Positions 1 through 40,564 of a DNA stretch of 40,564 bases are shown in pieces. Numbering within the stretch: position 1 is the first letter of the stretch; every line of letters starts with the position of its first letter. A program made the position numbers and the translations under genes. Source of the DNA: Verrucomicrobiota bacterium. Lineage in GTDB: Bacteria > Verrucomicrobiota > Verrucomicrobiia > Limisphaerales > UBA8199. The notes under the pieces were generated by a model. The model saw only the letters and a list, made by a program, of their open reading frames with translations. It searched no databases and was not told the origin of the DNA. The stretch spans positions 1 through 40,564 of the forward strand of contig JARKQH010000120.1 of NCBI GenBank assembly GCA_029974925.1. Direction: 5' to 3'.

Positions 1-75
1 GCGCCGGGAGGCGCCGACGTAGGGGATGTGCTCAGACGACTCATGCAACGACGTGAAGAGGAATTAAACCGATGA
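1..75 (+). CDS. 3' end of an upstream gene (partial)
   Basis: An open frame enters the window at base 1 and reads 24 codons to a TGA at 73-75, ending in the charged tail LRRLMQRREEELNR. The stop overlaps the ATG of the next gene (ATGA), the usual sign of a co-transcribed, translationally coupled pair. The Shine-Dalgarno-like AAGAGGAA of the next gene lies inside this tail. Position just upstream of a secretin suggests a pilus or type II secretion assembly protein (PilO/GspM-like genes often sit here), but the fragment is too short to identify. Confidence 0.5.
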   Translation, partial: APGGADVGDVLRRLMQRREEELNR

Positions 76-1433
76 AAACGCAATTAAACTCGACCTCCCT
101 CCCGCAACGGGCCGCCCCCGCGGCCGGTTCCCGAGCCGCCAGCGTCACCCTGGCCGTGCTGCTGGCGGGCTTGACGGGGGTTCCGGGCCAGGACTCCCCC
201 CCACCCCCTGCCGCCCCGCCGCCTCCGCCGGCAACCAATGTGGTGAGCGAAATGCCAACGCCAGCGGCGCCGCCGCCGGCCGAGCCCGCGGCGCCGGCGC
301 CTGAACCCGCGCCGGCCGTGCCGGCCGTTTCGGCCCCCGTTGCTGTAACCAACAGCGCGGCCGCGCCCGACACCCCCCCGGCCAACCCGGATGAATTGCG
401 TTTGAATTTCCGCGGCGTGCCCCTCGAAATGGTGCTGAACTACCTGAGTGAGGCCGCGGGCTTCATCATCGTGCTGGATGCCCAGCCGCGGGGCCGGGTG
501 GACATGTGGAGCAGCCAGCCCGTCACGCGCGAGGAGGCGGTGGCGCTCCTCAACTCGGTGTTGCATAAGAACGGTTTGGCGGCCATCCGCAAAGGCCGCA
601 CCCTCACCATCATCAACCGCGACGAAGCCAAAATCCGCCCCATCCCCGTCCGGATGGGAAGCGACCCGGAATCCATCCCGGACGACGAGGAAATTGTCAC
701 CCACATCATCCCCGTCCGGTTTGTGGAGGCCACGCAGTTGCTGAAGGACTTGCAACCCTTGGTTTCGGTCAACACCTCCATGACGGCGAACGAATCGGGG
801 AATTCCATCGTTATCACCGACACCCAATCCAACATCCGCCGGGTGGCCGAAGTCATCAAGGCCATAGACCAAGGGGCCGAAGACGTGACCGAAGTCCGCG
901 TGTTCCGCCTCACCAATGCCGATCCGACCGAGATGTCCGAGTTGTTAACCAGCCTGTTTCCCGATGAAACCCGCACCGGCGGACAGTCGCAGGGCGGGGG
1001 ATTCCGCAGTTTCTTCCGGGGCGGTTTTCCCGGCGGCCCGTCGGCCGGCGGAGGCGGCAGCAGCGGCACTCAAAACCAGCGCGTCCGAAAGCGGGCGCGG
1101 GTGCTGGCGGTGCCGGACGCCCGGACTTCTTCGGTGGTCGTCACGGCGGCCAAGGACTTGATGGACCAGGTCGAACAAGTGGTGATCGCGCTGGACGAAG
1201 ACCCCGCCCGGCGCCAGACCGTCAAAGTCTTCCAACTCGATAATGCCGATCCGCAGGAAGCCATGGAGGTGTTGCGGGACATCTTCCAGAAGAGCGGCAC
1301 CCAGACCAGCCGCAACAACCGCACCCAGACCAGCGTGCTCCAGAATCGCAGTGAGCAGCAGCAGAACCAACAGACCACCGGAACCACCTTCAACCGCGGC
1401 GGCTCAACCCGCCGCACCAGCACCGCCCGCTGA
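72..1433 (+). CDS. Secretin N-terminal half (N0-N1-N2 and first half of N3)
   Basis: Encodes 453 residues resembling the periplasmic part of GspD/PilQ secretins, the outer-membrane channels of type II secretion and type IV pili. Residues 1-40 look like a signal peptide; 41-105 is a Pro/Ala-rich linker; 109-185 fits the N0 fold (NFRGVPLEMVLNYLSEAAG); 208-267 is N1; 273-377 is N2 with a Gly/Ser-rich insertion at about 299-338; 382-408 is only the first strand-helix part of N3 (VKVFQLDNADPQEAMEVLRD). It then runs into a Gln/Asn/Thr/Arg-rich tail and stops. No membrane-forming secretin core is present. The stop at 1431-1433 touches the next open frame, which carries the remaining half of N3 and the core. 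RBS AAGAGGAA precedes the ATG. Confidence 0.85.
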   Translation: MKTQLNSTSLPQRAAPAAGSRAASVTLAVLLAGLTGVPGQDSPPPPAAPPPPPATNVVSEMPTPAAPPPAEPAAPAPEPAPAVPAVSAPVAVTNSAAAPDTPPANPDELRLNFRGVPLEMVLNYLSEAAGFIIVLDAQPRGRVDMWSSQPVTREEAVALLNSVLHKNGLAAIRKGRTLTIINRDEAKIRPIPVRMGSDPESIPDDEEIVTHIIPVRFVEATQLLKDLQPLVSVNTSMTANESGNSIVITDTQSNIRRVAEVIKAIDQGAEDVTEVRVFRLTNADPTEMSELLTSLFPDETRTGGQSQGGGFRSFFRGGFPGGPSAGGGGSSGTQNQRVRKRARVLAVPDARTSSVVVTAAKDLMDQVEQVVIALDEDPARRQTVKVFQLDNADPQEAMEVLRDIFQKSGTQTSRNNRTQTSVLQNRSEQQQNQQTTGTTFNRGGSTRRTSTAR

Positions 1434-1471
1434 TGCCCTCCACCCACTCTTCGATCTCATTTCACAAGATT

Positions 1472-2740
1472 ATGAAACACGAACCCCATGCCAGCCTTCC
1501 CAGCCCCAGCCGGACGTGGGCGCCCCCCCGCCGGCTCCTCCAGGCTGCCACCCTTCTCGGCTGCCTCACCCTCGGCTTTTCCTTGACCGCCCAGTTCTTC
1601 CCCGGCCAGTTCGGCGCCAGCTCCCGCTCCCGCAGCAGCACCGCCTCGACCCGCCAGTATCCCTCGGCAGGGACCGTGGGCGATGCGGTCTTCACCGTGG
1701 ACCCGGAGACGCGGAGCCTGATCGTGATTGCGGACGAGGAAACCAGCCAGTACATCTCCCAGGTGGTGTCCAACCTGGACCGGCCCAAGCCCCAGGTGCT
1801 GATCAAGGTCGTGTTCCTCGAAGTCACGCATAACAACAGCTCGGATATCGGCATCGAGGGGGGCTGGGCCAAAAACATCGGCAACTCCACCACCGGGGCG
1901 GTGGCCAATGCCTTTGGCATGTCAGGCATTGCATCCGCCGCGGGCACCAACGCCGCCAACGTCTTTGGCCAGCCCATCCAGGCCTTTTCTCCCATGCCCC
2001 CCGGCGCGGGGCTCTACCAAATCTTTGCGCAGGATTACCAGGTCACGCTCCGCGCCATCGCGCAGGCGGGCAAAGCCAAGGTGCTGTCGCGGCCTTCCAT
2101 TGTGGCCCGCAACAACCAGCCCGCCACCATCACGGTCGGACAGTCGGTGCCCCTCATCACCAACGTGCGGTTTGACAACTTTGGCAACGCCATCAATTCG
2201 GTCACCTATGAGGACGTCGGCATCATTCTGCGCGTGACACCGTTCATCACCGGCGACGGCATGGTCGAGATGGTCGTCTCTCCCGAAACCTCCGACCTCG
2301 AGGCGGACCGGACCCAGTGGGTCCCGTTGTCCAGCGGCAGCGCCGGCGCCGTGAGCGCGCCGCTCATCAATTCGCGGTCGGCGGACACCGTGGTGGTGAC
2401 GCCCAACGGCCAAACCGTGATCATTGGCGGCCTGATGCAGAATTCCAAGGCGGAGGCCGAAAGCAAGGTCCCCGTCCTGGGGGACATCCCCCTGCTGGGC
2501 AACTTGTTCAAACGCAAAACCAAGAGCGATGCCCGCACCGAGCTGCTGATCTTCCTCACCCCCTACATCATCGAAGCGCCCACCGAGCTGGCCGCCGTGA
2601 CCGCGCGCGAGCAGGAGCGGTCCAGCATCAACAAAGCCTTCACGGAACAGGAACTCAACCAATTCCTGGACCGGCTGCCGCAACAAACCCCCGCCCCGGA
2701 GGGGGGCGACGGCAACGGCTCGAAACGGCGCAAACGCTGA
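1472..2740 (+). CDS. Secretin C-terminal half (second half of N3 plus secretin core)
   Basis: Encodes 422 residues from ATG 1472. An in-frame ATG at 1433, overlapping the previous stop, would add 13 residues. I prefer 1472 because the protein then begins with a basic n-region and a hydrophobic segment (about 21-40, LLQAATLLGCLTLGFSLTA) like a signal peptide. Residues 68-106 complete an N3 domain (FTVDPETRSLIVIADEET). The rest is a typical secretin core, with VLSRPSIVARNNQPATITVG, VTYEDVGIILRVTPFI, VVVTPNGQTVIIGGLM and VPVLGDIPLLGNLF, ending in LLIFLTPYII. This forms the gated outer-membrane ring. Together with the preceding gene it equals one complete GspD-like secretin made as two polypeptides. 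Confidence 0.88.
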   Translation: MKHEPHASLPSPSRTWAPPRRLLQAATLLGCLTLGFSLTAQFFPGQFGASSRSRSSTASTRQYPSAGTVGDAVFTVDPETRSLIVIADEETSQYISQVVSNLDRPKPQVLIKVVFLEVTHNNSSDIGIEGGWAKNIGNSTTGAVANAFGMSGIASAAGTNAANVFGQPIQAFSPMPPGAGLYQIFAQDYQVTLRAIAQAGKAKVLSRPSIVARNNQPATITVGQSVPLITNVRFDNFGNAINSVTYEDVGIILRVTPFITGDGMVEMVVSPETSDLEADRTQWVPLSSGSAGAVSAPLINSRSADTVVVTPNGQTVIIGGLMQNSKAEAESKVPVLGDIPLLGNLFKRKTKSDARTELLIFLTPYIIEAPTELAAVTAREQERSSINKAFTEQELNQFLDRLPQQTPAPEGGDGNGSKRRKR

Positions 2741-2752
2741 ACCGGCCGGCTT

Positions 2753-4297
2753 ATGGAACTCACCCGGCGCAGCCTCGTGGTTTACGGCCTCCTGGCCGCA
2801 GTGTGGCTGCTGGTGGTCATCTGGCAGATCGAAGAGCATGCCCGGGTGCGCGAAGCAGCGCGGACGAATCTCAGCAACCGCTCCAAGGACATTGCCAACA
2901 CCGTCAGCGCCTGCATTCGCGGCATGCGGTTTCGCGGCACGGTCTGGCAGGACCGCCTCGAGCCCCTGCTCCAGGAGCTGGTGCATGGCCGGTCCAACGA
3001 ATTGGTGAAAGCCAGCGAGGTGGTCAGCATTGTCCTGCTCAACGCGGCGGGCGAGCCGGTGGCCTCGGCGGGCAAGCCCGTGGACCTCTCGCAGCAGGAC
3101 ATTCTCCAAAAAGGGGAGCGCTGGGGCGCCCACACGGTGGTCTTTGCCAATCCCGTGGACCTGGGGGTCAGCCTGATCTCGCAGGGAACCACCAACCCCA
3201 CCGTCGTGCTCCCCTCGATGAGCAACCTGACCAACTCCTTTGAACCCCCGCGCGGCGGGCCCCCCGCCCGACGCGACGGGCGCATGGAAGGGGCGGGGAT
3301 GCCTCCCCCGCCTCCACCCCGCCCACCGGAAGGAGAGGTCCGCCCGGGCGAGCGCGACGGACGCCGCGACGGCGATTTTTGGTCCCGGCGCCTGTTCTGG
3401 CTGCGGGGCCTCGAGTATGAGGATTTCCAGCAGCTCCTTCAGAAGCGCGCCGTGCATGGCTTGGTGCTGGCCTTGTCCACCGAGGGGTTCCAAGCCGCCG
3501 TCCAGCGCGATCTATGGCTCCGCGCCATCATTGTGTGCCTGGCCACCATCTCCGTGCTGGGCTCCGGCCTGGCCTGGCGCAACCTCGCCAAATCTTCCGA
3601 GCTCCAAATCCGCCTGGTGCGCGCCAGCGAGCTCAACACTCACCTCAAGGAGATGAACCTGGCGGCGGCCGGCCTGGCCCATGAAACCCGCAATCCCTTG
3701 AATATCATCCGGGGGCGGGCGCAGATGATTTCACGTTATCCCCAAATCCCTCCGGAGATCGGCCAGCGGGCGCGGGAAATCATCGAGGAAGCCGACAAGG
3801 TCGCCGCTCAGTTGAACGAATTCATCAACTACTCGCGCCCGCGCGAAGTGCGGCGGTCGGTCCTGCCGCTCGGGCCGGTGGTCAACGAGGTCGTGCGCGC
3901 CCTCAGCTATGATCTCGAGGAGAAGCAGATTCATTTGCAGAAGCAGGGGGATCACCTGACCATCGAGGCGGATGAAAGGCTCCTGCGGCAGGCTTTGTTC
4001 AACCTCCTCATGAACGCCATCCAGGCCGTCAACGGCAAGGGTGAGATCGTCATCAACGCCGAAAAACGCGGCGCCAGCGAAGCGGTGATCGAAGTGCGGG
4101 ATAACGGGCCCGGAGTGCCGCCGGAGCGGCGTCAGGAGATTTTCAAGCCGTACTTTACCACCAACCGTCAGGGCACTGGCTTGGGCCTGGCGGTGGTCCA
4201 GCAAATCGTGCTCGCGCACGGCTGGGAGATTGAGTGTGCCGACAACCCGCCGCACGGCGCGGTCTTCCGCATCAAGCACGTCAAACTGGCGGGCTGA
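2753..4297 (+). CDS. Membrane sensor histidine kinase
   Basis: Encodes 514 residues. A first membrane segment lies at about 8-24 and a second at about 254-274, enclosing an extracytoplasmic sensor region. That region carries a Pro/Arg/Gly-rich insert at about 164-208. The HisKA H-box is AGLAHETRNPLNIIRG with the phosphoacceptor at H310. It is followed by a HATPase_c domain with N-box (LFNLLMNAIQAV), G1 (DNGPGVP), F-box (IFKPYFTT) and G2 (GTGLGLAVV). The arrangement, a short linker and no HAMP motif, is like NtrB/ZraS kinases, which usually pair with sigma-54 activators. No such partner is in the window, so the cognate regulator is unknown. It starts 12 bp after the secretin and is probably co-transcribed, so it may sense envelope or secretion state (inference). 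Confidence 0.9.
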   Translation: MELTRRSLVVYGLLAAVWLLVVIWQIEEHARVREAARTNLSNRSKDIANTVSACIRGMRFRGTVWQDRLEPLLQELVHGRSNELVKASEVVSIVLLNAAGEPVASAGKPVDLSQQDILQKGERWGAHTVVFANPVDLGVSLISQGTTNPTVVLPSMSNLTNSFEPPRGGPPARRDGRMEGAGMPPPPPPRPPEGEVRPGERDGRRDGDFWSRRLFWLRGLEYEDFQQLLQKRAVHGLVLALSTEGFQAAVQRDLWLRAIIVCLATISVLGSGLAWRNLAKSSELQIRLVRASELNTHLKEMNLAAAGLAHETRNPLNIIRGRAQMISRYPQIPPEIGQRAREIIEEADKVAAQLNEFINYSRPREVRRSVLPLGPVVNEVVRALSYDLEEKQIHLQKQGDHLTIEADERLLRQALFNLLMNAIQAVNGKGEIVINAEKRGASEAVIEVRDNGPGVPPERRQEIFKPYFTTNRQGTGLGLAVVQQIVLAHGWEIECADNPPHGAVFRIKHVKLAG

Positions 4298-4306
4298 CGG
4301 CCGCCC

Positions 4307-5188
4307 TCACAGCGGCTCCTTCAGCAGGGCGATGAACTGTTTGATCGCCGGCGAGAGCACCTTGTTCTTCTTATAGATCACGCCCAGCGTCCGGTAAAAT
4401 TCGCCCTCCTCAAGCCGCACGGCGGCCAACGTGCCGTTGGCGACCTCCTGCTTGATGGTTTCCTGCGGCACGATGGCCACCCCCGAGTCAATTTCGACCG
4501 CGCGCTTGACCGTTTCAATATTGTCGAACTCCATGACGTGCTCGACGCTCACCCCGTGGTCTTTGAACAGCTTGTCCAGCGCCTTGCGGGTGGGAATATC
4601 GCGCTCGAAGCTCACAAACTTCAGGCCCGAGAGAGCCTTGGCTTTGAGGCTTTTGTGCCGGGCCAGCGCGTGCTGGGGATGGCAGATCAGCACCAGCGGA
4701 TCCTTCCGAATGGGAACGATCTCCAGCTTCGCGTCCCGGGTCGGGTAGGCCACCATGCCCAGGTCCACCACGTTGCCCAGAACGTCCTCATACACCTGGT
4801 TGGGGCGGCGGTACTCAACATGAACATTGACGGTGGGGAATTTCTTCAAGAACTCCTTCACGTAGGGGGGCAGCACGTGCAGCCCAATGCTGTAAATCGT
4901 CGCCACGCGAATGTTGCCCGAGATGATCTCCTTGATCTCCTGCAGCTTGCTGTGCAGGGCGTCGTAGGTCTGCAGGATTTGCTTGCTGAAATCGTACAGC
5001 ACCTCCCCTTCCGCCGTCAGCCGGAAGTTCTTCTTGCTCCGCTCGATCAGCAGGGATTTGAACTGCCGTTCGAGCGAACTGATGGTTTGGCTGACGGCCG
5101 ACTGGGTCACTCCGTTGATTTGGGCGGCTTTGGTAAAACTTTCAGTCTCTGTCAGGTCGCAGAATACTTTCAGACTTTCAATTTGCAT
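4307..5188 (-). CDS. LysR-family transcriptional regulator
   Basis: Encodes 293 residues. The N-terminal winged helix-turn-helix (about 1-60, ESFTKAAQINGVTQSAVSQTISSLE) is followed by a periplasmic-binding-like effector domain (about 88-290), as in CysB/CysL/CbbR proteins. I chose ATG 5188 because MQIESLKVF is the standard LysR beginning; an upstream in-frame start would add 26 unrelated residues. It lacks a Shine-Dalgarno sequence, and a sigma-70-like promoter lies so close that the mRNA may be leaderless. It is divergent from the unknown gene at 5314, which is a plausible target because LysR genes often control the divergent neighbour. It converges with the kinase gene, with only 9 bp between stops. 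The effector is unknown. Confidence 0.9.
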   Translation of the reverse strand: MQIESLKVFCDLTETESFTKAAQINGVTQSAVSQTISSLERQFKSLLIERSKKNFRLTAEGEVLYDFSKQILQTYDALHSKLQEIKEIISGNIRVATIYSIGLHVLPPYVKEFLKKFPTVNVHVEYRRPNQVYEDVLGNVVDLGMVAYPTRDAKLEIVPIRKDPLVLICHPQHALARHKSLKAKALSGLKFVSFERDIPTRKALDKLFKDHGVSVEHVMEFDNIETVKRAVEIDSGVAIVPQETIKQEVANGTLAAVRLEEGEFYRTLGVIYKKNKVLSPAIKQFIALLKEPL

Positions 5189-5194
5189 AAGTGG

Positions 5195-5223
5195 ATTGAA
5201 TACAAAAGACGGGGCCAAGTCAA
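5195..5223 (-). promoter_or_regulatory. Candidate sigma-70 promoter of the LysR gene
   Basis: Read on the minus strand: TTGACT (5218-5223), a 17-bp spacer, then TTCAAT (5195-5200). Only 6 nt separate the -10 box from the LysR ATG, so transcription would begin at or within a base or two of the start codon. This fits the missing ribosome-binding site. Five of six bases match the -35 consensus and four of six the -10 consensus. Confidence 0.45.
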
Positions 5224-5313
5224 CAACGGCTTTGGGTTTTTCCTGCCCCCGGGACAGCCGGCGCACGCCTCGTTCCTGGACAGTGGCATAATTTTAGCTT
5301 TACGGGAAGGGCG

Positions 5314-6246
5314 ATGTCGAAAAGTTTTGTCGCTCTCAACGACCCGGTTCACAACCTCCTCCGCCACCTCGCCCGGCGCACCCCGCTGGTCGAGCGTCTG
5401 AGCCCCGAGGGCGGCCTGCGCATGTATTATCAGCCCGGCGCGGAGGGTCTCTCGGAGCAGTACGCCGCACTGGCCTGGTTTGGCGGCCTGAACGGCTTGC
5501 CGGCCCCGCTGGCGATCGAGCGCCGGTCCCGCCTCGAAACCCGCCATTGGGTCATCCTCGCCGAACGGGTCGGGGGCTTTGATGTGGCAAAATTGGACAG
5601 ACGTTGTGCGCGGGACGTACGGTTGCATGTCTGCCGGGAGGGCCTCGGGATGCTGGCGGGGGAGCTCTTGAGCTACGGAACCGGCTTGTTGCGCGCGCGC
5701 AACGATGACCCGGGAAATCCCCTGCATCGTCTCTTGTGGCGGCGCTACGGTCGCCTGGCTCCAAAAGAGGAAGTTATTTACGCGACCATCCGCTGCCTCA
5801 GCGGCCACGGCAGCGGCGGCGAGCGCGAGGCGTTCGATTCCACCAACGTGATCCCGGGCGACGCCCTGGGCGAACTCCAGCAACTGTGGGATCGCCGCGC
5901 CGACAGCCTCTTCCTGGACCGGGTGGCGCGAAGCCTGGAAGCCATCGGCCGGAACGCCTTTGTCGCCGCCTTCCTCCAGCCTCCCCGGAACCTCAAAGCC
6001 GCCGTTCAGCTCCACATGCGGGCCCAACGCCGCTGGCGGCGCCCGCCCGAAAACGGCCGCGCGCTGCTGCGCCGCGTGGAATGGATTCTCGACCACACCG
6101 CCCTGGATTACGCCCCGCCCACCCTGTTCCGCTGGCAGCAACACCGCTCCCAGACCGGCACCGGGGAGCGCGGGACTCCCTCGGCCGGCTGGCCCGGCGA
6201 TCTGCCCCAAGGGGACGATTGGCTCACCGGAGACAATCCTGTCTGA
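5314..6246 (+). CDS. Uncharacterised protein, 310 residues
   Basis: I do not recognise this protein. It starts at ATG 5314 after a good Shine-Dalgarno (GGGAAGG, 5304-5310). It has no signal peptide and no membrane segment, so it should be cytoplasmic. It is rich in Arg, Leu and Trp, with a basic central and C-terminal part (residues about 225-260, RRWRRPPENGRALLRRVEW) and an acidic, Gly/Pro-rich tail. GC-rich third positions over the whole length support a real gene. It is divergent from the LysR regulator across 125 bp, suggesting but not proving regulation by it. No catalytic motif could be picked out. Confidence 0.7.
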   Translation: MSKSFVALNDPVHNLLRHLARRTPLVERLSPEGGLRMYYQPGAEGLSEQYAALAWFGGLNGLPAPLAIERRSRLETRHWVILAERVGGFDVAKLDRRCARDVRLHVCREGLGMLAGELLSYGTGLLRARNDDPGNPLHRLLWRRYGRLAPKEEVIYATIRCLSGHGSGGEREAFDSTNVIPGDALGELQQLWDRRADSLFLDRVARSLEAIGRNAFVAAFLQPPRNLKAAVQLHMRAQRRWRRPPENGRALLRRVEWILDHTALDYAPPTLFRWQQHRSQTGTGERGTPSAGWPGDLPQGDDWLTGDNPV

Positions 6247-6458
6247 GACGCCTGCGGCAAGGCCCCTCTTTTTCGTTTCACACGATTCAGCCAAGGCCCG
6301 GCCACGATTGAAGCCGACCCGGCGCCAAAAGCAACAAACGTGGATTGCGGGCCGTCATGGGCCGTTCTGCCGTTCCCGCCTCCCCACTCTGCCGTTGATT
6401 TCGCGGGCGGGTGGGAGGATGATGACAGGGTGGGCCTGACCTCGGCCCGCGAGACCTT

Positions 6459-7910
6459 ATGATGTCAGACAACGATTTGGCCGGAAAACCGGCGCGGGGC
6501 CTGGACCTTCGCAAACTGTTGGCGGAGCACCAGGGCCGGAATTACGAACTGCATGCCGAGCATGTGAACCCCGCTAATGTGCGGACGCTGCGGACCATCG
6601 GCTTCGACCGCTGTTACGTCCGGGCGGAGGGGCCCTACCTCTGGGACGTGAAAGGAACCAAGTACCTGGATTTGCTTTCCGGCTACGGCGTCTTCGGTCT
6701 GGGCCGGAACCATCCCGAAGTGCGGCGCGTCCTCAAGGAGTTTCTGGACCTGAACTATCCCAGCCTGGTCAAAATGGAGGCGCCCTTGTTGAGCGGCCTG
6801 CTGGCGGCCGAACTCAAAAAGCGCATGCCCAACCAGCTCGACATGGTGTTTTTCACCAATTCCGGCGCCGAGGGCGTCGAAACGGCCCTCAAGTATGCCC
6901 GGTGTGCCACCGGCCGCCCGGCCATCGTCCATTGCCAGAAGAGCTTCCATGGCCTCAGCTACGGCGCTCTCTCGGTCAATGGCGACGACAGCTTCCGCGA
7001 GGGATTCGCCCCCTTCCTGCCTGAGTGCCGCATGATTCCTTACAACGACCTCGAATCCCTCGAACGCGAGTTGCGCCGCAAGGACGTCGCCGCCTTCGTC
7101 GTCGAGCCGGTCCAAGGCAAGGGCGTCAACATCCCCTCTCCGGGCTATCTGCGGGAGGCCGTCCGCCTTTGCCGTCAATACGGCACGATCTTCGTGGATG
7201 ATGAGGTGCAATCCGGCATGGGCCGCACGGGCCGGTTCCTGGCGATTGAACACGACGGAGAGGTGGACCCGGACATTGTGGTCCTGGCCAAGACGTTGTC
7301 CGGAGGGTTTGTCCCGGTCGGGGCGGTCCTGTGCAAGAAGTGGATCCATGAAAAGGTGTTCTCCAGCATGCAGCGCTCCGTGGTCCATAGTTCGACCTTC
7401 AGCCAGGGCAGCTTCGCCATGGCGGCCGGCCTGGCTGCGTTGGATGTCCTGGACCGCGAGCGCCTGATCGAAAACGCCGGGCGCATGGGCAACCGCATCG
7501 GCGAGGGCCTGCGTGCGATGATTCCCCGTTACGAGTTTCTCAAGGAAGTGCGCTGGCGGGGGCTCATGGTCGGCATCGAATTCGGCCCGCCCCGTTCGCT
7601 GACGCTCAAAGCCGCCTGGGCGGTCATGCACAAACTCGACAAAAGCCTCTTTCCCCAGGCTGCGATCATCCCGCTGCTGGACAAACATCATATTATCACC
7701 CAGGTTGCGGGTCATCACATTGATGTCGTCAAACTCCTGCCGCCGCTGGTCATCGGTGAAGCGGATGTCACCTGGTTCCTGACGGCGTTCGAAGACGTCC
7801 TGGCGCAAATGCACAAGTTCCCCGGCCCGGCCTGGGACGTGGTTTCGGACATCGGCCGCCTCGCGCTGACCCGCCGGCCCCGCGACGTGGCCGAACCCGT
7901 CGCGCCCTAG
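6459..7910 (+). CDS. Class III pyridoxal-phosphate aminotransferase
   Basis: Encodes 483 residues of the acetylornithine/putrescine/4-aminobutyrate aminotransferase group. Visible family features are the NSGAEGVETALKYAR cofactor-binding region, SFHGLSYGALS, the PLP-phosphate and ring contacts in IFVDDEVQSGMGRTG, and the Schiff-base lysine K278 in VLAKTLSGGFVPVGAV. A long C-terminal part (PLLDKHHIITQVAGHHIDVVK, then LPPLVIGEADVTWF) is typical of the 'aspartate aminotransferase family' and HpnO-like subgroup rather than ArgD. The substrate cannot be told from sequence. Two ATGs lie in tandem at 6459 and 6462; either could be used, and no strong Shine-Dalgarno decides it. The 212 bp upstream contain no gene I can see. 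Confidence 0.85.
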   Translation: MMSDNDLAGKPARGLDLRKLLAEHQGRNYELHAEHVNPANVRTLRTIGFDRCYVRAEGPYLWDVKGTKYLDLLSGYGVFGLGRNHPEVRRVLKEFLDLNYPSLVKMEAPLLSGLLAAELKKRMPNQLDMVFFTNSGAEGVETALKYARCATGRPAIVHCQKSFHGLSYGALSVNGDDSFREGFAPFLPECRMIPYNDLESLERELRRKDVAAFVVEPVQGKGVNIPSPGYLREAVRLCRQYGTIFVDDEVQSGMGRTGRFLAIEHDGEVDPDIVVLAKTLSGGFVPVGAVLCKKWIHEKVFSSMQRSVVHSSTFSQGSFAMAAGLAALDVLDRERLIENAGRMGNRIGEGLRAMIPRYEFLKEVRWRGLMVGIEFGPPRSLTLKAAWAVMHKLDKSLFPQAAIIPLLDKHHIITQVAGHHIDVVKLLPPLVIGEADVTWFLTAFEDVLAQMHKFPGPAWDVVSDIGRLALTRRPRDVAEPVAP

Positions 7911-7912
7911 AC

Positions 7913-7929
7913 CGCAAGGCCGCCTTGCG
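7913..7929. terminator. Hairpin between convergent genes
   Basis: CGCAAGGC and GCCTTGCG form perfect 8-bp arms around a single base, just after the aminotransferase stop and before the end of the convergent transporter gene. It could serve both directions, but no U-tract follows on either strand, so intrinsic termination is only a suggestion. Confidence 0.4.
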
Positions 7930-7959
7930 CCCGGGCCCGAGCCCCGCCGGCCCCGCCCC

Positions 7960-8826
7960 TCAGGGAGCCCGACCGAGCAGCGCCCGCAGCCGCCAATACG
8001 CCACATGCACCAGCCCCAGCAGGATCAGCAGCAAACCGTTTGTGGCGACCCCCGACACCACCGGCGTGCCCGCGAAACTCTGAATGGCTACCAACAGCGC
8101 CAGGGCAATATTCCGGTTGCTGGTCCCCAAGGCCACCACCCGGCGGGCGGGCAGCGACGGCCCGCCCAACAACCAGCCCAAACCCAGGGCAATCTCGAAG
8201 ACAATCAGCATCGCCATCAACACCCCCGCCCCGCACTGGATAATTGCCGGGAATTCCGTCCAGACGACAAAGCCGAGAGACAACGCGCCCGTGGCCTCGG
8301 AAATCCCCTCCAGGGGGCGCAGCAGCCGCCGGCTGAACGCGGGGAGGTAATGATGCGCCGCGACTCCCGCCGTCAAGGGCAGGGTGATGGTCGCCAGCAA
8401 GGTGAGCAGCACCCCGACGAAGCGGAACTGAATCTCCCCGCCCCCCGGCACGATGCGCAGCGCAAGCTGGCAGATGACCGGCGTCAACACGGCGGACAGG
8501 ACCGGGAACACCGCCGTCAACCCCGCCGCCAGCGCCAGATCGGCCCGCGCCAGCCGCGCGAACACCGGCACCACGGGTGCGAACGGCGCCGCCCCCAGCA
8601 GGATCATCGCGACCATGGTGTCGCGCGGCGCTTGGAAAACCACGGCCGCCGCCGCCGCGAGCGCCGGCACGACCACGAAATTCGCCACCGTAATGGCGGT
8701 GAATCGCGATTGTTTCACCGCAGCCACCACTTCGCCCGGCCTCAAACGCAGGCCGACGGCGCCCAACAGACCCGCCAGGGCGCTGATCGTCAGCACCCGA
8801 ATGATGGTCTCCGGCGAAATGGGCAT
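7960..8826 (-). CDS. Bile acid:sodium symporter (BASS) family transporter
   Basis: Encodes 288 residues, almost entirely hydrophobic, with about nine membrane helices. It has the family's conserved patterns: a polar-flanked ILLGAAPFAPVVPVFARLA region and GTSNRNIALALLVA, matching the G(T)GNRN motif of the second crossover helix near the sodium sites. BASS and the related ACR3 proteins export or import organic anions, bile-acid-like compounds or arsenite. The substrate here is unknown, since none of the arsenate-resistance neighbours is present. It is divergent from the sulfotransferase gene (71 bp apart), so a sulfated product might be its cargo, but that is speculation. Confidence 0.85.
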   Translation of the reverse strand: MPISPETIIRVLTISALAGLLGAVGLRLRPGEVVAAVKQSRFTAITVANFVVVPALAAAAAVVFQAPRDTMVAMILLGAAPFAPVVPVFARLARADLALAAGLTAVFPVLSAVLTPVICQLALRIVPGGGEIQFRFVGVLLTLLATITLPLTAGVAAHHYLPAFSRRLLRPLEGISEATGALSLGFVVWTEFPAIIQCGAGVLMAMLIVFEIALGLGWLLGGPSLPARRVVALGTSNRNIALALLVAIQSFAGTPVVSGVATNGLLLILLGLVHVAYWRLRALLGRAP

Positions 8827-8897
8827 CGGCGCGCCTGTTCATACCCGACAAGCAGCCGCCTTGACAAGCCGCGTTTGGCCCGCCTCGCTTAAAACCC

Positions 8898-10028
8898 ATG
8901 TACCTCAACCTCGACCTGTTCTTCAAAGCGCAATACCTTTCGCTGTTCAAGACCCCGTTCAGCGTCCGGCGCTGGGCCTACGTCTTGTTCTTCACCGCGC
9001 TTTACGGGGTAATGTGGTTGATCGTGGCCTTCGGACGAATGCTCGATCACGTTCTTTTTCCCGGCTTCCGTCGCCAGCCCGTCCGGCAACCGGTCTTCAT
9101 CGTCGCCCCGCCGCGCAGCGGCACCACTCTTACCCAGAAACTCATGAGCCTGGACGAGGAACGATTCGTGCACAACAAACTCTACCAGACCATCTTCCCG
9201 GCGGTCTCCTACCAACGCTTGTTTGACGGCCTGGTCTGGCTGGATCAACACACCGGCCGCCTCCTGGCCCGCCTGATCGCTTGGGCCGAAAAGAAATGGT
9301 TCGGCGGCTGGGACGACATGCACAAAATGCGCTTCGACCAGCCCGAGGAGGACGACGGATTCTTCGTTTACACCTTCGTGACCGAGGCCATTTTCCTGCT
9401 GTTCCTCCACGTCGAGGAGCTCTGGGGCGCCGGGTTTCCCGATGCCCTGCCGGCCCCGCAGCGGCGCAAGGTCATGCGGTTTTACCGGAGCTGTCTCCAG
9501 CGGCAGCTCTACGCCAACGGTCCGGACAAAACCCTGCTCTCCAAAGCCACCCAGTCCTCCGGCGCCGTCGAGTCCTTGCTCGAGGAGTTTCCCGACGCGC
9601 GCTTCATCACCATCATCCGCCACCCCTACCAGTCCGTCGCCTCACACGTGAGCGTCTTCTACCCGGTGTGGCGCGCCCATTCCCCCGGCCTGCCGAAAGA
9701 TTCGCCCGTCGCCAAAGCGTATGCCCGCCTCGCGGTGAAATGGTTCCAGCACCTGTTCGAATTCCGCCTCAAGGTAAACCCCCGGCAATATTACTGCATT
9801 GACTATCGGGAGCTGACCCGCGACCCGAAAACCACCCTCGAACAGCTCTACGCCCACTTCGGATGGCCGATGAGCGACGCGTTCCGCGCCCGCCTCGCCG
9901 AAGCCACCCAACGCCAGCGCCGGTTCGCCAGCAAACACGAATACTCGCTCGAGGAATTCGGCCTGTCCAAAGCGTGGATTCAGGCGGAGCTCGGCCCCCT
10001 CCTGGACCACTACCAGCTCCCGCGTTAG
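8898..10028 (+). CDS. Membrane-anchored sulfotransferase family protein
   Basis: Encodes 376 residues. An N-terminal hydrophobic segment at about 27-48 (YVLFFTALYGVMWLIVAFG) should anchor it in the membrane. It is followed by the 5'-phosphosulfate-binding loop of PAPS-dependent sulfotransferases at about 69-78 (VAPPRSGTTLTQ). Further family features are FITIIRHPYQSVASHVS (the 3'-phosphate-binding Arg/Ser region) and the C-terminal YCIDYRELTRDPKTTLEQLYAHFGW. The family transfers sulfate from PAPS to hydroxyl or amino groups of carbohydrates, lipids or proteins; the acceptor is not predictable. A TTGACA at 8861-8866 upstream lacks a convincing -10 partner. The gene ends 11 bp before the convergent AraC-type gene. 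Confidence 0.88.
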   Translation: MYLNLDLFFKAQYLSLFKTPFSVRRWAYVLFFTALYGVMWLIVAFGRMLDHVLFPGFRRQPVRQPVFIVAPPRSGTTLTQKLMSLDEERFVHNKLYQTIFPAVSYQRLFDGLVWLDQHTGRLLARLIAWAEKKWFGGWDDMHKMRFDQPEEDDGFFVYTFVTEAIFLLFLHVEELWGAGFPDALPAPQRRKVMRFYRSCLQRQLYANGPDKTLLSKATQSSGAVESLLEEFPDARFITIIRHPYQSVASHVSVFYPVWRAHSPGLPKDSPVAKAYARLAVKWFQHLFEFRLKVNPRQYYCIDYRELTRDPKTTLEQLYAHFGWPMSDAFRARLAEATQRQRRFASKHEYSLEEFGLSKAWIQAELGPLLDHYQLPR

Positions 10029-10039
10029 GCCGGCCCGTC

Positions 10040-11071
10040 CTATTTCATGCCGAGCAACTGCGCGCGATACTCGGTGGGGGACTGCCCCAGAATCCGCTTG
10101 AACACCCGGTTGAAATGGGTGAGGGACTGAAAGCCCACCTCGAAGGCGATCTCGCTGACGCGCAGGTTCGGGTTCAACAACAGGTTCTTGGATTTCTCGA
10201 TCCGCACCCGCGACAGGTAATCCGTAAAATTGATCCCCGTCACCTTCTTGAACATCTTGCAAAAATAAAACGTGCTCGTGTTCACCGCCTTGGCAACGTG
10301 GCCCAGCCGCAGATTCTCGGTTTGATGCTCATAAATGTATTCCTTGGCCCGGGTGATCACCGGCGGCTCGGCGTTCTCCTGCTGGACCACCACCTGGTTG
10401 CTGAGCATCGAAAGATGCTGCGCGAAGATCGAAAGCAGCTTGACCACGGCTTCATGTTGCCGGGGTGGCACCACCTTCGTGTTGAAATACGCCTCCCGCA
10501 ACACCCCCACGTCCACGTCCACGCCCCACTCGGAGACCTGCCGCAACGCCCGCTCGAACTGGCTTTCGGTCGGCCGCTTCCGAAACACTTGTCCCGTCTG
10601 CAGAAAACCGATCAACCGGTCCCCCAGCCGCACCGGCACCGCGGTGTCGCAGAGCCCATTCGGACAGCCCACCGTGCACGCCTCCTGGCTCGCCAGCTCC
10701 GACAACCGCTCCTGCACCTGCAGGCACGACGCGCACGCCCGGCTCCGCTCCGAGATCAGGGCGCAAAAAGGCCCCTCGTTCCGCTTCCCGTGGTGCGGCA
10801 ACTGCCAGGTCTCCACCGGTCGCAACGCCACCGGCATCCCGGTCGCCTCCGTAAACGCCCGCTCGTACTCCTGAAATACCTTTGAATTCACCAAGGCCTC
10901 AATCAGCGCCCGGTCCCCCACACCGCTTCCGTTGGAACGCGGCTTGAACGCTCCCACCTTGGCCCGCGGGAAGCTCCCGGTCCCTCTCTGACCCGTGCGT
11001 GCCCCCCTCCGTCCCCCGCCATTAGGCTTGCTCGCAGTCACTGTCTCTTCCCGAGCAAATGTTGTTTGCAT
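10040..11071 (-). CDS. AraC-family regulator with PocR sensor domain
   Basis: Encodes 343 residues. After a basic, low-complexity first 50 residues comes a PocR-type ligand-binding domain (about 53-215), then a C-terminal AraC/XylS double helix-turn-helix (about 240-340, LRLGHVAKAVNTSTFYFCKMFKK and SEIAFEVGFQSLTHFNRVFKRILGQSPTEYR). The PocR part carries a cysteine cluster C103, C113, C116, C132, C136, C141, in line with proposals that such domains bind hydrocarbon-derived ligands or metal/redox cofactors. The start at 11071 is the only in-frame ATG near the AT-rich promoter region. A start further inside the basic segment would also keep all domains. Targets are unknown. Confidence 0.9.
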   Translation of the reverse strand: MQTTFAREETVTASKPNGGGRRGARTGQRGTGSFPRAKVGAFKPRSNGSGVGDRALIEALVNSKVFQEYERAFTEATGMPVALRPVETWQLPHHGKRNEGPFCALISERSRACASCLQVQERLSELASQEACTVGCPNGLCDTAVPVRLGDRLIGFLQTGQVFRKRPTESQFERALRQVSEWGVDVDVGVLREAYFNTKVVPPRQHEAVVKLLSIFAQHLSMLSNQVVVQQENAEPPVITRAKEYIYEHQTENLRLGHVAKAVNTSTFYFCKMFKKVTGINFTDYLSRVRIEKSKNLLLNPNLRVSEIAFEVGFQSLTHFNRVFKRILGQSPTEYRAQLLGMK

Positions 11072-11312
11072 GGCACCAAATTAAGCAAATCCAAACCCAA
11101 AAACAACGAGGAACCACCCTGAATTAGATTAAGGGAAAGTGCTTAAATAAAATAGGAAATATATTTAGTCAGATTGTCTGTATAAGCAGCTTGTAGAAAG
11201 CGACTTGTAAATTTGACAGTTCCCCTGAAACAGCCTGATACTCAAAGAAAAAATCGTTGCCTACACAACTTCCTCCTGCCCTTCAATCCCATCTGCAGCC
11301 TAAATGTCAAGA

Positions 11313-11338
11313 GTTCAGGTCAGTGAAAAAACCTGAAC
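11313..11338. repeat. 8-bp inverted repeat with A-rich loop
   Basis: GTTCAGGT (11313-11320) and ACCTGAAC (11331-11338) are perfect inverted arms around a 10-nt loop that is A-rich on the plus strand. It could be a secondary terminator of the leftward kinase transcript or a regulator-binding dyad. Nothing further in the sequence decides between these. Confidence 0.4.
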
Positions 11339-11370
11339 ATTTATTGGCCTGCTGCGTCGCAGCTTCGGCA

Positions 11371-11389
11371 AAATCCGGTTTGAAACCGG
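11371..11389 (-). terminator. Candidate intrinsic terminator of the nucleoside-kinase gene
   Basis: On the minus strand, about 20 nt after the kinase stop, CCGGTT and AACCGG form a 6-bp stem with a TCA loop, followed by ATTTTG. The stem is G/C-capped and the short U-run is in the right place for rho-independent termination. The full dyad is 11375-11389. Confidence 0.45.
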
Positions 11390-11409
11390 TTCAGGCTTCG
11401 GCCCCCTGC

Positions 11410-12870
11410 CTACTCGTTGTGGGGAATCTGGATGGTGCTCCCACCAATGAATTCGCGGATCACTGCGTCCCCAGGGATCAGGTCACAGGTGGCAATCTGC
11501 TCCCGCGACAGTCCCTCCACCTGGTCCAGGAGATGTTGCAGGCGTTCGTACCGGATGCGGGCATCCAGGAAACTGCGGTAGGGCTGCAGGTCCTCAGGGC
11601 GGGGAAAATACCCGCCCGTTCCGCACAGCAGCGGTTTCATGGCGGGAATCTCAAACGGAAACCCGCCGTTGACGACATGGTCGGCCAGACCGCTGAGCGG
11701 GATGATGCTGAACAGTTCGCCCGAACGCACGTAATGCCAGTGCAAAAGCGTCAGCAGCGGACTGTGATTGCGGTGCCGGGCGTCCCGGAGCATCCGCCGC
11801 ATCAGGCGGACGTCCGTAAAGCGGGTCAGCCGCCGGCTCGATCCGTCGCCTTCCCACAGCATGTTCTGGTTCTCAATGAACAGCCGGAACTGTGCGGCGG
11901 GGGCGATCCCCTCGGTGATGGGCGGGTACAGTCCGTGCAGGCAGTCGAGCAATAAAACCTGGCCCCGCTCCAATCGAATCCGTTTGCTCGCAATTCGCCG
12001 CCCCTCCTTGAAACTATATACCGGTTTCTCAATCGTTTCCCCCGCCAGCAGGGCGCGCAGATGTTGATTGAGCAACTGGATGTCCATCGCCTCCGGCGTC
12101 TCGTAGTTCCGATCGTTGATCCAGTCGGTGGGATGCTCGACCAGCGACCAGAAGTAGTCGTCGAGGTTGAGCATGAGAAACCGCAGGCCTTCGCGCTCCA
12201 GCCGCTGGGTCAGCTTGACGGTCGTGGTGGTCTTGCCCGACGAGCTGGGACCTGTGATCCAGATCATCCGCAGCGCGTCCCCACGGTTGAGGCGCTCGAG
12301 CACCTTTCGGGCCGCCTGGTCCAGCGACGCCTCGTAGTCGGCCAGGGACGCTTCGATCACCGGCCCGAGCCTGCCGCTCCGCGTCAGCTCGTTCAACCCG
12401 GCCACCGTGTCGCAGCCCCGGCGGCGGTTGGTCTCAAGGATTGACTCCATCCGGGCGGCGGGGAAGCCGTTGCCGACGAATTTTTCGGGCGTGATGGCGC
12501 CCTCGCGCAGCCAGTGCCGCCCCCAGCGGTAACAAGCGTAGGCATCGGCGGTGTTCTGGAACCCGTAGCTGCGCAAGGTGTGAAGCACCTCGTCCTGAAT
12601 CATCTCGATGGTCGGCGGGAAATTCGCGATCAGATGATGCGGATCGGAATTCAGGCAGACCACCACCGCTTCGGCCAGGAATTCCGCGATGCGCTCGTCC
12701 GTGCCCCAGGCCTGAAAAATCGGTTCATTGATGCCCGGCAGCCGGTCCTGCTCGAACCCGCCGATGGAATCGGCCGCCCGCCAGATGGCGCGCAGAATGC
12801 GCTCGGCGTCAAACTTGACGAGGGCGCGGTTGCGCTTTTGAACCTTGACAATGCGGTTTTCGACGGCCAT
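11410..12870 (-). CDS. ATP-cone / uridine-kinase-like nucleoside kinase fusion
   Basis: Encodes 486 residues from ATG 12870 (MAVENRIVKVQKRNR). Residues about 5-115 match an ATP-cone, the regulatory nucleotide-sensing domain best known from ribonucleotide reductase and NrdR (VKVQKRNRALVKFD, then EMIQDEVLHTLRSYG). Residues about 200-486 form a P-loop kinase of the uridine kinase/phosphoribulokinase type: Walker A GPSSSGKT at 207-214, LNLDDYF, LLLDCLHGLYPPIT, RLMRRMLRDARHRNHS, and the C-terminal REFIGGS. Those features are shared with the 'nucleoside kinase' group of Firmicutes and Bacteroidetes, which instead carries a TGS/ThrRS-like N-terminus. A role in pyrimidine salvage gated by ATP or dATP is inferred. 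It lies 41 bp downstream of the lipoprotein operon and may be read from it. Confidence 0.82.
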   Translation of the reverse strand: MAVENRIVKVQKRNRALVKFDAERILRAIWRAADSIGGFEQDRLPGINEPIFQAWGTDERIAEFLAEAVVVCLNSDPHHLIANFPPTIEMIQDEVLHTLRSYGFQNTADAYACYRWGRHWLREGAITPEKFVGNGFPAARMESILETNRRRGCDTVAGLNELTRSGRLGPVIEASLADYEASLDQAARKVLERLNRGDALRMIWITGPSSSGKTTTTVKLTQRLEREGLRFLMLNLDDYFWSLVEHPTDWINDRNYETPEAMDIQLLNQHLRALLAGETIEKPVYSFKEGRRIASKRIRLERGQVLLLDCLHGLYPPITEGIAPAAQFRLFIENQNMLWEGDGSSRRLTRFTDVRLMRRMLRDARHRNHSPLLTLLHWHYVRSGELFSIIPLSGLADHVVNGGFPFEIPAMKPLLCGTGGYFPRPEDLQPYRSFLDARIRYERLQHLLDQVEGLSREQIATCDLIPGDAVIREFIGGSTIQIPHNE

Positions 12871-12911
12871 GGGGACGCGGTTCGAGGGGAGGGCAGGGGA
12901 GAGCGAACGGC

Positions 12912-13328
12912 TCAGCGAGCCTGCCGAACCCGGATGGTGTACCGCTGGGCTTTGTTGTTGGCGGACACAAACGTCACACCCTCCTGGGCGTTCTCGTCCA
13001 GGAACACCGTCTGAAACGGCGTATCCTCGACCACGAATCCCATCGCGTCTTTGAACACGCAGTTGACTTGAATCTGGATGCGGCGATTTTCCCGGTTCCG
13101 CAGGTTGACCTGGACCTGGAGGCGGCCGTCCGGCAGCCGCGTGTCCTGAATGCCGGGGCTGGTCACGGAACGCTGGGCGCCCTTGTCCAGCAGCACAAAC
13201 CGGGCGCTGTCCTCCAGGTTCTTGACCTGGGTGTTTTGGGGGGCATAGGCGCCGTGATCGGTTTGACAGCCCGTTAGCAGCGCCAGGGCCGGAATCAACA
13301 GAGCGAGATAATATCCTGTGTTTTTCAT
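12912..13328 (-). CDS. YcfL-like (DUF1425) lipoprotein
   Basis: Encodes 138 residues with a lipoprotein signal peptide; the lipobox LLTGC makes C21 the likely lipidated residue. The mature part (RLPDGRLQVQVNLRNRENRRIQIQVN, then FKDAMGFVVED) resembles the small immunoglobulin-like YcfL/DUF1425 proteins, which in Escherichia coli lie next to lpoB. Its ATG overlaps the stop of the preceding lipoprotein gene by 4 bp (ATGA), so the two are coupled. Function is unknown in the family. The operon context suggests a cell-wall or envelope role beside LpoB at the outer membrane. Confidence 0.78.
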   Translation of the reverse strand: MKNTGYYLALLIPALALLTGCQTDHGAYAPQNTQVKNLEDSARFVLLDKGAQRSVTSPGIQDTRLPDGRLQVQVNLRNRENRRIQIQVNCVFKDAMGFVVEDTPFQTVFLDENAQEGVTFVSANNKAQRYTIRVRQAR

Positions 13329-14524
13329 AAGGTTTGCGGAGTTGCGGATCGGTCGCTGACAAACACGACCTTGTCCCGGCCATCGGCAGGGATGTTCAGG
13401 GTGAAAACTTTGGTGAACGTGGACACCACTTGTCCGGAGGCGTCCTTGAACTCGATGATGGCCTCGTGCCGGCCGGGAGGCAACGGCAGCGCGGCAAAAC
13501 TCAAATACCGGGGCAGGTTGTCCCACGCCCGCGTGTCCGCCGCCGGTACGGTCGCGGCGGACAGCGCCTTGCTGAGCAACCCGGCCATCGCGATGCCCAA
13601 TCCGACCTGTTGCGTGGTCCGGTCCCGGCTGATGGCGGCCGCGCCCAGGCCTCCAATCAACGCGGCATCGCCCACCGCGTCAGTGGTGCCCTTGAACACG
13701 GCCTTGTTGCCGAGGATGTGATCCATCACCCGGCCGCCGCGCGTCGTCGCCTGGAAAAAGACATCGTCGGTCGGCGCAATCGGGTAGGTCGCGCCGTTGA
13801 TCTTCAGTTGCGCCGAGGCCACCGGCGAATCCGCCACCCGAAACCGCAACTGCTCGCCAAACTCCCCGGTGGCATACTTGGTCGGCCCCGGCCCAAACTC
13901 GAAGAAGAACAGCACGTTGAAGTCGCGGCGGTAGGGTGGGAGGGTGACGCCTCTGGCGACAGCCTGGGCTCGTTTGAAAGCATCCGAACCGTCCCCGGCC
14001 AGCTTGGTTGTGGCCAGGCCGTCCAGATATTCCGCCAGTACCCAATCGCCGGCGTACTCTTGTTTTTCAGTGTCCCCGTCAATCACCGCCGCACTGCGGA
14101 AACACGCCCGGGCATTGTCGGGCTCGCCCTCCATCCAGTAGAGAATGCCGCGGTAGAGGTAGGCCATGCAACGCTCGTAGGGCTCCCCAATGAACGTCTT
14201 TTTCGCCTCGCCCGTGAAATATCCGCGCGCCTTGCGCGCCTCCTTGTCATTGACCCGCAAACCGCCGATGGTCAGCAGCGCCTCATCCAGCATCTGTCGG
14301 GCCAGGGCGAAGTCGCCCTTCCGCAGGGCGGCCGCCGCGGTGCGGTAGGCCCAGAGCACCCGGTCGCGAGGCGGCCCGTTGGCGATGGCGTTGGGCCCGT
14401 CCACGAGCAAATCCCCCGTCGGGGTGAACGCCGGTTTGGAGGGGGTGCTGGCGCAGCCCAGAATGGCCCAGGCCAGCCAGACATACCCCAAGCCCAGCAG
14501 GAGTCTCCTACCGATAGGCGGCAT
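13325..14524 (-). CDS. COG3014-like lipoprotein
   Basis: Encodes 399 residues. The signal peptide ends at lipobox AILGC, with C24 as the modified cysteine. The region 55-190 has helical-repeat (TPR-like) character (AAAALRKGDFALARQMLDEALL, then AYLYRGILYWMEGEPDNARACFRSA). The C-terminal half is beta-rich and ends in FTKVFTLNIPADGRDKVVFVSDRS. I recall such proteins as an uncharacterised family (COG3014) found beside YcfL and LpoB homologues. I chose ATG 14524, which overlaps the end of lpoB by 17 bp; an upstream in-frame start adds 22 residues without signal-peptide character. It is the middle gene of the three-lipoprotein operon. Confidence 0.75.
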   Translation of the reverse strand: MPPIGRRLLLGLGYVWLAWAILGCASTPSKPAFTPTGDLLVDGPNAIANGPPRDRVLWAYRTAAAALRKGDFALARQMLDEALLTIGGLRVNDKEARKARGYFTGEAKKTFIGEPYERCMAYLYRGILYWMEGEPDNARACFRSAAVIDGDTEKQEYAGDWVLAEYLDGLATTKLAGDGSDAFKRAQAVARGVTLPPYRRDFNVLFFFEFGPGPTKYATGEFGEQLRFRVADSPVASAQLKINGATYPIAPTDDVFFQATTRGGRVMDHILGNKAVFKGTTDAVGDAALIGGLGAAAISRDRTTQQVGLGIAMAGLLSKALSAATVPAADTRAWDNLPRYLSFAALPLPPGRHEAIIEFKDASGQVVSTFTKVFTLNIPADGRDKVVFVSDRSATPQTL

Positions 14525-15137
14525 CTTCCAGCCCCTGCTTTTTGATCTCGGCAAAATCCTCCCAGATGATGTCGCTGGTCCGCGCATCAATCAGTTGAAA
14601 GGAATACAGCACGTAATCACTCGTGCCGGCACTCGTGCGGGTGGTCATGCTTTGCAGCTTGCCGGTCAGGAAGTAGTCCGCCCCTCTGAACTCAACCCGG
14701 TTGGGGTCCGAGCTGGAAGTCACCTGCCCGGCCTGCTTGAGCTGCCGCTCGTTCTCGAGGGTCTTCATCTGGTCCCGGGCCAGGAACAACACCTTGCCCT
14801 GGGACTTGCTGTTGAGCAAAGCGCGAATCCGCGTCAGAAAAATGTCCTTGTTGATCGGAAACCGGGTGTCGTTGACGACCGGCTCGAGCACGATTCGCGG
14901 CGTGCCCTGCGCGCCGGCAATTTGGGGAGTGGCCAGGATGCTGCGAGCCATCTTGTCAGTGACTGCCACCAAATCCTGGGATTCAACCCCCGTGCCCGCG
15001 ACAAAACCGCGTTCATCGGGGCGCATTTCAGTCACGGGCACGCCCGAGGGGTTCTTGACCCCGCTGGAGGCGCACCCGGCGGCCAAACCGGCCACCATCA
15101 TGAGCGGCAATGAGATTCGAGCAACAAAAAGATTCAT
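14508..15137 (-). CDS. lpoB: LpoB-like penicillin-binding protein activator lipoprotein
   Basis: Encodes 209 residues with a clear lipoprotein signal (lipobox LAAGC, C22). The mature domain carries the LpoB pattern: IVLEPVVNDTRFPINKDIFLTRIRALLNSK, a middle ADYFLTGKLQSM and a C-terminal YSFQLIDARTSDIIWED. In enterobacteria LpoB reaches from the outer membrane to switch on the peptidoglycan synthase PBP1B. The gene leads an operon with two more lipoproteins. The Pro-rich flexible arm of E. coli LpoB is short here (about 23-40), so reach or partner may differ. There is no Shine-Dalgarno before the ATG. The promoter lies about 110 bp upstream. Confidence 0.82.
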   Translation of the reverse strand: MNLFVARISLPLMMVAGLAAGCASSGVKNPSGVPVTEMRPDERGFVAGTGVESQDLVAVTDKMARSILATPQIAGAQGTPRIVLEPVVNDTRFPINKDIFLTRIRALLNSKSQGKVLFLARDQMKTLENERQLKQAGQVTSSSDPNRVEFRGADYFLTGKLQSMTTRTSAGTSDYVLYSFQLIDARTSDIIWEDFAEIKKQGLEDAAYR

Positions 15138-15250
15138 AGAATATGCGAGTCAAGGGCCGGAGCCGCGTCGAAACGCCATCCCACGCAGCCTGCGTCCGGA
15201 CGCGCCGAAGCCTCCGACCGTTTTCCTGAGCGTTGTTATCGCCCGGCACT

Positions 15251-15278
15251 AATATATTGGACGTTCGCCCAATGGCAA
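15251..15278 (-). promoter_or_regulatory. Promoter with palindromic spacer upstream of lpoB
   Basis: On the minus strand: TTGCCA (15273-15278), 16-bp spacer, TATATT (15251-15256). The whole spacer is an imperfect palindrome, TTGGGCG-AA-CGTCCAA, with 6 of 7 arm pairs matching. A repressor bound there would sit between the -35 and -10 boxes. The -35 box begins 8 bp before the dedA stop on the same strand. Confidence 0.55.
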
Positions 15279-15285
15279 TATTCGC

Positions 15286-15948
15286 CTACGCCCCGGCCTC
15301 GGGACTGCGGTCCGGGGGGGCGCCGGGTTGAGCGGCGGGTGCTTTGGACATCTGGCGGTGGACAAACGCATAGTACAGGCCCCCCAGCACCACCACAAAA
15401 CCGCCCAGCCAAAGTGAAATCCGGTGCAGTTCGCCTTTCATCAGCTTTTCGTCCTGCCCCATCTTGACTCCGACATAGCACAGCACCGCGCACCAAATCG
15501 CCGAGCCCAGCAGGGTGTAGAGCGAGTAGGCCCGGAAGTCCATGCGCACGATGCCGGCTGGAATGCCGATCAAATGCCGCACCACCGGCAGCAAGCGGGA
15601 AATGAAGATGCCCATCGAACCGTAGTGCGCCGCCCAGCGCTCCGCTCCCGCGATCTTCTCCGGCGTGATGAACGCGTAACGCCCGTATTTCAACAGCAGG
15701 GGCCGGCCCCCCAGCCGCGCGACCCAGTACATCACCGTCGCCCCGAGCCACGACCCGAGCGCGCCGGCCAAAACGATGCCGGCCATGCTGAATCGGCCGC
15801 TGGCATGCGCCAAGTGCGCCGCGGGCGGAATCACCACTTCACTCGGCAGCGGAACCACCGAGCTTTCCACCGCCATCAACAAAGCGATCAACGGGTAACC
15901 GCCGGTCTCCAGCGCGCCCAAATACCATCGAATCAAGGATTCAAACAT
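15286..15948 (-). CDS. DedA-family membrane protein
   Basis: Encodes 220 residues with about five hydrophobic segments. It has the DedA (VTT/SNARE-associated) signatures: an acidic residue and prolines in ESSVVPLPSEVVIPPA, the glycine-rich GALGSWLGATVMYWVARLGG, and FISRLLPVVRHLIGIPAGIVRM. Members are implicated in lipid-carrier scrambling (undecaprenyl phosphate or phosphatidylethanolamine) and envelope integrity. It lies on the same strand as pyrB, 76 bp downstream of it, but has its own promoter and may be separately transcribed. The last 25 residues are a Pro/Ala-rich cytoplasmic tail. Confidence 0.9.
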   Translation of the reverse strand: MFESLIRWYLGALETGGYPLIALLMAVESSVVPLPSEVVIPPAAHLAHASGRFSMAGIVLAGALGSWLGATVMYWVARLGGRPLLLKYGRYAFITPEKIAGAERWAAHYGSMGIFISRLLPVVRHLIGIPAGIVRMDFRAYSLYTLLGSAIWCAVLCYVGVKMGQDEKLMKGELHRISLWLGGFVVVLGGLYYAFVHRQMSKAPAAQPGAPPDRSPEAGA

Positions 15949-15956
15949 GGGCGGCT

Positions 15957-15985
15957 GTTATACCCCAAATCAGCGAGCCTGCAAA
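15957..15985 (-). promoter_or_regulatory. Candidate promoter of the DedA gene
   Basis: On the minus strand: TTTGCA (15980-15985), 17-bp spacer, TATAAC (15957-15962, five of six matches). Only 8 nt lie between the -10 box and the DedA ATG, so the transcript would be leaderless or nearly so. No ribosome-binding site is visible. Confidence 0.5.
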
Positions 15986-16024
15986 CGACTTTCGACCCGC
16001 GCCGCGGCGCGCCGGCCCGGAGGG

Positions 16025-16966
16025 CTAGGCCGAGATTTCCTGCGGCCCCTTCCCGCCGTTGACCAGAAAAAGCACCGCCATGCGCACGGCCAGGCCGTTG
16101 GTCACCTGCTCGAGGATCACCGACCGCGGGCAATCGGCAATCTCGCTGTCAATCTCGACGCCGCGGTTGATGGGGCCCGGGTGCATGATCAGCGCGTCGG
16201 GCTTGGTCCGGGCCAGCCGATCCTTGTTCAGCCCGAACAGGCTCGTGTATTCGCCGAGGCTGGGGAACATGGTTTTGCGCTGCCGCTCATGCTGAATGCG
16301 CAGCAGGTTGATGATGTCCGCATCCCGGATGGCTTCCTCGACGTCGTGCGTCACCCGCGCCCCCATTTGCTCGAACTCGCGCGGCACCAGCGTGGACGGA
16401 CCGCAGAACGTCACTTTGGCCCCCAGTTTCGTCAGCGCCCACAAGTCGGACCGGGCCACGCGGCTGTACAAAACGTCCCCAAGGATGGTAATGTTCAACC
16501 CGGCGATGCGGCCCTTCTTTTCCCGGATGGTGAAGGTGTCCAGCAGGGCTTGGGTCGGGTGTTCGTGGGCGCCGTCCCCGGCGTTGATGATGCTGGCGTT
16601 CAGCACCCGCGCCAGAAAATGGGGCGCGCCCGACGCGCTGTGTCGGATGACGATAAAATCGGCGTTCAGCGCCTCGAGGTTCCGGGCGGTGTCCTTGAGG
16701 GTCTCCCCCTTTTTCAGCGACGAGGCTTCGGCGGTGAAATTGATGATGTCCGCCGAGAGCCGCTGTTCGGAAAGCTGAAAGCTGATCCGCGTCCGGGTGG
16801 ACGGCTCGATGAACAGGTTGACCACCGTCTTGCCCCGCAGCGCCGGCACCTTCTTGATGGCGCGCTCGCCCACGGCTTTGAACGCGCGGGCCGTGTCCAG
16901 CACGGTGAGGATTTCGTCAGCGGTGAGCGATTCGATGTCCAGCAGGTGTTTCCGGTTCCAGCTCAT
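16025..16966 (-). CDS. pyrB: Aspartate carbamoyltransferase catalytic chain
   Basis: Encodes 313 residues, normal length for PyrB. It joins carbamoyl phosphate and aspartate in the first committed step of pyrimidine synthesis. The carbamoyl-phosphate-binding EPSTRTR is at 54-60. Other family motifs are [30 protein letters not shown] and [13 protein letters not shown] chose ATG 16966 ([15 protein letters not shown]); longer upstream frames add unrelated residues. It follows pyrR on the same strand after 106 bp. There is no pyrI regulatory chain and no pyrC next to it. Confidence 0.95.
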
Positions 16967-17072
16967 GGCGGGCAGGGGTGGGGTGGGCGGGCTAAAGGAA
17001 AACCGGCCGGTTCCGCGCCACGGCCCGGACAGGTCCGGCACCGGCGGGGGTTCCAGTCGCTCCGCTTCCCAT

Positions 17073-17612
17073 TCATGGGAGTTCTTTCTCGAGGACGACT
17101 TCATCCGCCTCGCCCGTCTCGGCGAGGTGGACGCGGACGGTCTCACTTTGGGCGGTGGGGAGGTTCTTGCCGACGAAGTCGGCTTTGACGGGCAGTTCGC
17201 GATGGCCGCGGTCCACCAGCACCGCCAACTGGACGCGTTTGGGCCGCCCAAAATCGTTCAAGGCATCCATCGCCGCGCGCGTGGTCCGGCCGCTATACAG
17301 CACGTCGTCCACCAGCACAACCGTCTTGTCCGTCACATCGAAGGGAATCACCGTCGGCTGCACCTCCGGCGCCACGCGCTGATCCAAATCATCCCGGTGC
17401 ATGCTGACATCCAGCTTGCCAACCTGCACGCTGTGGCCCCAGATGCCGGAGAGAAGATGGCCCAATCGCTGCGCCAGGGCTACGCCCCCGCGCTGAATCC
17501 CCACCAGCACCACCTCGTTGCCCGCTTCATTCCGCTCGGCAATTTCGTGGGCAATCCGCGTCAACGCCCGCTGGATGGCCGGCGCATTCAAAATCACAGT
17601 TCTTTCAGGCAT
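17073..17612 (-). CDS. pyrR: PyrR-type uracil phosphoribosyltransferase / regulator
   Basis: Encodes 179 residues, the usual PyrR length. The PRPP-binding motif is at 98-110 ([13 protein letters not shown]), and the family-specific [15 protein letters not shown] and [11 protein letters not shown] are present. In Bacillus, PyrR binds pyr mRNA when UMP is high and also has weak uracil phosphoribosyltransferase activity. The start at 17612 (MPERTVIL) follows family length. I looked for the PyrR-binding hairpin consensus in the 5' region and between pyrR and pyrB and did not see it, so control by attenuation is not shown. Confidence 0.93.
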
Positions 17613-17837
17613 GAGTTCATCACGGCCGGCGCGGCAACATCCCACCCTCTCTCCCGGAGCGGATGTTTCCGAAGTCCAGCCAAACAAGCTTTGGATTCAA
17701 AACGCGGGAATCTAAACGGTAAAGGCAAGCCCGCGTCAAGCTCCGGCGTCCAAAACCGAAGCTCGAGTCGTATAGGAGGAAGTTCATGGGCCCTTGACCG
17801 TCTCACGGAACGGCCTTAAAGGAGCAGTAGGAAGGGA

Positions 17838-18056
17838 TTAGCGGTTGGCCCCCTGGCGGCTCTTGCGCCATTTGGCGCGGTGTTTGATGATCCAGTCGGT
17901 CAACGCCCGCTCAAAGCCAATATCCCGCCCCGCTTTTTCCGACTCGATCCATTTGTGCTTCAGAATCTCCTCCCGTTCCGCCTGAAATTCCCTGTAAAGC
18001 GAAGAGTTCTTCAGCAGATCATTGGCCGAGAGCTGCTGTTTCGTTTCGTCAGACAT
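17838..18056 (-). CDS. Small basic protein, 72 residues
   Basis: ATG 18056 follows a GGAAG Shine-Dalgarno at 7-nt spacing, which favours it over an upstream in-frame start 18 bp away. The product is helical and charged: YREFQAEREEILKHKWIESEK, then AGRDIGFERALTDWII and a basic end (KHRAKWRKSRQGANR). It has no signal or membrane segment. I know the E..HKW..SE..GRDIG....W pattern from small unnamed bacterial proteins but cannot assign a function. It stands alone between pyrR and mrp. Confidence 0.7.
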   Translation of the reverse strand: MSDETKQQLSANDLLKNSSLYREFQAEREEILKHKWIESEKAGRDIGFERALTDWIIKHRAKWRKSRQGANR

Positions 18057-18222
18057 ATTCACGCTTCCAGTCATTCAGCGACTCCCATGCTATTCCCGGC
18101 ATTTCTTTCATGACAATCCCAATCTTCACACACGGCGTAGCCTTTTTTAACGACATCAAGCCCCGCCGGCACCGAGCCGCCGAAACCCTGCGTACAATCT
18201 AGCACAACTTTGAAATCCGGGC

Positions 18223-19263
18223 TCAGGCAAGCTGCTCCCGCAGCTTCTCGCATATAGTTATAAAACTCTGTGCCGGAGCAGCTTGTGGATCAGATACCAC
18301 CACCGGCAAACCCCGGTCCCCCCCCTCCCGAATCTCCATATACAAAGGCACTTCCCCTAAAAACGGTATCCCTTGCCGCACCGCCTCGCCCCGCCCGCCG
18401 CCGTGACCGAAAATCTCCAGCCGCTCCCCATTCGGCAGGGTGAAATAACTCATATTCTCAATAATGCCGATAATCGGGACATTGACCTTCTGGAACATGG
18501 CGATTCCCTTGCGCACGACGCCCAGAGAGGCTTCCTGGGGTGTGGTGACGATGACGCCACCGTCCAATGGCACGGTTTGACACAGGGAAAGTTGCGCGTC
18601 GCCCGTCCCGGGTGGCAAGTCCACCAGCAGAAAATCCAGCTCGCCCCAGTCCACTGAGTGGATGAATTGCTGGATGGTTTTCATGATGAGCGGCCCCCGC
18701 CAGATGACCGGCTGATCCCCGTCCAACAAAAAACCCATGCTCATCAGCTTCACCCCAAAATTGGCGGGCGGCACCATCTTATCCTCCGCGCTGAGCGTGG
18801 GGCGCTCGTGAATCCCCATCATCAGCGGGATTGTCGGCCCGTATATGTCGCAATCCAACAAGCCCACCTTCGCCCCCAGGTGCCGCAGTCCGCAGGCGAG
18901 GTTGACCGAGACAGTGGACTTGCCCACACCCCCTTTGCCGCTGGCCACCGCGACCACGCGCTTGATGCCGGGCACCCGATGCTGTTGCGCCCACGGGTTC
19001 GGCCCTCCCCCCGCGCCCCCGCCGGGCGTTTGAATCTCCACCAGAACCTTCTCCACCCCCGGCAATCCGCGAAGCGCGGCTTCGCTCTCGGCCTTGATTT
19101 GGCGCGCCACCTCGGGGTTGGGACTGGTGAGGTTCATCATTACCTGCAGCTCTCCCCTCTGAATGGAGATTTGCTGCACCAAGCCGAAGGACACAATGTC
19201 CCGGCTGTAGCCGGGATACTTCACCGCTTTGAGGGCGTTCTTGACAGCATCTTCAGTCAACAT
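18223..19263 (-). CDS. Mrp/ApbC-type P-loop ATPase (iron-sulfur carrier family), CXXC-less
   Basis: Encodes 346 residues. Residues 1-75 are a MIP18/DUF59-type domain. Residues 100-346 form the Mrp/NBP35 ATPase with deviant Walker A SGKGGVGKST (108-117), DCDIYGPTIPLMMG, the Walker B-like LLVDLPPGTGDAQL and FGHGGG. Mrp proteins carry or insert Fe-S clusters. The CXXC pair that normally follows the ENMSYF motif is missing: residues 270-280 read NMSYFTLPNGE, so classical cluster bridging is doubtful. A strong GGAGGA Shine-Dalgarno (19269-19274) sets the ATG at 19263. Confidence 0.9.
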   Translation of the reverse strand: MLTEDAVKNALKAVKYPGYSRDIVSFGLVQQISIQRGELQVMMNLTSPNPEVARQIKAESEAALRGLPGVEKVLVEIQTPGGGAGGGPNPWAQQHRVPGIKRVVAVASGKGGVGKSTVSVNLACGLRHLGAKVGLLDCDIYGPTIPLMMGIHERPTLSAEDKMVPPANFGVKLMSMGFLLDGDQPVIWRGPLIMKTIQQFIHSVDWGELDFLLVDLPPGTGDAQLSLCQTVPLDGGVIVTTPQEASLGVVRKGIAMFQKVNVPIIGIIENMSYFTLPNGERLEIFGHGGGRGEAVRQGIPFLGEVPLYMEIREGGDRGLPVVVSDPQAAPAQSFITICEKLREQLA

Positions 19264-19377
19264 TTGAGTCCTCCATAATCGGCCCTTCCAGCTTCCTGTC
19301 AACCTCAAGGCCCCGCGAAGCGGCGCTCGGCGCTCGGGCCGGTCGAGCTGCGGCTCAGCCCGAACCGGCGCCAAAAG

Positions 19378-20016
19378 TCATGGCTGCATCCATTGCCCTT
19401 TGATTTCGAGGGCGGCATTGAGCATGAATTGGATGGCCACGGCGGCCAGCAGCAGGCCCATGATGCGGGTGGCGATGTTGAGCGCAATGGGACTCAGCCA
19501 CCGGGTCGTTCGGGCCGCGATTCGAAGAATAATGTACGAGGCGAGGCACACCACGCCGATGACCAGGTAGAACGCAATCAGTTGGTAGGGGCCTTCGGCG
19601 CGGTTATGAAGCAAGATGGCCGTCGAGATGGCGCCGGGGCCGGCCAGCATCGGAATGGCAAGCGGGGCGACGGCGATGTCGGTTTTTTCCACCCCAGCCG
19701 CCGTTTCTTCAGAGGTTTCCTGCACCCGGGAGCGTTGGGCGCGGAGCATGTCAATGGCAACCAGCAGCAGCACCAGGCTGGCCGCGAGCTGGAAGGCGGG
19801 CATGGTAATGCCCAGGAATTTGAAAATCCACTTCCCGGCCGAGGCAAAAACGACCAACACGCCGGCCGTGACCAGGCAGGCGATCCGGGCCATTTTGATC
19901 CGTTGCTCCGGCGTGTCGTGGGGTGTCATGGCCAGGAAGGCCGGCACGGTGGCCACCGGGTCCACGATCACAAACAACGAGCTGGCCGCCAAAAGAATGT
20001 ATTCAGGCAGGTTCAT
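19378..20016 (-). CDS. MarC-family integral membrane protein
   Basis: Encodes 212 residues with six hydrophobic segments, the normal MarC/UPF0056 size. It has typical VDPVATVPAFLAMTP near the N-terminus and PLAIPMLAGPGAISTAI in the middle. The family was once linked to multiple antibiotic resistance, but its function is unproven. The ATG at 20016 overlaps the stop of the upstream ATP-grasp-like gene (ATGA), so the pair is translationally coupled. Confidence 0.9.
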   Translation of the reverse strand: MNLPEYILLAASSLFVIVDPVATVPAFLAMTPHDTPEQRIKMARIACLVTAGVLVVFASAGKWIFKFLGITMPAFQLAASLVLLLVAIDMLRAQRSRVQETSEETAAGVEKTDIAVAPLAIPMLAGPGAISTAILLHNRAEGPYQLIAFYLVIGVVCLASYIILRIAARTTRWLSPIALNIATRIMGLLLAAVAIQFMLNAALEIKGQWMQP

Positions 20017-21350
20017 GCCGCGCAGGGAGCGAAGATGGCTTCCGTCATGCCATGGATGATTTTCTTGTCGGCGGGGCAAATCGTGGCCAAGACGCCGCCG
20101 AGCGTGGCGCGAGCCTCGGCCGGTTTGCCGGTAACGAAGTAGTAGGGGCAAAGCCGGACCCGGCCCGCCATGGCAACGGGCTGGCCGCGCTGGAAATCAA
20201 ACCACTCGGCCTGGACCAGCGCGGGCTTGTGATAGCGTTGGAGCACGAAGGGCGTTTGGTGGAAGCGCGCCAGCGCCTGGTCAACCGCCGCCCCCCACTC
20301 CGCATGGGATAAATCGCTGCCCAGGAACACGCCGCGCGCGCCCCAGGCGTGAGGCGAAAAACCCGAAACCTTCAGAATCAGCTCGCGTTGTCTTTGCGAC
20401 AACTCCTTGAGCTGGCTCCAATCCGTCAGGTTCAACTCCGGAATCGCCGCGTGGGGCGGCAGCGGCGCCGGGTCCACCAGCCACGTGTAAGGCACCAGGT
20501 CCTGCAGCCGGCGAAAGAAACCGTCCCCCAACTCCTGACGCCAGTATTCGCGCAGGTTTCGGTTCCACAACAGCGCCAAAAGCATCTTCTCCTCGAACAG
20601 CGGTTTCGGCGGCGGCGTCATCCCAATGCGGCCCCGCTCGGCCAGCTCGAAAAGCCGCCCGGCGCACGGAACGTTGGCGAGGTCGAACAGCTCGAAAAAG
20701 CGATACACCGCGTCGCCCTCGGCGAACTGGTCGAACGCGGCGTCCCGGATTTTGAAGCGGGACGGCGCCATCTGCCCGGCCAGCCACGCCATCTCCGGAC
20801 GGTAGGTCGCCGACTCCTCGGAAACCACGATATGCACCGTTGGCGCCTCCCCAAAGATGCTCGCAAAACCGGTCAGCATGCCTTCGGCGCCGCCCAGCAC
20901 CGGGTCTCCCAGCGCGGAGTAGGTCTGGTTCAACCACGCGGTGAGCCCGATCCCGCCGGGAATCGAATCCAGTTCCGTGACGCTCAGGCCGCGGTCGGTG
21001 AGAAGGAGGTCGGGACGAATGACACGCGGAACCTCGTGCTTGAATGTGGCGGAACGCTGCAGCGCAATCAGACGCTCGGGTTTGCCCAGGTCCAGCCAGC
21101 GCGCAACCCACGCCGGTTCCTGGCCGGCAACACTCTTCCGATACAGGAGGTTTGCCGCCCGATAGAACTGCAGCAGCACGCGTCCCAGCGACTCCAATTC
21201 CCGGACCTGGCTGGCCCCGAGCCGGAAGGGCTCAACCGCCACCCGCCACTCGTGTCCCGCAAAAAGCCCCCCGCCGGGCAGCCGCTCCCGCACGAACGAG
21301 GCGCGCGCAGCGGCGGAGGCGGGGCGATGGTTTGTGGTGGACCCAGTCAC
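20013..21350 (-). CDS. ATP-grasp-like protein of unknown role
   Basis: Encodes 445 residues, starting with GTG at 21350. It resembles circularly permuted ATP-grasp enzymes (glutathionylspermidine-synthase-like) in spacing. RPDLLLTDRGLSVTELDSIPGG recalls the acidic metal-binding loop, ILKVSGFSPHAWGARGVFLG the Lys plus Gly-rich nucleotide loop, and PFVLQRYHKPALV the strand before the substrate site. If correct, it would ligate a carboxylate to an amine using ATP. The assignment is by motif only and the substrate is unknown. No signal peptide. It is coupled to the MarC-type gene (4-bp overlap), suggesting the product may concern the membrane. Confidence 0.65.
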   Translation of the reverse strand: MTGSTTNHRPASAAARASFVRERLPGGGLFAGHEWRVAVEPFRLGASQVRELESLGRVLLQFYRAANLLYRKSVAGQEPAWVARWLDLGKPERLIALQRSATFKHEVPRVIRPDLLLTDRGLSVTELDSIPGGIGLTAWLNQTYSALGDPVLGGAEGMLTGFASIFGEAPTVHIVVSEESATYRPEMAWLAGQMAPSRFKIRDAAFDQFAEGDAVYRFFELFDLANVPCAGRLFELAERGRIGMTPPPKPLFEEKMLLALLWNRNLREYWRQELGDGFFRRLQDLVPYTWLVDPAPLPPHAAIPELNLTDWSQLKELSQRQRELILKVSGFSPHAWGARGVFLGSDLSHAEWGAAVDQALARFHQTPFVLQRYHKPALVQAEWFDFQRGQPVAMAGRVRLCPYYFVTGKPAEARATLGGVLATICPADKKIIHGMTEAIFAPCAA

Positions 21351-21562
21351 GCGGAGGGAACGGTTGAATCAAATGGCCTGGCGGAGGATCGAATTCCGTC
21401 TTGTCGAGTCTTTCAGCACCGGGCCACGGTAGTGAAGAACTGGAAGGCCGTCAATCAGCCCGAAAAACCTCGAACCCCGGGCTTCGAATCCCGAACCTCG
21501 AACAGCGCCCCGCCTGCCATTTTAACTTCGGCAATCCGGCGCCGGGCTGTTATCTTGTAACC

Positions 21563-22972
21563 ATGTCGCGCGACGACTTGTTTTCCTTGCCGCCCCAGGG
21601 GGCGGGTCCAGGCTCACCCGGCCAGACCGGCGGCGACGCGTTGCGACGCAGTCAGCCCCTGGCGGCCCGCATGCGGCCGCGTGAATTGAGCGAGTTCGTC
21701 GGTCAAAGCCACATCCTCGGACCCGGTCAGCTCCTGCGCCGGGCCATTGAAGCCGACCGGATCCAATCCCTGATCTTCTATGGTCCGCCGGGCACCGGAA
21801 AAACCTCGCTTGCCCAAATCATCGCCCGGCAGACCCGGGGCCGGTTCGAGCGGCTCAGCGGGGTCGAATCCAACGTGGCGGACATGCGGCGGGTGTTATC
21901 GGCCGCAGCCAACCGTCTCGAAAACACCGGCCAGTTCACCATTCTCTTTATTGACGAAATCCACCGGTTTAACAAAGCCCAACAGGACGTGCTGTTGCCC
22001 GATGTGGAAGCCGGTGTGGTCCGCCTGATCGGGGCGACCACTCACAACCCCTTCTTCTTTGTCAACTCCCCCCTGGTTTCCCGCTCCCAGATTTTCGAAC
22101 TCCGGCCGCTCGAAGAGGCCGATTTGCTCGAGTTGCTCAACCGGGCGCTGCGCGACCCGGAGCGCGGCCTGGGTTATCTTCGCATCGAGGCCGAGGAGGC
22201 CGCGCTGCGACATCTGGCCCGGCTCTCCGACGGCGATGCCCGCAAAGCGCTGAACTCGTTGGAAATCGCCGCCCTCACGACCGCCCCGGACCCGGACGGC
22301 GTCATCCGCATCCATCTTGCCACCGCCGAGCAGAGCATTCAGAAAAAGGCGGTGGTGTACGACGACGAGGATGCCCATTACGACACCATCTCCGCTTTCA
22401 TCAAAGCCATGCGGGGGAGCGATCCCGATGCCGCCCTTTATTGGCTGGCCAAGATGATTCATGCCGGCGAAGACCCGCGGTTCATCGCCAGACGCCTGCT
22501 GATTCATGCGGCGGAAGATGTCGGCCTGGCTGACCCCATGGCGCTGGTCCTGGCCAATGCCGCCTTGAATGCCGCCGAGTTTGTCGGCTGGCCCGAAGCC
22601 CGCATTCCCCTGGCCGAGGCGACCCTCTACATCGCCACCGCCCACAAAAGCAACACCGTCGTGGCGTCGGTGGACGCCGCGCTCAAGGACGTCGAAGCCG
22701 GCCGAACGTTGCCCGTGCCCGAGCACCTCCGCGACGCCAGTTATCCCGGCGCCCGGCGCTTGGGCCGGGGTGAAGGCTACAAATACGCCCACGACTACCC
22801 GGGCCATTTCGTGCCCCAGGATTACCTCACCGAGGCGCGCCGCTATTACGAGCCGACTGAGCAGGGAGTCGAACGCAAGATCAAGGAGCGGCTCGACAAG
22901 TGGCGCGCCTTGCGGGCGGAGGCCGCCAAACCCAACCCGCCCCCCGGGGATGCCTCCTCGACCGGAAAATAA
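21563..22972 (+). CDS. rarA: Replication-associated recombination protein A
   Basis: Encodes 469 residues of the RarA/MgsA/WRNIP1 AAA+ family, which acts at stalled forks together with SSB. Visible are the LSEFVGQSHILGPGQLLRRAI start, Walker A FYGPPGTGKTSLAQI, Walker B LFIDEIHRFNKAQQD, sensor 1 GATTHNPFFFVNSPLVSR, and the C-terminal tetramerisation part (DAALYWLAKMIHAGEDPRFIARR, then ASYPGARRLGRGEGYKYAHDYPG). I chose ATG 21563; a longer frame upstream is unrelated. It leads a three-gene operon, being followed after 8 bp by the cyclo-ligase gene. Confidence 0.95.
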   Translation: MSRDDLFSLPPQGAGPGSPGQTGGDALRRSQPLAARMRPRELSEFVGQSHILGPGQLLRRAIEADRIQSLIFYGPPGTGKTSLAQIIARQTRGRFERLSGVESNVADMRRVLSAAANRLENTGQFTILFIDEIHRFNKAQQDVLLPDVEAGVVRLIGATTHNPFFFVNSPLVSRSQIFELRPLEEADLLELLNRALRDPERGLGYLRIEAEEAALRHLARLSDGDARKALNSLEIAALTTAPDPDGVIRIHLATAEQSIQKKAVVYDDEDAHYDTISAFIKAMRGSDPDAALYWLAKMIHAGEDPRFIARRLLIHAAEDVGLADPMALVLANAALNAAEFVGWPEARIPLAEATLYIATAHKSNTVVASVDAALKDVEAGRTLPVPEHLRDASYPGARRLGRGEGYKYAHDYPGHFVPQDYLTEARRYYEPTEQGVERKIKERLDKWRALRAEAAKPNPPPGDASSTGK

Positions 22973-22980
22973 ACCGGCCC

Positions 22981-23580
22981 ATGGAATCTCCCATCCTAGC
23001 CGCCAAAGAGGCATTGCGAAATCAGGTCACCCTCGCCCTGAGCCGTCTTTCCGCCTCGGACCGCGCGCAAGGCTCCGCCCGCGCCTGCGCTTTGATGACG
23101 CGGCAGCCCGTCTGGGCCCGGTCGGGTTCCGTGCTCTTGTATGCTCCCATGCCGGGCGAACTGGACGTCTGGCCGCTGGTGCTCCGGGCGCTGGCCGAAG
23201 GCAAGCGCGTGGCTCTGCCCCGCTACCTCCGCGAATCCCGCGCCTATGTCGCCTGCTGGATCCGCAATCCCGAAACCGACGTGCGTCCGGGTTTTTACGG
23301 AATCCGCGAACCGGTCCCGGCCTGCCCCCAGGCCGTATTAAACAGTCTGGACTTGGTCCTCGTTCCTGGAGTAGCCTTCGACTCGCATGGCCGCCGGCTT
23401 GGCCGGGGCAAGGGTTTCTATGACCAATTGCTGGCGGGCGTGCGCGGCACGACCTGCGGGGTGGCCTTCGATGAACAGTTGGTCGCGGAGGTCCCGGTCG
23501 AGTCGCATGATGTTGTGTTGAATTGCATCTTGAGCCCGACGCGGTGGGTTGAGCCGCATGCCGCGCCGGTTGTGGAATGA
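22981..23580 (+). CDS. 5-formyltetrahydrofolate cyclo-ligase
   Basis: Encodes 199 residues. This ATP-dependent enzyme returns 5-formyl-THF to 5,10-methenyl-THF. The hallmark C-terminal loop GRRLGRGKGFYDQLL and the preceding LDLVLVPGVAFD are clear, and an N-terminal basic helix (KEALRNQVTLAL) matches family members. It begins 8 bp after rarA, and its stop overlaps the rny start (ATGA), so it is the middle gene of an operon. Confidence 0.93.
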   Translation: MESPILAAKEALRNQVTLALSRLSASDRAQGSARACALMTRQPVWARSGSVLLYAPMPGELDVWPLVLRALAEGKRVALPRYLRESRAYVACWIRNPETDVRPGFYGIREPVPACPQAVLNSLDLVLVPGVAFDSHGRRLGRGKGFYDQLLAGVRGTTCGVAFDEQLVAEVPVESHDVVLNCILSPTRWVEPHAAPVVE

Positions 23581-25139
23581 GTTGGCTGCTGAATATTCTC
23601 GGACACGCTGCGCCAGTAGCCGTGGGTGCGGCGCTCTGCTATCTGCTCCTCTGGTGGCGCGACCGCAACGCCCGCAAACTCCGGGCCCTCGAGGCCGAGG
23701 CTCTGCTCAGCCAGGCCCGCAATGAAGCCGAAGGAATTGTCCGCGATGCCCGCCTGGCCGCCAACCGCGAAGCGCTGCAATTGCGGGAGCAAATCGAGCA
23801 ATCCTTCGCCGCCCGCCGCGCCGAACGCGCCGAGCTGGAGCGCCGGCTGGCCGAGCGCGAGGCGCTCATCAACTCCCAGTTGGAACGTTTGGTCGAGCAG
23901 GAAAAGGCGCTCCAGACTCAAAAAGATGCCCTCGCCGCCCAAATGGAAGCCGTCCGCGCCCGCGAACAGGAACTGGCCCGCCAGGAGCGCCAGCATCTCG
24001 AGCGGCTCGAGGCCATCGCCGGTCTGACCCAGGCCCAGGCGCGCGAAGCGTTGCTCAGAAAAGTCGAGCAGGAGGCGCTGCGCGATGCCAACACCCTCAC
24101 CCGCCATATTCTCGAGGACGCCCGCACCCAGGCCGAGACCAAGGCGCGTCACATTCTCAGCCTCGCCATCCAGCGATACGCCGGCGAACACACCTTCCAA
24201 ACCACCACCGCCTCCATCACCCTCCAGGGCGATGAACTCAAAGGCCGCATCATCGGCCGCGAGGGACGCAACATCCGCGCCTTCGAAGCCGCCACCGGCG
24301 TGACCGTCCTGATTGACGACACCCCGGGCGCGGTTCTGCTCTCGGGCTTTGACCCCGTCCGCCGCGAGATTGCGCGCGAGGCCATGATGCGGTTGATTCA
24401 GGACGGCCGGATTCATCCAACCCGCATCGAGGAGATTGTGGCGCAGGTCACCCAGGAAATGGACCAGACCATCCTCCGCCTCGGCGACGAAGCCGTGCGA
24501 AAGACCGGCCTGACGCCCCTGAGCGCCGACCTGGTCAAGCTCCTCGGCCGCCTCCACTTCCGTCACAGCTATTCGCAAAACATCCTCGACCATTCGGTCG
24601 AAGTCGCGCAGTTGACGGGTTTGATGGCGGCCGAGCTGGGCCTGGACGTCGGCCTCGCCAAACGCGCCGGGCTCCTGCATGACATCGGCAAGGCCGTCAA
24701 TCACGAGATGGAGGGCCCCCACGCCCTGGTCGGGGCCGAGCTGGCCAAGCGCAACGGAGAATGCCCCGCCGTCGTGAACGCCATCGCCTCCCACCACAAC
24801 GACGTGGCCCCCGAGGGCGCCCTCGGCGTCCTGGTCAGTGCCGCGGACGCCATCAGCGCCTCGCGCCCGGGCGCGCGGTCGGAAAACATGACGACCTACC
24901 TCAAACGCGTCGAGGACCTCGAGAAAATCGCCATGAGCTGCGCGGGGGTCGAGAAGGCCTTTGCCGTGCAGGCGGGCCGCGAATTGCGCATCTTCGTTCA
25001 TCCCAACCAGGTGGATGACGAACAAACCTTTGCGCTGGCGCGCACTGTCGTCTCCCGGATCGAAAACGACCTCCAATATCCGGGCCAGATCAAGGTCGTC
25101 GTGATTCGCGAAACCCGCTGCGTGGAACTGGCCCGCTAA
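23577..25139 (+). CDS. rny: Ribonuclease Y
   Basis: Encodes 520 residues, the usual RNase Y length. The order is an N-terminal membrane anchor (about 5-26), a long coiled coil rich in Glu/Ala/Arg (about 30-200), a KH RNA-binding domain (ELKGRIIGREGRNIRAFEAATG) and an HD domain with NILDHSVEVAQLTG and the metal-binding LLHDIGKAV, then IASHHNDV. It is a membrane-bound endoribonuclease that starts mRNA decay in bacteria lacking RNase E or supplementing it. It is coupled to the cyclo-ligase by a 4-bp overlap. Confidence 0.96.
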   Translation: MSWLLNILGHAAPVAVGAALCYLLLWWRDRNARKLRALEAEALLSQARNEAEGIVRDARLAANREALQLREQIEQSFAARRAERAELERRLAEREALINSQLERLVEQEKALQTQKDALAAQMEAVRAREQELARQERQHLERLEAIAGLTQAQAREALLRKVEQEALRDANTLTRHILEDARTQAETKARHILSLAIQRYAGEHTFQTTTASITLQGDELKGRIIGREGRNIRAFEAATGVTVLIDDTPGAVLLSGFDPVRREIAREAMMRLIQDGRIHPTRIEEIVAQVTQEMDQTILRLGDEAVRKTGLTPLSADLVKLLGRLHFRHSYSQNILDHSVEVAQLTGLMAAELGLDVGLAKRAGLLHDIGKAVNHEMEGPHALVGAELAKRNGECPAVVNAIASHHNDVAPEGALGVLVSAADAISASRPGARSENMTTYLKRVEDLEKIAMSCAGVEKAFAVQAGRELRIFVHPNQVDDEQTFALARTVVSRIENDLQYPGQIKVVVIRETRCVELAR

Positions 25140-25196
25140 ACGGGCGCGCGCGGGAAAGCCCCAAGGCTGGCGTCGGGGGCGGGGAAGGGGGCGGCT

Positions 25197-25367
25197 TTAC
25201 CGTCCCTCGGTCATCATGCTGGGCAGGCCTGTTTCCCAATTCTTTGGCGCGTTCCAAGGGCGCGCGGAGGCGTTATCACCCTCCGGCGTGGCGCAACCCG
25301 AAATGGTGGCGACCACCATCAGCGCGAAAGCGAGGCAAACGCCACGAAGCAACCAGGTCCTCTTCAT
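25197..25367 (-). CDS. Small lipoprotein, 56 residues
   Basis: The ATG at 25365-25367 overlaps the stop of the upstream coiled-coil gene (ATGA, 4 bp). The product has a basic start (MKRTWLLRG), a hydrophobic stretch and a lipobox ISGC with C25 as the likely lipidated cysteine. That leaves a mature peptide of about 32 residues containing SARPWNAPKNWETGLP. I recall similar RPWN.P..WE..LP tails in short Verrucomicrobial lipoproteins, but cannot name a function. Coupling and lipobox together make it convincing despite its length. It ends 57 bp from the convergent rny stop. Confidence 0.8.
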   Translation of the reverse strand: MKRTWLLRGVCLAFALMVVATISGCATPEGDNASARPWNAPKNWETGLPSMMTEGR

Positions 25368-26131
25368 GACGCCGGATGGGCTGGAATGACCATGTCGCCT
25401 TCCATCACTTCACCCAGCTCCCAGCCCGGAAGCACATTGGCGATGCTGCGGTCCTTCTGCACGCTGCGAACAACAACCTTGGCCACCAGCCGGCCATTGC
25501 GGTTCACCAGCAGTTCCCCATATTCCAAAACCCCCTGCTCGCCGCCGATATCCAGCACCACGAAGTTCCACTTCGGATCGGCCACCAGCACTTTGCCTTT
25601 CAGACTCGCAGGCAGGAAAACGGGTTTCTCCGGGTTCCGGTACCGGTCCAGCTCCACATTCAACTGAACAATCTTCTTGCCCAACAGCTTGTTCTCGGCC
25701 TGGACGGCGGCAATTTCGTCCTGCAGCCCCTTGAAGCTGTTCTTGATCTGCAGAATCTGCTGCGGATTCAACTCGGTCAGCTTGTAAGCCGCCAGTTCCG
25801 CTTGGGCGTCGTCGCGTTCCCGGCGGGTCTTGTTCAAATCGTCGGTCAATTTGTCCGCCCGGCGCGTCTGCGAAGCCGCTTCGGCCACCGCCCGATCGCG
25901 TTCCTCCGTCGTGGTGGCCAGGGTCTCCTTGGTCGTCTTCAGCTCCGCCCGCGTCTCGCTGAGGTCTTTCTTCGTGCTGGCCAATTCGGTTTGCGCAGCT
26001 TCCTTCTGGGTCCGCTCGCTCTCGCGCTCGCCCTGAATCGTGGTGATCTTCTCCTTCACCTTGATGAAATTCAAACCGCTCACTGCGAGCCCGGCAACCA
26101 CCGCGACGATTAGACAAATTCGAATTAACAT
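25364..26131 (-). CDS. Membrane-anchored coiled-coil protein
   Basis: Encodes 255 residues from ATG 26131; a GTG two codons upstream is the alternative. An N-terminal hydrophobic segment (about 5-20) is followed by a long Glu/Lys/Thr-rich coiled coil (about 24-115, with repeated TxEER/TRxE patterns). A second helix precedes the compact beta-rich end (about 165-255, LKGKVLVADPKWNFVVLDIG, then NRNGRLVAKVVVRSVQKDRSIANVLPG). That end resembles barrel-like domains of envelope organising proteins such as MreC only in general terms. No family is certain. It is translationally coupled to the small lipoprotein, so both probably act in the envelope. Confidence 0.75.
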   Translation of the reverse strand: MLIRICLIVAVVAGLAVSGLNFIKVKEKITTIQGERESERTQKEAAQTELASTKKDLSETRAELKTTKETLATTTEERDRAVAEAASQTRRADKLTDDLNKTRRERDDAQAELAAYKLTELNPQQILQIKNSFKGLQDEIAAVQAENKLLGKKIVQLNVELDRYRNPEKPVFLPASLKGKVLVADPKWNFVVLDIGGEQGVLEYGELLVNRNGRLVAKVVVRSVQKDRSIANVLPGWELGEVMEGDMVIPAHPAS

Positions 26132-26152
26132 GGTCACTTTAAAGTTCGTACC

Positions 26153-26181
26153 AGCCTATGCGCGCGACGCGCAAGTGTCAA
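26153..26181 (-). promoter_or_regulatory. Candidate promoter of the coiled-coil/lipoprotein pair
   Basis: On the minus strand: a perfect TTGACA (26176-26181), exact 17-bp spacer, then TAGGCT (26153-26158), a weak -10 with three of six matches. It lies about 21 bp upstream of the coiled-coil gene's ATG. The strong -35 and ideal spacing favour a real promoter. Confidence 0.45.
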
Positions 26182-26356
26182 CGCCCGTTTCAACTGTTCC
26201 GCAAAGTCTCATTTTCCCACCCACGCCCCCCGTCCCCGCCTTCCACTCCGGTCCCACGTCTCCCTGGAATCCCTGCCTCGGCAAACCCCGTGCCGGCCCG
26301 GGCCGGCGTTCCAAGCCGACAGCGTGCTCTGCCCCCCGGCGGCTCTTTGCCGGCGC

Positions 26357-27715
26357 CTAAAATGGCCGGATGATCAGCGTGTGGTCCACAGGCTGGAAGG
26401 CTTGCCGAATCGCCGCCACGTACTGGGCCCGTTCGCGCTCGGTCCGCGCGGCGGCCGTCTCCATGTCCGCCTGGCCTTCCGGTCCGTGCAGGATTTTCTT
26501 AATCTGGCGGGTCTCGAAGGCTTGCTTGGCGGCGACCGCGGCGTCCACGCGCGAAAACGCTTCGCCAAACGGGTTCGAGGGGAATTCCTCGGCCAGGTTG
26601 ATTCCCGCTGCAAGCTGTTTGGCCGTAAATTCTTTCGTGTTTCCTCCCCACGTGACTTTGTAGCGCGGATACTTGGCGAACCTGCCCACGAGCATCAACC
26701 GGTTCAGCTCTGGGTTGAAGGGAACCAGGGCCATGGCCGACCGCACACTGCTGTCTTTCGTCAAGTCGTCATTGTCACACACCGGAAAACTCGCCTCCGC
26801 TTGCGCCGCCGGCACGCACCCGCAGAAGGGATACCGATAACTCCGAATCTGATATTCCCCCTCCCACGTTCCCAATACTTCGTGCCCGGACGACACTTTG
26901 ATCTTCTGCCACCCCAGGTCCACCGTAAACGTGCCAATCTGCCCGTCCAACCCCAGCGCCTTGAGAAATGCGTACCCCATGATGGTGTGCCCGGCCCACC
27001 CGGGATGGACCCCGTCCGTCCCCGCCACCGCATAGTTGGTGCCGTAAAGCTGCTGGGCCCGAAAACCCGCCGTGTACATCGGCCAGAAAACGTCCGCAAA
27101 TCCGACCTTTTCCTCCTGCGCGATCCAGAGACCAATATTCCGAAGGTTGCACAGGCTGAGGTTGAGGTCCAGGACGGTGCCGCTGGCGGATTTGACCCAA
27201 TGCGGCATCTTGCCCACGCAGCCGGGCGAGCCCAACACCACGCGAACACCGTTTTCCTTGAACGCCCGAACGATCGCCCGCGAGTTGGCGCGGTAGGTCA
27301 GGCCGATCCGCTCTTCGTACGGGCGGTATTCGTGATCGTTCATGCCGTAGCACGTGGTCGCAACCGTCGGCCAGAAGCGAAGACAGTCATTGGTCATCCG
27401 CGCCAGAAACCCGGCCGCCCGCTCCCCGCTCCAGCCAAGCTGCCGGACCGTCACCTCCAGCTCCGGCACGCACATGGTCAGGTAATCTTCAATGATCCGC
27501 GAATACATCTTCTGCTCCGTGATTGAGTCGCCGCAGATGGCCAGCCGATCTCCCCGCTTCAACACCAGCTTCTTCGGGACGGGGGCTTTGAGGGGGACAA
27601 ACTTGTCAAAGGCGGGGTCCGCGGGCCGGGGCTCCAGCGCCGCCCTGGCGCCCCCGACATTGGTCGTAAGGACCAGCAAAAGGCCGATGGCTGAAAGGTT
27701 CTTCAGTAGTTTCAT
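26357..27715 (-). CDS. Secreted SGNH/GDSL-type esterase
   Basis: Encodes 452 residues with a signal peptide (about 1-24, MKLLKNLSAIGLLLVLTTNV). SGNH blocks are readable: block I GDSIT (nucleophile Ser), block II Gly in QLGWSGERA, block III GMNDHE, and block V GVHPGWAGH (catalytic Asp/His replaced in the usual spacing by V-H). Such secreted proteins act mostly as carbohydrate esterases or acetylesterases. The long C-terminal part (about 270-452) is beta-rich, then helical, and is unassigned. ATG 27715 was chosen because the signal peptide begins there. Neighbouring GH43-like and DUF6259 proteins suggest polysaccharide use. Confidence 0.85.
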   Translation of the reverse strand: MKLLKNLSAIGLLLVLTTNVGGARAALEPRPADPAFDKFVPLKAPVPKKLVLKRGDRLAICGDSITEQKMYSRIIEDYLTMCVPELEVTVRQLGWSGERAAGFLARMTNDCLRFWPTVATTCYGMNDHEYRPYEERIGLTYRANSRAIVRAFKENGVRVVLGSPGCVGKMPHWVKSASGTVLDLNLSLCNLRNIGLWIAQEEKVGFADVFWPMYTAGFRAQQLYGTNYAVAGTDGVHPGWAGHTIMGYAFLKALGLDGQIGTFTVDLGWQKIKVSSGHEVLGTWEGEYQIRSYRYPFCGCVPAAQAEASFPVCDNDDLTKDSSVRSAMALVPFNPELNRLMLVGRFAKYPRYKVTWGGNTKEFTAKQLAAGINLAEEFPSNPFGEAFSRVDAAVAAKQAFETRQIKKILHGPEGQADMETAAARTERERAQYVAAIRQAFQPVDHTLIIRPF

Positions 27716-28247
27716 CTTGCAACCAATAGTCTGGTTTTTGACTCTTTCGGCAAGCCTTCTTGCGCCGCAACCCGGCTCTTCCTCACGACGGGCCCGCGCC
27801 CGCGCGTTCGCTCCGGGCGCGGGGGGTGAAGTCCTTCGCGACCCATCCACGCGCCGGCAGCGCCCTCAACCCGTCGCTAAACGGGCCGCCATTCCGCCCT
27901 CGAGGAGCGGCACAGGAATCGCCAACGGGGGCCGGAACGGGTGGCGAGGGCTACGGCGACAGCGCCAATTTCAACCGGTAAAAACGGCTCGAAGCGCTGA
28001 AATCCTCGGGCACCCGGGCCTCCCACTCTTCAGCCTCGGCCTGCTCGGCAATCCGGCTGAAGAGCACGCCGGGCCCCGGCTCCCACCGCCCCGGCTCCAG
28101 CAAGGGCGCGCAGGGGCAGGGTGCCCTCCCGCGTTGGGGGCGGAGAGCAGGCGGCGGGGGGCGGCAGTGCGGCTCCCATGCTAAAATTATAGGACTGACC
28201 CCATCTTGACTTTGGTCCCGGATCTGCGAGCCTGTCCTGGTTCTTTT
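27716..28247. other. Gene-poor stretch with decayed sequence
   Basis: This 532-bp gap separates the SGNH esterase from the GH43-like gene; the two are divergent. It contains a frameshifted reading frame on the minus strand (27951-28179, listed separately) and an AT-rich block with a GGGGTCAGTCC-like motif near 28181-28203. The rest, 27780-27950, shows no clear gene. Both divergent promoters should lie here, but no good box pair was found. Confidence 0.5.
27951..28179 (-). pseudogene. Frameshifted fragment ending in an RFYRL motif
   Basis: The minus-strand frame starts at ATG 28179 and runs to about TREGTLPLRAL. A single-base shift near 28101-28104 would continue it as LLEPGRWEPGPGVLFSRIA and on to SASSRFYRLKLALSP, stopping at 27951. 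Length is 229 bp, one more than a multiple of three. The ending SSRFYRL is like the C-terminus of many large secreted Verrucomicrobial repeat proteins. It may be a remnant of one, or the shift may be a sequencing error. Confidence 0.35.
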
Positions 28248-29294
28248 ATGCGACTATTTGCGAACAGGTCTTTGGGGTTCGTCCTGCCGTTGCTCGGGGC
28301 TCTTGCCGCCGCGCCGGCCGGGACATTCCGTCCGGGCCAGCCGTGGCTCGACACCGCCGGAGCGCCGATTCAGGCGCACGGAGGCGGTATTCTGGTTCAA
28401 AGCAACATCTATTATTGGTATGGGGAGGATCGCACCACGCGCCGAACAAGTGTTTCCTGTTATGCCTCGACCAACCTTTGCGACTGGACGCGCGAAGCCG
28501 TCGCCTTCGATCCGGCCCACCTGCCCGGCGACCTGCGCGACCGCAGTTTTATCGAGCGCCCCAAGGTGATCTTCAATCCGCGCACGCAAAAATACGTCAT
28601 GTGGTTTCACCTCGAGCAGCGGGGGTATCACTTCGCCCGCGCCGGCGTCGCCGTCGGCGACGGCCCGGCCGGCCCCTTCACTTTCCTCCATGCCCTGCGG
28701 CCCATCCCGGCGGATTTCGGGTTCAAGGAAGACGATGTGGACCAGCAAAAACAGTTCGGCGGCACCTTCCGCGACATGAACCTTTTCGTGGATGAGGATG
28801 GCCGCGCCTACGTGTTTTACGCCTCGGAGGGAAACTGGACGATGTACGTCGTCCGGCTCAACGCCGAATTTACGGGGCCGGAAACACCCGCGGTCCGGGG
28901 TCAAACCTGGGAACGGATTCTGGTGCGCCGCATGCGGGAGGCTCCCGCGCCATTCAAATACCAGGGGCGTTATTACCTGATCACCTCCGGCTGCACCGGG
29001 TGGACCCCCAACGCGGCCGATTGCGCCGTGGCAGACCGCCCGCTCGGGCCGTGGGAATCGAGGGGCAATCCGTGCGTCGGCCCGGGCGCGGAGACCACCT
29101 TCGGGGCGCAAAGCACGTTTGTGCTGCCGGTGGTGGGGGTGCCGGGAGGCTTTATTTTCATGGCGGACCGCTGGAATCCGCAACAACTGCGCGAATCCCG
29201 CTACGTCTGGCTGCCGGTGGTTTTCAAGCCGGACGGCTCCGTGACCATTCCCTGGCGCGAGGAGTGGGACCTGTCGGCCTTTGACAAGCGCTGA
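28248..29294 (+). CDS. Secreted GH43-like beta-propeller protein
   Basis: Encodes 348 residues with a signal peptide (about 1-25). The mature part shows five-bladed propeller features of glycoside hydrolase family 43: QAHGGGILVQSNIYYWYGED near the start, SFIERPKVIFNPRTQKYVMWFH, FRDMNLFVDEDGRAYVFYAS with the conserved Asp/acidic strands, EAPAPFKYQGRYYLITSG (the usual E-A-P acid), and TFGAQSTFVLPV. These fit galactan 1,3-beta-galactosidase-like members. Exact activity is unknown. I chose ATG 28248 because it gives a clean signal peptide; a TTG 14 codons upstream does not. Confidence 0.85.
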   Translation: MRLFANRSLGFVLPLLGALAAAPAGTFRPGQPWLDTAGAPIQAHGGGILVQSNIYYWYGEDRTTRRTSVSCYASTNLCDWTREAVAFDPAHLPGDLRDRSFIERPKVIFNPRTQKYVMWFHLEQRGYHFARAGVAVGDGPAGPFTFLHALRPIPADFGFKEDDVDQQKQFGGTFRDMNLFVDEDGRAYVFYASEGNWTMYVVRLNAEFTGPETPAVRGQTWERILVRRMREAPAPFKYQGRYYLITSGCTGWTPNAADCAVADRPLGPWESRGNPCVGPGAETTFGAQSTFVLPVVGVPGGFIFMADRWNPQQLRESRYVWLPVVFKPDGSVTIPWREEWDLSAFDKR

Positions 29295-29390
29295 GTCGCC
29301 GGCGTGGCTCCGGCAGAGCGGCGGATTGTCGCTACTTCACCGGCGGATGGGGAGCGGTGAACTCCAACTGCTACATCGGCAAATTCGAGG

Positions 29391-30380
29391 TCAGGGCCGG
29401 CTGCCGGCCTGCGGGGTGGCCTCTCGGAGGCCCTTCATCCCCTCCATCATGAGCCTTGCCGCCTCCGTCATTTTCTGGACCGAGGCCACGGATTGGTCGA
29501 GCCTTTCAAGGTCCATGACGGGGATTTCGCCGCTTTGGATGAACATTCCCGAATTGCTGCTGCGGGCGCGACGCGCCTGCATGCGTTCGTTGGCGGCCGC
29601 GGCGATCTCGGCAAGGCGGGCCTGCTGCTCCGGGGTAAGAATGGTTTGAAGCTGGGCGGCGGCGGTCTCATCGCCGACCAATTGCGCGATGCCCGTGGCG
29701 CCGGGTTGCTGACCGGTGACAAACCCGGCGAGATTCTGCAGCATGGTGCGCGTCGGCAGCGTAATCTGGTTGTATTGGTCCTGGGTGATGAGTCCGCGCG
29801 CCAGGGCGTCGCCAGCCAGCAGCATATCCATGATTTGCTCCGGCTCCGACCGCATGGCCGCCGTCAGGTCGGCCACCGCGTTCATGCGCCTTCCAATGAG
29901 GTCATGAATTACAAGCGCAGCCTGTTGCTGCTGGGTTTCGTTAAGCCCAAGCTGCGTGGTCGCGTTGCGAAGGATTTCTTTGGTGGCCGCCTCCGCAACG
30001 TTGGTCGAGCCGGAGTTCCTGGCCCACGTGTTGGCAAGCTCCATCCCCTGATCAATCACACTCGTGATGTTCGACGTGATTTTGGCGGAAAGCGCGGTTT
30101 TCTCCGGTCCGTATTTCTCGGCCAGACGCGCCCAGGCGCTCGAGGGGCCGGTCGCCGTCGGGGTGGCGACGACAACCGGCTGGGGGCGCGGGGCCGCCGC
30201 TAAAGGGGCCTGGCTGTCAACGGCTTCCACAACCGGCTCGGAAGCAACAGCTTCGGAATGGGCCTCACCCAGCTCGGTGGATGGCGTCTCCAAGCTGCTG
30301 CTCGGTCCCCTGACAAGGAAGAAAACTGCCGCCGCGCCGACCACGACGCCAACCGAGAGAACCAACAAAATGTTTTTCAT
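29391..30380 (-). CDS. Membrane-anchored Ala/Gln-rich helical protein
   Basis: Encodes 329 residues. An uncleaved N-terminal anchor (about 4-24, LLVLSVGVVVGAAAVFFLV) is followed by a Pro/Ala/Val-rich linker (25-80) and a helical domain. The domain has several Gln-rich stretches (LGLNETQQQQAALVIHDLIGRR, then TAAAQLQTILTPEQQARLAEIAAAANERM). The LTPEQQARL pattern recalls Spy/CpxP-like periplasmic helical proteins, but similarity is only general. It is probably exposed outside the cytoplasmic membrane. It converges with the GH43-like gene. Confidence 0.75.
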   Translation of the reverse strand: MKNILLVLSVGVVVGAAAVFFLVRGPSSSLETPSTELGEAHSEAVASEPVVEAVDSQAPLAAAPRPQPVVVATPTATGPSSAWARLAEKYGPEKTALSAKITSNITSVIDQGMELANTWARNSGSTNVAEAATKEILRNATTQLGLNETQQQQAALVIHDLIGRRMNAVADLTAAMRSEPEQIMDMLLAGDALARGLITQDQYNQITLPTRTMLQNLAGFVTGQQPGATGIAQLVGDETAAAQLQTILTPEQQARLAEIAAAANERMQARRARSSNSGMFIQSGEIPVMDLERLDQSVASVQKMTEAARLMMEGMKGLREATPQAGSRP

Positions 30381-30544
30381 AAGCCTGAATACAGTTCATG
30401 CGCGGCGTTTCCGCGCCTACACTGAGGCATACGGCGATGCGGCCCCGGAGGTTACAATTGAAATTGAATACAGCGGGTAGGAGGAGGCCGGTGCGTTTCG
30501 GAGCGTCTCGCGGCTGCGCCGCTTTCGTTAAGAATTAATAAGGA

Positions 30545-30808
30545 TTTGCTCTTTGTGGCGGTGTTCTGGCGTTCGGCGCTTCGCGCGGGGGCAATCTGTT
30601 CAAAGGCCAAAAATCCAACACCAAGACCGCCGAGGCAGAACTCACCGGCACCGGTTTGCTCCTCAGCCCCAGCGCCACCTTCTGCGCCACCAATCGGGCC
30701 AAGCTCGATCCGGGGCTCTCCGAGGCCGCCGAGTCTTTCGGTGCCGCGTATGGAATCCGCAGACACCCTCCCCCCGCCACCGCCATAATCCCGTCCTCCC
30801 GCCGTTGA
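30545..30808 (+). pseudogene. 5'-truncated coding remnant
   Basis: An open frame follows in-frame stops at about 30535-30540 and ends at TGA 30806-30808. It reads GASRGGNLFKGQKSNTKTAE and then GTGLLLSPSATFCATNRAKL, with strong G/C preference in third positions, as in real genes here. There is no in-frame ATG, GTG or TTG near its beginning and no ribosome-binding site, so it looks like the tail of a lost gene. The family is not recognised. Confidence 0.35.
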
Positions 30809-30958
30809 CTACTTCCGCCAGCCTCAACCCCGACCCTCCTCCAGACACCGACGCGTGCCCATGAGGTGCATACCCCCCACGAGCCAGCATGCCTCCGTGC
30901 TTCGCCCCCAGCGTTCCCAACGGTCCGCCTGCTGCCGTCAGGTCCGCCACCTAATCTT

Positions 30959-31020
30959 GTTGTCCCATCTTCCCATGGTCGTTAGTCCGATAGTCCCATA
31001 GTCCGATAGTCCCATAGTCG
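30959..31020. repeat. Octamer tandem repeat (TAGTCCNA)
   Basis: Four clean 8-bp units alternate TAGTCCGA and TAGTCCCA (30983-31014), followed by a partial TAGTCG. Degenerate units TTGTCCCA and TCTTCCCA precede them from 30959. Period 8 with a 16-bp higher-order alternation. It lies in non-coding DNA upstream of the DUF6259 gene. Such octamer microsatellites are slippage-prone. Confidence 0.8.
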
Positions 31021-31152
31021 GGGGAACGTGCGTTGCCGGGTGGAACCAAAAGGGCGCGGGCAGTGCTTATTGTCCGGGTTACGATGAATTATTTCCATCG
31101 TTTCGCGCTTTTGCGTTGTGCCTTGACGCCGTGCGGCGATTACTCTCCGGTC

Positions 31153-33339
31153 ATGAAGTGCAAACGGTTTCAATTGACGGCAATGCTCGGGTTGCTGCTG
31201 CTTTCCCCGGCGGGGTTGCGGGGAGGGGCGCCGGAGGCGCAACCCGTTCCAGTGACGGCCGGTGACTTGCAGCTTGGGGTGCGCAGCACAGCCGGCGGCA
31301 TTCGGGTCGAGCGCCTGCTGGATGCGCAGTCCGGACAGGACCTCTTGGCGGCCAACCCGCTTCCGCTCTTCTCGCTGACCGTGCGGCCCGGCGGTTCGAC
31401 CAACCAGATGAAACTGGCGGCCGACGCCGGCTGGCGCCAGTGCGCCCTGCGCAAGCGCGGCGCGGGGCTCGAGCTGCGCTGGTCCGACCCCGAGGATGAG
31501 ACCCTGGCCGGTCTTTCGGTGACCGCGACGGTTTCACCCGACCAGCGGGCGGGGGCGCTGCGGTGGAAGCTGCGGGTGGACAACACCAGCCGCAACCTGA
31601 GCGTATGGCGTGTCCTGTTCCCGCAAGTGGCCCTGGCGGACCTCGGGAGCAACGCGGTCGTGCTGGTGCCGCGCGGCCCGGGCGACGTGCAGCGCGGCGT
31701 CTGGAACCGGGCGTTCAGTTTCAGCGGCACCTATCCCAATGGCTGGTGCGCCATGCAGTTCCTGGCCGCCTATCGCGAGAGCGGACCGCCGACCGGACTT
31801 TACTTTGCCATGCACGATCCCTGGGGCGGCACCAAGGACCTCGCCCTGAAAAGCGATCCGGCGACGCGCACCGTGCGGTTGAGCTTCGACCTCCCCGCCC
31901 CGGATCTGGGCCGGGCCGGCAACGACTTCGTTCTGGAAGGCGAAGCGGTCTGGCAGCTCCTGCGCGGCGACTGGTTTGACGCGGCCATGATCTACAAGCG
32001 TTGGGCGCAGCGCGAAGCGAAGTGGTGGCCGCGCCTCAAGCGCGAGGGCCGCGCCGACACGCCCCGCTGGATGCGCGACCTGAACGTCTGGACGATGACC
32101 GGCGGCGCGCCGGACGAGTGCGTGGGCCGCGTCAAGAAATTCCGCGAGTTCCTCGACCTGCCCGCCGGCTTCCACTGGTATAACTGGCACCAGATTCCGT
32201 TCGACAACGATTATCCCCATTACTTTCCCACCAAACCCGGTTTCAGCGAGGGCGTCGCCGGGTTGAAATCGGCCGGGGTGTTCGTGATGCCCTACATCAA
32301 CGGCCGGCTGTGGGACTCGCACGATCGCGGCGCCGAGGATTTTCAGTTCAGCCGGCTGGCTCTTGCCGCGGCGACCAAACAGGAGGACGGCTCGCCATAT
32401 CTCGAAACCTACAACAGCAAGGAGACTAACGGCCAGCCGGTGCGCCTGGGTGTGATGTGCCCCGCCACCCCCCTCTGGCAGAACACGGTCAGCAACATCG
32501 TGCTGCGGCTGCTGGGCGAGTGCGGGACCAGCGCCGTCTATATTGACCAGGTGGCCGCCGCCTCGCCCACCCTCTGCCAGGACCCCGCGCACGGCCACCC
32601 GCTCGGCGGCGGCCATTGGTGGAACGAAAGCTACTGGAAAATGCTTGAGGCCATCCGCCGGACCATGCCGCCCGGGTCGGCCCTCACCACCGAGTGCAAC
32701 GCCGAACCGTTTATCCGGTGGTTCGACGGGTACCTGACCTGGCACTGGCAGTTCCCCGGACAGGTGCCGGTTTTCCCGGCAATTTATGGCGGCACCGTGC
32801 AGATGTTCGGGCGCGCCTATCGCGGCGGCGCCACCAAGGACCTCGCGCTCCGCATGAAGGCCGGCCAGCAACTGGTGTATGGGGAACAACTCGGCTGGCT
32901 CGACCCCGCGGTCGTCAACGAGAAGGACAACGCCGGCTTCTTTCGCAACCTGGCGCGGCTGCGCGCGCAATTCAGCCGTTACTTTTCCGCCGGCGAAATG
33001 GCCCGGCCGCCCCGGCTTTCCGGCTCCGTTCCCACCGTGCGCGCCGATTGGCAATGGTCGGGGGAATGGTGGGTCACCACCGACGCCGTGCTCACCGGCG
33101 CGTGGCAGTTGCCCCGCGAAAAGCGGATGGTGCTCCTGTTCGTCAACGTCGGAGACGAGAGCGTGTCCAGCACGGTGCCCTTTGACGCCGCGGCAAACGG
33201 GATTCGCGCCCGCAAATTCCGCGCCCAGCGAACCGCCACGGACGGAACCACAACCGGTTGGGAAACCTGGCCCCCGGTTTTCGACCGCGCGGCGACCTTC
33301 CCGCCGCGTCAGGCCGAGGTCTGGGAGTTGAGGTGGTAG
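31153..33339 (+). CDS. Secreted DUF6259-type glycoside hydrolase-like protein
   Basis: Encodes 728 residues with a signal peptide (about 1-25, MKCKRFQLTAMLGLLLLSPAG). An N-terminal beta-sandwich-like region (about 30-300) precedes a TIM-barrel-like catalytic region (about 310-600). That region has WMRDLNVWTMTGG, FHWYNWHQIPFDNDYPHYFP, VFVMPYINGRLWD, AVYIDQVAAA and LTTECNAEPFIRWFDGYL; the acidic residues D in YIDQ and E in TECNAE are candidate catalytic groups. A small C-terminal beta domain follows. I recall this layout as DUF6259, found in carbohydrate-degrading Verrucomicrobia and Planctomycetes. The substrate is unknown. ATG 31153 is chosen for the signal peptide. Confidence 0.8.
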   Translation: MKCKRFQLTAMLGLLLLSPAGLRGGAPEAQPVPVTAGDLQLGVRSTAGGIRVERLLDAQSGQDLLAANPLPLFSLTVRPGGSTNQMKLAADAGWRQCALRKRGAGLELRWSDPEDETLAGLSVTATVSPDQRAGALRWKLRVDNTSRNLSVWRVLFPQVALADLGSNAVVLVPRGPGDVQRGVWNRAFSFSGTYPNGWCAMQFLAAYRESGPPTGLYFAMHDPWGGTKDLALKSDPATRTVRLSFDLPAPDLGRAGNDFVLEGEAVWQLLRGDWFDAAMIYKRWAQREAKWWPRLKREGRADTPRWMRDLNVWTMTGGAPDECVGRVKKFREFLDLPAGFHWYNWHQIPFDNDYPHYFPTKPGFSEGVAGLKSAGVFVMPYINGRLWDSHDRGAEDFQFSRLALAAATKQEDGSPYLETYNSKETNGQPVRLGVMCPATPLWQNTVSNIVLRLLGECGTSAVYIDQVAAASPTLCQDPAHGHPLGGGHWWNESYWKMLEAIRRTMPPGSALTTECNAEPFIRWFDGYLTWHWQFPGQVPVFPAIYGGTVQMFGRAYRGGATKDLALRMKAGQQLVYGEQLGWLDPAVVNEKDNAGFFRNLARLRAQFSRYFSAGEMARPPRLSGSVPTVRADWQWSGEWWVTTDAVLTGAWQLPREKRMVLLFVNVGDESVSSTVPFDAAANGIRARKFRAQRTATDGTTTGWETWPPVFDRAATFPPRQAEVWELRW

Positions 33340-33355
33340 CACCTGATGGCTTGGA

Positions 33356-33397
33356 CCGGTGTGGCGGGGGGGCCGTGGGCGTCCGGTTCCACACCGG
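33356..33397 (+). terminator. 9-bp inverted repeat after the DUF6259 gene
   Basis: CCGGTGTGG (33356-33364) and CCACACCGG (33389-33397) are perfect inverted arms 17 bp after the DUF6259 stop, around a 24-nt G-rich loop. No U-tract follows, so it may be a rho-type or processing hairpin, or an operator for the regulator gene that starts at 33477. Confidence 0.35.
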
Positions 33398-33476
33398 ATG
33401 CCGACGGGTGTGCCGGCTCGAGGAGTGACCGAGTTGGGCCTTGCGCGGGGGGAGGGGAGCGGTCAAGTTGCCGGAG

Positions 33477-34163
33477 ATGAAGGCCGGGACCCGGAGTCTC
33501 AAGCGAATTCTGATTGTGGACGACCATCCGCTGATGCGGAAGGGAGTGGCGCACCTTATTGAGGAGGAGCCGGACCTGGAGGTCGGGGGCGAGGCGGACA
33601 CGGCGGCGCAGGCGCTGAACCTGATCAGCGCCCGGCAGCCGGACCTGGTGTTGACGGAAATCGCGCTGCCGGATCGCAGCGGGCTGGAACTGATCAAGGA
33701 CGTGCGGGTGTTCCATCCCGGAGTGCCGGTGCTGGTGGTTTCAATGCATGACGAGCGGTTGTATGCGGAGCGGGTGTTGCGGGCGGGGGGGCGCGGTTAC
33801 GTGCCCAAACAGGAGGATGGCCGGCGGCTGCTCCAAGCCATCCGCAAGGTCCTGGCCGGGCACATCTATGTCAGCGAGCGGGTCTCCGCCAAAATCCTCG
33901 AGATGTTCGCCGGCCGCCGGGCGGAGGCGGCGGATTCGCCCCTCGAGCTGTTGTCCGACCGGGAATTTGAGGTGTTTCACCTGATTGGCGAAGGACACAC
34001 CAGCCGGCAGATCGCGGAGCGCCTCCATTTAAGCGTGAAAACCGTCGAGGTCCACCGCGCCAACATCAAGCGCAAACTCAAACTGCCCAGCGGCGGCGAG
34101 GTGGTGCGCTACGCCATCCGCTGGACCGAAAGCCGCGGGGCGGACGGAACCTCCCCGGGCTAA
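33477..34163 (+). CDS. NarL/LuxR-type response regulator with Glu at the phosphoacceptor site
   Basis: Encodes 228 residues. The receiver domain (about 9-125) keeps the acidic pair D15-D16 (IVDDHP), the Ser/Thr switch (VVSMHDE) and the lysine K111 (GYVPKQED). The phosphoacceptor aspartate is replaced by E61, in PDLVLTEIALP; the codon is GAA. The LuxR-type helix-turn-helix (about 158-215, LSDREFEVFHLIGEGHTSRQIAERLHLSVKTVEVHRANIKRKL) is intact. Glu often mimics phospho-Asp, so it may be always active. The start at 33477 (MKAGTRSLKRILIV) is favoured. Its stop overlaps the stop of the convergent kinase gene. Confidence 0.9.
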   Translation: MKAGTRSLKRILIVDDHPLMRKGVAHLIEEEPDLEVGGEADTAAQALNLISARQPDLVLTEIALPDRSGLELIKDVRVFHPGVPVLVVSMHDERLYAERVLRAGGRGYVPKQEDGRRLLQAIRKVLAGHIYVSERVSAKILEMFAGRRAEAADSPLELLSDREFEVFHLIGEGHTSRQIAERLHLSVKTVEVHRANIKRKLKLPSGGEVVRYAIRWTESRGADGTSPG

Positions 34164-35650
34164 GCTGGCGGCGCCGGCGCGGGTTTCAGCCGAAGGGTCA
34201 CCTCCAATCCCGTGGGCTGGGCATTGGCGGCGCTGACGCCCCCGCCGCAGGCCTCGACGCACGATTTGACGATGGCCAGCCCCAAGCCAATGCCGCCGGT
34301 CTCACGGCTGCGCGACGGCTCCCCGCGGTAGAAGGGATCGAAAATCTTCTCCAGTTCGGACGCGGGCACACCGGGGCCGCGGTCGGCCACCACCACGCGC
34401 ACCTCCTCCGGACCGGCCACGGCGTGGAGGCGGACGGGGCCGGCGGGGCCGGCGTAGCGGACGGCATTGCGGACCAGGTTGGCCAGTGCGCGCGTCAACA
34501 GTTCCGGCTGCGCCAGGACGTGGAGATCTTCAGCGATCTGAATTTCGGCCTGCCCGGGCCCCAGGTTTTCCCGTTCAAGCACACGCCGCGCCACCGCGGC
34601 GAGCGGCACCGGCTCGAGGGCCACGGTCTTGGGGGCCAGGCCGGCTTTCGAAAACAAGAGCAGTTCGTTGACCAGACTCGACATGTGCTCGACCTCTTCC
34701 CGGAGGTCCTCGAGGGAAGCCTTGAGGCGGGGGTCGCCCTGCTGTTCGAGAATGCCCACCGCCATTTGCATCCGGGCCAGCGGCGAGCACAACTCATGGG
34801 CGATGTCGCCCAGAAACCGTTTCTGGCCATGAACGAATCCGGCGAGGCGGTCAGCCATGCGGTTGACGCTTTGCGCCAGGCGCCCGAGTTCATCGGCGCG
34901 GCGCGAGTTGACCCGGACCTCGAAGTGACCACCGGCGATTTGTTCTGTGGCGTGGGTCAATTGGGACAGCGACCGGGTCACGCCGCGCACCAGCGGCAGC
35001 CAGAACAGGACGGTGAAGACCAGGGCGCCCAGGGCCACGAACAGCCAGGGGCGCAGGTCCAGAAACAGGCCGCCGGCGTGGAGCGAGTCCGAGATGATCA
35101 GCAAGGTCACCGGCCAGGGCCGGTTTACATCCGGGTCCGGCAGGGGCAGGCGAACCCCCACCCAATAACGGCTGGGGTCAGACGTGTGCAAACTGAACCG
35201 CGTTCGCACCGGTTCCGCCTCGACCGCCCCGCGACGCGGGCCGCGTCCGGGCGGCGGACCGCGCCCGAGTCCTTCACCCGGGCCGCGGCGCTCCATCACC
35301 CGCGCGAGGACTTCGGGCGGCAGGCTGACCGGGGGGCCGGCCAGTTGGGTGCCATCGTGACTGAAAAGAGCGAGCGGAACCTTGTAGGCGGCGCTGAAGT
35401 TTTGGACAATTTCGTCCCAAGCGGAGGCGGGCTGATTGCGCAAGGCGCCGCTGATGACTTCGCTGAGGGCCTGGATGCGGTCGCCGGCGCGCCCAGCCAG
35501 CAGGGTGTCCAGACCCAGTTGAAACTGAGCCTGAAAGACGAAAAACAGGACGCCGGCCAGAAGCGCGAGGTTGAGGCCCAGCCAGACCAGAATCCTGGCC
35601 AGCAGCGGAAAGCGCAGTCGGGCAGGGGATGCGGAAGCGGAGGCGGTCAT
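34160..35650 (-). CDS. CpxA-like sensor histidine kinase
   Basis: Encodes 496 residues. Membrane segments are at about 18-40 and 201-220, enclosing a sensor region with a Gly/Pro/Arg-rich insert (about 121-141). Then come HAMP (about 221-272), HisKA with H285 in GDIAHELCSPLARMQ, and HATPase_c with LVRNAVRYA, DRGPGVP, IFDPFYRG and GGIGLGLAIV. The HELCSPLAR box is of the CpxA type. It starts 9 bp after the response-regulator gene 35660-36400 and is surely its partner. CpxA-type kinases sense envelope stress; the signal here is not known. Confidence 0.93.
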   Translation of the reverse strand: MTASASASPARLRFPLLARILVWLGLNLALLAGVLFFVFQAQFQLGLDTLLAGRAGDRIQALSEVISGALRNQPASAWDEIVQNFSAAYKVPLALFSHDGTQLAGPPVSLPPEVLARVMERRGPGEGLGRGPPPGRGPRRGAVEAEPVRTRFSLHTSDPSRYWVGVRLPLPDPDVNRPWPVTLLIISDSLHAGGLFLDLRPWLFVALGALVFTVLFWLPLVRGVTRSLSQLTHATEQIAGGHFEVRVNSRRADELGRLAQSVNRMADRLAGFVHGQKRFLGDIAHELCSPLARMQMAVGILEQQGDPRLKASLEDLREEVEHMSSLVNELLLFSKAGLAPKTVALEPVPLAAVARRVLERENLGPGQAEIQIAEDLHVLAQPELLTRALANLVRNAVRYAGPAGPVRLHAVAGPEEVRVVVADRGPGVPASELEKIFDPFYRGEPSRSRETGGIGLGLAIVKSCVEACGGGVSAANAQPTGLEVTLRLKPAPAPPA

Positions 35651-35659
35651 GGCGGCGGC

Positions 35660-36400
35660 TCACGCCTCAGGGTTGATGAGCATGTAGCCGGCCGTGCGAA
35701 CGGTCCGGATGAAGCGCGGCTCCTTGGGATCATCGCCCAGCTTCCGGCGAAGCGTCGAAATGTGGACGTCTATCGAGCGGTCATAAACGTCGTAGTCGCG
35801 GTCACGGATTTCTTCCAGCAACTGCTCGCGGGTTTTGACCCGGCCCCGGGCGCGGGCGAGGCAGGCCAGCAGATCGAACTCGACCGGGGTCAACGCCAGG
35901 GGGGCCTCGTCGAGCCGCGCGACCCGCGAGGCGGTATTGATGCGCAGCCGGCCAACGACCAATTCCGGTTCTTCGCCAGGTTCCCCGCCTTTGGCGGTGC
36001 CGCGGGCGCGGCGCGTCACGGCCCGCAGGCGGGCCAGCAACTCCCGCGTCGAGAAGGTTTTCGGCAGATAATCGTCCGCCCCGATCTCCAGCCCAACGAT
36101 GCGGTCGGCCTCATCGCCCCGCGAGGTCAGCATCAGCACGGGCACATCGGACACCCGGCGAAGTTGTTTGAGGACCTCGAATCCGTCCATGCCTGGCAAC
36201 ATGACATCGAGAATGACGGCCTCAAACTGGCCGGCGGCCGCCCGCTCCAAACCCTCGGGGCCGGAGTGAGCGCACTCAACGGCATAGCCCATGGGTTTGA
36301 GATAATCATGAATCAGCCGGCAAAGCTTCCGGTCGTCGTCTATGAGCAGCACGCGGATGGCGGGCGGCCCCGCTGGCGGATTCGAGCTGGCCAAGGTCAT
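35660..36400 (-). CDS. OmpR/CpxR-family response regulator
   Basis: Encodes 246 residues. The receiver (about 15-130) has acidic residues D21-D23, phosphoacceptor D65 (VILDVMLPGMDG) and K114, in YLPKTFSTRELLARL where the usual KPF is KTF. The winged-helix DNA-binding domain (about 150-240) shows LTPVEFDLLACLARARGRVKTREQLL and RSIDVHISTLRRKLGDDP, then FIRTVRTAGYML. It is first in a two-gene operon with the CpxA-like kinase. A tandem direct repeat about 50 bp upstream suggests autoregulation. Divergent from metK. Confidence 0.95.
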   Translation of the reverse strand: MTLASSNPPAGPPAIRVLLIDDDRKLCRLIHDYLKPMGYAVECAHSGPEGLERAAAGQFEAVILDVMLPGMDGFEVLKQLRRVSDVPVLMLTSRGDEADRIVGLEIGADDYLPKTFSTRELLARLRAVTRRARGTAKGGEPGEEPELVVGRLRINTASRVARLDEAPLALTPVEFDLLACLARARGRVKTREQLLEEIRDRDYDVYDRSIDVHISTLRRKLGDDPKEPRFIRTVRTAGYMLINPEA

Positions 36401-36449
36401 CAGTTACGTGGGCCCACTTTACCAGGAGAGGCCCGGGAAAGCCGCAATT

Positions 36450-36471
36450 TTTACAGTTCCTTAACAATTCC
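36450..36471. promoter_or_regulatory. Tandem 11-bp direct repeat, likely response-regulator box
   Basis: TTTACAGTTCC (36450-36460) is followed without gap by TTAACAATTCC (36461-36471); 9 of 11 positions agree. Head-to-tail 11-bp half-sites are the normal binding arrangement of OmpR/PhoB-type dimers. It lies 50-71 bp upstream of the CpxR-like gene, where an autoregulator would bind. The region is AT-rich against a GC-rich background. Confidence 0.6.
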
Positions 36472-36607
36472 CCACCTTCCGCCCCCCGCCTGACCCGCAC
36501 CGCCGTCCTGAAGCCCGCGCGGGACCGCATCCTCCCGGCTCGCTCCCCCAAGGCCGGCGCCGGCAGCCAGACGGCCTGCGACCGCAGTCGTTTTTCAAAA
36601 CGCCGGG

Positions 36608-36635
36608 TTGACTTCTGTCATTCCGCTCATATCAT
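36608..36635 (+). promoter_or_regulatory. metK promoter
   Basis: TTGACT (36608-36613, five of six matches), 16-bp spacer, TATCAT (36630-36635, five of six matches). Transcription would start near 36642, giving a short leader of about 45 nt, too short for a known SAM riboswitch. The likely transcript includes metK and ahcY. Confidence 0.6.
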
Positions 36636-36647
36636 GTTATCTTGATA
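36630..36647. promoter_or_regulatory. Imperfect dyad covering the metK -10 box
   Basis: TATCATG (36630-36636) and CTTGATA (36641-36647) are inverted arms with 6 of 7 matches around TTAT. The left arm contains the -10 hexamer, so a bound protein would block transcription. TATCAAG-type dyads remind me of operators of ArsR-family SAH-responsive regulators (SahR) that control ahcY and metK in other bacteria; the regulator gene is not in this window. Confidence 0.5.
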
Positions 36648-36688
36648 CGTTAATATTAAATGATCGTCGTCGCCTATCCTTAACTGCA

Positions 36689-37894
<1,206 letters not shown>

Positions 37895-37945
37895 ATCCCG
37901 GCGCCAGCCGTGTCCCAAGCCACAGACGATTGATTTTTTAGCTCT

Positions 37946-39391
37946 ATGCCTGCTCTGACAAAAACCAACGGCAAAAAGTCCCGCCGACCGCAGGACTTTC
38001 ACATCCGCGACCTCACCCTGGCCGACTGGGGCCGCAAAGAAATCTCCGTGGCCGAACAGGAAATGCCGGGCCTGATGGCCGTCCGCGAAAAATATGGCGC
38101 GCAAAAGCCCCTCCAAGGGGTCCGGGTCTCGGGTTCGCTGCACATGACAATCGAGACGGCCGTGCTGATTGAAACCTTGGTCGAACTGGGCGCCTCCGTC
38201 CGCTGGGCGAGCTGCAACATCTTCAGCACCCAGGACCACGCCGCGGCGGCCATCGCCAAGGCCGGCGTGCCGGTCTTTGCCTTCAAAGGCGAATCGCTGG
38301 AACAATACTGGGATTTCACTCTGGCCGCGCTGACCCACCCCGGCGGCAAGGGCCCCCAACTGGTGGTGGACGATGGCGGGGATGCCACCCTCCTGCTCCA
38401 CAAGGGCTACGAGATGGAACACGGCAGCAACTGGGTCAACACCGCCAGCGCCAGCCATGAGGAGGAAGTCATCAAGAAACTGCTCCGGCGCTGTGCCAAA
38501 GAGCGCCCCGGCTGGTTCACCGAAGCCGTCCGGGAATGGAAGGGGGTCAGCGAAGAAACCACCACCGGCGTTCATCGCCTGTATCAAATGCTCGAGGCCG
38601 GCAAGCTGCTCGTCCCGGCCATCAATGTGAACGACTCGGTCACCAAGTCCAAGTTCGACAACCTCTACGGCTGCCGCGAGTCCCTCGCCGATGGCCTCAA
38701 GCGCGCCCTCGGCGTGATGATCGCCGGCAAGACCGCCGTCGTCTGCGGCTACGGCGATGTCGGCAAAGGCTCGGCCCACTCCCTGCGGGGCTTCGGCGCG
38801 CGCGTCATTGTGACCGAAATTGATCCCATCAACGCCCTGCAGGCGGCCATGGAGGGCTTTGAAGTCACCACCGTCGAGGACACGCTCGGCGAGGCGGACA
38901 TCTATGTCACCTGCACCGGCAACTGCGACGTCATCACCCTCGAGCACATGCTCAAAATGAAGGACCAGGCCATCGTCTGCAACATCGGCCATTTCGACAA
39001 CGAAATCCAGGTGGACCGGCTCAACAACGCCAGGGGGGTCCACCGCGTTAACATCAAGCCGCAGGTGGACCGTTACGACCTGCCCGGCGACAAAAGCATC
39101 TACCTGCTGGCCGAGGGCCGCCTGGTCAATCTCGGCTGCGCCGAGGGCCACCCCAGCTTCGTCATGTCCAACTCCTTCACCAACCAGGTCCTGGCGCAGC
39201 TCGATCTCTGGGCCCACCGCGACACTTACAAGCCGGCCGTCTATCGCCTCCCCAAGAAACTCGACGAGGAGGTCGCGCGCCTGCACCTCGAAAAAATCGG
39301 CGTCAAGCTCACCAAACTCACCCGCAAGCAGGCCGATTACATCGGCGTGCCGGTCGAAGGCCCCTACAAACCGGACCACTACCGGTATTAG
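37946..39391 (+). CDS. ahcY: Adenosylhomocysteinase
   Basis: Encodes 481 residues. It hydrolyses S-adenosylhomocysteine to adenosine and homocysteine, removing the product inhibitor of methyltransferases. Visible are [54 protein letters not shown], the NAD-binding [20 protein letters not shown] and the C-terminal KPDHYRY. The first 17 residues are a basic extension. It is the second gene of the metK operon, so SAM production and SAH removal are made together. A GC-rich hairpin (CCGGC-TTCC-GCCGG) lies just after the stop without a U-run. Confidence 0.97.
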
Positions 39392-39606
39392 CCGCCCCGG
39401 CTTCCGCCGGCCGGGAAGGTCAAGAGTTGCGGAGGGGACTTCCGGCTGACCTCGCCCTCGCCCCCGCTTTGTGCGGCCCGTGTCGGAACACCGGCGCCGT
39501 GCCGCGCCGGGCCTGGCGCGGCGCGCGCGGGCAGGAAAAAGGCGCGGGCAAGAAAGGGCTTTACTTAACAAAGTTCACATAATAGGCTCGCCCCGGATTT
39601 TTGCCT

Positions 39607-40564
39607 ATGCTTGGCGTGAACACACCGGCCCTGCCGGCCAGCCTGCGACGGACCAACCAACGGACCGTCGTCTCCCTCTTGTGGCGGCTGGGATGCGCCT
39701 CGCGCGCCGATCTCGCCAAGGCGGGCGGCATCAGCCAGCCGACCGCGGGCAAGATCATCAGCGAACTGCTCCACCACGGCATCCTGAGCGAAGTGGGCTC
39801 CGGCCACGACTCGCCAACCCGGGCCGGCGGACGCCCCCCGCAAAACGGCGGCGCGCCGCGTCTGGGACGGCCCGGCCAGATGCTGCGCCTGGACAATCGC
39901 CGCACCCGCTTTCTGGCGGTGGAACTCGGCGTCACGGACACCTCCCTGTCCGCCCTGCCGGTGGGCGTCGAACTGCGGGATCAATGGGCGCGGCGCTTCC
40001 CCACGCCGTCCTCCCCCGAAGCCTGGAAGCGGGAATTCGCTCGCGTGGCTTCCGAGCTGGTCACCGGTCCCCTGTGGGGAATCTTGATCAGCGTGCCTGG
40101 CATCGTGGATGAAACGCAGGGAAAAGTCCTCTTCAGTCCCAACCTCCATTGGCTCGAACGGACAAGCCTGCCGGAATTGGCCGGCGCACAGCTCAAGGCA
40201 CCGGTGCTGCTGGTGCAGGAGATTCGGGCGCTGGCATTGGGCCATTTGAGCGCGGACCCGGAAGGCGACGATTTCTTCCTCGTGGATTTCGGCCAAGGCG
40301 TGGGCGGGGCCATGGTCATTGACGGCCAGCTTTACTCCCATCCGACTCCCCTCAGCGGCGAATTCGGCCATACGCCCGTGGCCAACAACCTCCGCCGCTG
40401 CGGCTGCGGGGCTGTGGGCTGCCTGGAAACGCTCGTGTCAGAGCGGGGTCTGCTGGAGAGTTTTTCCCGGGCGCACGGACGGCCGGTTCAATCCATGGAT
40501 CAGTTGATGGGCGAGATTGCCGCCCGGGGCATGGAACCGTGGCTCTTGGACACGCTGAACGCCA
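39607..40564 (+). CDS. ROK-family transcriptional regulator (3' end outside the window)
   Basis: Starts at ATG 39607 and is open for 319 codons to the window edge. Residues about 15-62 form a winged helix-turn-helix (VVSLLWRLGCASRADLAKAG, then ISQPTAGKIISELL). The ROK domain follows with the zinc site GEFGHT (H255) and RCGCGAVGC (C265, C267, C272). The sugar-kinase sites are altered: the phosphate-binding D-x-G-x-T is ELGVTD, and the catalytic N-D before ALG is Q-E. It is therefore probably a sugar-responsive repressor (NagC/XylR type), not a kinase. A CATAAT box (39578-39583) is in the upstream region, without a clear -35. Confidence 0.85.
   Translation, partial: MLGVNTPALPASLRRTNQRTVVSLLWRLGCASRADLAKAGGISQPTAGKIISELLHHGILSEVGSGHDSPTRAGGRPPQNGGAPRLGRPGQMLRLDNRRTRFLAVELGVTDTSLSALPVGVELRDQWARRFPTPSSPEAWKREFARVASELVTGPLWGILISVPGIVDETQGKVLFSPNLHWLERTSLPELAGAQLKAPVLLVQEIRALALGHLSADPEGDDFFLVDFGQGVGGAMVIDGQLYSHPTPLSGEFGHTPVANNLRRCGCGAVGCLETLVSERGLLESFSRAHGRPVQSMDQLMGEIAARGMEPWLLDTLNA

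What the first reader, a model, noticed from the sequence alone, without database searches (positions are those of the whole stretch)
72..2740. Secretin encoded as two polypeptides, broken inside the N3 domain
The two consecutive genes together contain exactly one N0-N1-N2-N3-core secretin. The first ends after the first strand-helix of N3 plus a Gln/Asn/Thr-rich tail. The second starts with its own signal-peptide-like segment and a Ser/Arg-rich stretch, then supplies the missing half of N3 and the core. N2 in the first protein has a Gly-rich insertion at the equivalent loop, so the break falls in a loop that tolerates insertion. The overlap TGATG links the frames. If both are exported, the N3 fold must be completed between subunits, which would be an unusual way to build a secretin ring.
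Basis: partly seen in the sequence, partly recalled or inferred. Interest (0 to 1): 0.68.

Follow-up and report, generated by a model that had tools for sequence, protein, structure and literature searches.

The report
Secretin channel built from two proteins
In a large group of Verrucomicrobiota, the ring-shaped outer-membrane channel of a type II secretion system is encoded as two separately exported proteins cut in the middle of one folded domain (and as three in a few species), so the domain probably has to be completed between two chains.

Summary
The two genes at 72-1433 and ~1472-2740 together encode one GspD-type secretin, broken inside domain N3. The same break was found in all 159 non-redundant A/B gene pairs whose upstream side was readable, and in five further loci from the phylum search. 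The reading-frame relation between the genes is random (58/54/47), gaps run from a few overlapping bases to more than 800 nt, and 158/159 second proteins begin with their own signal-peptide-like segment. This excludes a sequencing error, a programmed frameshift or stop read-through. The pair closes a conserved T2SS operon (gspEFGHIJKLM - GspC-like - D1 - D2 - histidine kinase). The split clade is monophyletic (99/99) inside unsplit GspDs: one gene fission. AlphaFold2 builds one N3 domain from the two halves; without the second protein the first half loses its strand. Three genomes also break N2 at the equivalent Gly-rich loop, giving three-part secretins. The known split secretin (rhizobial RhcC1/RhcC2) is cut between domains and has mixed origin. 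Assembly of N3 between chains is inferred, not shown.

The parts
1..75 (+). 3' end of the upstream gene (GspC-like in position; ...VLRRLMQRREEELNR*)
   Evidence: Matches the C-terminus ...ILRRMMERREQELNR of the gene directly upstream of A in L258
72..1433 (+). D1 (protein A): signal peptide, Pro/Ala-rich stretch, N0-N1-N2 and first half of N3, 453 aa
402..596 (+). N0 domain (A 111-175)
   Evidence: PF21305, 41.5 bits
699..875 (+). N1 domain (A 210-268)
   Evidence: PF03958 best stretch
891..1199 (+). N2 domain (A 274-376) with a Gly-rich loop at about 978-1079
   Evidence: alignment of 159 relatives; this loop is itself broken in G038, G015 and G248
1215..1289 (+). First half of N3 (A 382-406: beta1-alpha1)
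   Evidence: V384, L401, F405, D393 91-96% conserved; modelled as part of one domain with B
1290..1430 (+). Gln/Asn/Thr-rich tail of A with a conserved L..R motif (L423 90%, R426 99%)
1433..2740 (+). D2 (protein B) ORF; likely start ATG 1472 rather than ATG 1433
1472..1591 (+). Signal-peptide-like segment of B (MKHEPH...LLQAATLLGCLTLGFSLTA)
   Evidence: 158 of 159 relatives have such a segment
1592..1657 (+). Ser/Arg-rich linker of B (Gly/Phe/Ser-rich in relatives)
1676..1783 (+). Second half of N3 (B 82-117, counted from ATG 1433: beta2-beta3-alpha2)
   Evidence: PF03958 profile 27-69; A85, D90, D101, T104, L115 98-100% conserved
2054..2575 (+). Secretin core domain PF00263 (B 208-381)
   Evidence: 169 bits
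2753..4297 (+). Sensor histidine kinase, conserved next gene of the operon
   Evidence: HisKA and HATPase_c; synteny

Best explanation
This is the outer-membrane secretin (GspD) of a type II secretion system, made as two separately exported proteins. D1 carries N0-N1-N2 and the first strand-helix of N3. D2 carries the other two strands and helix of N3 and the membrane-spanning core. Shown here: the two are separate genes, conserved as a pair, in a conserved T2SS operon, and descend from an ordinary GspD, most simply by one fission. Inferred: both go through Sec, D2 chains form the outer-membrane ring, and each D1 docks by inserting its beta1-alpha1 into the incomplete N3 of a D2. The N3 ring would then be made of two-chain domains and would connect the pore to the N0-N1-N2 stack, which reaches the inner-membrane GspC-like protein. 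The long low-complexity stretches at the break are the remains of a loop that tolerates insertion.
For: One GspD model is covered by the two proteins. All 159 testable pairs are split at the same point, with random frame relation 58/54/47; one of them is on the single contig of a genome rated 100% complete (G150). Further loci from the phylum search are split too. A signal-peptide-like segment begins B in 158/159. L170/L171 have more than 800 nt between the genes. Both half-domains are strongly conserved. The operon gspEFGHIJKLM-X-D1-D2-HK is conserved; in the own genome gspE and the first part of gspL lie on contig C286. The split clade is monophyletic 99/99 inside unsplit GspDs; the best unsplit match of A is L040, a planctomycete protein that is also the second best of B. 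In the AlphaFold2 model of the read-through chain of L007, half-N3 of A has pLDDT 88-90 and half-N3 of B 72-90. Model residues 282-752 align to GspD N3-core (5w68, Z 14.9, 296 residues, 8.8 A), and residues 282-468, which span both halves, align as one small domain (1p6t, Z 6.5, 59 residues, 2.1 A). Without B the beta1 strand disappears and pLDDT falls to 68/78, while the other domains rise. N2 is broken at the equivalent loop in three genomes, the middle chain having its own signal-peptide-like start.
Against: No experiment shows that the two proteins bind. The AlphaFold2 chain was covalently joined, used 53 sequences, had pTM 0.41, and coordinates or PAE were not available. Coevolution between the halves was strongest at half-N3 x half-N3 under one control but did not stand clear of negative controls under a stricter one. 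The same genome has an unsplit GspD-like secretin on the same contig as another gspE (C339).
Confidence: 0.82

Rival explanations
1. One secretin gene disrupted by a sequencing error or a recent frameshift or stop mutation.
For: The window is from a draft assembly of 487 contigs and the frames overlap by one base.
Against: The same break is found in 159 pairs across many families, with a new signal peptide on B and intact, conserved halves.
Confidence: 0.01
2. One polypeptide is made by programmed frameshifting or stop read-through.
For: The genes are adjacent; in 54 pairs they share a frame, so read-through would give one chain.
Against: Frame relation is random, gaps of more than 800 nt exist, three different stop codons are used, and B has its own signal peptide.
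Confidence: 0.02
3. Two exported proteins that do not share a domain: D2 makes the pore with an incomplete N3, and D1 is a separate periplasmic adaptor whose C-terminal half-domain does something else (for example binds another D1).
For: The tail of D1 has its own conserved motif (L423, R426); in rhizobia the two parts of a split T3SS secretin are thought to act as linker and pore (PMC3459982).
Against: Both halves keep the N3 sequence pattern, A alone loses the strand in the model, and the joined model forms one N3. Three genomes repeat the same half-domain break in N2.
Confidence: 0.13
4. Partial gene replacement, as in rhizobial RhcC1/RhcC2: the two genes have different origins.
For: This is the published history of the only kind of split secretin that I found described (PMC3459982).
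Against: The two proteins match the two halves of one GspD model with almost no overlap, and both rank the same unsplit planctomycete GspD first or second; the core tree is monophyletic and nested among GspD-type secretins.
Confidence: 0.02

Closest known systems
GspD, type II secretion system secretin (TIGR02517; structures 5wq7, 6hcg, 5w68)
   Same: Domain order N0-N1-N2-N3-core, operon context gspE to gspM, fold of the model
   Different: Encoded as two exported polypeptides broken between alpha1 and beta2 of N3; signal peptides on both
Rhizobial T3SS split secretin RhcC1 (NolW)/RhcC2 and HrcIIC1/HrcIIC2 of Pseudomonas syringae T3SS-2
   Same: A secretin encoded by two genes, N-terminal part and core
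   Different: There the break lies between domains (RhcC1 has the first N domain; RhcC2 is BON plus core and branches with Tad secretins), the genes lie apart and have different origins (PMC3459982, PMC3574062). Here the break is inside a folded domain, and the genes are adjacent and co-inherited
Unsplit planctomycete GspD (L040, Sedimentisphaerales)
   Same: Closest relative of A, and second-closest of B, among unsplit proteins; long low-complexity loop at the same place in N3
   Different: One continuous gene

Membership tests
GspD (T2SS secretin) | Secretin core domain PF00263 | tested here: met
   169 bits, profile 1-169
GspD (T2SS secretin) | N0-N1-N2-N3 periplasmic domains of the GspD type | tested here: met
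   PF21305, PF03958 and TIGR02517 1-295 in A, 277-600 in B; in two chains
GspD (T2SS secretin) | One polypeptide above the TIGR02517 whole-protein cut-off of 351 bits | tested here: not met
   178 and 254 bits in two proteins; no single chain reaches it. So it is a two-chain variant of GspD, not a standard GspD
GspD (T2SS secretin) | Encoded with gspE, F, G and minor pseudopilins | tested here: met
   T2SSE, T2SSF, T2SSG, GspH, T2SSJ, T2SSK in L258; synteny in relatives; own genome: gspE and start of gspL on C286
GspD (T2SS secretin) | Forms a multimeric outer-membrane channel that secretes proteins | not testable with these tools
   needs expression and microscopy
Rhizobial split secretin RhcC1/RhcC2 | N-terminal part and core have different origins; core of Tad type with BON domain | tested here: not met
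   Both parts are of GspD type, no BON domain in B, and both are near the same unsplit protein
Type IV pilus secretin PilQ | Best match to the PilQ model | tested here: not met
   PilQ models score lower than GspD for both parts

The most novel reading that the evidence does not exclude
Secretin N domains can be cut in half by gene fission and rebuilt between exported chains. It happened once in N3 in an ancestor of many Verrucomicrobiota, and again in N2 in two families, so some species assemble their T2SS channel from three different polypeptides, with the N3 (and N2) rings formed by domain complementation.
Probability: 0.72. Interest if true: 0.72.

Novelty: new variant of a known kind. Interest (0 to 1): 0.64.

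Why it matters
Secretins are textbook one-chain homo-oligomers. A conserved version cut inside a folded domain suggests that the N3 ring can be a docking joint between two proteins. It points to a stepwise assembly (pore first, periplasmic stack docked later) that cannot be separated in one-chain secretins. It gives a natural handle to express and study pore and stack apart, and it means that automatic searches that require one full-length GspD may miss or mis-annotate T2SS in Verrucomicrobiota.

Tried and rejected
Programmed frameshift, read-through and sequencing error: rejected. Coevolution (mean-field DCA, 159 pairs): the raw top inter-protein pairs looked convincing (A385-B102 rank 2 of all pairs) and beat full and clade-wise shuffles, but negative controls using N2 x B gave similar excess, and under a stricter within-clade shuffle the signal was no longer clear, so I count it as inconclusive. 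The open frames of 942 aa (L017), 949 aa (L027) and 765 aa (L133) looked like fused genes but are only long open frames; A lies in another frame. L208 looks like a frameshift inside A and was not counted as a third part. My guess of the RhcC region on pNGR234a missed the genes, so the rhizobial comparison rests on papers. Three loci cut by a contig end (L033, L236, L242) could not be tested. An alignment of the two half-domains alone was made but not modelled, because the second prediction was better spent on the control without B.

Full report
What is there. The window starts at the end of a contig (G000:C121). Bases 1-75 are the end of an upstream gene, 72-1433 is protein A (453 aa) and 1433-2740 is protein B (435 aa from the first start). 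A holds the GspD N0 domain and three Secretin_N stretches; B holds the last part of a Secretin_N and the Secretin core. The NCBIfam GspD model (600 positions) is covered at 1-295 by A and 277-600 by B. Sequence matches to solved GspD structures agree. The break lies between the first helix and the second strand of N3. In N2 the same loop is Gly-rich.

Is it real. A search of 40 relatives and analysis of the junctions showed the same two-gene arrangement everywhere. Larger searches found B in 34 of 188 genomes of the class, 209 of 320 of the order and 11 of 387 sampled across the phylum (the last count includes two weak matches that are not of this clade). Nearly all close named hits are Verrucomicrobia, among them a Pedosphaera parvula isolate; one (L036) is filed as Omnitrophota. 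From these I extracted 159 non-redundant pairs: all are split, the frame of B relative to A is +2/0/+1 in 58/54/47, the stop of A is TGA/TAA/TAG in 80/54/25, and 158/159 B proteins have a hydrophobic signal-peptide-like start (a simple hydropathy test of mine, not SignalP), typically followed by AxA-Q and a Gly/Phe/Ser-rich linker. Two genomes (L170, L171) have more than 800 nt between the genes. The first ATG of B lies 0-100 nt after the stop in 145 of 158 cases and overlaps in 6. Applied to the window this favours the ATG at 1472 over the overlapping ATG at 1433. Loci from other classes of the phylum show the same split (L276, L277, L279, L283).

Are both halves used. In the alignment of the 159 pairs the half-N3 of A (V384, L401, F405, D393 at 91-96%) and the half-N3 of B (A85, D90, D101, T104, L115 at 98-100%) are strongly conserved. 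I predicted the structure of a close relative (L007; B about 80% identical) in which A and B share a frame, reading the stop as Gln so that both halves are in one chain, with an alignment of 53 such pairs only. Both halves have confident pLDDT; the roughly 125-residue stretch between them does not. Structural alignment places residues 282-752 on the N3-core of solved GspD and PilQ, and rows at the bottom of the list place 282-468 as one small domain at 2.1 A over 59 residues, which requires both halves to be packed together. As a control the same A without B and with the same rows was predicted: the strand of half-N3 vanished and pLDDT fell from 88-90 to 68-78 while the other N domains rose; alignments to solved secretins then mostly end before that region. 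This is modelling, with a covalent linker, and not proof. A mean-field DCA gave tempting inter-protein pairs, but with negative controls it is inconclusive.

Where it belongs. In a relative with a long contig (L258) the genes are gspE, F, G, H, I-like, J, K, L-like (weak PilN match), M (PilO-like), an unclassified gene with a GspC-like position, D1, D2, histidine kinase; the same order holds in the other loci with enough flank. In the own genome gspE and the first 280 residues of gspL lie on contig C286, so the operon is probably cut by the assembly just before the window. The genome has four further secretins, one of them an unsplit GspD-like protein on the same contig as another gspE (C339).

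History. A tree of the core puts all 42 sampled split members in one clade (99/99) inside unsplit secretins, with planctomycete unsplit proteins as nearest neighbours. The N0-N1 part of A is also one clade (94/98). Among unsplit proteins L040 is the best match of A and the second best of B. The simplest history is one gene fission in a naturally long, low-complexity N3 loop, followed by gain of a signal peptide by B.

A second fission. In G038 (L248, L274) protein A is itself two genes: the first ends after strand-helix of N2 and a Gly-rich tail, the second starts with its own signal-peptide-like segment, a Gly/Ser-rich linker and the remaining strands and helix of N2. G015 (L013) and G248 (L159) show the same break. 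These secretins are encoded in three parts. This repeats, in another domain, exactly the pattern seen in the window.

Known or new. A text search found one described kind of split secretin, the rhizobial T3SS RhcC1/RhcC2 and its P. syringae relatives. There the parts have different origins, RhcC2 from a Tad secretin with a BON domain, and the break is between domains (PMC3459982). I found no paper on split T2SS secretins or on this arrangement in Verrucomicrobiota; only open-licence papers were searched. The case is a new variant of a known kind.

Noticed in passing
L270:1507-13383 (G018:C162) and L271:1490-13912 (G013:C16): Giant secretins of 3959 and 4141 aa with 35 and 28 Secretin_N stretches before a normal Secretin core; further open frames of 2646-3984 aa in G006, G005, G037 and 2474-2967 aa in L048 and L045. 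A stack of about 30 N-domain rings would be far longer than a usual periplasm.
   Followed up: partly
L274:7549-8439, 8443-9297 and 9144-10547; L013; L159: Three-part secretin: protein A is split again inside N2 at the Gly-rich loop, and the middle part has its own signal-peptide-like start.
   Followed up: partly
window 1338-1349 (A residues 423-426): The low-complexity tail of A holds a conserved L..R motif (R426 identical in 99% of 159 relatives); no role known.
   Followed up: no
L258:10304-11065 and its relatives; window 1-75: The gene just before D1 has no Pfam or NCBIfam match but sits where a GspC would be expected and looks like an exported or membrane-anchored HR-type protein.
   Followed up: no
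A proteins of many relatives, for example L010, L016: Many relatives have one more N domain in A than the window, L007 and L008 (two overlapping matches to the same part of the profile).
   Followed up: no
L170 and L171, between A and B: About 950 nt of GC-rich sequence without a clear gene separates D1 from the conserved part of D2.
   Followed up: partly
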